From: Candidatus Gastranaerophilales bacterium
GTDB taxonomy: Bacteria > Cyanobacteriota > Vampirovibrionia > Gastranaerophilales > Gastranaerophilaceae
NCBI GenBank assembly: GCA_944323595.1
Contig: CALUTF010000005.1
Location: 1-64,000, forward strand
Reading direction: 5' to 3'
Length of the DNA stretch: 64,000 nucleotides
This document shows, in pieces, positions 1 through 64,000 of the stretch. The notes below the pieces were generated by a model, which saw nothing but the letters and a program-made list of their open reading frames with translations, had not been told where the DNA came from and searched no databases. The translations under genes were made by a program, and so were the position numbers. Numbering within the stretch: the first letter of the stretch is position 1; each line of letters starts with the position of its first letter.

Positions 1-274
1 AGGAGAGGGAACAACGGTTTATACAAAAGCCGGCATTTTAAAGATTTTAAAAATGTGTAGAGCATCTAATACAGGCGCCATTTCTAAAGTTGAAGAGTCT
101 TACTGATGCAAACATGATGTTTGCACCTCACCCTACCCCTCTCCTTGTAAAGGAGAGGGAACAACGGTTTATACAAAAGCCGGCATTTTAAAGATTTTAA
201 AAATGTGTAGAGCATCTAATACAGGCGGCATTTCTAAAGTTGAAGAGTCGTGCTGATGCAAACATCATGTTTGC
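1..274. repeat. Two tandem 150-bp repeat units
   Basis: Bases 1-124 and 151-274 are the same sequence with four mismatches, so the period is 150 bp. Between them lies a perfect hairpin with a 10-bp stem (CCCTCTCCTT at 137-146 and AAGGAGAGGG at 150-159). The first copy starts inside the right arm of such a hairpin, so the array probably continues left of the window. Each unit also carries a near-palindrome (108-124). A diverged third copy is at 442-560. No coding potential is seen. It resembles a REP-like dispersed intergenic element. Confidence 0.85.
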
Positions 275-348
275 CAAAGGAAAGTTTGGAAACGTAGTTT
301 CTGATCACTCGTTTCATTTGGACGCGTTTTTCTCTTTCTTTGGTTCTG

Positions 349-385
349 TTTCTTTCTCTTTTACTCGCAATAAAAGAGAAAGAAA
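349..385. terminator. Perfect 15-bp inverted repeat
   Basis: Arms at 349-363 and 371-385 are exact reverse complements (T-rich then A-rich) around a 7-base loop. A second small hairpin, GTCGGATT at 407-414 with AATCCGAC at 419-426, follows. With no gene on its left in the window it may act as a terminator in either direction or be part of the repeat cluster. Confidence 0.5.
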
Positions 386-441
386 TGAACATTAATGAAG
401 ATTTTTGTCGGATTAGTAAATCCGACCTACGTTTCTGTTTC

Positions 442-560
442 TACAAAAGCCGCTCTTTTAAAGATATTCAAAATTTTTGAACACCGAATACAGGCGCCAA
501 TTCTAATCTTGAAGAGTTGTATTGATGCAAACGTTACGTTTGCCAAACATCATGTTTGCC
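442..560. repeat. Diverged third copy of the 5' repeat unit
   Basis: This stretch aligns with bases 172-274, sharing the ACAAAAGCCG start, the ATACAGGCG block, the GAAGAGT block and the GATGCAAAC end, with scattered substitutions. It ends in two short palindromic runs built on CAAACGTTACGTTTG and AAACATCATGTTT. An open frame across 395-709 is made of repeat sequence and of the antisense of the next gene, so it is not taken as a gene. Confidence 0.65.
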
Positions 561-568
561 GTTTGCTA

Positions 569-952
569 CTAATTTTCAGTGTCTTCTGTATCGTCAGTTT
601 CTTCTTTTTTTATCGTTGTGACTACCATTTTAGCCATTTCTTTGGCAATAAGTTTTTGTGTTGCTTCAGGACAGTTGTGAAGCATGTTCATTGCTGTTCT
701 GATTGTTGAATCTATATCGTACCAGCGACCTTTGCGGCTGTCTTCCAGACCTGAACCTACAGCATTTATTATGTCTTCTACTGCCTCAAATTTTTCATCC
801 TCAATATTGTGTTCAATGATGATTTTAATTAAATTTAAAGCAATTCTAATCTGTGTTTCGTCATCAGATTCTTCCAGTGTCTTTACTGCCTGTGATAATA
901 CCGGATCTTTGTCATACCAGCGTCTTTGTTTGTTGCTGTACTCTTCTTTCAT
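569..952 (-). CDS. Small protein with duplicated RWYD module
   Basis: I do not recognise a named family. The 127-residue product is acidic, mostly helical by composition, and has no signal peptide or membrane segment. It contains an internal duplication with an offset of 65 residues: R11-W12-Y13-D14 recurs as R76-W77-Y78-D79, and the spaced T33-Q34 recurs as T98-Q99, so each module is about 37 residues. The start has a strong AGGAGG Shine-Dalgarno seven bases upstream. It lies 23 bases after fixX on the same strand and is probably cotranscribed with fixC-fixX, which suggests a role linked to that electron-transfer pair, but the function is unknown. Confidence 0.8.
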   Translation of the reverse strand: MKEEYSNKQRRWYDKDPVLSQAVKTLEESDDETQIRIALNLIKIIIEHNIEDEKFEAVEDIINAVGSGLEDSRKGRWYDIDSTIRTAMNMLHNCPEATQKLIAKEMAKMVVTTIKKEETDDTEDTEN

Positions 953-975
953 AAATGCCTCCTGTTTTTTTATTC

Positions 976-1251
976 TTATCCTAGTTTAAATTTTACGCCT
1001 TTAGTTCCTTTCGGATATTCCCAGCCGAGTGACTGTCTTTCGCAGGCAATTCTGCACGCCCCGCATTCAAGACAGTTTTCGTAATTTACTATAAGCTTTT
1101 CATTCTCCTTGTCCCATTCATATACGTTTGCAGGACAAACGTATGTGCAGGCTTTTGAGTCACAAATGCAGCAAAGACCTGCTTCCGGTTTCAGGTGTGA
1201 TACTTTATCAGGTACTGATTTTACAGTGAATAATTTTTCATCTATACTCAT
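976..1251 (-). CDS. fixX: FixX-like ferredoxin
   Basis: This encodes a 91-residue ferredoxin-like protein of the FixX family, the iron-sulfur partner of the FixC flavoprotein in electron-transfer flavoprotein:quinone oxidoreductase systems. Cysteines occur in a CCICDSKAC..C stretch and in a C-x2-C-x2-C-x3-C stretch (CLECGACRIAC), enough for one or two clusters. The start at 1251 is chosen because its ATG overlaps the TGA of fixC in an ATGA junction; a start further upstream would lie inside fixC. FixA and FixB, the usual electron-transfer flavoprotein subunits, are not in the window. Confidence 0.85.
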   Translation of the reverse strand: MSIDEKLFTVKSVPDKVSHLKPEAGLCCICDSKACTYVCPANVYEWDKENEKLIVNYENCLECGACRIACERQSLGWEYPKGTKGVKFKLG

Positions 1252-2555
1252 TTTAATATACCCCATAGAAGTTTAAACAAATTCCCTCCGTCTTTGAAAA
1301 GTTCAAGCGGATTTCTGTCATTGAATATGCTTTTAATAAAGCCCCTGTATTTTTCTTTCTTGGGAATACTGTCAACAGTTGTGAACATTTTGAAAAATTC
1401 ATTAATTTTTTGCGGGAAATATCCCAAAAATGATGCACTTCTTGAATGCATTACATCCATCAGGTCTTTGTATGTTTTTAAATCTTTCAATACAAAAGAT
1501 TGTTCAAGCCGCTCCTGATAGTGAGAAAGTGTTTCTGCAGTATAGTCCTTTTCTAATAATGCATGCAGAGCGGTTTCTCCTGCGAATTTTCCGCTCATCA
1601 TTGCTAGGTTTGTCCCCTCCCAGTGCATGTTATTAACCATCATTGCAGCGTCACCGGCTATCATTACTCCGTCGGCGAATAAATCCGGCATACATTTATA
1701 TCCGCCCTCCGGAATTAAGTGCGCAGAGTATTCAAGAAGTTCGCCGTCCTTTATAAGAGGCGCAATTGACGGATGTTGTTTGAGTTTATCCAGTAACTCG
1801 TATGGTTTGATTTTGTTTTCAACCAGTTCGTTAAGTGTAACGCCGAGTCCGATGCTCACAGAGTCTTTGTTGGTGTATATGAATCCGAGACCCAGCATTC
1901 CAAGCATTGAGCCGCCAAAAAGCTGGTATACGCACCCCTCATCATCGCGCAAATGAAATCGGTCATTAATTTTATCTTTATCAAGTTTTATAACTTCTTT
2001 AACGCTTATTGCAACGTCATAGGGCGAAATATTATTGCGAAGACCGACTTTTTTAGCCAGCAATGAATTTACCCCGTCAGCCAGAACAACTATATTGGCA
2101 TAATATTCTTCCAATTCTGTTTTAACTCCTACAACGCGACCATCGTCAAGGATTAAATCCTCTACAACGGTTTCTGTTATAAGAATTACCCCCTCTTTTT
2201 CAGCTTCATCAGCCATCCATCGGTCAAATTTTGAACGGAATACACTATAGCTCACTGCATCATTGTCATCTTCATTATTTCTGTAAGAAATTTCTGTAGC
2301 ATCTTCATCACCGAGCAAAGCGTATTTGTGGATTACGTTTTTCCGTTCAAGAGGAGCTGTTTTTTCAAAATCAGGGAAAATTTCTCTTGTAGGTTTAGCA
2401 TAAATCGCACCGCCAAAAACATTTTTAGAACCGGAAAAACTTCCTCTTTCTATGAGAATTACCTCCCGTCCCGCACGTGCAATTGTCACAGCGCAGGCAA
2501 TTCCTGCAGGGCCGCCTCCTACTACTATTACTTCTGTTCTGTTTTCTGTACGCAT
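1248..2555 (-). CDS. fixC: FixC-like FAD-dependent oxidoreductase
   Basis: This is a FixC/ETF-QO type flavoprotein that accepts electrons from an electron-transfer flavoprotein and passes them on through its ferredoxin partner. The N-terminus has the dinucleotide-binding motif VVGGGPAGIACA near residue 10, a strand ending in ERG about 25 residues later, and a second FAD contact GVMIAGDAAMMVNN near residue 300. The start at 2555 has GGAG seven bases upstream, whereas the longer reading frame adds 13 residues without support. The product is 435 residues, normal for the family. It is translationally coupled to fixX and probably heads a three-gene operon. Confidence 0.88.
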   Translation of the reverse strand: MRTENRTEVIVVGGGPAGIACAVTIARAGREVILIERGSFSGSKNVFGGAIYAKPTREIFPDFEKTAPLERKNVIHKYALLGDEDATEISYRNNEDDNDAVSYSVFRSKFDRWMADEAEKEGVILITETVVEDLILDDGRVVGVKTELEEYYANIVVLADGVNSLLAKKVGLRNNISPYDVAISVKEVIKLDKDKINDRFHLRDDEGCVYQLFGGSMLGMLGLGFIYTNKDSVSIGLGVTLNELVENKIKPYELLDKLKQHPSIAPLIKDGELLEYSAHLIPEGGYKCMPDLFADGVMIAGDAAMMVNNMHWEGTNLAMMSGKFAGETALHALLEKDYTAETLSHYQERLEQSFVLKDLKTYKDLMDVMHSRSASFLGYFPQKINEFFKMFTTVDSIPKKEKYRGFIKSIFNDRNPLELFKDGGNLFKLLWGILK

Positions 2556-2610
2556 ATAACTCCAGTTTAAACGGATAACAAGGTCATTATACACTAAATT
2601 TTATTCATTG

Positions 2611-2616
2611 TAAAAT
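2611..2616 (+). promoter_or_regulatory. -10 element of leaderless rsmD
   Basis: TAAAAT ends six bases before the rsmD ATG, and TATACA at 2588-2593 lies 17 bases further up as a -35. Transcription would start at or next to the start codon. No Shine-Dalgarno is present. Confidence 0.55.
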
Positions 2617-2622
2617 AGTTAT

Positions 2623-3153
2623 ATGAATATAACTGCTGGTATATTTAAAGGAAGAAAAATTATTGCTCCGGATGAAAAAATAACACGTCCTACACTTTCA
2701 AAAGTAAGGATGAGTGTATTCAATACATTGCAAGCTATGATTGATTTTGAGGGAAAATCATTTCTTGATATGTTTTCCGGCTCAGGAATAATGGCTCTGG
2801 AAGCGTTGTCAAGAGGTTTTTCAGATGTAACCGCCATTGAAAAAAATCCAAAGGCTGCATCTGTGATAAAAAATAATTTTGCTAAATTTGTACCGTCACC
2901 AAAACTTATAAAAGGTGATTGTCTTAAAATTATAAGTGAATCAGAGCAATGTTTTGACGTAGTTTATATTGATCCTCCTTATTATTCAGGTGTTTATGAG
3001 GCTGCTATTACTGCAGTAAAAGACTTTGCGCAAATTATTATACTGGAACATGTTACAGATGTTGATTTTGCTCCGCTTGAACTTTTGAAACAGAAAAAAT
3101 ACGGCGATAAATATATTTCGTTTTTGCATACAAAAAGAGAGGAAAACCTTTAA
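2623..3153 (+). CDS. rsmD: 16S rRNA m2G966 methyltransferase RsmD
   Basis: RsmD methylates the exocyclic amine of G966 in 16S rRNA during small-subunit assembly. The 176-residue product has the family N-terminus (GIFKGRKI and RPT.SKVR), the SAM-binding loop LDMFSGSGIMALEAL at residues 48-62 and the catalytic DPPY at 117-120. Length is typical. There is no Shine-Dalgarno; a -10 hexamer sits six bases before the ATG, so a leaderless mRNA is likely. It is divergent from fixC and convergent with hup. Confidence 0.92.
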   Translation: MNITAGIFKGRKIIAPDEKITRPTLSKVRMSVFNTLQAMIDFEGKSFLDMFSGSGIMALEALSRGFSDVTAIEKNPKAASVIKNNFAKFVPSPKLIKGDCLKIISESEQCFDVVYIDPPYYSGVYEAAITAVKDFAQIIILEHVTDVDFAPLELLKQKKYGDKYISFLHTKREENL

Positions 3154-3191
3154 AGATAATCCTCCCTTTTTAAAACTTTTAATCCCAAAAA

Positions 3192-3464
3192 CTATTTTAC
3201 GAGTTCTTTGAATTTTTTACCTGCTGAAAATGCCGGAACTGTTTTAGCCGCAATTTTCAAAGGTGCACCTGTTTGAGGGTTTCTGCCTGTTCTTGCAGCT
3301 CTTTTGCGAGCTTCAAAAGTTCCGAAACCTACTAAAGTTACTTTTTTGCCTTTAGAAACTGTTTTTGAAATTGTTTCTAAAGTTGCTGCAATAATATCAG
3401 CAGTTGCTTTTTGAGAAACTTTTGCTTTTTTAGATACTTCTTTTACCAATTCTTCTTTGTTCAT
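3192..3464 (-). CDS. hup: DNA-binding protein HU
   Basis: This encodes a 90-residue HU/IHF-family histone-like protein that bends and compacts DNA as a dimer. The family signature GFGTFEARKRAARTGRNP lies in the middle, containing the conserved RNP of the DNA-binding arm, with the usual helical dimerisation N-terminus and a PAFSAGKKFKELV tail. The start at 3464 is set by a perfect AAGGAGG nine bases upstream; the longer frame has no such site. A consensus promoter lies about 80 bases upstream, leaving a leader of about 70 bases. Confidence 0.95.
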   Translation of the reverse strand: MNKEELVKEVSKKAKVSQKATADIIAATLETISKTVSKGKKVTLVGFGTFEARKRAARTGRNPQTGAPLKIAAKTVPAFSAGKKFKELVK

Positions 3465-3541
3465 TACGAACCTCCTTCTTTTTGTGCCTACGAAAATAAA
3501 AAACCATTCTCTCTTCCGCATGCAATACATCGACAGAACTT

Positions 3542-3569
3542 ATTATAACACTTTTTAGGTTTTTGGCAA
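3542..3569 (-). promoter_or_regulatory. Sigma-70 type promoter for hup
   Basis: On the minus strand TTGCCA (3564-3569) and TATAAT (3542-3547) are separated by 16 bases. The predicted transcription start is near 3535. Confidence 0.7.
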
Positions 3570-3671
3570 GGGGTTTTAGTAATTTAATTCTTCATAAATT
3601 GCATAAAAATGCGTTTTTCAGACATTATGCATGGTGAAAACGGTATATTATCAGCATTTTTGAGGGAAATT

Positions 3672-4553
3672 TTAGTTATAAGATGTATCATTAAGACGTG
3701 CAAATTTTATATTTTTGTAAAAGTATTGAAGAATTTGGTATGCGTTATACCCTTCTTTTGCTAAATTATTTGCGCCATGCTGAGACATGCCGACTCCGTG
3801 TCCGTTCTTTTTGACATTACCATCGTATGACGGAACAGAGCGGATATATGGCAAATCCTGCCCCCAAACAGAACTTGCGGTTGTTGTTTGCCCGCCGGCT
3901 GATGCGTAATAATATGCAGGAATTATTTTAAGGTTATAAATTAAGACAATTCCTCTGGTATCTTCAACAGCCTGATTTGTTCTCGGGGTTTCTGCAGAAG
4001 CACCTGCGTAGGCTTGATCTTCCGGTGTGTCATTAAGGTCATAACCGTATGCCGCACGTTTGCCGAGATTTGCCAGTGCATAACTCCTTGCCGCAATTGC
4101 CTGTGCTTTGTGGGCTTCTATTTCCCAGGACGGAGGCATTTCTGCCGGTACAACTCCTTTTACGTAATTATCTATATCAATATCATTTATAAGCGTCAGT
4201 TTGTGGTTTTTATTTTGTATTATAAAAATGCCTCTGTACCATTTGTTTTTTGTGCTCAGAAAGCTGTTTTCATCGGCTTTTACAACAATATTATCAGAAT
4301 CTATTTTATAATATTTACCGTCAATTTTAATTGCGATTTTATTTTTGTAAGCTCTTATTTCATAGCTAATCATTTTTTCTAAATCGCATACTTTTCGATT
4401 TGTATTTGCGTCAATAATAACCGCAGGGGTGGCTGAACCGACGCCGAGGCGTTCTACGTTTGTCTGCAATCCGATTTTGATTGCATGAGCAGGCATTGCA
4501 AAACAAAGGTTCAGCAAGAATGTAAAAATTAACAACGTTGCTTTTCTTATCAT
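3672..4553 (-). CDS. SpoIID/LytB-domain exported protein
   Basis: This 293-residue protein starts with a cleavable signal peptide (hydrophobic run then AMPAHA). It has the SpoIID domain, with the signature VVPAEMPPSWEIEAHKAQAI in which E138 matches the catalytic glutamate of SpoIID lytic transglycosylases, and the later motif GHGVGMSQHGA. Such proteins cleave denuded glycan strands in peptidoglycan. In a non-sporulating diderm its role is probably wall remodelling or division. There is no Shine-Dalgarno, but TATACT lies six bases before the ATG. Confidence 0.88.
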   Translation of the reverse strand: MIRKATLLIFTFLLNLCFAMPAHAIKIGLQTNVERLGVGSATPAVIIDANTNRKVCDLEKMISYEIRAYKNKIAIKIDGKYYKIDSDNIVVKADENSFLSTKNKWYRGIFIIQNKNHKLTLINDIDIDNYVKGVVPAEMPPSWEIEAHKAQAIAARSYALANLGKRAAYGYDLNDTPEDQAYAGASAETPRTNQAVEDTRGIVLIYNLKIIPAYYYASAGGQTTTASSVWGQDLPYIRSVPSYDGNVKKNGHGVGMSQHGANNLAKEGYNAYQILQYFYKNIKFARLNDTSYN

Positions 4554-4559
4554 ACATTT

Positions 4560-4565
4560 AGTATA
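4560..4565 (-). promoter_or_regulatory. Extended -10 of leaderless SpoIID-like gene
   Basis: On the minus strand TATACT is preceded by TGT (extended -10) and ends six bases before the ATG at 4553. Confidence 0.55.
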
Positions 4566-4586
4566 ACATACAATTAGCCGTCATGC

Positions 4587-5219
4587 TTAGCTCTTTAGAT
4601 TGATATTTTCAGTATCTTTCCCCAGAGTTGCTTTAGCCTGTGTATAAATATCTTCTCCTATTTTCTGCCCTGCTGCGTAGGATGCAATGGATGCCCCGAC
4701 AAACATTACACCGCGGGCGATAGTAGACAGTTTGCCGCCGGCATTATGTTTTGCAATAACATCCATCCAGGGTTTTGTGAGTTTTGCTTTTTTCAGTCCG
4801 TTAATTGCTGACGTAACTGGTTTTGACTCCATAATTCCGTCAAGTAAAGCTGTTTTCATTAGTTTTTCACCTGCAAACATTGTTGCCAGTGAAGTGGTTT
4901 CAACTACTGCTGCTTTTGGCTTATCATCTGCCATCAATACCTTTAGACCGCCAGATGCACATATTAGCGGGTTAACATTTTTAGCTGCCCATCTTATTGT
5001 TTTTCCTGTGTAATCCAGAAATTTATTATGTTCTGCAAGTGCATTGAACGCCTGAATTGCTCCATCAGTACCTTTTGCAAGTCTTGCATTATAATGGAGC
5101 ACTTTATCAAAAATATTAACAGCTTGTGCGCCTGCAACAGGAAGTCTGCCGATATCTCCGTTTTCAAACTTATCGACGTTGCGCACTGCAAATATTGTTG
5201 AAGATACTACATTCGACAC
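4587..5219 (-). CDS. Unrecognised protein, GTG start
   Basis: I do not recognise this 210-residue protein. It starts with GTG preceded by an AAGGTAG Shine-Dalgarno. Residues 95-125 are rich in small residues and a C-terminal stretch (GVMFVGASIASYAAGQKIG) could be an amphipathic or membrane-seeking segment. No signal peptide is visible. It resembles other proteins of unknown function here (60602-61126, 28172-29209) only in having one glycine/alanine-rich hydrophobic stretch in an otherwise soluble helical chain. It is alone on its strand, after the SpoIID-like gene. Confidence 0.7.
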   Translation of the reverse strand: MSNVVSSTIFAVRNVDKFENGDIGRLPVAGAQAVNIFDKVLHYNARLAKGTDGAIQAFNALAEHNKFLDYTGKTIRWAAKNVNPLICASGGLKVLMADDKPKAAVVETTSLATMFAGEKLMKTALLDGIMESKPVTSAINGLKKAKLTKPWMDVIAKHNAGGKLSTIARGVMFVGASIASYAAGQKIGEDIYTQAKATLGKDTENINLKS

Positions 5220-5374
5220 AATTAAACTACCTTTTCACTACCTTACATAGATATAAAGTATTTTTTCACGGAAAATTTGCTTTTTTTTATTAATTTGTTA
5301 CATTTTGTATTAAAATTTTTTAAAAATATGCTGGCACAGGGTATTTGAGGTAATATTAGTAGAGGAGTAAGAAG

Positions 5375-5827
5375 TTGATAAAAAGGATATTAAGTTTTTT
5401 ATTCGGGATTTACATAGAACGCACATTTTTAGTTATAAAAATTTTGGGCTTTAAATGTAAATTTCGTTGCATAAATCAGCTGGAGGAAACTTGTGATATA
5501 CATAATTCCGCTGAATTAAAGAGAAAGGGGACATATTTCCCTCATCCGATAGGAATTGTTATTAATAAGGATGCTAAAATAGGACACAACTGTGTAATCG
5601 CGCAGAATGTTACTATAGGTGTCGGAAAGTACAATACCGAACGCAATACCAATATTCCTGAAATCGGCGATAATGTTACAATATGCGCTAACGCAGTAGT
5701 TATAGGCGGTATTCGGGTAGGGAATAATGCAGTTATCGGAGCCGGATCCGTCGTGCTGAAAGATGTTCCGGAAAACGCCGTGGTTGCCGGTAATCCTGCA
5801 AAAATTATTAAATATAAAAATAGATAA
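5375..5827 (+). CDS. Serine O-acetyltransferase-like hexapeptide protein
   Basis: This 150-residue acyltransferase has the left-handed beta-helix hexapeptide repeats (INKDAKIGHNCVIAQNVTIG, then ICANAVVIGGIRVGNNAVIGAGSVVLKDVP) and the ending VVAGNPAKIIK, as in CysE and polysaccharide O-acetyltransferases. The catalytic histidine is probably the one in FPHPIG. It lacks the large N-terminal helical domain of classical CysE, so it may modify a surface sugar rather than serine. The start is TTG with a GAGGAG Shine-Dalgarno. Confidence 0.8.
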   Translation: MIKRILSFLFGIYIERTFLVIKILGFKCKFRCINQLEETCDIHNSAELKRKGTYFPHPIGIVINKDAKIGHNCVIAQNVTIGVGKYNTERNTNIPEIGDNVTICANAVVIGGIRVGNNAVIGAGSVVLKDVPENAVVAGNPAKIIKYKNR

Positions 5828-5830
5828 AGT

Positions 5831-6394
5831 CTATAGCTGGGTTGTTCTAAAAATAGTGTAGTATTTGTAATTGCCCCAGTAAATTATCAGGGAGATAAAA
5901 TTGTTATCCAAATCTGTCAATTCCAGATAAGTTTGCGGTGCCGGCTTTCTTTTTGCACTCGGTACAAATCTTCCTATTAAATCAAGCGTTTTCAGGTGAA
6001 CTTTTTGCGTGAATTTTAACTCGGGCTTTGGCAGGTTTTCATCATAAAACATTACAGGTGTCAAATCTCTGTTGTATACAGGAACAATATATTTTATTCT
6101 TCCTGCTTCTTTAAACAGAATGTACCAGTTCCCCTCATGTTCCCGCGGTGTTAAAAGGTAATACCCCGGCTCTATTGTGATGGATTTGAAATAAAGCGGC
6201 GCCACTAATCTGAAAAGCGGATATGGCGACCATGTTGAAGTATTTGTATCATAATATTCCCCCGGATCTATGTCATGTATATATTTTACATCAGGAACCG
6301 GCAAATCTCTGTAAATTTGCTGATAGTCAAAATCTTCAGCCATCACGGAGGTTGAAAATATTAGTGCAAATAGTATAAGAATTAATTTCTTCAT
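5831..6394 (-). CDS. Exported protein of unknown function
   Basis: This 187-residue product has a clear signal peptide (lysines, a hydrophobic run and a cut after SVMA), so it acts in the periplasm or on the surface. The mature part is rich in aromatic residues and proline, with beta-strand-like segments (YKYIVPVYNRDLTPV-type, YLELTDLDNNFISLIIYWG). I do not recognise a family. It converges with the acetyltransferase gene four bases away. It has no Shine-Dalgarno, but TAAAAT ends six bases before the ATG with TTGATT 16 bases further up. Confidence 0.75.
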   Translation of the reverse strand: MKKLILILFALIFSTSVMAEDFDYQQIYRDLPVPDVKYIHDIDPGEYYDTNTSTWSPYPLFRLVAPLYFKSITIEPGYYLLTPREHEGNWYILFKEAGRIKYIVPVYNRDLTPVMFYDENLPKPELKFTQKVHLKTLDLIGRFVPSAKRKPAPQTYLELTDLDNNFISLIIYWGNYKYYTIFRTTQL

Positions 6395-6400
6395 ACCGGT

Positions 6401-6406
6401 ATTTTA
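6401..6406 (-). promoter_or_regulatory. -10 of leaderless exported-protein gene
   Basis: On the minus strand TAAAAT ends six bases before the ATG at 6394, with a TTGATT-like -35 at a 16-base spacing. Confidence 0.5.
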
Positions 6407-6495
6407 ATGTTAATTATATAAAAATCAATCATATATAAACGGTATTTTTATGTTAAAATTTATGTTAAACTTATTATTACAAAGGAGTATAAAAT

Positions 6496-9316
<2,821 letters not shown>

Positions 9317-9327
9317 AAGGAATTAAT

Positions 9328-9774
9328 ATGAAAAGAAAAACTAGAGTTATACAAATAGATGGTTTCAGAGGTCTTGTACTCGCATTGTTTGCGGTTGTAT
9401 GTCTTGCTGCCGGGTTTGTAGCATTCCCCGGATTTGTTGCAATGAGCATCTGGAATCATTTTCAGGCTCTTCCTGCTATAAATCTGTTTCAGGGGGTTTT
9501 ACTCTGGATTATTGTTGCAATGAGTCTTTATCTCGCAAATGGTCGTAAGGTTCAAATTTCATTTGCTTCCCCAAGAGAATTAACAGATGCAGAAATGAAT
9601 AAACTTATGGAACGGGTTCGCCTGCAATCTCAGGTAAAAATGCTGAATGCTATGATGCTCAAAGCAGGTGAAGAACACAAAGACCTCGGTCAGGATACAC
9701 TGAAAAATAAGGATTTGAATGCTGACGAAACAAAAAATGTTGAAACTTCGTCACATGAAGAGATTAAAAAGTAA
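9328..9774 (+). CDS. Two-helix membrane protein, unknown function
   Basis: This 148-residue protein has two predicted transmembrane helices (about residues 14-36 and 52-70) and a hydrophilic, charged C-terminal half (PRELTDAEMNKLMERVRLQSQ then acidic). The predicted topology puts the long tail in the cytoplasm. I know no function. It sits 11 bases after ligA and 10 bases before the SIMPL gene, with a GAAGGA Shine-Dalgarno, so it belongs to the speB-ligA transcription unit. Confidence 0.8.
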   Translation: MKRKTRVIQIDGFRGLVLALFAVVCLAAGFVAFPGFVAMSIWNHFQALPAINLFQGVLLWIIVAMSLYLANGRKVQISFASPRELTDAEMNKLMERVRLQSQVKMLNAMMLKAGEEHKDLGQDTLKNKDLNADETKNVETSSHEEIKK

Positions 9775-9784
9775 AGGAGAATGT

Positions 9785-10525
9785 ATGAAAAAGATTTTTG
9801 TATCAGCTGTGGTTTTAGGTTTGCTTATCAGTGCTTCTTCTGTAGCATCAAATGCTATTACAACAAATTCTGATGAACGCGGTTATATTACTGTTAATAC
9901 TCAGGCAAATAAAGAGTTAAGTCCTGATCTGGTTGAAATTTCAATTGCTGTTGAAACTTATGACAAATCTATGCAAAAAGCTGTTGCTCAAAATAAAGAG
10001 ATTTCAGATAAAGTTCAGAATGTACTGAAATCTATGATTAATTCACAAAATATGGATTATATAAAAACCTCTGATTTTAGTGCAACACCTCTATATAATT
10101 ACTCAAACAACAAAAGAGTCTTTGACAAATATCAGGTTTCAAATACAATAATTGTCCATACAAAAAGTATAGATAAAGCCGGTGAAATGATTGATAAGGC
10201 TATTGCTGCCGGTGCTACTAACGTAAATAATTTGAATTTCTCAATTTCTGATTATGAAGCACAATGCGATGAGTTGCTCTCACTTGCGGTTTCAAAAGCT
10301 AAAAATCAGGCAACTGCAGTTGCAAATGCAGCTGGCACTACACTGAATGGTGTTAAATATATGAATGCAAGCTGCAATTCTGGTGCCACCTCCAGAGTAT
10401 ATTACAATTTAATGGCTAAGAATGCTGTTGCTGATTCAGAAGCTGCTATGGGTTCTTCTACTCCTATTTCTGCAGGCAGAATTAAAGTTCAGGCAACATT
10501 GAACTCTGCTTTCTTTGTAAAGTAA
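9785..10525 (+). CDS. SIMPL (DUF541) domain periplasmic protein
   Basis: This 246-residue protein has a signal peptide (MKKIFVSAVVLGLLIS then SNA) followed by a SIMPL/DUF541 domain: the GYITVNTQANKELSPDLVEISI start, a central YQVSNTIIVHTKS strand and the KAKNQATAVANAAG helix. Family members are periplasmic or outer-membrane oligomers linked to stress tolerance, of uncertain mechanism. The start at 9785 is set by AAGGAG and the signal peptide; the longer frame runs inside the previous gene. It is the last gene before a strong palindrome. Confidence 0.85.
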   Translation: MKKIFVSAVVLGLLISASSVASNAITTNSDERGYITVNTQANKELSPDLVEISIAVETYDKSMQKAVAQNKEISDKVQNVLKSMINSQNMDYIKTSDFSATPLYNYSNNKRVFDKYQVSNTIIVHTKSIDKAGEMIDKAIAAGATNVNNLNFSISDYEAQCDELLSLAVSKAKNQATAVANAAGTTLNGVKYMNASCNSGATSRVYYNLMAKNAVADSEAAMGSSTPISAGRIKVQATLNSAFFVK

Positions 10526-10545
10526 AATTTTAATAATTTTATACT

Positions 10546-10581
10546 GAGACGCTGTAAATTTTTATAAATTTACAGCGTCTC
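10546..10581. terminator. Perfect 16-bp palindrome
   Basis: Arms 10546-10561 and 10566-10581 pair perfectly around TTAT. It ends the speB-ligA-SIMPL unit but lacks a T-tract directly after the stem, so it could be a dispersed palindrome. The outer GAGACG...CGTCTC resembles palindromes scattered in cyanobacterial genomes (from memory). Confidence 0.6.
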
Positions 10582-10620
10582 TACTAGCAAAAATTTTTTA
10601 TCAGAAGTTTTCTGCCTTGT

Positions 10621-11100
10621 ATGAATGATATAACATTTACCGGCATAAAAGGTTTACATACATACAAGATTAAAAATCATAATAACCCCGACAACCCTAT
10701 ATTAAGGATTTCGGCAAAATTATCTAATGACGCTGATGGGTATGATTTGTCAGATTATTTTAATTATTTGAGAAAATCACGTAAAGAATATCGGGAATAT
10801 TGCAAAAATTTTGATGATCCTACAGCTATAGAGTTGGACTGTTTGACGATTAATGAAAAAGGTTTTGGAAAACGAAATGCCTTTAAACTTAATCGTATTC
10901 CGCTTCTTTTCGACAGAGATGAAGTTATACCTATATTTGAATTCCTTGCACGCTTTACAAAAAGAGCTGCTGAAAGCACGACATCACCTGTGCAAAAGGA
11001 ATTTATAAATAAAGTAAATTCAGCAATAACAGAAGCTGCTGCAAAATATTTTGAAATTCCGCTGAAGAGTTTATTTCGAGATAATCATAAAAGATTTTAG
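10621..11100 (+). CDS. Unrecognised 159-residue protein
   Basis: I do not recognise a family. The protein is soluble and charged, with no signal peptide or membrane segment. Its N-terminus (ITFTGIK) resembles the HFSGFK near the N-terminus of the acetyltransferase-like protein at 27357-28001. The 3' end overlaps the convergent glycosidase gene by 30 bases. No Shine-Dalgarno or leaderless -10 is evident at the ATG, so the start is less certain. Confidence 0.65.
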   Translation: MNDITFTGIKGLHTYKIKNHNNPDNPILRISAKLSNDADGYDLSDYFNYLRKSRKEYREYCKNFDDPTAIELDCLTINEKGFGKRNAFKLNRIPLLFDRDEVIPIFEFLARFTKRAAESTTSPVQKEFINKVNSAITEAAAKYFEIPLKSLFRDNHKRF

Positions 11101-11868
11101 GTTTCTGCCGCCGCCATCGCTGTTTGAAGTTACTTCAATTTTATCAAGGTAATTCATTGATGTTGAACTTCCGCCATCAAAAGCCATAGCTCTATCAAAT
11201 CCCATTTTTTTACATAATGACTGAACTTCATACATATCCATCGGGTTTTTATCGGTTATTATGAGAATATGCGCAACTCCGTCTTTTAGACCGATAACAG
11301 TTCTTGCTGTTTTATGTAAAACTGACGCTGATTCACGAATAACTTCGCCGTCTTTTTTTACTATAAAAAATTCTTCTTCCAATCTCAATGTTGGTAATAT
11401 TAAAGGTCCGCCCTGCGCGGATGTTAACAGCTCGCAGCCAAACTCGATATCTGCTTTATGAGGTGTTATTTCGTAATGAAGCTTGTTTCCGCATCTGACG
11501 ACACGAAATTCAGTACGGTTCATTATCATATCCAGACTTTTTCTTGAATATTTTCCGCCCATCCAGAGGTTTTCATTAAACAGCGGGTCAGCAGATATTT
11601 GTCCGTCAGTTACTATGTAGGAAATTGTTTTTTCGTTTTCCGGATCAAAAAAGCCCGCGTTTATTGTCAATTTAGCGTTACCTTTCTGGTGCGCTTCTTT
11701 GTTTGTTATCAAATGCTCGCTTGTTACAAATTTAATTTTCTTTTTAATCTTTTCACCGTTCAGTGTGATATGATAAATCCCGTCATTATATTCTATATCG
11801 ACAGGTTTTGACATTACAGATGTATTGATGGTTAATAGTGTGCATAGAAGCAGAATAATTTTTTTCAT
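11071..11868 (-). CDS. Exported phosphodiester glycosidase (NAGPA domain)
   Basis: This 265-residue protein has a short signal peptide and a phosphodiester glycosidase (NAGPA/DUF2233) domain: KLTINAGFFD, ARTVIGLKDG, and AMAFDGGSSTSMNYLDK near the C-terminus, followed by GGGR. Family members remove N-acetylglucosamine from phosphodiester-linked glycans; in bacteria the substrate is probably wall or surface polysaccharide. Its ATG overlaps the lptF stop (TAATG), so it is the last gene of an lptB-lptF-glycosidase operon. Confidence 0.85.
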   Translation of the reverse strand: MKKIILLLCTLLTINTSVMSKPVDIEYNDGIYHITLNGEKIKKKIKFVTSEHLITNKEAHQKGNAKLTINAGFFDPENEKTISYIVTDGQISADPLFNENLWMGGKYSRKSLDMIMNRTEFRVVRCGNKLHYEITPHKADIEFGCELLTSAQGGPLILPTLRLEEEFFIVKKDGEVIRESASVLHKTARTVIGLKDGVAHILIITDKNPMDMYEVQSLCKKMGFDRAMAFDGGSSTSMNYLDKIEVTSNSDGGGRNLKSFMIISK

Positions 11869-12983
11869 TACAAATCCTTAGTTTTATAGAAGCCGATAAT
11901 AGCCGCTAAAAATGCCAGTGGCGGGAATATTGCAGTTATCAGCGGATGTAATACACCTTTTTCTGCCAGCAGGTCAAAGAAAGGCAGAGTTATATAATAT
12001 AAGAAAATACAGCCTATAGCTATTGTAAAACCTATTAAACGTTGTTCGCGTGGCTTTGAAAATCCGAGAAGCGCTCCCATTATCGCAAGCAATATGCATA
12101 CAAACGGGTGGAAAAATCTTTGCAGATATTTATTCAGCATATATCTGTATTCTTCGGTTAAGCCTTCTTTTTTAAGCAGTTTTATATAATTGTGTAAATC
12201 ATGGTTCGTAATGTCCCGTTCTTTTTTGACGGAATATGTCATTAATGTATAGGCATTTTGTGCGGATTCTCCGTTTAAGACCGACATAGCCGGAATTTGA
12301 TCAATCGCTTCAAATATACCGTCGTTATTAATTTTATAGCGTGTGACATTATAAAGTGCCCAATGGTCAGGATAAGTTCTTCCGGTTTTTGCATGATATA
12401 TGTTTGAAAGCTGATGGACATCTGTATACCGTTGTTTTGAAAAATCCAGAACTATGATGTTTACCATTTTATCAAGACTGAATTTTGAAACAATTACAGC
12501 ATTCACCGGCACATTGTTGATGTCTTTTTGTGTATAAATATATTGTGTAGTTGTGTATTCACCTTTTATATCTTTAAGTTTTTGCGCAGAAAGCGGAATC
12601 AGCTTATCATAGGTTACAAAGCACATCCAGGTTACGATTAGGCTTAAGACAATAACAGGAGCAATAATTCTTTTGAAAGACAATCCGACGGCTCTGAATA
12701 TGGTAAGTTCCGAGTCTTTACTCAATTTATCGAACGTGAATAAAGAACCGAGAAGCAACCCTACAGGAAAAGCTTTTCCGAGAATTTTGGGCAATTCGAA
12801 AAATAATACAAGTACGGCTGTTTTAATGCCATACTCACCGGCAAGAGTCTTTTTTATTGTATTCAAAAGCATTTCCGGCGCAATCCATACAACGGTAAAA
12901 AGTAAGATTGCAACGAATGTTGTAACCATTACCTGCGTAAAAATATATTTATCATATATAGTTATTCTAGGTAAAAATTTCAT
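11868..12983 (-). CDS. lptF: LptF/LptG-family LPS export permease
   Basis: This 371-residue inner-membrane protein of the YjgP/YjgQ family forms, with LptB, the ABC transporter that extracts LPS and passes it to the periplasmic bridge. It has the typical plan: helices near residues 15-35, 55-80 and 100-120, a large periplasmic jellyroll domain (about 135-270), and three C-terminal helices. FRAVGLSFKRI matches the coupling region. Only one such permease is present here; a partner would have to be elsewhere or the complex is a homodimer. Start and stop overlap both neighbours. Confidence 0.88.
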   Translation of the reverse strand: MKFLPRITIYDKYIFTQVMVTTFVAILLFTVVWIAPEMLLNTIKKTLAGEYGIKTAVLVLFFELPKILGKAFPVGLLLGSLFTFDKLSKDSELTIFRAVGLSFKRIIAPVIVLSLIVTWMCFVTYDKLIPLSAQKLKDIKGEYTTTQYIYTQKDINNVPVNAVIVSKFSLDKMVNIIVLDFSKQRYTDVHQLSNIYHAKTGRTYPDHWALYNVTRYKINNDGIFEAIDQIPAMSVLNGESAQNAYTLMTYSVKKERDITNHDLHNYIKLLKKEGLTEEYRYMLNKYLQRFFHPFVCILLAIMGALLGFSKPREQRLIGFTIAIGCIFLYYITLPFFDLLAEKGVLHPLITAIFPPLAFLAAIIGFYKTKDL

Positions 12984-13708
12984 TAGAGTTGGAAATCCTT
13001 TCCTAAATAAAATTCCTTAGCAACAGGATCAACTGCAACATCTTTACTTCTACCCTGTATTTTAATTTTCCCGTCAAAGATTACGTATGCTCTGTCAGTA
13101 ATAGAAAGTGTCGCTTTCGGGTTGTGGTCTGTAATCAGCACACCCAGCCCTTTATCTTCTGAGATTTTTCTGATATTGTCTTTAATATCACCGATTGCAA
13201 TAGGGTCAATACCGGCAAACGGTTCATCAAGCAGCATAAAATCAGGACTTGCTGCAAGAGCTCTTGCAATTTCAACACGTCGTCTTTCTCCGCCTGATAG
13301 TGACACTGCGGCATAGTGACGAAGTCTTTTTATACCGAATTCTTCCAAAAGTTCTTCCAGTTTGTATTTTTTTTCTCTGTAAGTTAGTTTATCATTCATT
13401 TGGAGAACGAGTTTAATATTATCTTCAACGCTTAATTTTCTGAAGATAGATGCTTCCTGAGGAAGATAACCCAATCCTGCTTTTGCCCTGATATTCATTG
13501 GCCAGCTTGTTATATCCTGTCCATCAAGCAAAATATGACCTTTGTTTGGTTTTATAAGTCCGACTACCATGTAAAATGTAGTGGTCTTTCCTGCTCCGTT
13601 AGGACCCAGCAGGCAAACTACTTCTCCTTTGTTCATTTCAAAAGAGATATCATTTACTACACTTCTGTCCCCGTATATTTTCACTAAATTTTTTGCTTCT
13701 ATCTTCAT
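12983..13708 (-). CDS. lptB: LPS export ABC transporter ATPase LptB
   Basis: This 241-residue ATPase powers LPS extraction. It has Walker A GPNGAGKTT (residues 35-43), the LptB-typical Q-loop sequence YLPQEASIFRKLSVEDN, signature LSGGERRR, Walker B FMLLDEPFAGIDP and the switch histidine in LITDH. An AGGGG Shine-Dalgarno is seven bases upstream. Its stop overlaps the lptF start in TAATG, so the two are coupled. Confidence 0.93.
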   Translation of the reverse strand: MKIEAKNLVKIYGDRSVVNDISFEMNKGEVVCLLGPNGAGKTTTFYMVVGLIKPNKGHILLDGQDITSWPMNIRAKAGLGYLPQEASIFRKLSVEDNIKLVLQMNDKLTYREKKYKLEELLEEFGIKRLRHYAAVSLSGGERRRVEIARALAASPDFMLLDEPFAGIDPIAIGDIKDNIRKISEDKGLGVLITDHNPKATLSITDRAYVIFDGKIKIQGRSKDVAVDPVAKEFYLGKDFQL

Positions 13709-13843
13709 ATATGCCCCTTTTAGTATAATTAATATTCTAATTTAAACAGGGTGAAAATGCAATCATAGTCAGTATTTCAAAAATATATTGTTAAGATATG
13801 TAAAATATATTTGAAATATATACAAAAATTCTAAATAATGAGT

Positions 13844-13930
13844 TATAATATATATATAACCATTTTTCTTTTTCTTTATTTTCTCCTACACACTAACCTT
13901 TTACCAAAACAGCCGTAAAAACGGCTTTTC
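13844..13930 (+). promoter_or_regulatory. Possible short plus-strand transcript ending in hairpin
   Basis: The 350-base gap between lptB and trpS holds TATAAT at 13844-13849 and, 60 bases later, a hairpin AGCCGT-AAAA-ACGGCT (13911-13926) followed by TTTTC. The hairpin is symmetric, so it may end transcription in either direction. A tiny RNA is possible, but no -35 can be seen. Confidence 0.25.
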
Positions 13931-13950
13931 ATTAAAACAATTGACAATTT

Positions 13951-13987
13951 CATAAAAAAGACTTTCTCATCCGCAAGGGTGATAAAG
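13951..13987 (-). terminator. trpS terminator
   Basis: An 11-pair stem with one mismatch (13962-13972 with 13977-13987) around a GCAA tetraloop is followed on the minus strand by a run of six T (13953-13958), downstream of trpS. A further long-range inverted repeat, CAAGCAGG (13990-13997) with CCTGCTTG (14043-14050), sits between it and the trpS stop. Confidence 0.65.
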
Positions 13988-14060
13988 AACAAGCAGGATC
14001 CTCTGTATATCTTATAATGTATATTAAAAACCGAAAATCTTACCTGCTTGTTTTTTATTT

Positions 14061-15062
14061 TTAGTACATCCCGATTAATTCTCTGACAGTTAAGAGAGTT
14101 TTTCGGGCTTGTATGCGTGCTTTTTCAGAACCTTCCAGGATAATTCTTCTGACCTCTTCAGGGTGGGCTTCATAGTATCTGCGTTTTTCCCTGATTGGTT
14201 TTAATTTTTCATTAATAAGCGCACCAAGCTGGCGTTTACAATCAGCGCAGCCGCGTAGACCTTTTTCACATTCCGTTTTAACCTGAGATATTTGTTCTTC
14301 AGAGCCGAATATTTTCCAGTATTTGAAAGCAACTTCGCACTCGTCCGGATGTCCCGGATCATCTTTTCTCATTCTGCTTCTGTCTGTAATTGCACTCATG
14401 ACTTTTTTTGCGGTTACTTCTTCTGAATCGGAGATTTTTATATCATTTTGGAAAGATTTACCCATTTTATTTCCGTCCAGACCGCATATAAGAGCACAGT
14501 CATTAAGGAGCGGCACAGGTTCTTTAAAGAAGTCTGTTTTGTAAATATTATTGAAACGTCTTGCGATATCGCGGGTAATTTCAATATGTGCAATTTGATC
14601 GCTTCCGACAGGAACAGCGTCTGCATTAAACATCATTATATCCGCACTCATAAGTACCGGATAACCCATTAATCCAAATCCTATTTGTGAATTAAGCCCC
14701 TCTTTTGTTCGTAGAATTTTTGCCATATCTTTTAAGGTCGGGTCACGTTCTACCCAGTTTTGCGGGGTAATCATGCCAAGATATATATTTAATTCTGCAA
14801 TTTCCGGAACAAGTGATTGGACGTAAATAGTCGCTTTATCCGGATCTATACCGGATGCAAGCCAGTCTATGACAACATCAGTAACATCTTGTTTCATTGT
14901 TTCTGTTTTATCGTACTTTGTTGTGAGAGCGTGCCAGTCAGCCACAAAGAAGAAACTTTCATATTTTTCCTGTAGCTGCACCAAATTTTGGATAACACCG
15001 AGGTAGTGTCCGAGGTGGAGTTTACCTGTTGATCTCATACCTGTTACGATTCTTTGTGTCAT
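14061..15062 (-). CDS. trpS: Tryptophanyl-tRNA synthetase
   Basis: TrpS charges tRNA-Trp. The 333-residue class I enzyme has the HIGH-like motif LHLGH (residues 15-19), the trpS motif GLMGYPVLMSADI and KMGKS (199-203). The start at 15062 is preceded by an AAAAGG site; the ATG at 15083 has no Shine-Dalgarno. TATAAT lies about 10 bases before that upstream ATG and probably belongs to the promoter. Length is standard. Confidence 0.95.
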   Translation of the reverse strand: MTQRIVTGMRSTGKLHLGHYLGVIQNLVQLQEKYESFFFVADWHALTTKYDKTETMKQDVTDVVIDWLASGIDPDKATIYVQSLVPEIAELNIYLGMITPQNWVERDPTLKDMAKILRTKEGLNSQIGFGLMGYPVLMSADIMMFNADAVPVGSDQIAHIEITRDIARRFNNIYKTDFFKEPVPLLNDCALICGLDGNKMGKSFQNDIKISDSEEVTAKKVMSAITDRSRMRKDDPGHPDECEVAFKYWKIFGSEEQISQVKTECEKGLRGCADCKRQLGALINEKLKPIREKRRYYEAHPEEVRRIILEGSEKARIQARKTLLTVRELIGMY

Positions 15063-15166
15063 AACCTTTTCCCGTCCTTTCATTTACATTGAAATTATAA
15101 CTGAAAAATCTATTGGTGTAAATCAATATTCCCTCTGCAGGCTATAAAATTTTGTAATTTTTATGC

Positions 15167-15172
15167 TAAGCT
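15167..15172 (+). promoter_or_regulatory. Extended -10 of leaderless binding-protein gene
   Basis: TAAGCT preceded by TGC ends six bases before the ATG at 15179. No Shine-Dalgarno is present. Confidence 0.45.
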
Positions 15173-15178
15173 AAACTT

Positions 15179-17026
15179 ATGAAGAGAATAATATTCGGGT
15201 TAATAATTTTATTCTTACTTATTTGGGGCTTAAAATCCTGTTTGCATGCAGATATTCCCGAAACTGAACAGCCGCCTGTTTCTGTTATTGATGAAACTCA
15301 TCAGATTATTCCGCCGCCTCCGCAAAAAAATGTTACGATTGACGGGGTGGATTATTTACAGTCACAGGCACCTGTCGGAAAATTCGGCGGTACTTTTATA
15401 GCTTCAACCATAGGTGAGGGACCTAAGACATTCAATCCGTTTAATTCAAGAGATAACATTTCATCTCTTATGTCAGATATTATGTATGACGGACTTTTGA
15501 CAACAAATCCTTATACAGGGGAAGTTATACCAAAGCTTGCAAAATCTTTTGAAGTTAACGGGTCGGAATATATTATTGAACTTCGCCGCGGGCTTAAATG
15601 GTCTGACGGCAAGCCTATTACTGCTGATGATGTTGTATTTACCTGGAGGGATATTGTTTTTGCGGGTGTAGGTAATACTTCTGTAAGAGATTCTATCGTG
15701 ATTGACGGTGAACTGCCTACAGTTGCGAAGATTGATGACTATACGGTAAAATTTACGACACCGAAACCTTTTGCTCCGTTTTTGAGAATGCTTTCAAATC
15801 CGATTGCACCTAAACATGTTTTTGAAGCCGCAGTGAAAAAAGGAAATGCTTATTTCGATACATTTTTATCTACAAACGCAGATCCGAAAACTTTTGTCAC
15901 AAGCGGGGCTTTTAGAATTCAGGAATATATTCCGGCGCAAAGAGTTACGTTTGTGCGTAATCCTGATTACTATGTTATAAATACAAAAGATGAAAAATTG
16001 CCTTATCTTGATAAATTAGTCTATTTGATTGTAGGTGATTTGAATAATGAGGTTTTGAAGTTTGAAGCAAAGGAGCTTGATATAATCGGTTTGCAGGGCG
16101 CAAATGTTGCCAGATTTAAAACTCTTGAACCGCATTCTGATTTTACTGTTTATAATCTCGGTCCGAATACAGGCACAATGTATTTGACAATGAATTTGAA
16201 CAACCGTAAGAATGAGGACGGAAAATTTTATGTTGAACCTAAAAAACAAATCTGGTTCAGAAATAGAAATTTCAGGCGTGCTGTTGATTACGCCATAGAC
16301 CGTGATAATATGGTATTTAATATTGCCAACGGACTTGGAGAGCCCCTGTTCACGGCAGAAAGTCTTAATTCAATATTCTTAAATAAAAATCTTAAACCAT
16401 ACCATAAAGATTTGGCTAAATCACGGGAGTTGTTAAAACAAGAGGGTTTTTATTGGGATAAAAAAGACCGTTTGTTTGATAAATACAATAACAGAGTGGA
16501 ATTTGACCTCTATACAAATGCCGGTAACACGGAACGTGAGGCTATCGGGGTTATGGTAAAACAGGATTTGGAAGATTTAGGCATGAAAGTTAATTTCAAA
16601 CCTGTTGAGTTTAATTCTCTTGTTAATAAATTAGCAAATACACTGGATTGGGATATGGTGATAATGGGATTGACGGGTTCTCCTCTGGAGCCTAACAGCG
16701 GTAAGAATGTATGGCATTCCCGCGGCACTCTCCACATGTTTAACCAGCGTCTTGAAAAAGACAAAAAAGATGACAGGTTTGATTGGGAAAAACGTCTTGA
16801 TGAAATTTATGACAAAGGAGCCCTCGCAATAGATTTCAACGAACGAAAAAAATATTACGACGAATATCAGCAGATTGCCTATGATGAAAAACCGTTTATT
16901 TATATTTATTCTCCAATTGTGATTACAGCGATAAGAGATAAATTCAAAAATGTTTTTCCGACAACGCTCGGCGGGGCAACTCATAATATCGAAGAAATTT
17001 ATATTGATAAGGAGGGCAGAAAATAA
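15179..17026 (+). CDS. Peptide ABC transporter substrate-binding protein
   Basis: This 615-residue protein is a family-5 extracellular solute-binding protein (OppA/DppA/YejA type). After an N-terminal hydrophobic helix ending in a cysteine (LKSC, a weak lipobox), the mature part has the family entry SLMSDIMYDGLLTTNP.TGEVIPKLA, LRRGLKWSDGKPITADDV and the C-terminal RKKYYDEYQQIAYDE. It should bind oligopeptides or a related ligand in the periplasm. It overlaps the first permease by one base (TAATG). Confidence 0.9.
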   Translation: MKRIIFGLIILFLLIWGLKSCLHADIPETEQPPVSVIDETHQIIPPPPQKNVTIDGVDYLQSQAPVGKFGGTFIASTIGEGPKTFNPFNSRDNISSLMSDIMYDGLLTTNPYTGEVIPKLAKSFEVNGSEYIIELRRGLKWSDGKPITADDVVFTWRDIVFAGVGNTSVRDSIVIDGELPTVAKIDDYTVKFTTPKPFAPFLRMLSNPIAPKHVFEAAVKKGNAYFDTFLSTNADPKTFVTSGAFRIQEYIPAQRVTFVRNPDYYVINTKDEKLPYLDKLVYLIVGDLNNEVLKFEAKELDIIGLQGANVARFKTLEPHSDFTVYNLGPNTGTMYLTMNLNNRKNEDGKFYVEPKKQIWFRNRNFRRAVDYAIDRDNMVFNIANGLGEPLFTAESLNSIFLNKNLKPYHKDLAKSRELLKQEGFYWDKKDRLFDKYNNRVEFDLYTNAGNTEREAIGVMVKQDLEDLGMKVNFKPVEFNSLVNKLANTLDWDMVIMGLTGSPLEPNSGKNVWHSRGTLHMFNQRLEKDKKDDRFDWEKRLDEIYDKGALAIDFNERKKYYDEYQQIAYDEKPFIYIYSPIVITAIRDKFKNVFPTTLGGATHNIEEIYIDKEGRK

Positions 17027-17994
17027 TGCAGATACTCCTTTACATACTCAAAAGAATTCTACAGACAATACCGCTTTTGATAATAGTATCAATAGTAAGT
17101 TTCTTTATAATCCGCCTGTCGCCTGTAGATCCGCTTGCTGAACTCAGATTAAATCCGTCAGTATCAAAAGAAACATTACAGCGTGAAACAGAACGTTTAG
17201 GACTGGATAAACCTATTATTGTCCAATATGGCAAATGGGCAAAGTCTTTTATAAAAGGTGATTTAGGTGTAACTTCAAGCGGCGAACTTGTTAGTGCGAA
17301 GCTAAAGGAGCGTATTCCAAATACACTTCTGCTTACAGTAATTGTCATATTTTTGACATGGGTAGTCGGAGTTCCTCTCGGGGTTGCTGCTGCGTTAAAC
17401 TGGAAGACTCCGTTTGACAGGATGATGACAATTTTGACCAGTATAGGGATGGCTATCCCGTCATTTTTCTTTGCTGTTTTGCTTTTGATTTTTGCGGTTA
17501 AAACAGGATGGTTTCCTGTCGGCGGTTTGACATGTACTAATTTTAATGAATTGAGTTTTGGCGGAAAAGTGCTGGATCTTGCACATCACCTCTTTTTGCC
17601 GGTACTTGTTCTGTTTACAATTTCTCTTGCCGGTCTTCAGCGCCAGATGAGAGCGAATTTGCTTGATGTTCTGGATAGCGATTATGTGAAATTTGCCAGA
17701 GCCAAGGGACTAAGTGAATTTAAAGTAATTTATAAGCACGCTTTACGTAATGCAATAAATCCAATGATTACACTGTTGGGTTTTGAATTTGCAGGGCTTT
17801 TAAGCGGGGCTGCATTGACTGAATATGTGTTTCAATATCCGGGGCTGGGACGGTTAATCCTTGAAGCGGTGTTGAAATCCGATATAAATCTTGTAATGGC
17901 ATCGTTGATGATGGGTGCTATTATGCTTGTTTTAGGTAATTTGATTGCTGATATTCTGTTGATTATCACCGATCCGAGAATCAGGGACAAATAA
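17026..17994 (+). CDS. DppB/OppB-type permease
   Basis: This 322-residue inner-membrane permease of a peptide/nickel ABC transporter has six predicted helices, an N-terminal LKRILQTIPLLIIVSIVSFF helix, the PVDPLAELRLNP periplasmic motif and the EAA loop YVKFARAKGLSEFKVIYKHALRNA that docks the ATPase. It is coupled to the binding-protein gene upstream and to the second permease three bases downstream. Confidence 0.92.
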   Translation: MQILLYILKRILQTIPLLIIVSIVSFFIIRLSPVDPLAELRLNPSVSKETLQRETERLGLDKPIIVQYGKWAKSFIKGDLGVTSSGELVSAKLKERIPNTLLLTVIVIFLTWVVGVPLGVAAALNWKTPFDRMMTILTSIGMAIPSFFFAVLLLIFAVKTGWFPVGGLTCTNFNELSFGGKVLDLAHHLFLPVLVLFTISLAGLQRQMRANLLDVLDSDYVKFARAKGLSEFKVIYKHALRNAINPMITLLGFEFAGLLSGAALTEYVFQYPGLGRLILEAVLKSDINLVMASLMMGAIMLVLGNLIADILLIITDPRIRDK

Positions 17995-17996
17995 TT

Positions 17997-19064
17997 ATGT
18001 GGAAAGATGTTTTAAAACAACTTATAAAAGATAAATTTGCTTTCGCCGCGTTAATTTTGCTCGGAATAATTTATTTCATGCTTTTGTTTGCTGATTTTAT
18101 AGCACCATATTCAAAAGATTTTTCAGACCGCTCCATGGCTTATGTGCCGCCCTCAAAAATATTTGTAATTGATGAGACCGGAAAATTGTCTGTCCCTTAC
18201 ACTTATAACTACAAAAGGGAATTCGACCCTGTTAATTTACGGATAAAATACACATTTGACAGAAGCCAAAAACATTATATAAAATTTTTCGGCAAGGGGG
18301 AACCTTATAAATTATGGGGCATTATCCCTATGCAGCGCCACCTTGTTACAACTGACGCGGCTGGACGATTGTTTCTTTTAGGTACTGATATTAACGGGCG
18401 TGATGTTTTTTCGAGATTGCTTTTCGGCGGTAGAATTTCTATGACAATAGGATTTCTTGCTTTATTCGTATTATTCCCTATAGGGCTCTTATACGGCGGT
18501 ATTGCCGGTTATTTCGGCGGTAAAACGGATATGCTTATGATGCGTTTTGCGGAAGCTATTATGTGTATTCCGAGCTTTTATCTTCTTATTATTCTGGCAT
18601 CAATTCTGCCGTCCGGCATGACCAGTATCCAGAGATTTATGCTTATTGTAATCATTCTTGCACTTATTGGCTGGGCAGGTTTTGCACGTGTTGTAAGAGG
18701 TATGGTGCTTTCTGTTAAAAATCAGGAATATGTTCAGTCTGCACGCTCGATAGGAGCTTCCAGACTCGGTATTATCGTAAAACATATTCTGCCGCAGACA
18801 ACAAGTTATGTAATTGTTGCGATGACCTTGTCTGTCCCTGGATATATTCTCTCAGAATCAGGCTTGAGCTTTCTGGGGCTTGGAATACAACAGCCGGATG
18901 CAAGCTGGGGAAATATGCTTAAAGAAGCTCAGGAATATACAAATATTCTCTACAGACCGTGGCTTTTGACTCCGGGATTTTTAATTTTTGTTGCGGTGCT
19001 GTCTTTTAACCTGATTGGTGATACAATTAGAGACGTGTTAGACCCGAAAAGTAAGGTAAGGTAA
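17997..19064 (+). CDS. DppC/OppC-type permease
   Basis: This 355-residue permease is the partner of the preceding one. It has the N-terminal APYSKDFSDRSMAYVPPS motif, LGTDINGRDVFSRLLFGGRISM and the EAA loop EYVQSARSIGASRLGIIVKHILP. It carries a periplasmic insertion (about residues 45-120), as in YejE-type permeases. No ATP-binding subunit follows; the next gene is mgtC, overlapping by one base. Confidence 0.92.
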   Translation: MWKDVLKQLIKDKFAFAALILLGIIYFMLLFADFIAPYSKDFSDRSMAYVPPSKIFVIDETGKLSVPYTYNYKREFDPVNLRIKYTFDRSQKHYIKFFGKGEPYKLWGIIPMQRHLVTTDAAGRLFLLGTDINGRDVFSRLLFGGRISMTIGFLALFVLFPIGLLYGGIAGYFGGKTDMLMMRFAEAIMCIPSFYLLIILASILPSGMTSIQRFMLIVIILALIGWAGFARVVRGMVLSVKNQEYVQSARSIGASRLGIIVKHILPQTTSYVIVAMTLSVPGYILSESGLSFLGLGIQQPDASWGNMLKEAQEYTNILYRPWLLTPGFLIFVAVLSFNLIGDTIRDVLDPKSKVR

Positions 19065-19777
19065 TGGAAGTTTTAACGGATTTTTTTAACTGGAACGTAA
19101 TTTTGAGGATAATTTCGGCAGTAGTTTTAGGTTTTGCTGTCGGACTGGAAAGAGAAATGACAAATAAATATGCCGGTTTGCGGACAAATATTCTGGTCTG
19201 TCTGGGTGCCTGTGTATTCACCTTAATTTCGATTTACGGTTTTCCTATGGTATCTGTAACCGGTGACGAATACGGAACACGCGATACAGCGCGTGTCGCG
19301 GCTCAGGTTGTTACGGGTATAGGTTTCATAGGCGGTGGAACTGTATTAAGGCATGGAGCCACTGTTTTCGGCTTAACAACAGCCGCTACACTATGGATGT
19401 CTGCAAGTATCGGTATGGCTTGCGGGGCAGGTTTGTACGGAATTGCTGTTATGTCAACGGTTATCGCTATTTTAATCCTTGTGTCCGTAAGATTTTTTGA
19501 AAAAAATATCCTTGTATCAAGCACAAAAAATCTTAAACGTCTTAAAGTTAACATTGCATGCATGAACGACAAATCAAATGAAATTTATGATTATATGGTA
19601 GAGCATTATCCACAGCTCAGAGAGATTTCTAAAAAGCTCAGCAAGAGTGATGAAAATATTTCCAAAATCTCTGCAATTATTGACGTAAATGCAAGAAAAC
19701 CAATTCAGGATATGTATAAAAAGCTCCAAAAATTAGACGGGATTGATTCTATTTCTATTCAGGAATCTGTTGAATAA
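19064..19777 (+). CDS. MgtC/SapB-family membrane protein
   Basis: This 237-residue protein has the MgtC family core: GFAVGLEREMTNKYAGLRTNILVCLGA, GIGFIGGGTVLRHG and TTAATLWMSASIGMACG, with four to five helices, then a soluble C-terminal domain of about 80 residues resembling an ACT-type fold. MgtC proteins are associated with Mg-limited growth and with control of membrane ATPases, not transport. Its position directly after two peptide permeases, overlapping by one base, is unusual. Confidence 0.88.
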   Translation: MEVLTDFFNWNVILRIISAVVLGFAVGLEREMTNKYAGLRTNILVCLGACVFTLISIYGFPMVSVTGDEYGTRDTARVAAQVVTGIGFIGGGTVLRHGATVFGLTTAATLWMSASIGMACGAGLYGIAVMSTVIAILILVSVRFFEKNILVSSTKNLKRLKVNIACMNDKSNEIYDYMVEHYPQLREISKKLSKSDENISKISAIIDVNARKPIQDMYKKLQKLDGIDSISIQESVE

Positions 19778-19800
19778 GTCCTGTCGTTAATGCAAGTTTC

Positions 19801-19842
19801 AATATCTTCCTTCCCGCTTTTGGCAAGGAAGATATTTTTTTT
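19801..19842 (+). terminator. Terminator of the transporter-mgtC unit
   Basis: A perfect 12-bp stem (19801-19812 with 19825-19836) is followed by a T-run. Confidence 0.85.
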
Positions 19843-19893
19843 CATATTTAATATTGCACCTGCGCCTGTTCCCTGTGAGTCCGTAATAAGCAT

Positions 19894-19919
19894 AAAAAAA
19901 ACCACTCATTTCTGAGTGG
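19894..19919 (-). terminator. Terminator of the small RNA
   Basis: On the minus strand CCACTCA-GAAA-TGAGTGG is followed by eight T. Confidence 0.8.
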
Positions 19920-20033
19920 GTCGTTTTCTGCATCCTAATGGTCTCTTTTAGTGTTTATTATTTAGGAGTTTATATGTTTTTGGGGTTAATGAATCTATTT
20001 ATATTTAGTGTTTCGACTACACTTAAATCTTAT
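19894..20033 (-). ncRNA. Candidate small RNA of about 140 nt
   Basis: The 530-base gap between mgtC and the gene at 20310 has no open frame, but the minus strand shows a complete transcription unit. TTGACT (20063-20068) and CATAAT (20040-20045) are 17 bases apart, the predicted start is near 20033, and a terminator with a 7-bp stem, a GAAA loop and eight T lies at 19894-19919. The RNA has a 5' hairpin (AGTGT...ACACT) and an unpaired-looking A-rich centre containing ACTCCT, which is complementary to Shine-Dalgarno sequences. I do not recognise 6S, tmRNA, SRP or RNase P features. A trans-acting regulator is the best guess. Confidence 0.6.
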
Positions 20034-20039
20034 GTAATT

Positions 20040-20068
20040 ATTATGACACGAACATTTTTTAAAGTCAA
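20040..20068 (-). promoter_or_regulatory. Near-consensus promoter of the small RNA
   Basis: TTGACT, a 17-base spacer and CATAAT on the minus strand. This is the best sigma-70-type match noticed in the window, and it points away from both flanking plus-strand genes. Confidence 0.7.
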
Positions 20069-20309
20069 TATTATGGTTTTATATATTTTCAGATATCCCT
20101 AAAATCCAGTAATAGTGTAGAATTTACACTTTACAAAACTTAATATTATGTTATTTTTCATGAAATCAGGGCATAAATAGTCATGACAGGGATAGGTTCT
20201 TATTGTAAACAAATGTAAATAAAAACTTTTACAAAAAGGCAATTATTTAAAGTTTATATACTTTATATATATGTCAGGAAAATCAATAAGGAATATCGAG
20301 GAATATATT

Positions 20310-20615
20310 ATGTCAGGATATGGCGAACAAACAGAAAAAATAGGCGGCGTTTCAAGGGTAAACTTTTCAGTAGATCCTTATGACAGAATCAGGGCTTATG
20401 CGAGCAATGCAGGTTCTGCATACAGACCGAGTGCCGATGAGATTGCAATGACAAAACAGGTTGCAATGAACGATGGCTATATGGCAAGACGGAATATATT
20501 CGCATTTGGGACCGAGGGATTGAACATGCTAGGTTTTAACGGTACAAATTTATGTCAAAACCAGTATAATGAATTCGGTGAACTTCATCAAAGAACTTTT
20601 TCAATCGTAGCATAA
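20310..20615 (+). CDS. Small unrecognised protein
   Basis: This 101-residue protein has no recognised family. It is soluble, with several glycines, and lacks a signal peptide and a membrane segment. The ATG at 20310 is preferred over the one at 20271 because GAGG lies eight bases before it and none precedes the other. It is paired with the next small gene 16 bases downstream, which suggests that the two act together. Confidence 0.65.
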   Translation: MSGYGEQTEKIGGVSRVNFSVDPYDRIRAYASNAGSAYRPSADEIAMTKQVAMNDGYMARRNIFAFGTEGLNMLGFNGTNLCQNQYNEFGELHQRTFSIVA

Positions 20616-20631
20616 GGAGCAAGAAGTATAA

Positions 20632-20880
20632 ATGGGCGTTGTACAGGCAATAGAAAATAAATTAGGATTGGGCGTCGGTGACGCTTACAATATTCCGCCT
20701 GAAATTCTTGACAGATACAACAGTACTCTGGCAGGAACTAACAACCCGTTTTTTGATATGACAAAACCGCAGCAAACAGGTTATACAACAGGTCCTACAA
20801 TTTTTACACAGAACTTGCAGGGTATGACTCCAACTATTCTGCCCGAGGGTGTCGGCGGTAAATTAAATATTACAGGTTAA
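20632..20880 (+). CDS. Small unrecognised protein
   Basis: This 82-residue protein has no recognised family. It is glycine- and proline-rich in its second half (NNPFFDMTKPQQTGYTTGPT), without a signal peptide or membrane helix, and looks partly disordered. An AAGGAG site is 12 bases from the ATG, a little far. A hairpin terminator follows at once, so this gene ends a two-gene unit starting at 20310. Confidence 0.65.
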   Translation: MGVVQAIENKLGLGVGDAYNIPPEILDRYNSTLAGTNNPFFDMTKPQQTGYTTGPTIFTQNLQGMTPTILPEGVGGKLNITG

Positions 20881-20916
20881 AAAAAGCGAAAAAGAAATTA
20901 TCTTTTCCGCTTTTTT
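20881..20916 (+). terminator. Terminator of the two small genes
   Basis: A 14-pair stem with one mismatch (20881-20894 with 20902-20915) ends in a T-run. Confidence 0.8.
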
Positions 20917-20938
20917 ATTATAAGTATATTTTTATTTC

Positions 20939-22063
20939 CTATACAGCTGCAGCTGATTTAGATTTTTCAATACAATCAATCAATGTTTCAGCGACTGTAA
21001 CCTGTTCTTCCTCTGTTAATTCAGGGAACATAGGAAGTGAGATTACCATTTCTGTATCTTTTTCAGTATGAGGCAGAGAGCCTTTGCCTACACCAAGATA
21101 AGCATGAACTTTTTGGAGGTGAAGCGGGATTGGATAATACAACATAGCGCCTATACCTCTTTCTTGAAGCATTTTGTGTACTTCATCTCTGTTAGGAATT
21201 TTTACTGTGTACTGGTGGTATACGCAGTAAGTATTTGGAAGTTCAACCGGTGTTTGAATATCAGCACAGCTTTCAAATAATTCGTTATATTTTTCTGCTC
21301 GGGCTCTTCTTGCAGCATTCCATTCGTCAACATGTTTAAGTTTTACTCTTAAAATAGCTGCCTGAACTTCATCAAGACGGCTGTTTACCCCGATTTCATC
21401 ATGGTGATAACGGATTGCACCGCCGTGGTTACGGAGTGCAACTACTCTGTCTCTCAGGGCTTCTGAATTAGTCATAATCAAGCCGCCGTCGCCCATTCCT
21501 CCAAGGTTTTTAGTAGGATAGAAGCTTAAGCATCCGAAATCTCCGAAAGTACCTACCATTTTGCCTTTGTATTTTGCCCCGATAGCCTGACAGCAATCTT
21601 CAATTACATGTAAATTGTGACGTTTTGCAACATCCATAATTACATCCATATCGCAAGGCTGTCCGTATAAGTGTACCGGAATAATAGCTTTTGTTCTCGG
21701 AGTTATTGCGGCTTCAATTTTAGAAGCGTCAATATTAAATGTGTCAGGGTCTATGTCAACGAAAACAGGTTTTGCGCCTACAATACCGATAGCTTCGGTA
21801 GTTGCAACAAAAGTAAATGCAACTGTGATAACTTCGTCGCCGGCTCCGATATCAAGAGCTCTTAGTGCAAGGTGAAGTGCGTCTGTACCTGAGTTTAAAC
21901 CTACAGTATAATTACAGCCGATAAAATCTGCCATTTCCTGTTCAAAAGCTTTTGTATTAGGTCCGAGGATATAAGAACCTGAACGAAGAACTTCGCAGAC
22001 TGCTTTTTCTACTTCAGCACCAATTTGTGCGTATTGACGTTTTGAATCTAAAATTGGAATCAT
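20939..22063 (-). CDS. DegT/DnrJ/EryC1-family sugar aminotransferase
   Basis: This 374-residue PLP enzyme transfers an amino group to a nucleotide-bound keto sugar for surface glycan synthesis. The PLP lysine is K185 in SFYPTKNLGGMGDGG; the phosphate-binding LNSGTDALHLAL and the substrate-loop HLYGQPCDMD are typical. The sequence resembles the 3-amino and 4-amino UDP-sugar branch (WbpE/VioA-like), but the substrate cannot be assigned. An AAAGGAG Shine-Dalgarno precedes the start. It stands alone between two non-glycan genes. Confidence 0.9.
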   Translation of the reverse strand: MIPILDSKRQYAQIGAEVEKAVCEVLRSGSYILGPNTKAFEQEMADFIGCNYTVGLNSGTDALHLALRALDIGAGDEVITVAFTFVATTEAIGIVGAKPVFVDIDPDTFNIDASKIEAAITPRTKAIIPVHLYGQPCDMDVIMDVAKRHNLHVIEDCCQAIGAKYKGKMVGTFGDFGCLSFYPTKNLGGMGDGGLIMTNSEALRDRVVALRNHGGAIRYHHDEIGVNSRLDEVQAAILRVKLKHVDEWNAARRARAEKYNELFESCADIQTPVELPNTYCVYHQYTVKIPNRDEVHKMLQERGIGAMLYYPIPLHLQKVHAYLGVGKGSLPHTEKDTEMVISLPMFPELTEEEQVTVAETLIDCIEKSKSAAAV

Positions 22064-22179
22064 GTTTAACTCTCCTTTTCTTTCCTAATACCAGTTTACC
22101 ACAGGTTTTGAGTGTCTTTACATAAACTTTATATCGGAAAGTTAAACAGCATCGTGTCTAACGACAAATAATTATCAAT

Positions 22180-22968
22180 TTATTCTGACTGGATAGACAG
22201 ATTCATAAATTCAATGTCATCGTAATCAATGTAGGCTGTCTGCATCATATTACGCCCGCTTTTTATCGTAATTTCGTTCACCTGCTCGCTTCTGATAAGT
22301 GCATTTGGCAGTTTGACTTTCTGTCCGTCACCGTTCAGATGCAGCTCTGCAATTTTTTGTCCGTTAAAATAAATCTCCGGCGGACTTGCAAAAGAATTTG
22401 TAATTCTGTTCTGTCCCATAGAACGCGCCATCGCCGTATCAATTCCAATTACAGAACCTATAATAAGATAATTTGTTGCTGTTTTGGTGGATGCTGTCAT
22501 ATAAAATGTTTTTGTGTAAAAAGGTCCGCAGGCAGGGATTTTAAATTCTCCGGCATTTGCAGAAGCTGTTGAATAGTTATCATCCCCGAGGTGAACCATA
22601 TTGGAATCAATTACAATATCTGTTGCATTACTTTTTTGAATACCGAGAATAATAGGGTGCTTTGCAAGATTTTCGTCAATAGTTACGGAAAACGGTCTGT
22701 AGCCGTCTTTTTCCACTGACATAATAGTGTCACCGTTGATTTGAGTATCTAAATCAAAATGTCCGTCTGAATCGGTATAAGTTTTATAATTATTTTTCGG
22801 GATTGTAATTTTCGCATTTTCAATAGGTGCGTTATCGGCTGCGTCAAGAACCTGATTTGATGAATTTATACCATTTTTAGTTACACCGCCCGACATCATT
22901 GCAGATTCTGCTGTCGTGTTGATTAACATTAAAAATGTGATTAATAATCCTGAAATTACTTTTTTCAT
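22180..22968 (-). CDS. Exported protein with carboxypeptidase-regulatory-like domain
   Basis: This 262-residue product has a signal peptide (MKKVISGLLITFLMLI) and near residues 30-110 a carboxypeptidase-regulatory-like beta-sandwich: VLDAADNAPIENAKITIP, then YKTYTDSDGHFDLDTQ and VEKDGYRPFSVTI. The C-terminal half looks like a carbohydrate-binding-type beta domain (NALIRSEQVNEITIKSG), but I cannot name it. It probably acts at the cell surface. The start at 22968 is set by GAGG seven bases upstream; the longer frame is unsupported. Confidence 0.75.
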   Translation of the reverse strand: MKKVISGLLITFLMLINTTAESAMMSGGVTKNGINSSNQVLDAADNAPIENAKITIPKNNYKTYTDSDGHFDLDTQINGDTIMSVEKDGYRPFSVTIDENLAKHPIILGIQKSNATDIVIDSNMVHLGDDNYSTASANAGEFKIPACGPFYTKTFYMTASTKTATNYLIIGSVIGIDTAMARSMGQNRITNSFASPPEIYFNGQKIAELHLNGDGQKVKLPNALIRSEQVNEITIKSGRNMMQTAYIDYDDIEFMNLSIQSE

Positions 22969-23078
22969 TAAAGACCTCATAAAAAACTCTTCTTTGAATA
23001 TGATACCTGACATTTCACCCGAAATAATCAATTATATGTATAGTTTTAAGGATATTAGAAAAAAAGTAAAGATAATAT

Positions 23079-23106
23079 TTGAAATTTGAAATGTTTCTGA
23101 TAATAT
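23079..23106 (+). promoter_or_regulatory. Promoter of tRNA-Leu
   Basis: TTGAAA (23079-23084), 16 bases and TAATAT (23101-23106); the tRNA begins 21 bases later. Confidence 0.55.
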
Positions 23107-23126
23107 ATGTATATGGCACAAGACAT

Positions 23127-23212
23127 GCCGATGTGATGAAATTGGTAGACGTGCTAGACTCAAAATCTTGTGGGGTTCACGCCCCGTGCCGGTTCGACTC
23201 CGGCCATCGGCA
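23127..23212 (+). tRNA. tRNA-Leu, anticodon CAA
   Basis: The 86-base gene folds as a class II tRNA: acceptor GCCGATG (23127-23133) pairs with CATCGGC (23205-23211), the D arm has AATTGGTAGAC, the anticodon loop CTCAAAA gives CAA for UUG codons, a long variable arm follows, and the T arm contains GGTTCGACTCC. One U-U opposition lies in the anticodon stem. CCA is not encoded. A hairpin terminator follows directly. Confidence 0.95.
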
Positions 23213-23394
23213 TTTTTAAAACTCTCTACGGAGAGTTTTTTTGTTACGGAGTCGAACCTCCGGTTCTTACCTCTCATAAAATATGACATTTAGTCATATT
23301 TTATTCGGCAGAGTGGCCATCGGCATTTTTAAAACTCTCTACGGAGAGTTTTTTTGTTACGGAGTCGAACCTCCGGTTCTTGCCTCTCATAAAA
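23202..23394. repeat. 80-bp direct repeat of tRNA 3' end plus terminator
   Basis: Bases 23202-23281 recur at 23315-23394 with one mismatch, 113 bp apart. Each copy starts with the last 11 bases of tRNA-Leu (GGCCATCGGCA) and includes the AAAACTCTC-TACG-GAGAGTTTT hairpin with its T-tract and a further GGAG...CTCC inverted repeat. A duplicated tRNA 3' end next to a tyrosine recombinase gene is the usual trace of site-specific integration, although only 33 bp lie between the copies. Confidence 0.85.
23218..23242 (+). terminator. tRNA-Leu terminator
   Basis: A 9-bp stem (23218-23226 with 23231-23239), a TACG loop and seven T; repeated 113 bases downstream. Confidence 0.85.
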
Positions 23395-23462
23395 ACTAAA
23401 AAAGATTAAACTTCTGTTTTATATAAGTGACTTAACAAGTTATGAAAAATGAAAGGACACTT

Positions 23463-24005
23463 ATGAATACAGTAGAACCAATTAGAGACAAAAAAATTCT
23501 TGCTGCCGTTGAAAATTTCTTAAATAATAAAAATGAACGGGATTTATTAATTTTTACACTTGGAACGAATTGCGGTTTAAGAATATCAGACATTCTGGCG
23601 CTTAACGTTAAAGATGTAAAAAATAAATCTTATATAGAAATCATTGAAAAAAAGACAGGTAAGAGAAAACGTTTTCCGATAAATCTTAAATTAAAGCCAA
23701 TGATAGCATCTTTTACAGAAGACAGGGATGATGACGAACCGTTGTTTTTATCTTATTTATATAACAGAATGGAGCGAACGCAGTGTTACAGAATAATAAA
23801 CCGTGCCTGCAGGGCTGCAGGTATTGAACATAAAGTCGGCACACATACATTGAGAAAGACATTCGGTTATCATCATTATCAAAAGTTTAAGGATGTGGTA
23901 ATGCTGCAAAAAATTTTAAACCACTCAAGCCCCCAGATAACTTTACGATACATAGGAATTGATCAGGATTGTATAGACGAAAGCTACAAAAATTTTATCC
24001 TTTAA
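23463..24005 (+). CDS. Minimal tyrosine recombinase
   Basis: This 180-residue protein is just the catalytic domain of a tyrosine recombinase, the size of the FimB/FimE invertases rather than XerC or phage integrases (about 300-400). All catalytic residues are visible: R40 (NCGLRISD), a lysine in the KKTGKRKR hairpin (63-70), H128/R131 (HTLRKTF), H154 (LNHSS) and Y163 (LRYIG). It should cut and rejoin short DNA sites through a phosphotyrosine link. The start at 23463 has AAAGGA. The gene sits between a duplicated tRNA end and a pair of inverted 26-bp sites ahead of glycosyltransferase genes, which suggests that it works on one or both. Confidence 0.9.
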   Translation: MNTVEPIRDKKILAAVENFLNNKNERDLLIFTLGTNCGLRISDILALNVKDVKNKSYIEIIEKKTGKRKRFPINLKLKPMIASFTEDRDDDEPLFLSYLYNRMERTQCYRIINRACRAAGIEHKVGTHTLRKTFGYHHYQKFKDVVMLQKILNHSSPQITLRYIGIDQDCIDESYKNFIL

Positions 24006-24012
24006 TTTAAAC

Positions 24013-24050
24013 AAAAAGCTCAACATAATATACATTGTGTTGAGCTTTTT
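24013..24050 (+). repeat. Inverted site 1 (also a terminator-like hairpin)
   Basis: The 26-bp core at 24019-24044 has 11-bp arms (CTCAACATAAT, ATTGTGTTGAG) around the centre ATAC. The stem is extended by AAAAAG and CTTTTT, so on RNA it would also terminate the recombinase transcript. Reversed, the core matches site 2 with one mismatch in 26; read directly it differs at three positions. The centre is therefore in the opposite orientation to site 2. Confidence 0.85.
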
Positions 24051-24175
24051 GCTGTAATCCTTATGGTAACAATATTAACACAAAAATAATAAAACAATAG
24101 TTTTTACATAATACGTAAAATTTTTGTTACATATTGACAGTGAAAACTGCCTGTATTCCTCTAGTTTCAACATTT
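24045..24175. other. Candidate invertible segment (131 bp)
   Basis: This AT-rich, gene-free stretch lies between the two inverted sites. On the plus strand it has TTGACA at 24134-24139 without a convincing -10 at normal spacing. On the minus strand an extended -10 (TG-T-TAATAT, 24072-24080) points away from the glycosyltransferases and would point towards them after inversion. Promoter assignment is tentative. Confidence 0.45.
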
Positions 24176-24201
24176 CTCAACACAATGTATATTGTGTTGA
24201 G
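24176..24201. repeat. Inverted site 2, upstream of glycosyltransferases
   Basis: The arms CTCAACACAAT and ATTGTGTTGAG pair perfectly around the centre GTAT. There is no T-tract, so it is not a terminator. It lies 21 bases before the ATG of the next gene. It is the reverse complement of site 1 with one mismatch. Confidence 0.85.
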
Positions 24202-24222
24202 AGTTTAGAAAGAGAAGAAACT

Positions 24223-25350
24223 ATGTCACAAATGACAACGAAGATAGATTTACAAAGTGTCCCGATACTGTCACCTGTATGGGATGATAATTATACCGCA
24301 ATAGCAATGAGCAGCAGTAATGAGTATGTGCCGTATTTGTCTGTATGTCTTCAATCATTAAAGGAAAATTGTTGTAATAATAACTACGATATTATAGTCT
24401 TTGAAAGAGATATTACTGATAAAAATAAATTAATATTGAAAAGTCAAATTGAAAATGATAACTTTTCTTTACGTTTTGTAAATCCAGAACCATTAATCAA
24501 AAATTATGATTTAAAATTTCCGTCACACTATAATTTAGAATGTTACTTTCGTTTAGTCGCACCATTAATATTAAAAAAATATAAAAAAATAATTTTTACT
24601 GATGTAGATTTAATTTTTCAAAAAGATATTTCAGATTTATATTCTATACCGCTTAATAAAGCTCTTGGTGCTTGTCAGGATTTAGTATTTTGTGCATTTT
24701 GCGATACTACAAATTTGCGAAAGTATGAATATGCAAAAGAAGAATTAGAGTTGAATGATCCGTATAAATATTTTAATACCGGTGTATTGTTATTGAATGT
24801 AGATGAATTTAATTTAAAAAATATACCTGCAATTTTATTAGAAATGGCTAATGAAAAAATGTATCAGATATTAGAACAGGATGTTTTCAATAAATATTTT
24901 AAAGAAGATATTGCATATCTGCCTGATTCTTGGAATGCCCCTACTATGAATCCAAGATATGAAAATTTTATGAAAAATTTGCAACCTAGATTTGTGGAAA
25001 GATATAAAAAAGCTTTAGAAAATCCGTTTATAATACACTGGGCGGGTTATGCAAAACCTTGGAAAGATGCTGATACCGATATGGCATATTTATGGTGGCA
25101 ATATGCAAGAAGAACGCCATATTACGAAGTAATTTTACAAAGAATGTTTGCAAATATAAAAAATAAATCAGCGTTGAGTAAAGAAGATCTTGCCTGTGTA
25201 ACCTCATATAGAAAAAATATATTTGCATATTGGCGATATAAATTGTTATCAAAGATAACCTTTGGCAAGAGAAAAGAACACTATACAACTAAAAGATATT
25301 TGTGGAAAGAGAAGATTAAAAAGGCAGAAAAAATACGCGGAGGAGTATAA
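24223..25350 (+). CDS. GT8-family glycosyltransferase
   Basis: This 375-residue retaining glycosyltransferase of family GT8 (LPS galactosyl/glucosyltransferase type) transfers a hexose from a nucleotide sugar. It has AIAMSSSNEYVPYLSVCLQSL at the start of the Rossmann fold, the metal-binding DVD at residues 127-129 (IIFTDVDLIF), FNTGVLLLNVDEF, and IIHWAGYAKPW near residue 270. The start at 24223 is chosen because the family N-terminus begins there and an AGAGAAG site precedes it; the extra upstream 33 residues run through the inverted site. It is more AT-rich than the housekeeping genes and coupled to the next gene (TAATG). Confidence 0.9.
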   Translation: MSQMTTKIDLQSVPILSPVWDDNYTAIAMSSSNEYVPYLSVCLQSLKENCCNNNYDIIVFERDITDKNKLILKSQIENDNFSLRFVNPEPLIKNYDLKFPSHYNLECYFRLVAPLILKKYKKIIFTDVDLIFQKDISDLYSIPLNKALGACQDLVFCAFCDTTNLRKYEYAKEELELNDPYKYFNTGVLLLNVDEFNLKNIPAILLEMANEKMYQILEQDVFNKYFKEDIAYLPDSWNAPTMNPRYENFMKNLQPRFVERYKKALENPFIIHWAGYAKPWKDADTDMAYLWWQYARRTPYYEVILQRMFANIKNKSALSKEDLACVTSYRKNIFAYWRYKLLSKITFGKRKEHYTTKRYLWKEKIKKAEKIRGGV

Positions 25351-27287
25351 TGTCAGACGATATCAAAGTATCAGTATTAACACCAATATACAATCATAAA
25401 ATAGAATATGTTCGTCAGTGTCTGGAGAGTTTGCGTGCACAAACCATGCAAGATATAGAATTTATATTAATAGATGATGGCTCTGCTCAGGATTCAAAAG
25501 ACTTAATGTCTGAATATGAACAGGCAGATTGGCGTTTTAGAGTGATTCATTTTGAAAAAAATGGCGGTTATGCAAGAGCAATGAATGCAGGTTTAAATGC
25601 AGCCAGAGGAGAATATATTGGTATTGTTGAATCTGATGATTGGGTTGAACCTGAGATGTTTGCAGAATTGTATGAAATGGCATTCAAAAATAGTGCAGAT
25701 TTAGTAAAAAGCCAATACTATGAGCAAAATGAGGATAACCAAAAATTAATTTCAAGATTCCCGTCAGATAAGATGAATAAAATTATAAAAAATACGGAAG
25801 TACCTAATTTTTTACTGGCACATGCTGCACCTTGGACAATACTATATAGAAAAGCATTTTTAGATAAATACTGTATTAGAATATGTGAAAGAAGAGGCAA
25901 TACCGCTAATGACATAGGTTTAGTTATTAAAGCTTTTATTGCTGCTAACAAAATTTTTATTACAGATAAGGCTTATTATCATTATAATGTAGCCAATACC
26001 AATTCGAGTATGAAAATTAAAAATGCAGATTATATCCTTAATGGTCTTTATGCAGAATATGAAAATATAGCAGCTTGGTTCAAGAAAAATATTAATCTTT
26101 GTTTGGATGAACTATTTGCATTAGTTGATAAAAGAAAATTTTTTAATTTTGTATGTATTTTAAAAAATAAAAATATTATTTGTTCAAGAAATAATTTAAA
26201 ATTAATATCCCGAGAATTATCTAAAATAAAATATTTAAAATATTTTACAGATGAAGACAAAGTGCTTCTGGCAAAATTAAAGAAAAATTCCGGTAAATAT
26301 TACAGGCAAGTACATAAAGAAAATAGTTTTATTGAAAATATATTTTCAATAAAGAATAACGATAGAAAAACGCATAAAAAAATAACAATTTTAGGAATAA
26401 AGTTCAGCGTAAAGCGAAATCAAAAAGAAAATGTTAAACAAAAAGAAAATTTTGAAGAAAGATTACGCTCAGTTCTACGCGAAGAAGTGTCAAATGTTGT
26501 AGCAAGAGAAGTTTCACTGGCACTCAGTGTACAAAAATTACACATGCAAACATTTCCACCGTTCAAGAATATCCATAACAATCAGAGTGTTGCGATTATT
26601 GGCTGCGGGCCATCTATAAAATATTATAACGGGCAACTTAATACTGTAAATATTGCTCTTAATAAAGCTATATTTCTTGATAATATAAATTTTGATTATC
26701 TTTTTACCTGGGATTATCTCGGATTTCAGGAAAAGGCACCTGATTTTTTTGACAGAGTGAAAAAATATAATTGTAAAAAATTTTACGGGAAATTTTTAGC
26801 AGATAATCTTTCAAGTATTCCGGAATTTTCGGATGATGAAGAAAATAATATTTATCATTTTTATTCATCTGCAAGACACAAGCTGCCAGCGTATTCTTAT
26901 GGAGAAATAATACACTATGATATAGAAACTCATCCGCTGGCAGATTTTATGTCTATATCATTCGGCGCATTGCATTTTGCGTTGTATACACGTCCGGAGA
27001 AAATTTATTTAATAGGGCTTGATACACAGAATTGCGGACATTATGCGGGGGATAATAATACATATAACATTAATAAAATGATGCTTGGATACAGAAAGTT
27101 TAAAACTCATATTGAAACGCACTATCCTGATGTAGAAATTATCTCTGTAAATCCGGTAGGATTAAAAGGATTGTTCAAAGATGTATATACAAAAGAATAT
27201 GTTGAAGCTCATCCTGAATTATTTGATAGTTTAGAAGATATAGAAATCTTAGATAATTCCCTTGAAAAAGAATTTTGTAGGTTATAG
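25350..27287 (+). CDS. GT2 glycosyltransferase fused to DUF115-like domain
   Basis: This 645-residue protein joins two domains. Residues 1-220 are a GT-A family 2 transferase (VSVLTPIYNH, IDDGSAQDS near 42, MNAGLNAARGEYIGIVESDD near 85). About 100 charged residues follow. From about residue 413 a Rossmann-like domain begins with VAIIGCGPSIKYY and continues with ISFGALHFALYTRPEKIYLIGLD, as in DUF115/Maf-type and GT42 sialyltransferase-like folds. It probably extends a surface glycan with two activities. A GGAGG Shine-Dalgarno precedes the ATG overlapping the GT8 stop. Confidence 0.8.
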   Translation: MSDDIKVSVLTPIYNHKIEYVRQCLESLRAQTMQDIEFILIDDGSAQDSKDLMSEYEQADWRFRVIHFEKNGGYARAMNAGLNAARGEYIGIVESDDWVEPEMFAELYEMAFKNSADLVKSQYYEQNEDNQKLISRFPSDKMNKIIKNTEVPNFLLAHAAPWTILYRKAFLDKYCIRICERRGNTANDIGLVIKAFIAANKIFITDKAYYHYNVANTNSSMKIKNADYILNGLYAEYENIAAWFKKNINLCLDELFALVDKRKFFNFVCILKNKNIICSRNNLKLISRELSKIKYLKYFTDEDKVLLAKLKKNSGKYYRQVHKENSFIENIFSIKNNDRKTHKKITILGIKFSVKRNQKENVKQKENFEERLRSVLREEVSNVVAREVSLALSVQKLHMQTFPPFKNIHNNQSVAIIGCGPSIKYYNGQLNTVNIALNKAIFLDNINFDYLFTWDYLGFQEKAPDFFDRVKKYNCKKFYGKFLADNLSSIPEFSDDEENNIYHFYSSARHKLPAYSYGEIIHYDIETHPLADFMSISFGALHFALYTRPEKIYLIGLDTQNCGHYAGDNNTYNINKMMLGYRKFKTHIETHYPDVEIISVNPVGLKGLFKDVYTKEYVEAHPELFDSLEDIEILDNSLEKEFCRL

Positions 27288-27356
27288 TATTAATATGAAT
27301 TCCTTATATCAAGCTTTGCTTTAGAATAATTCATATAACGTGCATATTTATATGTG

Positions 27357-28001
27357 TTACTTATATTTGATAACTTCATCCAAATCAACATCAGGGGCGT
27401 TCATTATTTCTTTATAATTGAATTTTGTTGATAATTTTTGTAAGGCTTTTTCTATGTTCGGGTTTTCTAATATCATTGAGGTTGCAGTGTATTCATCCTC
27501 ATATTCAAATCCAAACCTGTAGTAGAAAAATTCAGAATCAAATGCAGGTGTCAATGTGATTTTATTCTTATCTCTGTTTTGACGCAGCAGATGATTAATT
27601 AACATACTGCCGCCGTTTTTGATTTTTTCGCATAATGGATTTTTCCATGTCGCAAGGTATGCAAGATGCAAGTCTTTATCGGAATTTGTATTCATTACTG
27701 ACATAAAACCAAAAGGCTGGTTACCCTTTACCGCCAGTACTGCATTGTCTGCATATCCGATGGAATTAAATGCACTGTATATAAATTGAAAAATCGTCGG
27801 CTTTTGGGTGTTCATCCGTTCTTTCGGCGCTCTTGCCAGCTTTTCGGCAAGTTTGTTACAGAAAGCTTCGTCCTTGTTTTTGTCAATAGAATAGATAAAA
27901 ACATCCCCTGATAAATTATCAAGCTGTTTTATCTGCGCAATTTTAAATCCGCTAAAGTGTGGAATGGGGTAATTATTCTGTTTTATTCTATGTACTTTCA
28001 C
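27357..28001 (-). CDS. GNAT-like acetyltransferase, lineage type
   Basis: This 214-residue protein looks like a GNAT-fold acyltransferase: a strand AVLAVKGNQPFGFMSVMNT, another DLHLAYLATWK, a helix GSMLINHLLRQNRDK and a late FYYRFGFEYED typical of the final strands. The signature for acetyl-CoA is weak, so this is a moderate call. Its N-terminus, NNYPIPHFSGFK, has a F-S/T-G-x-K pattern also seen at 10621. The start is GTG without Shine-Dalgarno; TATAAT ends six bases upstream. Confidence 0.6.
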   Translation of the reverse strand: MKVHRIKQNNYPIPHFSGFKIAQIKQLDNLSGDVFIYSIDKNKDEAFCNKLAEKLARAPKERMNTQKPTIFQFIYSAFNSIGYADNAVLAVKGNQPFGFMSVMNTNSDKDLHLAYLATWKNPLCEKIKNGGSMLINHLLRQNRDKNKITLTPAFDSEFFYYRFGFEYEDEYTATSMILENPNIEKALQKLSTKFNYKEIMNAPDVDLDEVIKYK

Positions 28002-28007
28002 GATTTA

Positions 28008-28013
28008 ATTATA
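28008..28013 (-). promoter_or_regulatory. Extended -10 of leaderless GNAT-like gene
   Basis: On the minus strand TGT-TATAAT ends six bases before the GTG start at 28001. Confidence 0.6.
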
Positions 28014-28171
28014 ACACATCTTTTTTGTAAATTTTTTATAATTTTTTATCTTTGAAATGACAAAAAAATTTTTTCATAGTACTATATATTAACGTGCTAT
28101 TTTGGCTTAGGGATATTTTTATTCTTTTACACTATATAAATTTAGACCTCTAAACTTAGGAGAATTTCAAA

Positions 28172-29209
28172 TTGACAGAAAACACTTATCTTTTGTCCAG
28201 CAACAATATAGCAACAATTACGAATAAATCATTAGCTGCAGCAAAAAAATCAAACACAAATCAAAATATCCAGCTATACAATGACCCTTTAGAAAAATGG
28301 CCGGTTCGAGGTCTTGCTTATACAAACGAAATCGGTGCTGCTATAAGTGAAATTGCCCCTAAAACTGGAGTGCTTTTATGGATTCCGGCACTTTTATATT
28401 TTGGAGCTGATATTTATGACAAATATAAAAATGACCAAACATCGTATGACCCGAGCGCTAAAAGAGGGACTAAACAAGCGGTATTTCAGCTACTTGCAAG
28501 CGTAATCTTGCCGACTGCAGCTGTTAAGTTAGGTCAAAAAACAGCCTCCTCTGTCGCCGCTATTGCTGGTAAAAATAAATTATCACTCCAATCACAAGAA
28601 GAATTACTTAAATTTACTATTGAACACCTAAGACAAAACAGATTACGCGATTATGCAGAGAATCAGGATGAATATCTTACAAAATTTGCAGAAAAACTTT
28701 TGAACCGCATTGATGAAACAAGAAAAGAAAGCAAATTTAAAACTTCCTTAAAACTTGTTACAGATTGGCTATTTAATAGGCATCAGCCTACCGCCATTAC
28801 ACATTACACTTCAGATAAAATTACCGAGTTTACACAGAATAATCTTAAAAAAATATTTGAGCTCAGAAAGACTTTGCTTGAAGGTAGACAACCTGCTGAA
28901 TTTTCTGATAATATGTTCAATAAATTTAGACAATTTGAACATGAGTTTGCAACATCCCCGAATTATACCGGAAATGCAAAAGAAGATGCTGCGAAGCAAG
29001 TTATTAAATTATTTCAAGAAAAACAAATTTTCAAAAATAAATTGCTTAAAACTCTCGGTGGATTTATTGCTCTAGGATTTTTAGCAAAACCAATAGATAA
29101 TTTTGTCGAAAATTTTGTAATTCATAAAGTTGTTAACCCAGGACTCACAATGTTGAACTCTGAACAAATTAAAAAATTTAAAGAAAAAACTATGCTGAAC
29201 AAGTCGTAA
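28172..29209 (+). CDS. Unrecognised helical protein with membrane segment
   Basis: This 345-residue protein has no recognised family. It has a hydrophobic helix near residues 62-82 (GVLLWIPALLYFGADIY), a second hydrophobic region near 105-125, a long charged helical middle and another hydrophobic run near 295 (GGFIALGFLAKP). It resembles 32286-33617 in overall plan. The start is TTG with AGGAG upstream. Its 3' end overlaps the convergent yhcH-like gene by 20 bases. Confidence 0.7.
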   Translation: MTENTYLLSSNNIATITNKSLAAAKKSNTNQNIQLYNDPLEKWPVRGLAYTNEIGAAISEIAPKTGVLLWIPALLYFGADIYDKYKNDQTSYDPSAKRGTKQAVFQLLASVILPTAAVKLGQKTASSVAAIAGKNKLSLQSQEELLKFTIEHLRQNRLRDYAENQDEYLTKFAEKLLNRIDETRKESKFKTSLKLVTDWLFNRHQPTAITHYTSDKITEFTQNNLKKIFELRKTLLEGRQPAEFSDNMFNKFRQFEHEFATSPNYTGNAKEDAAKQVIKLFQEKQIFKNKLLKTLGGFIALGFLAKPIDNFVENFVIHKVVNPGLTMLNSEQIKKFKEKTMLNKS

Positions 29210-29642
29210 CAGGAATTTTTACAACAACTTTTTTTACTTGCTGCGGCTCAATAAGTGCCATTTGCGGCTGGTGCGCTTCATGAGGATATAACATTATAAA
29301 ATTGCCGTAACATAGTCTTACAGAGTTTAAAAACGTGTCAGGATGTTCGTAAAACATTATATCTTTTTCCGGATTATATTGTTCAGATACAATCAGGTCT
29401 GTTGTATCCGTATAATCCAGTCTTTCTTCACCGCTCAGCAAAATCTGGATATCTATATATTTTTTGTGGGACTCAAGTTTACCTGCAAGTTTTGTTGTAT
29501 AACAGTCTATATTTGCATAAACACCTGTTGTAATTTCATAATGTCCCGGATAGGTTTCAGATGTTAATGATAATATAAAATCAGCAACTTCTGCAGGGAT
29601 TTCTTTGTAGTTTTTTATATTTGATATTCTATCAAAAATCAT
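29190..29642 (-). CDS. YhcH/YjgK/YiaL-family protein
   Basis: This 150-residue cupin-like protein belongs to the YhcH/YiaL/EbgC family (DUF386). It has GHYEITTGVYANIDCYTTK, the metal-site region SHKKYIDIQILLSGEERLDY and a C-terminal NFIMLYPHEAHQPQ with the conserved histidine. Members accompany sialic-acid or sugar catabolism and are thought to act on sugars as isomerases or anomerases. The ATG overlaps the stop of the transketolase half (TAATG). Confidence 0.9.
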   Translation of the reverse strand: MIFDRISNIKNYKEIPAEVADFILSLTSETYPGHYEITTGVYANIDCYTTKLAGKLESHKKYIDIQILLSGEERLDYTDTTDLIVSEQYNPEKDIMFYEHPDTFLNSVRLCYGNFIMLYPHEAHQPQMALIEPQQVKKVVVKIPVTTCSA

Positions 29643-30466
29643 TATGCAAGCTCCTTCATTGCACGTTCAAATTCTTCATCATTCGGGGCTTTTCCGTGCC
29701 AGCCTGCGTTGTTTTCCATAAAGCTTACTCCTTTGCCTTTTATTGTATTGGCAAGTATGGCAGTCGGAACAGGTGATTTTTTTGCTTCTTCTATGGCTGA
29801 ATAAATTTGCTGAATATCGTGCCCGTTAATTTCTATTACATTCCAGTTAAATGCTTTGAGTTTTGCATCCAGCGGATCTAAAGATTTGACATTCTCTGTG
29901 CAGCCGTCAATTTGTAATCTGTTGCGGTCAATAATTGCAATAACTTTATTTAATTTACGGTGAGGCGCCTGCATTAAAGCTTCCCATACGCTTCCCTCTT
30001 GCATTTCGCCGTCACCCATAAGCACAAATACGTTTGCAGGGTCATTATCTAATCTTAAACCTATAGCCATTCCGCAGGCCATAGAAAGTCCCTGTCCGAG
30101 TGAACCTGTTGCCACTTCTACCCCGCGGCAGACTGGTGACGGGTGCCCCTGAAGTTTTGAGCCGAACTTACGGAATGTCATTAACTCTTCTTTCTGTATA
30201 AAGCCCTTTTGGGACAATACGGAATATAGAATTGCCGATGCGTGCCCTTTGGATAAAATAAATCTGTCTCTTTTGTCAAAATTTTCGGATTTATCCCATT
30301 CTGTCGGAACATTCATGCATTTATGGTATAGAACTGTCAGGAGTTCTGTTGCAGATAGTGCTCCTCCGATATGTCCTGATTTTGCGTTGTGAACCATTTT
30401 TATGACGTTTTTGCGATTTTCTTTGCAGAGGGTTTCCAGTTCTTTTATATCTTTTTCACTCAGCAT
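29642..30466 (-). CDS. Transketolase N-terminal subunit
   Basis: This 274-residue protein is the thiamine-diphosphate-binding half of a split transketolase. It has the GHIGGALSATELLTVLY entry, LSKGHASAILY, GSLGQGLSMACGMAIG and the ThDP-Mg motif GDGEMQEGSVWEALMQA with the downstream IIDRNRLQIDG. Split enzymes usually have the C-terminal half directly downstream; here yhcH follows instead and no C-terminal half is in the window. An AGGAG Shine-Dalgarno overlaps the wecG stop. Confidence 0.9.
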   Translation of the reverse strand: MLSEKDIKELETLCKENRKNVIKMVHNAKSGHIGGALSATELLTVLYHKCMNVPTEWDKSENFDKRDRFILSKGHASAILYSVLSQKGFIQKEELMTFRKFGSKLQGHPSPVCRGVEVATGSLGQGLSMACGMAIGLRLDNDPANVFVLMGDGEMQEGSVWEALMQAPHRKLNKVIAIIDRNRLQIDGCTENVKSLDPLDAKLKAFNWNVIEINGHDIQQIYSAIEEAKKSPVPTAILANTIKGKGVSFMENNAGWHGKAPNDEEFERAMKELA

Positions 30467-30467
30467 C

Positions 30468-31181
30468 TTATGCTCCTAACTTTTCTTTCAATACTGACAA
30501 CATAAATAAAGGCAGGGTCGGAAAAATTCTTTTAAATCGTTTCGGTTCTTTAATTGTTCTGTATAACCATTCCAGACCCGCTTTCCTGTAAAATTCCGGT
30601 GCACGCTCTACTACTCCAGACCATACATCAAAGCTTCCTCCCAGACCAATCATCAAGGCTTTCGGCAGAAGCGTTTTGGCTTTTGAAATAAATTCTTCCT
30701 GCTTAGGTGACCCGAGCGCAACAAGAACTAAGTCAGGCGATGCGTTTTTTAACTCGGATAACACTCGTTCATCGTCTTTGAAATATCCATCTTGCAAATA
30801 CACCAGATTAAGTTCTTTTATTTCATTTCTTAGATTCTCAGATGCTTTTTGGATAATTTCAGGTTTTGCTCCAACCATTGCGATACGCTTTCCTGATTTT
30901 CCAAATTCTTCTACAAGTCTTTTGCCAAGTTCAATTCCGGCAATCCTGCGGACTTTGTGCCCGAGAATTTTTAATCCTATCTCAACACCAATTCCGTCAG
31001 GGACGACAAGTTCAGCGTTATTTATAATTTCTGCGAGGTGTTTATTTTTTTTTGCACAGGAAATCATCTCGGGGTTTATGGTAACAATCTGTCCGCCTTT
31101 TGTGCTTGCATAATTAACAGCAGTGTCAAAATCAAATGTATCTACATTAAATCCTTGAAGTTTAACCGTTTTTCTTTCCAT
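30468..31181 (-). CDS. WecG/TagA/CpsF-family glycosyltransferase
   Basis: This 237-residue GT26 enzyme adds ManNAc(A) or a related sugar to a lipid-linked GlcNAc. It has TINPEMISCAKKN, VVPDGIGVE, GKRIAMVGAKPEI, LVLVALGSPKQEEFI and IGLGGSFDVWSG followed by RAPEFYRKAGLEWLYR, all hallmark segments. It is 15 bases from dgt on the same strand, but TATAAT six bases before the ATG suggests its own leaderless promoter driving wecG-tktN-yhcH. Confidence 0.92.
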   Translation of the reverse strand: MERKTVKLQGFNVDTFDFDTAVNYASTKGGQIVTINPEMISCAKKNKHLAEIINNAELVVPDGIGVEIGLKILGHKVRRIAGIELGKRLVEEFGKSGKRIAMVGAKPEIIQKASENLRNEIKELNLVYLQDGYFKDDERVLSELKNASPDLVLVALGSPKQEEFISKAKTLLPKALMIGLGGSFDVWSGVVERAPEFYRKAGLEWLYRTIKEPKRFKRIFPTLPLFMLSVLKEKLGA

Positions 31182-31187
31182 AAGTTT

Positions 31188-31193
31188 ATTATA
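31188..31193 (-). promoter_or_regulatory. -10 of leaderless wecG-like gene
   Basis: On the minus strand TATAAT ends six bases before the ATG at 31181; TTGCTA lies 17 bases further up, inside the 3' end of dgt. Confidence 0.6.
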
Positions 31194-31196
31194 GGA

Positions 31197-32231
31197 TTAA
31201 TCTGCCATTTTAGCAAGTTTGTAGAGATAATCTTCATTATTGCTGCATTGCAATCCTATAGGGATAAAATTATCTTTATAGCGTTCAATAGCATATCTGT
31301 CTGTCATTCCGGAAATATAGTCGGTAACAACTCTGTCAATTTTTTCTTCTGCACAAACAGGTTTTAAAAGCTCTTTATAATGATAGAATAATTCTTTTAT
31401 AACACGTCTTGCTTTTTTTTCTTCAAGTTTGGCGGGTGAGTCGATGTAGACATTTTGAAACATCCATTCACGGAGTTTCGTGGTGTAATACCAGCCCTCG
31501 TCACTCATTGTAACATTTGGTTTCCCCATAGAATTGATTACTATTTCGTTAATCATTTTATTCAAACGTTTTGATTGTATTGAAGAAAAATATTTTATGC
31601 AGTCTTCCGGCAGGTCGCTTTCTGCAATAATGCCGGCACGGATTGAATCTTCTATATCATGGTTTATGTATGCAATCTTATCGGCAAGCTGTACTATTTG
31701 TGCTTCCGGCGTTTGCGGTTTAAATCCCCAGGTGTGGGTAAGGATACCATGAATGGTTTCGGCACAGAGGTTTAAGTCTTCTAATACTTCGACAACTCTC
31801 ACACTTTGGACGTTATGATGAAATCCGCCCGGCAGCAGTTCGTTCAAAACGCCCTCTCCGCAATGTCCGAAAGGTGTATGTCCTAAGTCATGACCCAGTG
31901 CAATTGCTTCAACGAGGTCTTCATTCAAATCAAGTGCTCTTGCTATTGTACGTCCTATTTGTGACACTTCAAGTGTATGCGTAAGACGCGTTCTGAAATG
32001 GTCATCAAACGGTGAGAGAAACACCTGTGTTTTATGTTTTAGACGTCGGAATGCTTTTGAGTGTAAGATTCTGTCTCTATCCCGTTGAAATTCTGTTCTT
32101 AAGTTACATTTGGGTTCTTCTTTTTTTCTTCCTTTTGTATCAACGCTTTTTGTCGCAAATTCGCTTAACACTTTGAGTTCACGCTCTTCAAGTTTCTCTC
32201 TTACTGTATTATGATTTGTCGTATTGCTCAT
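31197..32231 (-). CDS. dgt: dGTPase-like dNTP triphosphohydrolase
   Basis: This 344-residue HD-domain enzyme hydrolyses dGTP (or other dNTPs) to nucleoside and triphosphate. It has the family start RTEFQRDRDRILHSKAFRRL, the TRLTHTLEVSQIGRTIAR histidine, and the metal-binding HD in ALGHDLGHTPFGHCGE, then ADKIAYINHDIED. The start at 32231 has GAGG upstream and removes 11 unsupported residues. It is the shorter dGTPase type, without the long insertions of the E. coli enzyme. Confidence 0.92.
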   Translation of the reverse strand: MSNTTNHNTVREKLEERELKVLSEFATKSVDTKGRKKEEPKCNLRTEFQRDRDRILHSKAFRRLKHKTQVFLSPFDDHFRTRLTHTLEVSQIGRTIARALDLNEDLVEAIALGHDLGHTPFGHCGEGVLNELLPGGFHHNVQSVRVVEVLEDLNLCAETIHGILTHTWGFKPQTPEAQIVQLADKIAYINHDIEDSIRAGIIAESDLPEDCIKYFSSIQSKRLNKMINEIVINSMGKPNVTMSDEGWYYTTKLREWMFQNVYIDSPAKLEEKKARRVIKELFYHYKELLKPVCAEEKIDRVVTDYISGMTDRYAIERYKDNFIPIGLQCSNNEDYLYKLAKMAD

Positions 32232-32285
32232 TGTAAATCCTCTAAAATCGCTTTTTACTGACATTATAACACGCAGGAAATGCGG

Positions 32286-33617
32286 TTATATACTCTCTTT
32301 AGGGGATTGTTGAGCTAAAAGATTCAGATTTTTAAGATGTTTTTGTCTGAAATTATCTGCAATCGCTCCGCCTTGAGAGAATATCAAACCTGATACGGCG
32401 CCTAATGCCAGTGATTTAAAGCCTGAAACCAATCTTGCAGTAAAATACAAAGTCGTTGCAACCGAACCGACAATCGGTAAGCCGACATTTAACAGGACGG
32501 AGGTTCTCTCGTTTTTATCGTCAGCCTTGCTAAGCCCCCAGCCGACTGCGCCCAGTGAGGTTAACACTGAAAGTGTGTCTGTAGGTGCACACCCGAGGAC
32601 CAGATCTCTGTATTTATCAAAATATTCCATAGCATCCGTATCTATTGCTTTATCAAGTTTTTTTACGGATTTGTTTGCCGCAGTCTGAAGTCTTGCAAAT
32701 TCATCGGCAGGAAGTATTTGCTTGTATAAATCAAGAAGTTCTTTAATTGTGCCGCCGTTTAATTCTTTACCGTCACCTGCAAGTTTTGTACGTGCGGATT
32801 TAAGAGGTTCATATAAATTATTTTTAGACTCCTGTAACAGTTCTTCTGCTATTGATGATTTATATGATTTTTTTGTTTTGAATTCTTTAAGAAAATCATC
32901 AACAAGATTTTTCATCGCCTCACGCATTTTGCCGTGACGCTCTGTTCTTTCTGTTATATTAAATGAAGTTTGCAGTGTTTCTGTAATATTTTTTCGTTTT
33001 TGAGCTATTTGCGATAATATTTCGCTTACCTGTTCATTGCGACCTTTATTTGCGGCTGCACGTTTTGAGGCGGAATCCATCATTAAAAATAATTTTTCAA
33101 ATGATTCATCTGATGCGCCGTAAGCTCTGTTTACTGTTTTTAAACTTATTTTATCAAATTTTCCTGTCACTGCTTTATGCAGTTTTGCCGTATATTTATT
33201 CAAGCCCATTAATTTTAAAAACAGGACGTCTTTAATCCAGCCTATATTATTCAGACTCTGTGATTTTTCAATAAGTTTATTAACCTTTTCCATTGATTCT
33301 TCATATTTTTGGTTAAGGTTTTCACTCTTAATTTCGTTTGATACATTATGGAATTTATCGGTCAGATAATTTTTGAACTTAACCAGCTTTTGCGTTGTAT
33401 TTTTAGGGAGCCCTTTCATTAACGCCAGTGTACCAAAACCTACGGTAAGAGCTGAAACTGCTATTTTCCAGCCTAAATTTTTGTGTTTTTTCTCTTTCTC
33501 ATTACTTGTATAACTGTCAGCAGGATAATCAGCGGAAAGGTAATATCCCGGAACTTTTTCTGATATGGCAAAGTCCGCAAACGGATTATTATTTACACTA
33601 TTAATCGGTTTAATCAT
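32286..33617 (-). CDS. Unrecognised large helical membrane-associated protein
   Basis: This 443-residue protein has no recognised family. A hydrophobic stretch near residues 48-68 (GWKIAVSALTVGFGTLALM) is followed by about 270 residues of charged helix, a likely coiled coil, and three short hydrophobic stretches at the C-terminus (GAVGWGLSK, VGLPIVGSVATTLYFTARLV, LALGAVSGLIFSQGG). The N-terminal NNNPFADFAI is asparagine-rich, as in other lineage-type proteins here. It shares its plan with 28172-29209. Confidence 0.72.
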   Translation of the reverse strand: MIKPINSVNNNPFADFAISEKVPGYYLSADYPADSYTSNEKEKKHKNLGWKIAVSALTVGFGTLALMKGLPKNTTQKLVKFKNYLTDKFHNVSNEIKSENLNQKYEESMEKVNKLIEKSQSLNNIGWIKDVLFLKLMGLNKYTAKLHKAVTGKFDKISLKTVNRAYGASDESFEKLFLMMDSASKRAAANKGRNEQVSEILSQIAQKRKNITETLQTSFNITERTERHGKMREAMKNLVDDFLKEFKTKKSYKSSIAEELLQESKNNLYEPLKSARTKLAGDGKELNGGTIKELLDLYKQILPADEFARLQTAANKSVKKLDKAIDTDAMEYFDKYRDLVLGCAPTDTLSVLTSLGAVGWGLSKADDKNERTSVLLNVGLPIVGSVATTLYFTARLVSGFKSLALGAVSGLIFSQGGAIADNFRQKHLKNLNLLAQQSPKESI

Positions 33618-33680
33618 AATATTACACAGTCCTGCTATATTATAATTAAAACATTTAATTAAAAAATATTGCCTTATTTA

Positions 33681-34808
33681 TTAACTATTTTTAAGGAATG
33701 CACAAATTTCTGCGGCTGCTTCTTTTGATGAAATTTTATCAGAAAGCATTTCTTTTACTGTTCCTAAATCTTCAATTTTTTGTTCTCTGTAAGGTTTGTC
33801 ATAGAGAAGTTTTTCTATTTCGTATGCAATAATATCCGGTTTAACCCGTGCCATAAGGATTTCAGGTACAATGTCTTTATCCGCAATAATATTAGGCAGG
33901 CAAACTCTGTTGATGCATCTTACCATTAAATATATCAGATAGAACAACCATGGCCCTCTGTATGCTATAATCATCGGGATTTTATACAGACAAGCTTCCA
34001 GTGCAACTGTACCTGATGCAAGAATCAGTGCGTCTGAAACACTTAATAGTGCCTGATTTTCCCCTTTTATAACTTTAAAATCAGTTGATTTAAGATATTT
34101 GTCATAAATATCATCCGGTAAATTCGGTGCGTGTGATATACAAAATTGTAATTCGGGATGTTTTTTCTGCAAAAGTTTCGCTGTTTTTATAAATACGCTC
34201 ATCAAATTTTTCAATTCAAAAGGTCGAGACCCCGGAAAGATTGAAACAAGTTTTTTTGTTTTATCTAACCCGTGTTTTTCGAAAAAAGCATTTTTGTCTG
34301 CCGCAGGCGGAAGTTGCGAAACAAGAGGATGCCCGCAGTAGTGTGTTTTAATCCCGTAATTTTCGTACATTGTTTTCTCAAACGGAAAAATACATAGTAC
34401 TTTATCAATATTTTTCTTAATTACATTAATCCGCCATTTACGTGATGCCCATACCTGTGGCGGAATGTAGTAATATACCGGTATACCGGCTCTTTTTAAA
34501 AATTTTGAGATATTAAGATTAAAAGCTCCGTAATCTATGCACAATACTAAATCCGGCTTGTAATCCCTAGTCAAATAATCAACAATTCGCTTGCCAAGTG
34601 TTAGGTGATCAATCAATATTCTAGGTGAAATCCCCATTGCAGACATTTTTTTCTGGTCTGAAAAAATTTTTGCGCCGGCTTTTTTTAAATTTTCACCGCC
34701 AACGCCCTCAATAACAATATCCGGATAAAGTTTTTTGAGTTCTTCAATGACTCTACCGGCATGGATATCTCCTGAATATTCTCCGGTTATTACAAATATT
34801 TTTTTCAT
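33681..34808 (-). CDS. lpxB: Lipid-A-disaccharide synthase LpxB
   Basis: LpxB joins lipid X and UDP-diacylglucosamine into the lipid A disaccharide at the inner membrane. The 375-residue GT19 enzyme has ITGEYSGDIHAGRVIEEL, GVGGENLKKAG, AMGISPRI, YYIPPQVWASRKWR, SIFPGSRPFELKNL and LASGTVALEACLYKIPMIIAYR. Length is normal. It is the last gene of the lptD-aldolase-lpxI-lpxB run, four bases after lpxI. Confidence 0.96.
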   Translation of the reverse strand: MKKIFVITGEYSGDIHAGRVIEELKKLYPDIVIEGVGGENLKKAGAKIFSDQKKMSAMGISPRILIDHLTLGKRIVDYLTRDYKPDLVLCIDYGAFNLNISKFLKRAGIPVYYYIPPQVWASRKWRINVIKKNIDKVLCIFPFEKTMYENYGIKTHYCGHPLVSQLPPAADKNAFFEKHGLDKTKKLVSIFPGSRPFELKNLMSVFIKTAKLLQKKHPELQFCISHAPNLPDDIYDKYLKSTDFKVIKGENQALLSVSDALILASGTVALEACLYKIPMIIAYRGPWLFYLIYLMVRCINRVCLPNIIADKDIVPEILMARVKPDIIAYEIEKLLYDKPYREQKIEDLGTVKEMLSDKISSKEAAAEICAFLKNS

Positions 34809-34812
34809 ATCT

Positions 34813-35628
34813 CTATACAGCCATAATTACAATGTTATTGTCATCGGCAAATTTTACAACTTTTTCCTGATCAACAATAATTGTTTCATTCGCTTCAACT
34901 GCAAGTAAACTCGCTTTATATCTCTTCATTGTTTTTAATGTTCTCAAACCTACTGCCGGAATATCAAACCTTTTATCCTGTGCAGGTTTTGAAACTTTAA
35001 TAACGCTGGCATTGTTTTTGGCGAGTTTTGCGCCGCGTTTGATACAAACATCTGTGCCCTCAATTGCTTCGACTGCCATTACCATTTTGTCTTTAATAAC
35101 AACTGATTGCCCTACATCAACTTTGCCCATTTCTTTTGCGAGCCAGAAGCCGTAATTTACGTCATCCATCTGCTGTGTGGTCGGTTTAATCGAACCTAAG
35201 ACGCCTGCAGGTATCATAAGATTTTTGATGAAAATAGTCTGGTCTAAGACTGTTATTCCTGCTTTTTCAAATTCATCTACAATCATCATCATTACCTGAT
35301 CATCATTCAGACGTAAAGCTTTTTGGATTAATTCTCTTGCTCTTGCATCAAATTTGTGCAGCTGTAATAAAACTTTTTTATGAACTTTACCTAAAAAAGT
35401 AACCTGTTTCAATTGTTCATCTTTAAATATTTTTTCAATGCGGTTAACTTCTCCGGGGTGGCATGAATATACTTTTGAACAATATTTTTTCAACTGAGAA
35501 AGGTTATCGTTTGACAATGATATGCAAACAACTTCAAACCCGTTTTCTTTTGCATATTGAGCCATTTTTACCGGCAATGTCCCGTCGCCTGCTATTAATC
35601 CCTGCTTATTTTCTAACATTAATGACAC
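34813..35628 (-). CDS. lpxI: UDP-2,3-diacylglucosamine pyrophosphatase LpxI
   Basis: LpxI (DUF1009) hydrolyses UDP-2,3-diacylglucosamine to lipid X, replacing LpxH in many lineages. The 271-residue protein starts with GLIAGDGTLPVKMAQYAKENG and has the C-terminal core VVIKDKMVMAVEAIEGTD, KVSKPAQDKRFDIPAVGLRT and LLAVEANETIIVD. The start may be GTG at 35628 (GAGG ten bases upstream) or ATG at 35619. Its substrate product feeds LpxB next door. Confidence 0.95.
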   Translation of the reverse strand: MSLMLENKQGLIAGDGTLPVKMAQYAKENGFEVVCISLSNDNLSQLKKYCSKVYSCHPGEVNRIEKIFKDEQLKQVTFLGKVHKKVLLQLHKFDARARELIQKALRLNDDQVMMMIVDEFEKAGITVLDQTIFIKNLMIPAGVLGSIKPTTQQMDDVNYGFWLAKEMGKVDVGQSVVIKDKMVMAVEAIEGTDVCIKRGAKLAKNNASVIKVSKPAQDKRFDIPAVGLRTLKTMKRYKASLLAVEANETIIVDQEKVVKFADDNNIVIMAV

Positions 35629-35671
35629 TTTTTGTAATCCTCACTTCCAAGTCAATTATATCATAAGAAAA

Positions 35672-36301
35672 TTAAATTTTAAGTCTGTTTATTTCCTCAA
35701 CCTGTTGTTCATTCAACAAAACGGCTCCGCCTAAAATTTTTGTATTTAGCACAACCTGCGCATAAGATTCTGCCAATTCAAGCTTCAAATAAGCGTCTTC
35801 TATACTGCTGCTTCCTACTATAAATCCGTGGTTTGCCATTAAAACCGCATTATAATCTTTAAAATATTTTGCAGTTTTTGTAACTAAATCTGTTGATGAC
35901 GGCAAGCCATATTCTGCAAGCGGTATTTCACCGAAATAAAAAACATTTTCCGCCATTATAGGTTCATCAAGAGCTTTTCCTGATGACGCAAATGAGCTTA
36001 GATATGGTGAATGTACGTGGAGTATGTAATTTATATCAGGCCGCATTTTATAAAATTCGATATGAACAAGTTTTTCACTTGACGGTTTTTTGTCTCCCTC
36101 AAGAATATTACAGTCATAATCTATAAGTGTAAAATCATTTTCTTTTAAATATCCATTTGCAGTGCCTGAAGCTGTTATCAGAACTTTATCATTGTCATAT
36201 CTTGCGGATAAATTACCGGAAACTCCAGGCGTGAAATTCTTTTCACCTGCGAGTTTTCCGTATTTTATCAGTTCCTGCTTAAGTTCCGGTATGCTTTTCA
36301 T
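35672..36301 (-). CDS. Class II aldolase/adducin-family protein
   Basis: This 209-residue zinc-dependent aldolase/epimerase-like enzyme (FucA/AraD family) has SGNLSARYDNDKVLITASG, SSEKLVHIEFYKMRPDINYILHVHSPY with the zinc histidines HVH, and NHGFIVGSS. The substrate (fuculose-phosphate, ribulose-phosphate or methylthioribulose-phosphate) cannot be fixed. It lies inside the LPS operon between lptD and lpxI, starting one base before the lptD stop, so it may supply a sugar for the envelope. Confidence 0.88.
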   Translation of the reverse strand: MKSIPELKQELIKYGKLAGEKNFTPGVSGNLSARYDNDKVLITASGTANGYLKENDFTLIDYDCNILEGDKKPSSEKLVHIEFYKMRPDINYILHVHSPYLSSFASSGKALDEPIMAENVFYFGEIPLAEYGLPSSTDLVTKTAKYFKDYNAVLMANHGFIVGSSSIEDAYLKLELAESYAQVVLNTKILGGAVLLNEQQVEEINRLKI

Positions 36302-38527
36302 TTATAACTGCTCCTTATCCGGATCTTCCAGTTCTATTACTGTTGCATATTGTAATTGTTTTGTTTTTGGCGTCACTGTTTTTTCAAATGTAATTAACTG
36401 TTCTTCGTCTTTACTTTTTGATAAATGGTCAGGATTTTTTATTTCCATTTTATCAAATTCAATAGAAGAGCCTTTTGTATCCAAATCTACAATAATACCC
36501 AGATATGTTCGGTTTCTGATAAAGTCATAACCAAGACTTAATTTGCATTCATCCGGTCCTATAGATACAATGAAAGCATTTTCCTGAAATATATTATCAT
36601 TAGGCGCATCACCTGACAGGTTTAATGAACCGGACCAGGCAACAGTTAGGTACTTATGTACGCGGAGAGCCTCACGCAGATATACGTTTGAACGACCGTA
36701 TCTGTACATATCGTATCTCGGTAAAGGTGAATGGTCATCATAAGCTGAAATAAAGTATCCGATATCCTGCATCCAGTTTTTGTATTGTGAATGGATTCTC
36801 GGACCGATTCTTCCGAGAATTTGGGTATCGCCGGTGCCATATACAGCTGCGCTGCCCTGCAATGCAACCCCGAAATCAAACATCATGCGTTCTTCTTCAT
36901 TACGCCAGTTGAATAATGATTGATCAATTTCTGCCATATATTTTAAACGGGTTGTACCGATTACAGGAGAATTAATATGTTCCCCGTGGCGGTTAATATC
37001 ACAGTCGTGCATATAACCTGCACCGATTCTGTGGCGGAATCTCATTTGTCTGCCTTCTCCGAGAAAGTCTTTATATCTTTTTCGATCTTCATACATTAAT
37101 TCCGCAACGTATTTACCCATACGGCGTCCCATAAACCAGTCATCCAGGTATGCATTCATACCATATTGCAAATGGAAATTGTCATCCAATCTCTGACGCC
37201 CTTTGATATACCAGAGATCAGGTGATGATGCGTAAGCTACGTCTGTCATATTTGTTGCACTCTTATATCTTACTATACCTCCAAAACCTAAGTCATCTTT
37301 GTAATTCAATACAGGTGCAATTTTGATTGTGGAATCAAATGGCGTTGCAAATACAAATCCCGGACCTGCGAACATCCCGAGTCTTGGAATGGACCCTATT
37401 TCAGGGTAATTTGCTTCAAAGTAGTCGTTGTTTTTATTCACATAGGCGGTAAACGACGGCCATCTTATAATCTGGTGACCTCTATAATAAATATCAAAAT
37501 CTTTCAATGTGATTATATTATGATTTTTTGTTGCATTAACACGTATTTCTTCTGCATCAATATTGAATGCTCCTTCTGCATTGTTTGCCGGAGGAATAAA
37601 GGATCTGTCTTCATCATCGATGAGCATTTGTTCAATACGCGGTCCTATCATACTTGAACGGAAAAATAACCGGTGAGATACATCAGAAAATATCCGTCCG
37701 TTTTCAAGTATTAGTTTATCATTTTCTGTTGTTGCGTGTTCAGCCTCTACTTTGAGAAAAGACATAGCTGAATTCATATTATCAATGGTAGCGCTTTCTT
37801 CGTTTAAATTTATGACGATAAAGTCGCCGTTTATTACTTTGCCATCTTTGGTCAGTTTAACATTGTCGTATGCTTTCAGAATATTTGATTCAAGATTGTA
37901 GATGAATTTATCGGCGCGCAGAGTTATTTTTTGAGAGGGTAATAACAAAAAGGCGTGACCTGTTGCTTCAATTTCATCTCTATCTTCAAAATATTCCATT
38001 TTATCGCAATCCATCTGTAAATCTTTCGGCGCGATAAGTTTTTTTACATCTCCAGTTAAAGCTATAGGATTTGAACCTCCAGGCATTTCACTGTTAATTG
38101 CATCTTTGATTGCAGATTCCTGAGTATTGCCGGTATCTTCTATTTTGATATTTGCAAGACCGTCTTCATTTACTTCAAATCCGTTTTGTTCAGCTTCTTC
38201 TTCATATAGTTGTTTTTGGCGTTCTATTTCTTTTAATTCTTGTTTGTGCGCGCGAATTCTGTACATATTAGTCAAGCGAATACGAATTTTTTTGAAAAGC
38301 GGGCTTGTCAAATTAGAATTAAATTTGTGGTAATCCCCATTGTTCTCAGTATCTTCGCTTCTATTTACATAATCCACCTGAGGTGTTGGCATTACTGCTG
38401 ACGGACCTTCATAGAATTTCGCATCAAAATTTTCCAAATCTTCCGGAGACGAAAATAATTCTGCTGCGGTAACTGTTTGCAAACACATTGTAAATACTAT
38501 TAAACTCGCTGTTATAAGTTTTTTCAA
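36302..38527 (-). CDS. lptD: LPS-assembly protein LptD-like
   Basis: This 741-residue outer-membrane protein would insert LPS into the outer leaflet. It has a signal peptide, a linker with a charged helical stretch (residues 80-150), an OstA-type jellyroll (MDCDKMEYFEDRDEIEATGHAFL to VIVINL-type strands, about 170-270), and a C-terminal beta-barrel with repeated aromatic-ended strands (about 310-710). It is divergent from proteobacterial LptD, but the layout and the LPS-gene context support it. The start is TTG with AGAGG upstream. Confidence 0.82.
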   Translation of the reverse strand: MKKLITASLIVFTMCLQTVTAAELFSSPEDLENFDAKFYEGPSAVMPTPQVDYVNRSEDTENNGDYHKFNSNLTSPLFKKIRIRLTNMYRIRAHKQELKEIERQKQLYEEEAEQNGFEVNEDGLANIKIEDTGNTQESAIKDAINSEMPGGSNPIALTGDVKKLIAPKDLQMDCDKMEYFEDRDEIEATGHAFLLLPSQKITLRADKFIYNLESNILKAYDNVKLTKDGKVINGDFIVINLNEESATIDNMNSAMSFLKVEAEHATTENDKLILENGRIFSDVSHRLFFRSSMIGPRIEQMLIDDEDRSFIPPANNAEGAFNIDAEEIRVNATKNHNIITLKDFDIYYRGHQIIRWPSFTAYVNKNNDYFEANYPEIGSIPRLGMFAGPGFVFATPFDSTIKIAPVLNYKDDLGFGGIVRYKSATNMTDVAYASSPDLWYIKGRQRLDDNFHLQYGMNAYLDDWFMGRRMGKYVAELMYEDRKRYKDFLGEGRQMRFRHRIGAGYMHDCDINRHGEHINSPVIGTTRLKYMAEIDQSLFNWRNEEERMMFDFGVALQGSAAVYGTGDTQILGRIGPRIHSQYKNWMQDIGYFISAYDDHSPLPRYDMYRYGRSNVYLREALRVHKYLTVAWSGSLNLSGDAPNDNIFQENAFIVSIGPDECKLSLGYDFIRNRTYLGIIVDLDTKGSSIEFDKMEIKNPDHLSKSKDEEQLITFEKTVTPKTKQLQYATVIELEDPDKEQL

Positions 38528-38554
38528 CTTCTCTTCCTCTTATTTATTCAGTGC

Positions 38555-39679
38555 TTAAATATAATTAAGCGGATTATTAGGTTTACCGTTTACACGAACT
38601 TCAAAGTGGCAGTGCGGTCCTGTACTGTAACCGGTAGTTCCTTCGTACCCTACAACCTGTCCTTTGTTTACATAATCTCCAACTTTAACTTTGATTGAAT
38701 CCATGTGGGCATACAAAGTCGTAATAGGGCTGCCGTTGACAACACCGTGATCCAGAATTACTACTTTACCGTAGCCGCCATACCAGCCTGCATATATAAC
38801 TTTACCTGAATTTGATGCCACGATATTACCTCTGTACGGGCCTCCGATATCTACACCTGAGTGGAACGTACGGCTGTTAAATATCGGGTGGGTTCTCCAG
38901 CCGAACGGCGATGTAATACGTCCGCCTATTGGTTTCATAAAACCTGTGGAGGAGGTTTTGACCGTACTTGAAGAACCTGTTTTAGATATCATATTTTGCA
39001 GATTTTCAGATTGTTTGGCAAGTTCACGTTCTGTTTTTTCGTAATATGCACGGTTAGTTTTGAGCTTATTAATCATACTCTGATTTTGATTAATAGCATA
39101 TTGAAGATTTCGCTGCTGGCTGTTAATTGATTTAATTGATTGTGCCAGATATTTTTTACGGGATTCTATATCTTTTTTAAGTTTTGCAATTTTTTCTGCT
39201 TTTGTCTTGGCACTAATCATTTTGTCGTAATCGCGTTTTATGATTATTTTTTCAAAGTAAATCATATCAAGCAGGGAGTTCATATCTTTCGCATTTAAAA
39301 GCAGTTCAAACATACCAACGCGTTGAGTCTTGAATACCTGTCTTATACGGTATTTAAGCTGCTTATCTATATTATTGAATTCATATAAAGCATCATTCAA
39401 ATCCGATTCCATTGTAGAAAGCTGGGATTGTACGTTACTGTATTGCTTTTTTGAAGATTCAAGCGAATTTGAAACCGTTTCCAGTTTTTGCTGGTTTTTA
39501 ACAAGTTTACTTTTTTCGTTATGTTCAAGACGTTTAAGCTGGTTAATTTTTGCACGTGTTTGTTGTTTTTTTGCCTCAACATTTTGTGTAGCCAGAACAG
39601 GGCTGACGTTTACCATTATAAAAGTAACCGCCGTTATAAAAGCTATAAAAGAGTTTTTTATAATCTTTTTCGTGTTCAC
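38555..39679 (-). CDS. EnvC-like M23 peptidase with coiled coil
   Basis: This 374-residue exported protein has a signal peptide, two long coiled-coil stretches (about residues 32-110 and 150-225) and a LytM/M23 domain: HSGVDIGGPYRGNIVASNSG, TTLYAHMD and GPHCHFEVRVNG, which supply H, D, H and H zinc ligands. It therefore may be an active endopeptidase or an amidase activator for division. The start is GTG, just after the stop of the 34-residue gene upstream. It precedes lptD by 27 bases. Confidence 0.92.
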   Translation of the reverse strand: MNTKKIIKNSFIAFITAVTFIMVNVSPVLATQNVEAKKQQTRAKINQLKRLEHNEKSKLVKNQQKLETVSNSLESSKKQYSNVQSQLSTMESDLNDALYEFNNIDKQLKYRIRQVFKTQRVGMFELLLNAKDMNSLLDMIYFEKIIIKRDYDKMISAKTKAEKIAKLKKDIESRKKYLAQSIKSINSQQRNLQYAINQNQSMINKLKTNRAYYEKTERELAKQSENLQNMISKTGSSSTVKTSSTGFMKPIGGRITSPFGWRTHPIFNSRTFHSGVDIGGPYRGNIVASNSGKVIYAGWYGGYGKVVILDHGVVNGSPITTLYAHMDSIKVKVGDYVNKGQVVGYEGTTGYSTGPHCHFEVRVNGKPNNPLNYI

Positions 39680-39686
39680 TATTTAC

Positions 39687-39791
39687 CTATTTGAATATGA
39701 GAGGTAACATCATAAGACCAACGGTCCAGGCAATAAAAGTTACTGCAATAATACCAATGATTATTTTTTGATGTTTTCTGAAAAATTCCAT
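39687..39791 (-). CDS. 34-residue membrane protein upstream of EnvC-like gene
   Basis: A short gene with ATG at 39791 and TAG at 39687 is preceded by AGGGG eight bases upstream. The product begins MEFFRKHQKIIIG and has a single transmembrane helix to its end, like the N-terminal anchor of SurA/PpiD-type chaperones without the periplasmic domains. The stop lies seven bases before the GTG of the M23 peptidase gene, suggesting translational coupling. It may help anchor or localise the division or LPS machinery, but that is inference. Confidence 0.65.
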   Translation of the reverse strand: MEFFRKHQKIIIGIIAVTFIAWTVGLMMLPLIFK

Positions 39792-39884
39792 TTGCTTCCC
39801 CTAAGTTATCAATATATATTGTACTATCAAAAAAAGAAATGTGCAAATTGTAAAAATAAATTTGCAAAAAATTGTAAAATCAAT

Positions 39885-39890
39885 TAAGAT
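39885..39890 (+). promoter_or_regulatory. -10 of leaderless ATPase-TPR gene
   Basis: TTGCAA (39862-39867), 17 bases, then TAAGAT ending six bases before the ATG at 39897. Confidence 0.6.
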
Positions 39891-39896
39891 AGCTGT

Positions 39897-42344
39897 ATGA
39901 GTTTGAAGTTTTTGGATGACGGTTTTGATAAACGACTGATACAGAAGAATGAGAGCGGAAGTATCAACCATTTTTTACTGGAAAATAACATCAAACAGAT
40001 AGAGCAAATCTGCGACTTTTTGGAGACTAAGTTTCCGTTGATGTTGATAAACGGTTTTATGGGAACGGGTAAGACTTCTGTCGTTAATTATGCGGCATCT
40101 TTCATTTCTAAAGATGCTATTAAGCTGGAATACAATTGTTTTGAAACAACAATACTTGATGATATTCTGCTTGCTTTTTTTGACGAGTTCAAAAAGCTTG
40201 CGGCAATGGGTGTTATTAATAATCCAAAAGCTAAATCTGACAATTTTACCCAGAAGATTAATTCATATTTCGAGGCTATAAATAAGCCTATTCTTATTAT
40301 AATCAACTCATTTGAAGAGGTTTTGAAAGAAAATAAGCAGGAAATAATTGATTTTATTATTCATCTTTCGGGATTTCAGAATATCAAAACAATTCTTGTA
40401 TCACGAACTTTTTCATTATCTGATTTTGATAAAAAAGTCGGATACAAAAGGGCAACAATTCTCGCTCTTGAAAAATCAATATTTGAAAAGTTTCTTCGTT
40501 CTGAGGGAATTAAAAATATAGGACCGTTCTCTGATGAGTTGTATAAACATTCACGGGGGTATTTTTTCTATACGCTGTTATCAATAAAAATTATACACTT
40601 GAGAAAGCTTTCATTACTTGATTTTATAGAGGGATTTTCAAAAAGTTTTCTATCGTTTAATGATTTTATTCTGAGGGAAGCGCTGGCTTTTGTTGATCCG
40701 GTGAGCGGGCATCTGTTCAGATTTTTGACAACAATGCGCCATCCTATTAGTATCAAACTTCTTCAGACTTTGCATTTGTATGATGAACAGAGATTTAACT
40801 TCTTTATTGAAAATTTAATATTGACTAAAGAGAACGATACTGTTTATTTGCAGGATTATTATAAAGTTATTGCGGAAAATTCCATTCCTGAAAACGTGTC
40901 TGTAAAACTTCATCAGGGGTGCGTTGATTTATATAATACCCAGCTGCCGTTGAAGCCTTTGGAGAGGGATTTGCTGATTTCCCGCCAGACAATGCGTAAA
41001 GAAATTGAATACCATTCAATGTTTATTCCTAAAAAAGTAGTTTTGCCTAAAACTTCTTCCCAGAATATTGAATACAAAGAGTATACCGGTACAATGCATC
41101 CGGATAAAATTAAGCAGCCTCAAACCTCCGATGTACAGCAATCGGTTCCTGTCGATGAGAAAACAACAAAAGATGAAAAATTGAAAAATATGTCTTTTAT
41201 CTTTGAAAGCGAAGATGGTCTGGCTGCATTAAATCAGATAGCAACTTCGATTAAGAATTTTCTTCATGTTTCTGACCAGCAGAGGGAGCAGGAAGAAAAA
41301 TCAACCCTTACTGAACTTATTAATATTGCAAGACAGGAAGAACAGGCATATAATTTTAAAAGGGTTATATCCTTGTATCAGCGTGCTCTTACCTTAAAGA
41401 ATGATGATGATTATTATACGTTTTTGCCTAAGGTTTATACCAATCTTGGCGCTGCGTATCAAACTTTGTCTGATTGGTATAATTCTTTGAAATACTATGA
41501 ACAGGCGCTAGAGTTTTATATTTCAGTTAATGATTGGGAAAAAATTTGTGAAACCAAACTTGCTATCGCAAATATTTATTATATTACTTTCAAGCGGGAT
41601 TTGGCTAAAAAATTGCTGACAGAGATTTTAGGATGCAATGATGCATCTTCTGATGTAAAAATTAAAACGTATGTTGCGATGGCGAATCTTTCCGAAAATT
41701 TAAACTTAAATCAGGATTATTATAACAGAGCACTGGAACTGGTAAATTCTTCCACTGATAAAAAGACTTTATCAGAGTTATATTTTAAGTATGCGCTCCT
41801 GTGTGATGATAAAAATGATCCGAATAAGGCTGTTGAATATTATAAAAAATGCATCAACCTTGATTCAAATCCACGAATTAACATAAATCTTTCCGCTGCA
41901 TTGTCTAATCTGGCGGAACTTTATGACGAAGCCGGAAGCAGTGATTTCGCCGCGAAATATTATCTGGAAAGTTTGAGAATTGACGAGTTGACAAGAAACT
42001 TTAACGGAATATACATATCTTCTATGAAACTCGCAGAACTTTACACTGTTAAAGATGCAGAAAAGGCTGTTAAATATTTTGACAAGGCAAAAGTTTGTGC
42101 AAAAGAACTCGGCGAAAAGTTTTATATGGCGTCAACTGCGCTTGCAATAGGTGATTTTTATTACAACCGCAATGAAAATGAAAAAGCTCTGGAAAATTAC
42201 CTGCAGGCACAGGAGGTTGCAAAAGATAATTTCAGCAAGGATAATATAGAAAAAATAGCCATGCGGATTAATGATATAAAAGTTCGCGTAGGAGAAGATG
42301 CATTCACGGAATTGGAAAATAAGATAAAAGATGAAAATAGATAA
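39897..42344 (+). CDS. STAND-like ATPase with C-terminal TPR repeats
   Basis: This 815-residue protein has an N-terminal P-loop ATPase domain: Walker A GFMGTGKTS (residues 53-61), a hydrophobic Walker B-like PILIIINSFEEV (131-142) and a sensor-like ILVSRT. A winged-helix-like region follows (about 260-330), then a low-complexity linker (about 385-440) and about eight TPR units (about 470-790). This is the plan of STAND signalling ATPases (MalT/SWACOS and NB-TPR types). No effector domain is seen. It overlaps rsmG by 14 bases. Confidence 0.8.
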   Translation: MSLKFLDDGFDKRLIQKNESGSINHFLLENNIKQIEQICDFLETKFPLMLINGFMGTGKTSVVNYAASFISKDAIKLEYNCFETTILDDILLAFFDEFKKLAAMGVINNPKAKSDNFTQKINSYFEAINKPILIIINSFEEVLKENKQEIIDFIIHLSGFQNIKTILVSRTFSLSDFDKKVGYKRATILALEKSIFEKFLRSEGIKNIGPFSDELYKHSRGYFFYTLLSIKIIHLRKLSLLDFIEGFSKSFLSFNDFILREALAFVDPVSGHLFRFLTTMRHPISIKLLQTLHLYDEQRFNFFIENLILTKENDTVYLQDYYKVIAENSIPENVSVKLHQGCVDLYNTQLPLKPLERDLLISRQTMRKEIEYHSMFIPKKVVLPKTSSQNIEYKEYTGTMHPDKIKQPQTSDVQQSVPVDEKTTKDEKLKNMSFIFESEDGLAALNQIATSIKNFLHVSDQQREQEEKSTLTELINIARQEEQAYNFKRVISLYQRALTLKNDDDYYTFLPKVYTNLGAAYQTLSDWYNSLKYYEQALEFYISVNDWEKICETKLAIANIYYITFKRDLAKKLLTEILGCNDASSDVKIKTYVAMANLSENLNLNQDYYNRALELVNSSTDKKTLSELYFKYALLCDDKNDPNKAVEYYKKCINLDSNPRININLSAALSNLAELYDEAGSSDFAAKYYLESLRIDELTRNFNGIYISSMKLAELYTVKDAEKAVKYFDKAKVCAKELGEKFYMASTALAIGDFYYNRNENEKALENYLQAQEVAKDNFSKDNIEKIAMRINDIKVRVGEDAFTELENKIKDENR

Positions 42345-42924
42345 AAGTGTTTACGAACAGTATATGAGTGCATTTATTGCACAGAATGCAAAAGTAAATT
42401 TGATTTCCAAAAATGATGAAAAGTTTTTGTGGGAGAAACATATTTTTGATTCGCTTGCTGTGGGAAAAGTATTTGAAAAATATGGTACACCGGCGACTCT
42501 TCTTGATATTGGTACCGGCGGCGGTTTTCCGGCGGTTCCTGTTGCGCTTGCCTATCCGGAGATTGAAGTTTACGCCCTCGACAGCATAAGAAAAAAAATT
42601 AACGCTATAGAAAATATAAAAGCTGAATTAGATATAAAAAATTTACATACAATATGCGAGCGTGCTGAAAAAATTACGGATAAGTTTGATATGGTTACAT
42701 CCCGTGCCGTCGCGCCATTGAACGTTATTACTGAATATGCAATGCCAAGATTGAATAAAAATGGAATTTTCGTGGCATATAAATCTGTAAAAACACAGGA
42801 AGAAATCAATGAAGCTTCTGTTGTTTTGAAAAAATATAAGGCAAAAGTGGCTGATATTATGGAATATAAGCTTCCTCTTGACGAAAACCACACCAGAAAT
42901 TTGATTGTTATAATTAATGAATAA
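42331..42924 (+). CDS. rsmG: 16S rRNA m7G527 methyltransferase RsmG
   Basis: RsmG (GidB) methylates N7 of G527 in 16S rRNA. The 197-residue protein has NLISKNDEKFLWEKHIFDSL, the SAM loop LLDIGTGGGFPAVPVALAYP, DSIRKKINAIENI and VTSRAVAPLNVITEYAMP. Length is normal. It starts inside the 3' end of the ATPase-TPR gene, so it is coupled to it. No mnmG gene is nearby, though that is the usual neighbour in other phyla. Confidence 0.95.
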   Translation: MKIDKSVYEQYMSAFIAQNAKVNLISKNDEKFLWEKHIFDSLAVGKVFEKYGTPATLLDIGTGGGFPAVPVALAYPEIEVYALDSIRKKINAIENIKAELDIKNLHTICERAEKITDKFDMVTSRAVAPLNVITEYAMPRLNKNGIFVAYKSVKTQEEINEASVVLKKYKAKVADIMEYKLPLDENHTRNLIVIINE

Positions 42925-43036
42925 ATAGCTAAAAATGAAAATATTAGTAAGTAAATTATTTATTAGTTATAAATTGAATGGCTTTTAGTGCAAGATAATG
43001 CAAATATAGTCGTATGAGTACGATTATTTCGTATGT

Positions 43037-43693
43037 TTATGCCAGCGGTATTTTAATCTCAAATACGGTTACGTCCGGTGTTGATTGCAAAAGTTTTAAA
43101 TCTGCGTTTTGCTGGGCAAGGTTGTTTTTACAAATATAAAGCCCGAGTCCGCTCCCTGTTTTTTTTGTCGTAAAACCGTCTTTAAATATTTCTGACTGCT
43201 TATCTTCAGGTATCATTTTCCCGTTGTTAGAAACTCTTATACGTGCTGTATTATTCTCTTTTATCAGTTCTATTTTTATTTCTCCGGCTGTGTCAATGGA
43301 TTCAATAGCGTTTTTTATAAGGTTTACTATGCAGGCGAGAAATTTGTTTTCGTCTATTTCAGCAATGCAATCTCCGGCTGCGTCCAAATTGAATTTTACA
43401 CATTTATCGTGCACATAGACTTTTGACATTTCAAGCGCCTGAAACAAAAGTTCTCTTAAATCACTCTTTTGTATTTTTAAATTATCCAGTGATTTTAAAT
43501 CCGTAAGTGAATTTGAAATGATTTTCAAAGATTTGCCGATGCAGTCAAGCGCATTATTTACTGATTGATTTTCAACTCCGGAATTCGCAAGCTGTTTGCG
43601 GATAATTTCCGTATAGACATCGCATATCGAAATATGATTTCTTATCTCGTGCGCTATACATCTTGCCTGTTCCTGTATCAATTCGCTCTGCAT
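43037..43693 (-). CDS. Soluble sensor histidine kinase
   Basis: This 218-residue kinase consists of a dimerisation/phosphoacceptor helix pair (H15 in CIAHEIRNHIS) and an HATPase domain (NLIKNAIESI, then GSGLGLYICKNNL). It has no sensor domain or membrane segment, so its input must come from a partner protein or an internal cue. An AAGGAG Shine-Dalgarno is present. It follows the NarL-type regulator with a terminator between them, so readthrough may control its level. Confidence 0.88.
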   Translation of the reverse strand: MQSELIQEQARCIAHEIRNHISICDVYTEIIRKQLANSGVENQSVNNALDCIGKSLKIISNSLTDLKSLDNLKIQKSDLRELLFQALEMSKVYVHDKCVKFNLDAAGDCIAEIDENKFLACIVNLIKNAIESIDTAGEIKIELIKENNTARIRVSNNGKMIPEDKQSEIFKDGFTTKKTGSGLGLYICKNNLAQQNADLKLLQSTPDVTVFEIKIPLA

Positions 43694-43711
43694 TATAAAC
43701 TCCTTAATTAT

Positions 43712-43749
43712 AAAAAAAAGGTTTGAAACTTTTCTATAATTCCAAACCT
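43712..43749 (-). terminator. Terminator between regulator and kinase
   Basis: A 10-pair stem (43719-43728 with 43740-43749) is followed on the minus strand by eight T, placed between two genes that would be expected to be cotranscribed. Confidence 0.75.
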
Positions 43750-43771
43750 CTATACGTTACTATATTAACAA

Positions 43772-44470
43772 TTAAACTGCAACTTTAGATCTTTTTCTAT
43801 TGCCGAAGCCGTTATTTAAAGCATATAAAACAGCCTGGGTTCTGTCATTAACCTGAAGTTTCTGGAAGATGTTATTTACGTGGGTTTTTACGGTTGTTTC
43901 GGAGATGAATAATTTACCCGCAATCCCTTTGTAATTGTTTCCCTGTGTAAGGAGTTCCAAAACTTCTTCTTCTCTTGATGTCAGATAAGTTAAGAGATTT
44001 TCTTCGTCTGACACAACAGCTTCGTCCTTGAATGAACGTTGGAAGTATTCAAAGAATCTTGATGAAAGCGCTGACGGTAAATAAACTTTACCTGCAGAAA
44101 CTTCATCAATGGCGTAAATAAGCTGGGCTGAAGCCATTGTTTTTAAAACATACCCCTTGGCACCTATTTTCATAGCGCGGAAAATTAAATCAGCGTCATC
44201 ATAACCGCTTAATGCAATTATTCTGGTGTCAAGCCCTAGTTTTTCAATTTCCTGAATAGCTTGCAAGCCGTCTTTTTCCGGCATATTAATATCCATTAAC
44301 ACGATATCCGGACGATATTTTTTGATTAAATTAATGGCAACATTTGCGCTTGTTGTTGCCCCAACCACATCGTAGCAGCCCTCTAACGATACAAGTTCTT
44401 TAATACCGCGAAGGTGATCAGAGTTATCATCCACTAATAAAACTCTTGACTTTCTTTTAAACTCTCTCAT
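43772..44470 (-). CDS. NarL/LuxR-type response regulator
   Basis: This 232-residue regulator has a receiver domain with phosphoacceptor D60 (VLMDINMPEKDG), the acidic pair DD, the switch threonine/serine region and K near 110, and a LuxR-type helix-turn-helix (LTSREEEVLELLTQGNNYKGIAGKLF..). It is probably the partner of the kinase downstream. A GGGAGATGG Shine-Dalgarno lies before the ATG. The promoter region is shared with the divergent rmuC gene. Confidence 0.9.
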   Translation of the reverse strand: MREFKRKSRVLLVDDNSDHLRGIKELVSLEGCYDVVGATTSANVAINLIKKYRPDIVLMDINMPEKDGLQAIQEIEKLGLDTRIIALSGYDDADLIFRAMKIGAKGYVLKTMASAQLIYAIDEVSAGKVYLPSALSSRFFEYFQRSFKDEAVVSDEENLLTYLTSREEEVLELLTQGNNYKGIAGKLFISETTVKTHVNNIFQKLQVNDRTQAVLYALNNGFGNRKRSKVAV

Positions 44471-44747
44471 TTATCCATCTCCCGTTTTTATTTTGAGTTC
44501 CATCCCTCTACAGTATTCATACTACACTTTTTGCATGACGGTTTCTATCCATGTCCTGATTTATATTCTAGTCATGGCAGTTTGAGAATTCGTTCTAAAT
44601 CTTTGGATTGATAAAATATCTCAATCCCTTGCCCTGACATGATTAGCGGCATGGTTGATATTTTCCTGTCAAATATCAGGGTTAATATTTTCGGTGTAGT
44701 ATATGTGTGGTATAATTTCAATGTAAATAATTTCAGCGAGGGATTGT
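44471..44747. promoter_or_regulatory. Divergent regulatory region with two inverted repeats
   Basis: This 277-base gap carries GGATTGA (44605-44611) with TCAATCC (44621-44627), and TGATATTT (44656-44663) with AAATATCA (44671-44678). A TATAAT at 44711-44716 probably belongs to the rmuC promoter. The inverted repeats could be operators or RNA hairpins. Confidence 0.4.
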
Positions 44748-45818
44748 ATGGATATTGGGGTGTTCTTGGCGGGTTTTGTAATAGGAGCTGTGTGTGTACT
44801 GATTCCGGTACTTATAATTAATAAAATTGCAAAATCATCAAAAGATATGATGCTTGAGCAGATGAAACTTTACTTTGAAAATACTGCAAATAAAATTTTT
44901 AAAGAGAGTACGGGAGAATTAACCTCGCAAAATAAGGAAAAACTGGATGAATTTTTTACACGTTTTCGTGACAGAATAGAAATTTTTGAAAAACTTGCAA
45001 AAGATAATCTTGAAAAAGAAAACGAAAACTTTGCTCATTTTGATAATAATATAAAGAGTTTTCTTGAAGCCGGTAAAAAAATTGAAAATGAAGCCAATAC
45101 TCTTGTAAATGTTATGAGAGCTGATAACCGTACACAGGGTCGCTGGGGAGAAATCGTCCTTGACAGAGTGCTTGAAGCTTCGGGCTTAAGAAAAGATTTT
45201 GAATACAAAACACAGAAAAATGCACAGGATGGCAGACCTGATGCAACAGTATTTCTTCCTGATAACAGATGTGTCTATATAGACGCCAAAACTTCCTTTG
45301 CCTCCTGGGATGGTTATGTTAATGCTAAAGATGACGCCGAAAAAGATATTCATCTTAAACAATTTATGGACTCAACCAAAGCTCACATAAACGGGCTGGC
45401 GAAACGAGATTATTCTGTTGATGAAAAATCTCCTGATTATGTTTTGATGTTTATTCCGATAGAAAGCTGTTATTCTATGCTATTTTGTGATGATTGTGAA
45501 ATGTGGGATTATGCATGGAAAAATAATGTTATGCCGGTTTCTCCCTCAACTCTTCTTGCTGCTTTGAAAATAATTAATGCTTTCCACATTGTTGACCGTC
45601 AGAATAAAAATGCAGTTGAAATTTCAAGATTATGTGCGGCAATGCTTGATAAATTTCATGCATTGTATACAGAAATGCTTAAAATTAAAAATACCATTGA
45701 CGATGCACTGAAAAAGTTAAACGGCAAAGGTAATATAATTAGTCAGATACAAAAAATAGAGGAACTCGGTGTTAAAATGTCAAAAAAAATACCGGAACTG
45801 CCGGAAGATTTACAATAA
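44748..45818 (+). CDS. rmuC: DNA recombination protein RmuC
   Basis: RmuC limits recombination between inverted repeats and has a nuclease-like fold. The 356-residue protein has an N-terminal hydrophobic helix (GVFLAGFVIGAVCVLIPVLI), a coiled-coil stretch, and the RmuC core: RTQGRWGEIVLDRVLEASGL, DARPDATVFLP-type segment, YIDAKTSFASWDGY and FIPIESCYSMLF. A GCGAGGG Shine-Dalgarno is present. Length is at the short end of the family. Confidence 0.92.
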   Translation: MDIGVFLAGFVIGAVCVLIPVLIINKIAKSSKDMMLEQMKLYFENTANKIFKESTGELTSQNKEKLDEFFTRFRDRIEIFEKLAKDNLEKENENFAHFDNNIKSFLEAGKKIENEANTLVNVMRADNRTQGRWGEIVLDRVLEASGLRKDFEYKTQKNAQDGRPDATVFLPDNRCVYIDAKTSFASWDGYVNAKDDAEKDIHLKQFMDSTKAHINGLAKRDYSVDEKSPDYVLMFIPIESCYSMLFCDDCEMWDYAWKNNVMPVSPSTLLAALKIINAFHIVDRQNKNAVEISRLCAAMLDKFHALYTEMLKIKNTIDDALKKLNGKGNIISQIQKIEELGVKMSKKIPELPEDLQ

Positions 45819-45899
45819 ACGAATTCAATTTTACGTGGGATTGATTTTCTTTTGATTGGGTGTTACACTATCAGAGAACTTTTGTATGGAGTATTGTGT

Positions 45900-46655
45900 A
45901 TGATTGAAAATATTGAAGCTAAAGACAGAATTATTCTTGCCCTTGATGTTGATACGTTAGACGAAGTAAGAGAACTTGTTTGTGAATTGAAAGATTATGT
46001 CGGCTCGTTTAAGATAGGTTTACCAATAATTGTCAATTATGGTTATGAAGCGGTGAGATTAATAGAGTCTTTAGGTGCAAAATGCTATTATGACGGCAAA
46101 TTTCACGATATTCCGCATACTGTAGAGAAAGCCTGCCAGCATCTTGTAAAAAATGATGTTAAATACTTTAATATCCATCTTCAAGGCGGGTCCAAAATGG
46201 TTTCATCAGCGGTGAAAGCCTCTCGCGCAGCAGCAAAAGAAATGGGCAAAGAACCACCTCATATATACGGTGTCACACTTCTTTCAAGCTTTGGACAACG
46301 CACTTTGACCGAGGAACTTTGCGTTCAGAAGAATATAGAAGATTATGTTATTCAATTGGTACAGCTTGCGAAAGAATGTGAGCTTGACGGAGTTCTTGCA
46401 AGTGCAGATGAGGCAAAAAGAATTAGAAAATTGTTCGGAGATGATTTGACAATAATTTGTCCTGCAACACGTCCAACCTGGTCGGTTGTTAACGATCAGG
46501 TCAGAGTTGTTACTCCTAAGGAAGCAATACTTGCCGGTGTTGATTATATTGTTATCGGCAGACCTATTATTGAAGCAGAAAACAGAACTGTTGCCGCGCA
46601 GCTTGTTATTGATGAGATTGCTGCTGCACTGGAAGAAAAAGCTCTTCCTGTTTAA
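45900..46655 (+). CDS. pyrF: Orotidine 5'-phosphate decarboxylase
   Basis: PyrF makes UMP in pyrimidine synthesis. The 251-residue TIM-barrel enzyme has ILALDVDTLDEV, FKIGLPIIVNYG, the catalytic motif YYDGKFHDIPHTVEKA (the D-x-K-x-x-D array) and the phosphate site VIGRPIIEAEN. The start at 45900 follows GGAG; the longer frame adds 16 unsupported residues. Its 3' end overlaps the convergent comEC gene by 50 bases. Confidence 0.95.
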   Translation: MIENIEAKDRIILALDVDTLDEVRELVCELKDYVGSFKIGLPIIVNYGYEAVRLIESLGAKCYYDGKFHDIPHTVEKACQHLVKNDVKYFNIHLQGGSKMVSSAVKASRAAAKEMGKEPPHIYGVTLLSSFGQRTLTEELCVQKNIEDYVIQLVQLAKECELDGVLASADEAKRIRKLFGDDLTIICPATRPTWSVVNDQVRVVTPKEAILAGVDYIVIGRPIIEAENRTVAAQLVIDEIAAALEEKALPV

Positions 46656-49035
46656 TGTATTTATGTTTGTTTCTGTCAAATGTTTTTATTTCATAAGAAT
46701 TATCTTTTGAAATAATTTTGACTGAATGATTGATATCTGTCCTGTATATTTTGGTATTTCGTAAAGTATCAAGCACTGCCCTTGTCGGATGTCCGAATGT
46801 GTTTGTACCTGTTGAAATAAGAGAAATTTCCGGCTTTAAATAGCTTATCATATCTGAGTCAACAACATTATTCCCGCCGTGATGACCGACTTTTAAAACA
46901 TCAATATCATCAGGAATGTTTTTCTTTACCTGTTCAAACGCTTTTACTCCTGCGTCACCTGTGAATAACATTTTGAAATTATTATGCTGTACAAGTGCAA
47001 ATATTGAATTTTCATTGTCATTCTTTTTACCGTTAAAATGTCCTCTCATAACATTTATTGAAAAATTGGGTTCTGTATAAATCGGCTCCGGCTTATTAAC
47101 AACAACAGTATTTATATTTTTTGTTTTAAGAATAGAATAAATTTGTTCTGAAGTATAGGAATCATCTTCAGTAGAATTTATATAAACGGTTTTTACTTTC
47201 AGATTTTTAATCAAATCGTATGCCCCGCCGGAGTGGTCATTGTCAAAGTGGGTAATTATAATTCCCTCAAGATTTTTTATACCTCTATCTTTCATATATT
47301 TCAGGATAAGAAACTCAGCCTGCGACTTACCGCCGTTATAACCGGATTTACCTGTGTCTATCATGAAGTATTTGTTTTGAGGTGTTTTAAGTAAAAATGC
47401 GTCTGCATTTTTTACATCAAAAGCTATTACCTCAAAATTCCTGTTCGGGATGTTTATCGTAGAAACAAAGATGACACCTGTCAGAGCGCATATTGTCAGA
47501 AAAACTTTTTTGTTAAAGCTGGTCTTAAATAAAAAGGTTATCAAAAGCACAATCACGTAATATAAAAGCAATTGAAAAATTGACGGATGTGTAGTTTGCA
47601 GAACAGCATTCGGAATATCCGAGAAAAAGTTTGATATCTCTACAATAACATTCAGCATAATATTTAAAATAAAATCTATCGCAGGACACAGAAATTTTGC
47701 TAATAAGGGGACCATAGCCAGTATTGAACTGATAAAGCCACCAAAGCTGACTATACTTAAAAACGGCATAATTGCTATATTTGCAAGAACAGAATAAGTT
47801 GAGATTGTATTAAAATAAAACATCTGTATCGGAATAACCCACACCTGCGCTACAACAGGAATTAAGACCGCAGAGAGTACAACCGGTGCATAAGGTAATT
47901 TTATGGCTTTAATTTTTTCCTGTAATATTTCGGCTGTCGTCAAAAGTCCGAATGTTACGACAAATGAAAGCTGAAAACCTACGTCATTTATATATGCAGG
48001 GTTATAAATTAACATCAACATGCCGACGAATGACAAAAGAGAAATGCTGTGTGCATCTCTGTCTATAAGTTTTCCTGCCAGCACAAACAAAAGCATAAGT
48101 GCGGCTCTCACGACAGATGCTCCTAAACCTGTCATAAGAGTGTAAAGTATGACAATTCCCATACCGCTTATTACGCTGAATTTAAAAGGAACGCGGAGCC
48201 GCCGCATAAAGAAATACCAGAAAGAATATATAAACGCCACATTCATACCGGAAGCTGCAAGTATATGGAGCAAACCCGAATTTGTAAAAGAATCTTTTAC
48301 GTAATCAGGCGGTGCCACAGCATCATCACCAAAAACAATCCCGCCTAGAATTTCAAGATTAGGACTTTTTAAATAATCTGAATGTATATCTATAATTTTG
48401 TTTCTAAGATTATTTAGTCCGGACAAAAATTTCCATCGCAAAGACATTTTTGTGTCAATTTCTGTGAAATCTTCGAAATTCGCATAAATTACTGAATGAG
48501 TGTTGAAATTCCTCAGATATTTTGAATAGTCAAATTGTGATGGGTTTGTAGATGCTGCCGGAATACGAATTTTTGCATCTTTTATGTTGTAACTTTTGCC
48601 TATATCAAACATTGAAAAATTATTGTCTTCTGATGTCACAGTAACAAGCGTTTTACCGGTTATATTATTATTGTTTATTTTGTTCGCGTTGAAAAAGAAT
48701 TTTGTTTTTCCTGTCTTGCTGCTATTTGGAATTGAAACAATTTGCCCTGTGATATCTGCTTTCAGAGGTGCTAATTTGGAAAGTTCATCATAGTTAATTG
48801 TTTTTAATCCGGCATTAAAAAAGCCTGCATAGAAAACTATAATCCAGAAGATTACATATTTTACCGGAATAATGTTTAAAATTAATAGTAAAATCATACC
48901 GGCAGAAATTATACAAGCCGCTGCTACCGCACAATCATTGAAGTATGACATAATTCCAACAATAAAGATTATTGCTGTAATAAACATAACAGAATTTTTA
49001 TTCTGCAAATATTCTAAAACATACTTCCTAAACAT
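46606..49035 (-). CDS. comEC: ComEC/Rec2-family DNA uptake protein
   Basis: This 809-residue polytopic protein forms the channel for single-stranded DNA entry. It has helices near the N-terminus, an OB-fold region (DITGQIVSIPNSSK), the competence domain (ILGGIVFGDDAVAPP, LLHILAASGMNVAFIYSFWYF), about ten helices, and a C-terminal metallo-beta-lactamase domain (IITHFDNDHSGGAYDLI, LKVGHHGGNNVVD). All three domains are present, so natural competence is possible. No other com gene is in the window. The start has poor Shine-Dalgarno. Confidence 0.95.
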   Translation of the reverse strand: MFRKYVLEYLQNKNSVMFITAIIFIVGIMSYFNDCAVAAACIISAGMILLLILNIIPVKYVIFWIIVFYAGFFNAGLKTINYDELSKLAPLKADITGQIVSIPNSSKTGKTKFFFNANKINNNNITGKTLVTVTSEDNNFSMFDIGKSYNIKDAKIRIPAASTNPSQFDYSKYLRNFNTHSVIYANFEDFTEIDTKMSLRWKFLSGLNNLRNKIIDIHSDYLKSPNLEILGGIVFGDDAVAPPDYVKDSFTNSGLLHILAASGMNVAFIYSFWYFFMRRLRVPFKFSVISGMGIVILYTLMTGLGASVVRAALMLLFVLAGKLIDRDAHSISLLSFVGMLMLIYNPAYINDVGFQLSFVVTFGLLTTAEILQEKIKAIKLPYAPVVLSAVLIPVVAQVWVIPIQMFYFNTISTYSVLANIAIMPFLSIVSFGGFISSILAMVPLLAKFLCPAIDFILNIMLNVIVEISNFFSDIPNAVLQTTHPSIFQLLLYYVIVLLITFLFKTSFNKKVFLTICALTGVIFVSTINIPNRNFEVIAFDVKNADAFLLKTPQNKYFMIDTGKSGYNGGKSQAEFLILKYMKDRGIKNLEGIIITHFDNDHSGGAYDLIKNLKVKTVYINSTEDDSYTSEQIYSILKTKNINTVVVNKPEPIYTEPNFSINVMRGHFNGKKNDNENSIFALVQHNNFKMLFTGDAGVKAFEQVKKNIPDDIDVLKVGHHGGNNVVDSDMISYLKPEISLISTGTNTFGHPTRAVLDTLRNTKIYRTDINHSVKIISKDNSYEIKTFDRNKHKYIKQEELFLPVQQQSHQ

Positions 49036-49104
49036 TCTTAAATAATCATACAGAAAAAATATTTCCTTACAATAGAAAATAAGCCTGATATAAATTTTTA
49101 TAAT

Positions 49105-51012
49105 CTATTTAGCCCAGAATTTCCAGAAGCTTTTGCGGGATTTTTTGTCTGCAGATGCTGTTTTATCGGAAGCTTTTGCGTTATCCTGTTTTGTTTGCAA
49201 TGTTTGAACAGGTTTTTCATGGGCTGTCCACATAGCTTTGAAATCAGGTGTCGGGGTTCTCTTTACAGGAGGATGAGGATTAAATGCACTCATTGCAAGT
49301 GTATCAATATATTTTTGTGTAAAATGTGCATAGTCAAAGAATGATATACCTTTTAGACCGAGTTTTCTTATTTCGTAAATTTGTCTAATCATATCTTCTT
49401 CTGTTCCGTGCATAAAGCTTACGAATAGACCGGCAATTAAATCAGTTCCTGCTGATTTTGAGTTAACAACTTCTCTTATCATTGAATTAGCGACAGTAGA
49501 ATCGCAGGTTAAAAGCAGCGGAGTGAATCCGTTTACGTAACCGCGTAAAGACCATACTCTCCAGTCTTGTTGTTTATTTACTAATGCAGATGCTCTATCC
49601 GGAAATATAACGGTACTTACATACACTTTTTTCTTATTTCCTAAAGTACCGACTTTTCTAACCATATTAGTAATTTTTTCTCTGCGGTATTCACACCAAA
49701 CTTCCCATAAAGGATCATCCATTTTAATATTTATAGGGTCAACTCCGTGCAGTGCACTAAAGTCTTTTCTTGCAAAAGATGTATAGCCCCAGCTATAAGT
49801 ATCACTTTTAGCCACAGCCTGCGGGTATCTGATATAATCCAGATTAATTCCGTCCGGTTTGTATTCCTGAATAATTTCTGTTATCAGGCTCATCAGGAAT
49901 TCCTGAACGGCAGGATTTGCAGGATCTAAGAAATATCCGTTATGTTCTGCTACCGATTGGGTCGGAGCGTTGTAATCAGCGAATTTTTTGTTCTTATTTG
50001 CCCATTCAGGTTTTACAGCCAGAATGTTTTTTGCATTTGAATACGGATAGGAATTTCCGACATAGAAAGTTTCAAACCATACGTGAAGCTTCATACCGTG
50101 TTTGTGTGCTTCTTTAATCCATATTTGCAGCGGATCAAATCCTGAAAAATTTTCTCTTTGTTTTACAAAACCGTAAGATGCCATTACGTCGCTCGGGTAA
50201 ATAGTTCGTCCGTGATAGTATGTTTCAAGAAAAATAGTGTTAATTCCTGCAAGTTTGAGTTTATCAATCGTTGCTTCTATCTCATCACGATTTTTTTCAA
50301 CGGGTCTTAGCCAGACTGCTTTTGTTTCATACTGGCTGTATGGCAGAGCCGTTCTTATTGCCATATTTGCAGATTCTATTGCCTTTTTTGAAAAATCATC
50401 TATCTTTGCGGGGAAATGTTTTGCAAGTTTTAAATATTCTGTAGATTCAGAGATGTATTCAGACGGTACTTTGCTTTTGTAGTCGTTTCTGTAACGCTTA
50501 TAAAATTCTACCATTTCGGTAGCTTCTTTTATTTTTTCTTCCGCTTCAAACAGGTAGCTTTCTGATGTCAGGTATGTATTAAGTGTCATATTAGGCAAAT
50601 CAATATAGATTTTTGTCCCTACCGTAATATTTTTGTTAATCCAGTTTTGAGCCTTGCCGTGTCCGCTGATTACAAAACCGTTTTTAGGAATATAGGAATC
50701 AGCACCACTTATGGATTTTACAGTGTTGCCCTCAACAATGGCTTCTGTTCCGTATTCGTTTGTGTTAGTTCTCTCTCCGTATGCCGGTGTATAAATTACC
50801 AGCTGATTGGCGCCGCGGACTCCGGGAAAATAAGTCCCTGTTGTATTGTTATGTATACTCGGGTCTATTTTTGATATTGCACGGTTTGATTGTGCAAACA
50901 GGATTTCATTTTTCGAGAGTATATATGGAGCATAAGCATTGATAACATCAGCCGCAAGAACCTGTGCAGCTGTCATTATTATTAAAGATATAATGATTAT
51001 AATTTTTTTCAT
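49105..51012 (-). CDS. GHL10-family glycoside hydrolase
   Basis: This 635-residue exported protein has a signal peptide, an N-terminal region of about 215 residues with TPAYGERTNTNEYGTEAIV, and a GHL10 (DUF187) TIM barrel beginning TKAVWLRPVEKNRDEI and continuing with GINTIFLETYYHGRTIYPS, HKHGMKLHVWFETFY and KPDGINLDYIRYPQ. Family members are predicted glycosidases acting on surface or wall glycans. A proline and lysine-rich tail follows. A GGGAG site precedes the ATG. Confidence 0.9.
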   Translation of the reverse strand: MKKIIIIISLIIMTAAQVLAADVINAYAPYILSKNEILFAQSNRAISKIDPSIHNNTTGTYFPGVRGANQLVIYTPAYGERTNTNEYGTEAIVEGNTVKSISGADSYIPKNGFVISGHGKAQNWINKNITVGTKIYIDLPNMTLNTYLTSESYLFEAEEKIKEATEMVEFYKRYRNDYKSKVPSEYISESTEYLKLAKHFPAKIDDFSKKAIESANMAIRTALPYSQYETKAVWLRPVEKNRDEIEATIDKLKLAGINTIFLETYYHGRTIYPSDVMASYGFVKQRENFSGFDPLQIWIKEAHKHGMKLHVWFETFYVGNSYPYSNAKNILAVKPEWANKNKKFADYNAPTQSVAEHNGYFLDPANPAVQEFLMSLITEIIQEYKPDGINLDYIRYPQAVAKSDTYSWGYTSFARKDFSALHGVDPINIKMDDPLWEVWCEYRREKITNMVRKVGTLGNKKKVYVSTVIFPDRASALVNKQQDWRVWSLRGYVNGFTPLLLTCDSTVANSMIREVVNSKSAGTDLIAGLFVSFMHGTEEDMIRQIYEIRKLGLKGISFFDYAHFTQKYIDTLAMSAFNPHPPVKRTPTPDFKAMWTAHEKPVQTLQTKQDNAKASDKTASADKKSRKSFWKFWAK

Positions 51013-51015
51013 TTA

Positions 51016-51681
51016 TTACTCCCGAATGAAATAATAATATTCAGAATTTTCGTAATTTAACGAGTTAATTTGGTTTATTTTTTCTTGAAGTTCTGTGTTA
51101 TCCGGGTATATTTTCAATGATGCCTCATAGAATTCCCGGGCTTTAATTAAATCTGCAAGTTTTTCATAAGTTTTACCTAATTTCAAATTTAAATCATAGC
51201 TGTTGCTATATCCATTATTATACGATATCAGGTAATAATTTAATGCCCTTTTGTAGTTATTTCTTTTGTAGAAAAATTCTCCGAAGTAGAAATTTGCGTA
51301 AGGATCACGTGCATTTAAATTTGTTGCTCTGTAAAAATATTCTTTAGCCAGTCTGTCAATTTTCTTTTCGTCATAGATTCTTCCGAGTTGAACGCAAGGA
51401 TAAATTTGTGACGGATCAATTTTGGTAAGCAGTTGATACTTGCCCATTGCTAAATCGAAAAATTTTAGTTTATCCTCCTTGCTTTCCGCGGTTTCTCCAT
51501 TGTAGAAAAGATATTCAGCCTCTGCCTCAATGGAAGTTTTGTCTAACTTGGAATAGTCCACAAATATGTCATTCAACTCTATGCGGCCGGTTTGGAATGA
51601 ATAAACCGGAACCGCTGGAGTCAATGTTAATAATAAAAACAGAGATATAATATTTTTACAAATCTTCAAATGACGGACCAT
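51016..51681 (-). CDS. Exported TPR protein
   Basis: This protein of about 221 residues has an N-terminal hydrophobic helix (signal peptide or anchor) and about four TPR units (KIDRLAKEYFYRATNLNARDPYANFYFGEF, then KRALNYYLISYNNGY and ADLIKAREFYEASLKIYPD). It probably mediates protein contacts in the periplasm. The start is uncertain: the ATG at 51681 overlaps the end of the upstream gene by 26 bases without a good Shine-Dalgarno, suggesting coupled translation. It is followed four bases later by the GHL10 gene. Confidence 0.8.
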   Translation of the reverse strand: MVRHLKICKNIISLFLLLTLTPAVPVYSFQTGRIELNDIFVDYSKLDKTSIEAEAEYLFYNGETAESKEDKLKFFDLAMGKYQLLTKIDPSQIYPCVQLGRIYDEKKIDRLAKEYFYRATNLNARDPYANFYFGEFFYKRNNYKRALNYYLISYNNGYSNSYDLNLKLGKTYEKLADLIKAREFYEASLKIYPDNTELQEKINQINSLNYENSEYYYFIRE

Positions 51682-51976
51682 ATTTAATATCGTGATGCAT
51701 TGACTTACCGTCATCGTATGCCGGATCAATGTAAATAAAAGCGTTTCTAATCCATCTGACAACCGCAGGAGAATTATTATAACGTTCTCTTACGGAATTG
51801 GTGTATTCAACACCTGTGGCGCGTGCTTTGCTTGACTGAACTGAATCAGCCGTAAGAGTTGAATACCCTTGCAATTTTAATTCATCAAACGAAGATGCCT
51901 GCTCTGTAGCAATTACAGCATAAGCAGGCGCAGCAAGCGTTACCAGCATTCCAATTACAAATAATTTACTTTTCAT
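51656..51976 (-). CDS. Small exported protein of unknown function
   Basis: This 106-residue protein has a signal peptide cut after AYA, then a soluble region with no recognised fold (DELKLQGYSTLTADSVQSSK). The ATG at 51976 has GAGG five bases upstream. It heads the run small exported protein-TPR protein-GHL10 hydrolase, and all three carry export signals, so they may form one periplasmic or surface unit. Confidence 0.75.
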   Translation of the reverse strand: MKSKLFVIGMLVTLAAPAYAVIATEQASSFDELKLQGYSTLTADSVQSSKARATGVEYTNSVRERYNNSPAVVRWIRNAFIYIDPAYDDGKSMHHDIKYGPSFEDL

Positions 51977-52061
51977 GTACACCTCTGTTTTTACCTAATT
52001 ATAATACATTTAAGGACATCTACAAAAACATTATAAATTCTTTACAAAGATTATACATGGA

Positions 52062-53117
52062 TTATTTGTAGGATTTTATTATAATTTCTTCCAATTTTTC
52101 GAGAAGATTTTCTTCCGGAACTTTAGCAATGATTTCGCCTTTTTTAAAGATATACCCCTCTTTTATGCCGCCTGCAATCCCAAAATCGGCATGTCTGGCT
52201 TCTCCGGGACCATTTACCGCACATCCCATGGTCGCAATAGTTATTGGCAGGTCAAGGTTTTTAAATTTTTCTTCTACTTTTTTCGCAAGAGATATTAAAT
52301 CTATCTGAGTTCTGCCGCATGTTGGGCATGATACAAAATTAACTCCGCGTTCTCTTAAGCCGAGTGATTTTAAAATTTGAAATCCTGCATCAACTTCTTC
52401 AACGGGGTTTTCAGTAAGGGAAACTCTTATTGTATCGCCAATCCCCTCGGCAAGAAGTGTTCCGAGTCCCACTGATGATTTAATCAATCCGCCTTTTAAT
52501 GTTCCTGCTTCCGTGACTCCGAGGTGCAGCGGGTAATCAATCTTTTGTGATATAGAGCGGTATGCTTCTATTGTCGTCAAAACATCTGACGATTTTAGCG
52601 AAACTTTTATTAAATCAAAATCCAAATCTTCTAGAATTTGGATATGTTTCAACGCGCTTTTCACCATTTTTTCCGAGAGCGGAATATTTTCTTCCAGAAG
52701 TTCTTTTTCAAGTGAACCTGCATTAACCCCTATTCTTATAGGAATTTGTTGCTGCTTTGCAAGTGAAACTACTTTTTCCACATTTTCACGTTTCCCGATA
52801 TTTCCCGGATTTAAACGAAGTGCGCTTATGCCGTTATTAATACATTGAATAGCCAGTCTGTAATCAAAATGTATATCAGCAATTAAAGGAACCGGAGAAC
52901 GTTTTACAAGCTCTTTTATTGCGTCTGCCGCATCTTTATTAAGTACAGCTAGTCTGACAAGTTCACATCCGTGCTCTGTAAGTTCAGAAATCTGTGACAT
53001 TGTAGCATCAACGTCACGGGTATCTGTGTTGCACATTGATTGCACACTAATTGGTGCACCGTTGCCAATTTTTACATTTCCGATATTAATTTCTTTTGTT
53101 TTTCTTCTGTTTATCAT
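52062..53117 (-). CDS. ispG: 4-hydroxy-3-methylbut-2-enyl diphosphate synthase IspG
   Basis: IspG (GcpE) reduces MEcPP to HMBPP in the MEP isoprenoid pathway using a 4Fe-4S cluster. The 351-residue protein starts INRRKTKEINIGNVKIG, has QSMCNTDTRDV, IADIHFDYRLA and the cluster cysteines in SCPTCGRTQ and TMGCAVNGPGEA. The start at 53117 gives the family N-terminus; the upstream 23 residues do not belong. There is no Shine-Dalgarno; TACAAT ends six bases upstream. It is divergent from the phosphoesterase, 39 bases away. Confidence 0.96.
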   Translation of the reverse strand: MINRRKTKEINIGNVKIGNGAPISVQSMCNTDTRDVDATMSQISELTEHGCELVRLAVLNKDAADAIKELVKRSPVPLIADIHFDYRLAIQCINNGISALRLNPGNIGKRENVEKVVSLAKQQQIPIRIGVNAGSLEKELLEENIPLSEKMVKSALKHIQILEDLDFDLIKVSLKSSDVLTTIEAYRSISQKIDYPLHLGVTEAGTLKGGLIKSSVGLGTLLAEGIGDTIRVSLTENPVEEVDAGFQILKSLGLRERGVNFVSCPTCGRTQIDLISLAKKVEEKFKNLDLPITIATMGCAVNGPGEARHADFGIAGGIKEGYIFKKGEIIAKVPEENLLEKLEEIIIKSYK

Positions 53118-53123
53118 AGAATT

Positions 53124-53129
53124 ATTGTA
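53124..53129 (-). promoter_or_regulatory. Extended -10 of leaderless ispG
   Basis: On the minus strand TGC-TACAAT ends six bases before the ATG at 53117. Confidence 0.6.
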
Positions 53130-53156
53130 GCACATAAAAAAATAGAGGGAGTAATT

Positions 53157-53891
53157 ATGAAAATAGCAGTAATTTCTGACATCCACGCAAACTATCAGGC
53201 TTTAGAAGCCGTAATGAAAGATATAAAACAAGAAAAATGCGATAAAGTTTTCTGTCTTGGCGATCTTGCAATGGCAGGACCACAGCCGCACATGGTAATA
53301 GATTTTGTAAGAAAACAAACGGACTGGACTGTAATTCAGGGGAATACGGATAAGCTGATTGCGGAATATACAGAGCAGACTTATGAAGATGTAAAAAAGA
53401 TGTATCCGATGATGGCAAATGCACTTGCGGATGATGTCAAAATTCTGGAAACTGATAAAAAAGAATATTTAAGAAATCTGCCGCCGCAGTTAGAACTTGA
53501 GATTGAAAATATAAAAGTTCTACTGGTGCATGGGTCTCCTAGAAAAAACAACGAAAATATTTTCCCTGATATGCCTGTAAATGAAGTTGAAGAAATGATA
53601 AAAGGTACGGATGCAGATTTGATATTCTGCGGGCATACCCACCAGCCATGCGGCTATCAGACTTCTACAAAGCAGACTGTTGTAAATGTCGGCAGTGTAG
53701 GCAGACCTATGACAGAAGTTCCTGATGCCTGTTATGTCATAGCGGATTTTAACAACGGCGGGTTTTCTATCAACCATAAATTTATAGATTATGACCGGAA
53801 AATGGCGGCAGAAATCGTTATGGCAAGAGGTTATGAGGGGGCTGACAAGATTGCCGGATTGCTTTTAAATCCGACAGAAAGACATGTGTAA
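53157..53891 (+). CDS. YfcE/MJ0936-type metallophosphoesterase
   Basis: This 244-residue calcineurin-like phosphoesterase has all metal motifs: ISDIHANYQALEAV (DxH), CLGDLAMAGPQP (GD), IQGNTDKL (GN), LVHGSPR (H) and CGHTHQP (GHTH). It would hydrolyse phosphodiesters or phosphomonoesters; the substrate is unknown. The start at 53157 follows GAGGGAG and removes 39 residues that overlap ispG's leader. Confidence 0.9.
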   Translation: MKIAVISDIHANYQALEAVMKDIKQEKCDKVFCLGDLAMAGPQPHMVIDFVRKQTDWTVIQGNTDKLIAEYTEQTYEDVKKMYPMMANALADDVKILETDKKEYLRNLPPQLELEIENIKVLLVHGSPRKNNENIFPDMPVNEVEEMIKGTDADLIFCGHTHQPCGYQTSTKQTVVNVGSVGRPMTEVPDACYVIADFNNGGFSINHKFIDYDRKMAAEIVMARGYEGADKIAGLLLNPTERHV

Positions 53892-53927
53892 GCTCTACAT
53901 ATTTAATTAAATATTTGATTTCGTATA

Positions 53928-54596
53928 CTAAACAAGACCCTCTTTAAGTGCTTTTACTGCAGCCTGCGTTCTGTCATCAACAACAAGTTTTTGAATAATA
54001 TTACAAACGTGAGCTTTTGCGGTATGTTCTGATATAGTCAGAGCTTCTGCAATTTCGCAGTTGGATTTTCCGTCTACAATAAGCTTTAAGACTTCATATT
54101 CGCGCTGGGTCAAGTTTGCGTGTTGTTCTTTAAACATGGCTCTTGACATTTGTCGCGGAGGAATGACTCCGCAATTTTTATCGCGTAATATCGGTACTAC
54201 CTGCGGATCAAGCCACATTGCGCCGTCTTTTATTGTTTTTATAATCATCTTTAAAACTTCTGTGTTGATATCTTTCATCACATAAGCCCGTGCTCCTGCC
54301 TGCAATGCTGCTAACACTTCTTCTTCACTCAGATGTGATGTTAAAATTACTATTTTTGCCTGCGGATAACGTTCAATTATCCGTTTTGTTGCTTCAATTC
54401 CGCTTATATCCGGCAGACCCAAATCCATTAAAACAACATCGGGGTGCGTAATTATATAATTTTCTACAGCTTCTTTGCCGCTTTGTGCTTCTGAAATTAT
54501 TTCGAGTTCGTTCTGCTCTTCAAATAGTGATTTCAGTCCGACTCGCATAAGTTTTTGATCTTCTACTAATAATACTTTTACAGGTTTATTACTCAT
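53928..54596 (-). CDS. Second NarL/LuxR-type response regulator
   Basis: This 222-residue regulator has a receiver with D58 (VVLMDLGLPDISG) and a C-terminal LuxR helix-turn-helix (LTQREYEVLKLIVDGKSNCEIAEALTISEHTAKAHV in parts). It is close in plan to 43772-44470 but has no kinase beside it, so the partner is elsewhere or is the soluble kinase at 43037. An AAAGGCG Shine-Dalgarno is present. The 250-base gap upstream is shared with nadB. Confidence 0.9.
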   Translation of the reverse strand: MSNKPVKVLLVEDQKLMRVGLKSLFEEQNELEIISEAQSGKEAVENYIITHPDVVLMDLGLPDISGIEATKRIIERYPQAKIVILTSHLSEEEVLAALQAGARAYVMKDINTEVLKMIIKTIKDGAMWLDPQVVPILRDKNCGVIPPRQMSRAMFKEQHANLTQREYEVLKLIVDGKSNCEIAEALTISEHTAKAHVCNIIQKLVVDDRTQAAVKALKEGLV

Positions 54597-54847
54597 GTTT
54601 TCGCCTTTCTGATTTTCTTACTTTTGGATATTATTACTCTATAATTTATTTATTCAGCTTGTATTCCCTTATGTAAATTCTCTGGTGATTATATTTTCTT
54701 CTTATTACTTTTAATTTTTATTTTAGTTAAATTTATAAAAAATTTAATGAAAACTTAATATTACCGGTATGGAAAAATTTTTCTATTTGGTTTAAAATAG
54801 TAATAATAGAAAAAGTAAAGTGTGTCGGGTTTATAAGGACAAACATT

Positions 54848-56464
54848 ATGAAATACTCAAGATACTCAGTCGTAATAATAGGCAGCGGAATAGCAGGTTT
54901 GTATGCTGCATTAAAAATAGAGCAGCAGGCAAAGTTGCCTGATGGCATTCTGTTAATAACAAAAGGCAAATTGGGAGAAAGTAATTCACGTTATGCACAG
55001 GGCGGAATGGTCGCAGTTTTGAAAGAAAATAAAGAAGATTCCGTAACTTCGCATGTAAGTGATACTATTCGAGCCGGTGCCGGATTGAGTGATTTTAATA
55101 CTGTTAAATTTATCTCAGAAAATTCCGATACTGTAGTAAAAGATTTGCTTGATTTAGGAGTTGAATTTGACCGTGACGAGAACAATAATTTAACTTTTAC
55201 AATGGAAGCAGCACACAGCGCCCGAAGAATTCTTCATGCAGGCGGCGATGCAACAGGTCGTATGATGGAGCAGGCTCTTTCTAAAAAAGTTCGAGAGAAT
55301 GCCAATATTGATATATATGAAGAAACAATGGCTGTGGAATTGCTTATGAATTCGGACTCTGAATGCAGAGGGCTTGTAGTATATAATGAACTTGCAGACG
55401 CTTATGAAACTATATATTCTTCAGCAGTAATCCTTGCGACCGGCGGTGTCGGGCAATTATATAAATACACGACAAATCCGGCAGGTGCAACCGGTGATGG
55501 GCTGGCGCTGGCTTACAATGCCGGTGCGGTTATGCAGGATATGGAATTTGTACAATTCCATCCGACAGCTCTGGCGTTTGATGATGATGAAAACAGATTT
55601 TTGATTTCAGAAGCTGTCCGCGGTGAAGGTGCAAAACTCGTTGATGCTGACGGAATTGAGTTTATGCAAAAGTACGATGAACGTAAAGAACTTGCGCCGC
55701 GGGATATTGTGACACGTGCAAACTTTAACGAAATGCTTGAAAAAGGTTTGGATAATGTTTATCTGAATGCCTCCTGTATTGATAAAGATAAACTGGCAAA
55801 AAGATTTCCGAATATTTCAAAAAAATGTCTTGAGCATGGAATTGATATAGCACATGATTTTATACCGGTTGCTCCTGCCGCACATTATTTTATGGGAGGG
55901 GTTAAAACCGATTTACAGGCAAGAACTTCTATAAAAGGACTTTACGCTATAGGAGAAGTTGCCTCAACCGGTTTGCACGGCGGAAACAGACTGGCGAGCA
56001 ACTCTATTCTTGAATGCGTTGTCTGTGCATACGAGGTAGCAGATTATATTAAAACTCTTACGCTGAAAACTCCGAAACAAATTAATGAAGATATAAAATC
56101 TGTTATTGATGAATATTCTCTGCCTCTGGAAAATGAGGATATGGATATTCCAGCAATGAAAAAAGAACTTCAGGAGATTATGTGGGAAAATGTCGGGATT
56201 CTCAGAACGGAAAAATCCTTGATGACGGCTATTGAAAAACTCGGCGATTTACGTATGAAATTTAAGAGAAATATCAAATGCTTAAATAAAGAAGAATATG
56301 AATTTAAAAATATGCTTACAACGGCTATGCTTATAGCTACATCAGCATTGAAGAGAAGAGAATCCAGAGGTGCACACTACAGATTGGATTACCTGCAAAC
56401 TGACGAAGTATGCAGACACAATTGTTTTGACAGAACAGAGGGAGAATTTAGCTTTGTTAAGTAA
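54848..56464 (+). CDS. nadB: L-aspartate oxidase NadB
   Basis: NadB oxidises L-aspartate to iminoaspartate, the first step of de novo NAD synthesis. The 538-residue flavoprotein has VVIIGSGIAGLYAALKI (FAD), SNSRYAQGGMVAV, HSARRILHAGGDATG, MEFVQFHPTAL, the RGEGAKL loop, and STGLHGGNRLASNSILECVV. An AAGGA Shine-Dalgarno precedes the ATG. It overlaps nadC by 11 bases; nadA is not in the window. Confidence 0.95.
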   Translation: MKYSRYSVVIIGSGIAGLYAALKIEQQAKLPDGILLITKGKLGESNSRYAQGGMVAVLKENKEDSVTSHVSDTIRAGAGLSDFNTVKFISENSDTVVKDLLDLGVEFDRDENNNLTFTMEAAHSARRILHAGGDATGRMMEQALSKKVRENANIDIYEETMAVELLMNSDSECRGLVVYNELADAYETIYSSAVILATGGVGQLYKYTTNPAGATGDGLALAYNAGAVMQDMEFVQFHPTALAFDDDENRFLISEAVRGEGAKLVDADGIEFMQKYDERKELAPRDIVTRANFNEMLEKGLDNVYLNASCIDKDKLAKRFPNISKKCLEHGIDIAHDFIPVAPAAHYFMGGVKTDLQARTSIKGLYAIGEVASTGLHGGNRLASNSILECVVCAYEVADYIKTLTLKTPKQINEDIKSVIDEYSLPLENEDMDIPAMKKELQEIMWENVGILRTEKSLMTAIEKLGDLRMKFKRNIKCLNKEEYEFKNMLTTAMLIATSALKRRESRGAHYRLDYLQTDEVCRHNCFDRTEGEFSFVK

Positions 56465-57284
56465 TTTTTATATTGAAGATCACGTAAAAGCAGCGTTACA
56501 GGAAGACATAGGATTCGGCGATATTACAACAGAAAATTTGGCAGAAGATACCGATATGCTTGATGGATCGCTTGATACAAGAAGCGATGGAATTCTATGC
56601 GGATGTGAAGTCTTTAAAACTGTTTACAAAATTTTGTCACCTGACATTAAAATAAAATTTTATTTTAAAGATGGCGATGAAATAAAAAAAGGAGACAAAA
56701 TTGCCGATATTTCAGGTCCTGCAAAGCATCTTTTAATGGGGGAAAGAGTTGCACTGAATTATATTCAAAGAATGAGCGGTATTGCAACAGAAACACGCAA
56801 ATATCAGGATGCAATCGGCTCTTATCCTGCTAAAATTGTCGATACAAGAAAAACAACCCCGAATTTCAGAGCGTTTGAAAAGTATTCAGTAAAAACAGGC
56901 GGAGGGGCTCTTCACAGATTTAATCTATCGGATTGTGCTATGATTAAAGACAATCACATTCGTCTGGCAGGTTCTATCACAAATGCAGTCAACAAATTAA
57001 GACAAAACCTGTCACATGCTCACAAGATAGAAGTAGAATGCGATACTCTGGAACAGGTCAAAGAAGCGGTAGCCGTTAAGTCCGATATTATTATGCTTGA
57101 TAATATGGATATTGAAACAATGAAAAAAGCCTGTGAAATAATTAACCATCAGGCTATAGTGGAAGCAAGCGGAAATGTTAACCTCTCTACCGTCAAGGAA
57201 ATTGCTGCAACAGGAGTCGATATTATCTCCTCAAGTGCAATAGTTGCTAAGGCTCCTACTCTTGATTTAGGACTTGACATGTAA
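56454..57284 (+). CDS. nadC: Quinolinate phosphoribosyltransferase NadC
   Basis: NadC converts quinolinate and PRPP to nicotinate mononucleotide. The 276-residue enzyme has LQEDIGFGDITTE, GERVALNYIQRMSGIAT, DTRKTTPNFRAFEKYSV, GGGALHRFNLSD and IKDNHI with VECDTLEQ and MLDNMD. The TTG start at 56454 is chosen because GGGAG lies eight bases upstream and the family N-terminus begins right after; the ATG at 56370 would add 28 residues read from nadB in another frame. Confidence 0.94.
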   Translation: MLSNFYIEDHVKAALQEDIGFGDITTENLAEDTDMLDGSLDTRSDGILCGCEVFKTVYKILSPDIKIKFYFKDGDEIKKGDKIADISGPAKHLLMGERVALNYIQRMSGIATETRKYQDAIGSYPAKIVDTRKTTPNFRAFEKYSVKTGGGALHRFNLSDCAMIKDNHIRLAGSITNAVNKLRQNLSHAHKIEVECDTLEQVKEAVAVKSDIIMLDNMDIETMKKACEIINHQAIVEASGNVNLSTVKEIAATGVDIISSSAIVAKAPTLDLGLDM

Positions 57285-57353
57285 TCACAATAATGGATAT
57301 TGAGCCGGATTTAATAACAATTATGATTACTATATCGTAAAAACTATTTATGC

Positions 57354-57359
57354 TATAAT
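57354..57359 (+). promoter_or_regulatory. Extended -10 of leaderless proB
   Basis: TGC-TATAAT, a perfect extended -10, ends six bases before the ATG at 57366. No Shine-Dalgarno lies between. Confidence 0.7.
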
Positions 57360-57365
57360 CAATTT

Positions 57366-58505
57366 ATGGACAGAAAAACTTTTACCGATGTTAAACGTAT
57401 TGTTATTAAATTAGGTACAAATGTTATCAGAGCAGATGACGGCTCTATGTCACTTCCGAGAATTTTTTCGTTTATTGAAAATATTTCTGCACTTGTGAAA
57501 TCAGGAAAAGAAGTAATTGTTATTACATCAGGTGCCGTCGGGATGGGGAAAAAGAAACTTGGGCTTGATAGCACCACGGGAACTGCGCTTAAACAGGCAT
57601 GTGCTGCAATCGGACAATCAAAACTTATGGCAATTTATGAAAGCGGTTTTGATTCCTACGGACTTGTCGCCGCCCAAATACTTTTGACAGAAGATGATTT
57701 TTCAATCCGTACACGTTATCTCAGTTTGAGAACAACTATGAATAAACTTCTGGAACTCGGTGTTACTCCTATAATTAACCAGAATGACACAGTATCAACA
57801 ATAGAAATAGCACCCAGATATGCGGATATGCAAGTTTGTTTTTCTGATAACGATAAGTTATCAGCTCTTGTTGCAAGCGAACTTGATGCAGATTTATTAA
57901 TAATACTCTCTGACGTTGACGGACTTTATGATAAAAATCCAAAAGAAAATCCTGATGCTAAAATAATTCATAAAGTAGATGAAGTTACAGAAGATATTCT
58001 TGCTCTCGGCTCCGGAGCCTCAGAGGGCGGACGCGGCGGAATGATTACAAAACTCAAAGCTGCCCAGATGGTTACAAGATACGGCGGCAGAGTATTGATT
58101 GCAAATGGTAAGGTTCCGTATATAATTAAAAAGATTTTTGACGGTGAAGAATACGGCACTATGTTTCTCCCGCAGCACGAATCACTCTCGGATAAAAAAC
58201 GCTGGATTGGTTACGCAACTAATATTATCGGAAAAATTATCGTGAATGACGGTGCCAAAAAAGCTTTACTCAACCAGAAAAGTTTACTTCCCATCGGAGT
58301 TGTAGGGGTTGTTAATGAGTTCAACAAAGGTGATGTTGTATCAATAGTAGATGAAAATGGCGGTGAGTTTGCAAGAGGTATTGTAAATTACAGCTCAGAA
58401 TCGTGTAAAAAAGTCAGCGGGGCTCACTCTGATGATTTGCTTAAAATATTAGGCTTTAAGAACTATGATGCAATTATTACACGTGATAATATCACCGTAC
58501 TTTAA
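57366..58505 (+). CDS. proB: Glutamate 5-kinase ProB
   Basis: ProB phosphorylates glutamate in the first step of proline synthesis. The 379-residue protein has the amino-acid kinase domain (RIVIKLGTNVIRADDG, VIVITSGAVGMGKK, FSDNDKLSALVASELDADLLIILSDVDGLYD, GRGGMITKLKAAQM) and a C-terminal PUA domain (about residues 275-375). It is likely leaderless. proA follows 11 bases after the stop with its own AGGAGG, and tyrA after that. Confidence 0.95.
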   Translation: MDRKTFTDVKRIVIKLGTNVIRADDGSMSLPRIFSFIENISALVKSGKEVIVITSGAVGMGKKKLGLDSTTGTALKQACAAIGQSKLMAIYESGFDSYGLVAAQILLTEDDFSIRTRYLSLRTTMNKLLELGVTPIINQNDTVSTIEIAPRYADMQVCFSDNDKLSALVASELDADLLIILSDVDGLYDKNPKENPDAKIIHKVDEVTEDILALGSGASEGGRGGMITKLKAAQMVTRYGGRVLIANGKVPYIIKKIFDGEEYGTMFLPQHESLSDKKRWIGYATNIIGKIIVNDGAKKALLNQKSLLPIGVVGVVNEFNKGDVVSIVDENGGEFARGIVNYSSESCKKVSGAHSDDLLKILGFKNYDAIITRDNITVL

Positions 58506-58516
58506 GGAGGACTGTT

Positions 58517-59770
58517 ATGGAGTTTGAAGAAATCGCAAAAAAAGCAAAGAAAGCTTCTTTGCAGATTGCTGATTTGAGTAATGAAATAAAAAATCAGGCG
58601 TTGCTTGCAGTTGCTGATAATATAGAACAACACAAAGAAGAAATCTTTGCGGCTAATAAGAAAGATTTACAGTCTGCAGAAAATCTTGTGCAAAGCGGTG
58701 AAATTACAAAATCAACTTTTAACCGTCTTAAACTTGATGAAAATAAAATGCGTGATATGGTGCAGGGCATAAGAGATATTGCTAATCTTGAAGATCCTGT
58801 CAATAAAAAACTTCTGGTAAGAGAACTCGACGCAGGGCTTACTTTATACAAAATTTCCTGCCCTATCGGAGTACTCGGAATAATTTTTGAGGCAAGACCT
58901 GATGTAATAGCTCAAATTTCCGCACTTGCAATAAAATCAGCAAATGCAGTTATACTTAAGGGTGGAAAGGAATCTGTAAATACGAATAAAACCATTCTTG
59001 ATATTATTAATTCAGCACTGGAGAGTGTGAACGGTTTTCCTGAAAATGTTATTTCACAGGTGTTTACACGCGATGATGTTGCAGAGATGCTTAAATGCGA
59101 CAAATATATAAATTTAATCATCCCGCGCGGCGGCAACAATCTGGTTAAATTTATTAAAGCCAATACCAGCATTCCTGTTCTCGGTCATGCTGACGGAATC
59201 TGTCATATTTTTGTAGACGAAAGTGCAGACCTTGAAATGGCTCAAAAAATCGTAACTGATGCCAAAAACCAATATCCAAGCGCATGTAACTCTGTAGAAA
59301 CTTTGCTTATTCACAAAAATTTCCCTTACATAAAGGAACTTATGGCATCCTTGGAACTCTCTGATATTCAATTAATTGCAAACCCTGAAAGCTGGGCTCA
59401 TGAATACGGTGACAAAATTCTGGCTTATAAGTTTGTTGATAATGTTGATGAGGCGATAAATCATATCAATACATACGGTTCAGGGCATACAGACAGTATT
59501 ATTACAAAGAATACTGAAAATGCAGAAAGATTTATGAACAAAGTAGATTCCGCAGGAGTTTATTTTAATGCTTCAACACGTTTTGCTGACGGTTTCCGCT
59601 ACGGATTCGGCGCTGAAGTTGGCATTTCGACAAACAAAACCCACGCTCGCGGTCCTGTTGGTCTTGAGGGACTTACAATCTATAAATATAAATTAATCGG
59701 AAACGGTCATATTGTTACAGATTATGCAAACGGAACAAAACATTTTCACCATCGGGATTTATTAATATAA
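58517..59770 (+). CDS. proA: Gamma-glutamyl phosphate reductase ProA
   Basis: ProA reduces glutamyl phosphate to glutamate semialdehyde with NADPH. The 417-residue enzyme has GVLGIIFEARPDVIAQISALAIKS, the nucleotide-site ILKGGKES, LIIPRGGNNLV, and the catalytic cysteine in YPSACNSVETLLI, with FNASTRFADGFRYGFGAEVGIST near the end. An AAGGAGG Shine-Dalgarno is present. Length is normal. Confidence 0.96.
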   Translation: MEFEEIAKKAKKASLQIADLSNEIKNQALLAVADNIEQHKEEIFAANKKDLQSAENLVQSGEITKSTFNRLKLDENKMRDMVQGIRDIANLEDPVNKKLLVRELDAGLTLYKISCPIGVLGIIFEARPDVIAQISALAIKSANAVILKGGKESVNTNKTILDIINSALESVNGFPENVISQVFTRDDVAEMLKCDKYINLIIPRGGNNLVKFIKANTSIPVLGHADGICHIFVDESADLEMAQKIVTDAKNQYPSACNSVETLLIHKNFPYIKELMASLELSDIQLIANPESWAHEYGDKILAYKFVDNVDEAINHINTYGSGHTDSIITKNTENAERFMNKVDSAGVYFNASTRFADGFRYGFGAEVGISTNKTHARGPVGLEGLTIYKYKLIGNGHIVTDYANGTKHFHHRDLLI

Positions 59771-59779
59771 GGAGCAGAT

Positions 59780-60535
59780 ATGAAAATAGGAGTTATCGGG
59801 TTAGGACTAATCGGCGGATCAATTTTTAAAGATCTTATGGCGCATGGGTATGAGGTAATCGGAGTTTCTAAATCACAGCACGGTGAAAATATTTATGATA
59901 ACTATGAGGTTTTAAAAGATTGTAATCTCGTTTTTGTCTGTTCTGCAATGAATAAAACCCTCAAGGTTTTGGATGAACTTGAAAAATATTTGACTCCGGA
60001 AACAGTCGTAACAGATGTTTGCAGTCTGAAACAATTTGTTTGTAAAAAAAATCGTCCGTACAAATTCGTGCCGTCGCACCCGATGGCAGGTACAGAACAT
60101 AAAGGATTTGAAAATTCTTTTGAGGGGTTATTTAAAGGTGCCAAATGGGTACTTACACCTTGCTTTGGAGAAAGTCGCGAACTTTTGGAGATTATTAAGG
60201 TTTTAGGTGCAACACCCGTCATTACTACACCAGAAAAACATGATGAAGCTGCCGCAATGATTTCTCACATGCCGATGGTAATCGCTCAGGCTCTTTTTCT
60301 TGCGGCAAGTGATAATCCGCTCGCTCTGGAAATTGCCTCAAGCGGTTTCAGGGATATGACTCGGCTTGCTATGTCTAATGAAGAAATGGCTGCTGATATG
60401 GTTAAAATGAACAGTGCTAATATTGAACACGCTATATTGAAGTTATATCAGGCTGTTGGAAAGCTGACAGCGGGTAATTATCCTGAACTTATCAGGGATA
60501 TAAAAACTAAACGTTCCAAAATGTTTACAAAATAA
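59780..60535 (+). CDS. tyrA: Prephenate dehydrogenase
   Basis: This 251-residue NAD(P)-dependent enzyme converts prephenate (or arogenate) in tyrosine synthesis. It has GVIGLGLIGGSIFKDL (nucleotide-binding), VTDVCSLKQ, the catalytic region FVPSHPMAGTEHKGFENS, and AAAMISHMPMVIAQALF with the conserved histidine. It lacks a chorismate mutase or ACT domain. It is the third gene of the proB-proA-tyrA run, with AAGGAG upstream. Confidence 0.92.
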   Translation: MKIGVIGLGLIGGSIFKDLMAHGYEVIGVSKSQHGENIYDNYEVLKDCNLVFVCSAMNKTLKVLDELEKYLTPETVVTDVCSLKQFVCKKNRPYKFVPSHPMAGTEHKGFENSFEGLFKGAKWVLTPCFGESRELLEIIKVLGATPVITTPEKHDEAAAMISHMPMVIAQALFLAASDNPLALEIASSGFRDMTRLAMSNEEMAADMVKMNSANIEHAILKLYQAVGKLTAGNYPELIRDIKTKRSKMFTK

Positions 60536-60562
60536 AAAACAACCCGAAAAATTTACGAGTTG
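60532..60562 (-). terminator. Terminator of the 60602 gene
   Basis: On the minus strand a 7-pair stem (60540-60546 with 60556-60562, one G-U pair) is followed by six T. It overlaps the end of tyrA. Confidence 0.65.
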
Positions 60563-60601
60563 TATAAAAAATTGTATCATCATAACGTTTTTTGTTTAAA
60601 T

Positions 60602-61126
60602 TTAATCTATGTTAGTGTTTTTAAAAGCATTGTAAATAGCGCCGGATACAAAGCCAACAATAGCTCCCGGAACTACAAATGCAGCTGTAGGACGTTTGCA
60701 TTTAATCATTTTGTGGAAACTGCCGGTAATATTTTTTGCCATAGCCTTAGATTGCTCATCCACAGTTTTAATAATTGCCCTGAACTCTTTGGCTATTTTA
60801 GCAGAATTTTCCTCACCTGCTTTTTCCAATCCTTCTGCAATGCGACCTGCATTTTTGAAATTTTTTTCATCAATCATTTTGATGAATGTATCATGCGCCG
60901 GCGTTCTGTCTTCCATGCCTTTTAATTTGGCTACCATATTTTTGTTGGTATCTTTTCTTGCCGCATTGATAATAGCACGATACGGAATGTCTTTTAATTC
61001 TTCAGTTGTCAATGGTATAACTTGTTTTGCAATGTAACCTGTTACACCGCCTGTAACGGTAGCTTTCAATACACTTGAAAATACTCCGCTTCTTTGTCCG
61101 TCATTTTGTACTGCTTTTACTGTCAT
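60602..61126 (-). CDS. Unrecognised protein with hydrophobic ends
   Basis: This 174-residue protein has no recognised family. It has glycine-rich hydrophobic stretches near residues 22-36 (VTGGVTGYIAKQVI) and 152-168 (VVPGAIVGFVSGAIYNAF), flanking about 115 residues of charged helix. An AAAGG site is 10 bases upstream. The leader of about 165 bases contains an extended -10-like TGA-TATACT near 61297-61302 on the minus strand. Confidence 0.7.
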   Translation of the reverse strand: MTVKAVQNDGQRSGVFSSVLKATVTGGVTGYIAKQVIPLTTEELKDIPYRAIINAARKDTNKNMVAKLKGMEDRTPAHDTFIKMIDEKNFKNAGRIAEGLEKAGEENSAKIAKEFRAIIKTVDEQSKAMAKNITGSFHKMIKCKRPTAAFVVPGAIVGFVSGAIYNAFKNTNID

Positions 61127-61316
61127 AGCTAATAAACCTTTACTTAACTACTACCACACTCTTAATATCAACGGGAAGTTACGTCAGTTTGCTGTGAATA
61201 TTTTAGAAAACAGCAATCTTACAGCTTCCTTTCCATTAATATAGCAGATTTACACTTAAATATTTTAACAGATGCTAAAACTGAGTAATTAAATCCTTGT
61301 CTAGTATATCACAATG

Positions 61317-62354
61317 CTATTTTTTTGTCAACACTTTTATGAGATTAAGTACAAACATTATTAGCACAATTATACAAATTGCGACCATATAAATTTTAAT
61401 GGTTCCCTGACCTGAGAGAAGAGCCGCCAGACCGCCTGCAATAATCGCAACAGATGTCAAAATAAATACAGTCTTCTTTTGTGAAAAACCGGCATGCAGA
61501 AGTTTATGGTGAATATGTTCCGCGTCTGCGACAAACGGCGATTTACCTTTTGAAATTCTTCTGAGTGATGAGAATGTTATATCCATAATAGGAACGGCAA
61601 GAACCACAAACGGCAGAAGAATTGCTATGGTAGCCGTTTTCATTACACCTGTAATTGATATTGTTGCAAGTAAAAATCCTGAAAACAACGCACCACTGTC
61701 ACCCATAAATATTTTGGCAGGGTTGAAGTTATACGTAAGAAATGCAAGCATGGAGCCTGCAAGTATAAAACCTATTAAAGCACTTATAGGACTGGATGGA
61801 GACATTGTAACAGCTATGATAGCAAGTGTAATTGCATTAACTGTTACAACAGAACCTGCAAGTCCGTCTACGCCGTCAATAAAGTTGACTGCATTGCTAA
61901 TCCCGACAATCCATAGAATTGTAATCGGATATGACCAGAAGCCTAAATCAACACCTCCAAAAAACGGGATATTACTGATTTGTACACCCAAAAGATATAC
62001 TAATGTTGCAATAGCTATTTGTATAAACAATTTGAATTTTGCATTCAGATTATAAATGTCATCGACAAGACCTAATAAAAACATCAGGGAACTTCCAAGC
62101 AAAATTCCTGATAGCAAACTCCCGTACGGATAGTAACTTAGAAAAACCAGACATAGAAAAGTGAGCATTGTGCTGGTCCAAATTGCAACACCACCGATAC
62201 GGGAAACAGGTTTTGTGTGAATTTTTCTTTCACCGGGAAGATCCACAAGCCCTTCTTTGCGAGAAAAATCAATGACCATAGGTACAATAAATACACCTAT
62301 TATGTACGCAATAATTGTTCCTATTACATGAGCATGTGTTAACTTTATTAAAAT
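61317..62354 (-). CDS. WecA/MraY-family polyprenyl-phosphate sugar-1-phosphate transferase
   Basis: This membrane enzyme transfers GlcNAc-1-phosphate or a similar sugar phosphate from a UDP-sugar to undecaprenyl phosphate. It has GERKIHTKPVSRIGGVAIW, GLVDDIYNLNAKFKLFIQ, NAVNFIDGVDGLAGS, KIFMGDSGALFSGFLLA and the HIHH-type motif ADAEHIHHKLLHAGFS. The first in-frame ATG is at 62279, but the frame stays open upstream and encodes a clear first helix (HVIGTIIAYIIGVFIVP) back to a TAA at 62370. The only plausible start there is ATT at 62354 behind GAGGACAGG, unless one T is missing. About 345 residues. Confidence 0.88.
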   Translation of the reverse strand: MLIKLTHAHVIGTIIAYIIGVFIVPMVIDFSRKEGLVDLPGERKIHTKPVSRIGGVAIWTSTMLTFLCLVFLSYYPYGSLLSGILLGSSLMFLLGLVDDIYNLNAKFKLFIQIAIATLVYLLGVQISNIPFFGGVDLGFWSYPITILWIVGISNAVNFIDGVDGLAGSVVTVNAITLAIIAVTMSPSSPISALIGFILAGSMLAFLTYNFNPAKIFMGDSGALFSGFLLATISITGVMKTATIAILLPFVVLAVPIMDITFSSLRRISKGKSPFVADAEHIHHKLLHAGFSQKKTVFILTSVAIIAGGLAALLSGQGTIKIYMVAICIIVLIMFVLNLIKVLTKK

Positions 62355-62369
62355 TGTCCTGTCCTCATA

Positions 62370-63608
62370 TTAGCTGTAAAGCGGGTATTTTTTACAAAGT
62401 TTAAGAGATCTTTCTCTTAAATTTTTCAAGCCCAATTCATTATCTGATGAAAATACTGCAGATGCAATAATTTTTGCAACTTCAATCATATCATCTTCTT
62501 TAAATCCTCTTGTTGTAACAGCAGGTGTGCCGAGTCTTATACCGCTTGTAACAAAAGGACTTTGCGGGTCATTCGGAACTGTATTTTTATTTGCGGTAAT
62601 TCCGACTCTTTCAAGAACATTTGCCATATCTTTGCCTGTTTTACCTGTTTTTCTCAAATCAAGAGTCATCAAATGATTTTCCGTCATACCGCCGACAATA
62701 TCCATGCCCTCATCCATAAGCCCCTGAGCAAGAGCTTTTGCGTTTTTAACAATTTGTTCAGCATAGGTTTTGAATTCAGGTTTAGAAGCTTCCAGAAGCG
62801 CAACGGCCTTACCTGCGATGATATGTTCAAGCGGACCGCCCTGCATTCCGGGAAATACAGCCTTATCAATACCTTGAGCATGCTCATTTGAGCACATAAT
62901 AATACCGCCTCTCGGCCCCCTCAAGGATTTGTGCGTAGTTGTTGTTACAAAATGTGCATAAGGCGCAGGTGACGGATGGATTCCTGCAGCAACAAGCCCT
63001 GCAATATGGGCGATATCAGCAAGAAGATAAGCACCTACTTCATCTGCGATTTCTCTAAACTTTTTAAAGTCAATGATTTTGGAATAGTTGCTTCCGCCGC
63101 AGATTATAAGTTTAGGACGGTGTTCCAGAGCTTTAGCGCGGACATCATCATAATCAATACAACCGTTTTCATCAACACCATAGCTTTTCACGTCAAAATA
63201 CAAGCCGGAAAAATTAACCGGTGAACCGTGAGAGAGGTGACCTCCGTTAGACAAATCCATCCCGAGAACTCTGTCCCCCGGTTTCATTGTATACATAAAT
63301 ACTGCCATATTAGCCTGAGCACCGCTGTGAGGCTGGACATTGGCATGTTCCATACCGAAAAGTTCGCATGCGCGTTTCTGGGCAATTTCTTCTATAACAT
63401 CAATATGTTCACAGCCGTTGTAGAAACGTTTATGTGGTTTACCTTCAGCATATTTATTAGTAAGCACGCTTCCGCAAGCCTCCATTACTGCTAATGAAGT
63501 GCAGTTTTCACTTGCAATAAGTTCAATTGTATTTTGCTGTCTTTCAAGCTCTAATTCTATTTGTTCCGCTACAACCGGATCTGTTTTCTTTAAATGTTCT
63601 AAATTCAT
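62370..63608 (-). CDS. glyA: Serine hydroxymethyltransferase GlyA
   Basis: GlyA interconverts serine and glycine with tetrahydrofolate, supplying one-carbon units. The 412-residue PLP enzyme has [51 protein letters not shown], and the PLP lysine in [15 protein letters not shown]. The start at 63608 follows GGAG and removes 13 residues. The wecA-like gene begins within about 16 bases of its stop. Confidence 0.96.
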
Positions 63609-63879
63609 GCTCCGCCCCTCTCTTTTTTGTTTTTTATTATATGACAAAAAGTCGGATAGAGCAACGAAAGTAATTCATTGTAACCTTTGAGCTCAAATTT
63701 TTATATTGTTAAGTGAAAATAATTTAATTAAAAATGATGAGGTTTATTGTCAGATGTGATTTTCATACATTATTTATATGATTTTTCTTAATATTTTGTA
63801 AAGTTTGATATTAAAAGTAGCAAAAATTTTTTTCTTTTATTTTAAAATAAATGTGTATCACATAACGTAATGGTGGAAT

Positions 63880-64000
63880 ATGAAAGTAAATTTGATTCAG
63901 AATTATAGTAATCAAAAGCAGCGAATTCCTCTGCCTGACAGTACCCCGCAGGAATTTAAAGAGAAGACGAGTGCGGGATTGTATGGCAAAGAGAATAATA
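63880..64000 (+). CDS. Partial gene at window end, unrecognised
   Basis: An open frame starts at ATG 63880 with GGTGGA four bases upstream and runs off the window after 40 codons. The N-terminus is polar (MKVNLIQNYSNQKQRIPLP) and its start resembles that of the GNAT-like protein at 27357-28001 (MKVHRIKQNN). No function can be given. The 270-base gap before it is AT-rich and otherwise featureless. Confidence 0.6.
   Translation, partial: MKVNLIQNYSNQKQRIPLPDSTPQEFKEKTSAGLYGKENN

Follow-up and report, generated by a model that had tools for sequence, protein, structure and literature searches.

The tyrosine recombinase Tsr19 of B. fragilis is encoded beside the invertible promoter of an extracellular polysaccharide operon and also inverts a distant promoter, and in the same organism Mpi serves as master invertase of 13 surface-polysaccharide promoter regions (PMC4747536). 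In C. difficile, one tyrosine recombinase, RecV, inverts several distant switches for surface and signalling genes (PMC5903667). A comparable arrangement is described here for Candidatus Gastranaerophilales bacterium, in a window (the whole stretch of DNA that was analysed) comprising positions 1 to 64,000 of contig CALUTF010000005.1 of assembly GCA_944323595.1. Gastranaerophilales are gut bacteria related to cyanobacteria; they are non-photosynthetic and for the most part uncultured. In the window, inverted recombination sites bound a short segment beside a recombinase gene (Table 1). The locus is read as an invertible-promoter switch for phase variation that is operated by the 180-residue recombinase, which would also act in trans on two further cassettes of the genome; the probability of this reading is put at about 0.88. 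Judging from related loci, the exact copy in the window would invert as well, and the switch presumably affects a surface glycan.

Table 1. Features of the candidate switch, in window coordinates
Feature	Position	Strand	Size or evidence
Tyrosine recombinase comprising the catalytic domain alone; presumed invertase	23463..24005	+	180 aa; Pfam PF00589
Putative composite hairpin-T terminator, site 1 with flanks (AAAAAG..CTTTTT), at OFF exit	24013..24050	.	fold
Dif-like recombination site 1 with 11-bp arms and centre TATACA	24019..24044	+	26 bp
Candidate invertible segment, 131 bp	24045..24175	.	homologous segments inverted in relatives
Extended -10 promoter motif TGTTAATAT, pointing away from GT8	24072..24080	-	27 bp inside site 1
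Dif-like recombination site 2 with centre TGTATA, which faces opposite to that of site 1	24176..24201	+	26 bp
GT8 glycosyltransferase, first operon gene	24223..25350	+	PF01501 1.7e-41
GT2 glycosyltransferase, second operon gene	25350..27287	+	PF00535 8.6e-34

The recombinase, its sites and the segment between them

The recombinase gene, whose ATG is preceded by a ribosome-binding-like AAAGGA, encodes a protein that matches the Pfam Phage_integrase family (E=1.1e-26), aligns to the structures of XerA and XerH, and carries a complete catalytic set (R40, the hairpin lysine of KKTGK, H128, R131, H154, and Y163). Its catalytic fold and R-K-H-R-H-Y residues place it among the tyrosine recombinases. 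A preliminary description of this DNA had likened it to FimB/FimE; the size is indeed comparable, but family membership did not hold up, since the protein scores 49 and 32 bits against NCBIfam cut-offs of 222 and 221 (PRK09870/PRK09871) and is 27-30% identical to these enzymes. Nor is it an XerC/XerD equivalog, as it scores 72 bits against 329 for XerD and 71 against 335 for XerC, with the profile match covering the C-terminal domain only. These sequence comparisons make the enzyme Xer-like and place it outside the FimB/FimE family. Closely upstream of the gene lie two 80-nt direct repeats (99%; window 23202-23281 and 23315-23394), both corresponding to the tRNA-Leu(caa) 3' end together with the terminator, a possible relic of insertion at a tRNA gene.

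The two sites differ by three mismatches in direct reading and by one when either is reverse-complemented, indicating that their asymmetric centres face opposite ways; the chance expectation of the site pattern within the window is 0.00. The GT8 start lies 21 bp beyond site 2. Much of the preliminary description is thereby upheld: the Pfam match and the located residues agree with its catalytic-domain-only tyrosine recombinase of 180 residues with all catalytic residues, the coordinates and mismatch counts with its two 26-bp elements with 11-bp arms in inverted orientation, and the coordinates with its placement of the 131-bp segment 21 bp plus one site upstream of GT8-GT2. The extended -10 motif that it had noted inside the segment does point away from the operon as assembled. 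The -35 of this candidate promoter is weak and a generic sigma-70 scan of the window did not flag it, so that promoter activity is something we infer; the segment would hold an outward promoter driving the neighbouring gene. At the exit toward which the motif points, site 1 and its flanks form a hairpin of -21.0 kcal/mol followed by 7 T in 8, a long composite structure that a generic terminator scan of the window missed. Site 2, the exit if the segment were flipped, has no T run.

Homologous loci and their orientation in Gastranaerophilales

The recombinase is present in 65 of 146 related genomes, and 120 distinct homologous loci were collected. Inverted pairs of 22-mers starting no more than 200 bp downstream of the recombinase were found at 60 of the 120 loci, compared with 4 among 360 shuffled regions and 0 among 97 shifted ones, and about 47 loci have no recognisable pair. 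Inter-site spacing is mostly 150-200 bp, and the site sequence varies by lineage, tracking the sequence of the recombinase (Mantel r 0.63; 0 of 5000 permutations). These data bear on whether the segment might be inverted by the host XerC/XerD or by another recombinase, with the small recombinase being incidental. The sites do resemble dif, and the host genome encodes two full-length Xer proteins (C13, 313 aa; C44, 312 aa). XerC and XerD bind different arms of dif around a 6-bp centre, however, and the two arms of each site in the window are alike, which separates them from dif/XerCD sites. With the site sequence varying along with the adjacent recombinase, and with pairs adjoining this particular family at as many as 60 loci, inversion by the host Xer pair or by another recombinase is very improbable, and the adjoining recombinase is retained as the candidate invertase.

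The extended -10 motif (TGNTANNAT) occurs in 42 of the 60 inter-site segments (13.5 +/- 3.3 in the dinucleotide control) and its position peaks 20-29 bp before an exit site. Where the motif lies within 20-45 bp of an exit, it faces the downstream gene at 13 loci, the recombinase at 16, and both at none. The first open reading frame past the distal site is co-oriented in 53 of 56 cases. Of 52 target proteins, 12 match GT2 and 3 match GT8, with further matches to LicD, GLF, Stealth, and sugar transferases, and one is a PLD-SNF2 restriction-like protein. Some loci carry three sites downstream of the recombinase (L155, L097/L170, and L187), those of L097 being two direct and one inverted, and at such loci different segments could be inverted, or one of them deleted. 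Two recombinase loci (L197 and L206) come from MAGs carrying Fusobacterium and Clostridium labels, possibly through mislabelling or gene transfer. In IMG/VR, the site pattern had no match, and the recombinase was found at four loci, one with a site pair.

Natural inversion is seen among these homologous loci. Loci L141 (G020) and L198 (BRZ_CB bin30) are 98.7% collinear over 6.5 kb, and only the inter-site segment, exactly 195 bp with 100% identity, is inverted; inverting it in silico raises the identical positions over 379 bp from 272 to 379. The same operation raises identity from 260 to 364 of 382 positions for L204/L212 and from 112 to 272 of 281 for the core of L110/L120, pairs that are 96-98% identical, and a fourth pair (L207/L208) differs by an inter-site inversion at 87%. 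The recombinases of the high-identity flipped pairs are 55-63% identical to that of the window; in a closer clade (about 70-74%), inverted alignments were found only at 68-78% identity. The search for a flipped copy in relatives that the preliminary description had proposed was thus successful for homologous loci, at which both orientations expected of an inverton occur; no flipped form of the exact window cassette was seen among the homologous loci compared. The gene that follows the flipped pair L141/L198 encodes a 1076-aa protein with PLD and SNF2-helicase domains that resembles restriction/defence proteins (PADLOC HKD+Snf2, DrmD), raising the possibility of a phase-variable defence.

Assembly breakpoints were also considered. 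Six contig ends in the sister species G003 stop at such sites. Of 13 contigs that break off shortly after the recombinase, 6 do so at or inside site 1. Assemblers behave in this way when both orientations coexist, which would account for these ends, and repeated cassettes could contribute in part.

Sister cassettes in the host genome

The host genome (G000; 2.05 Mb in 77 contigs, with the window on C5) contains the site pattern at exactly six places, which form three pairs, each spaced by 157 bp: one in the window, one at C2:98827-99009, and one at C3:106712-106894. The whole 183-bp cassettes are 88-92% alike among these three distant copies, and all three lie directly ahead of glycosyltransferase operons, the C3 copy preceding a GT2-cytidylyltransferase-HMGL operon. 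The preliminary description had weighed against its own proposal a palindrome scattered at unrelated operons as the operator of a regulator. That case is answered, since the other copies are whole cassettes, with the same spacing and homologous contents, rather than lone sites. A broader version, in which the palindromes are operators or simple Rho-independent terminators and no recombination takes place, draws on the near-perfect hairpin formed by each site and on the strong terminator fold of site 1 with its flanks. It does not explain why the sites in this genome exist only as evenly spaced pairs with homologous contents, why homologous segments are inverted precisely between the sites in relatives, or why site pairs are tied to an adjacent recombinase; it was rejected as extremely improbable.

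Three such similar copies at distant loci must have spread somehow, and the cassette could accordingly be a non-autonomous MITE-like element whose terminal inverted repeats are moved by a recombinase or transposase, with its position near glycosyltransferase operons due to chance. Yet no target duplication is apparent in the cassette flanks, all three copies sit directly ahead of such operons, and homologous cassettes change orientation in place with their flanks unchanged. On the first and last of these grounds, this explanation was also rejected, and chance mobility has very little probability. A family of cassettes together with flipped homologous loci lends support to the earlier interpretation of the locus as a switch for phase variation of a surface glycan.

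The genome encodes only one intact recombinase of the window type for its three cassettes with the same sites, a set that may have a master invertase of the Mpi/Tsr19/RecV kind. A 60% identical paralog (G000:C4:50039-50491; L009 1501-1953) appears to be frameshifted ahead of the catalytic tyrosine, and G002:C51 has a match of the same extent. Because the sites are shared and a second intact recombinase of this type is lacking, the window recombinase probably acts in trans on C2 and C3. It might instead act only in cis on C5, leaving C2 and C3 as locked relics, given that it lies beside C5 only and that G023 and G016 have a single cassette each, with no extra ones for the recombinase tested there. 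Against this, the opposed sites of C2 and C3 are still intact, the promoter motif is retained, and the distance of 27 bp between the extended -10 and the exit is the same in all three cassettes; G003 has six half-sites, enough for three cassettes; and distant loci are among the targets of the tyrosine invertases Tsr19 (PMC4747536) and RecV (PMC5903667). Restriction to cis is thus considered unlikely, and action in trans is kept as part of the preferred reading.

The exits of the cassettes differ in a manner consistent with directional control. At the OFF exits of C5 and C3 there are terminators, the hairpin at C3 having -13.2 kcal/mol with 5 T, and at their ON exits there are none. The C2 cassette has no T run at either exit, so that a glycan operon should be read in both orientations. 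It lies (L006 8828-9010) between divergent operons, one with GT8/GT2-LicD and the other with GT2-GT29 sialyltransferase/NeuB/cytidylyltransferase, and is probably an either/or glycan switch. In G003, a 24.9-kb contig (G003:C28; L067, L068) carries opposed sites at both of its ends, which adjoin an SLH gene and a GT2 operon that flank one and the same cassette in G000; recombination between distant cassettes is a possible cause. Gene order differs generally between G003 and G000, and for this reason the difference was not taken as operon shuffling driven by the switch.

Proposed switch and its relation to described systems

In the proposed mechanism, the recombinase would pair the two inverted dif-like sites, and strand exchange inside their asymmetric centres would turn the 131-bp promoter segment round. 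In the assembled orientation, the promoter would point at the recombinase gene's 3' end, and the hairpin-T terminator of site 1 would stop transcription (OFF); in the flipped orientation, the promoter would fire through site 2 into GT8-GT2 (ON). The same recombinase would probably act on the other two cassettes in trans, with C3 working like C5 and with C2, when flipped, exchanging one glycan module for the other.

Outside Gastranaerophilales, the closest relatives found were small Xer-like recombinases carried by plasmids and prophages in Firmicutes (such as pSK37042, pMP21332_1, and Geobacillus phage GR1), which are 38-52% identical over nearly the whole protein. Of 14 such plasmid and phage homologs examined, three (L229, L230, and L232) have an upstream dif-like palindrome that is like the window site at 15-18 of 24 bases, with only L229 and L232 clearly exceeding shuffles. 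An inverted site pair was looked for in six of the plasmid and phage homologs, and none was found within 900 bp. A multimer resolvase would be expected to use one site, and these single palindromes hint at an origin from such an enzyme and suggest a route from resolvase to promoter switch. A bolder scenario, held tentatively and with somewhat less than even confidence, is that in Gastranaerophilales a plasmid-type Xer resolvase became a glycan switchboard, in which one recombinase controls three 183-bp cassettes in trans, C2 chooses between LicD/GT8 and sialyltransferase/NeuB, and recombination between distant cassettes may reshuffle glycan operons.

If the preferred reading is true, stochastic variation of the surface, and perhaps of defences, would occur in Gastranaerophilales as it does in Bacteroides, by means of widespread promoter switches that precede surface-glycan genes and, in one instance, a restriction-like gene. 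The states of these switches could be read from existing metagenomes. No report that links phase variation, invertons, or DNA inversion to Gastranaerophilales or Melainabacteria was found in a search of mainly open literature, which is weak evidence of absence.

Compared with Tsr19, the locus shares a tyrosine recombinase that adjoins the invertible promoter of a polysaccharide operon, and the multi-repeat forms of that system are like the three-site loci described above. It differs in phylum, in its unrelated site sequence, and in its composite terminator and its two-way cassette. In Tsr proteins an N-terminal DNA-binding domain is present and the protein is full-length; the window recombinase consists of the catalytic domain only. 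Mpi is likewise one master invertase for many surface-polysaccharide promoters, but it is a serine recombinase, whereas here a tyrosine recombinase would serve three cassettes. RecV sites differ among its switches and RecV is not encoded beside them, whereas the sites here are identical and the recombinase adjoins one of the cassettes. FimB/FimE with fimS offer a tyrosine recombinase of about 180-200 aa that lacks an N-terminal domain and adjoins an invertible promoter; the fimS repeats are 9 bp, in contrast to the dif-like sites of 26-28 bp here. As judged from sequence, the mode of action is like that of the Tsr19, RecV, and FimB/E switches already known, and it is the Xer-like recombinase and its kinship with Firmicutes plasmids that set this system apart.
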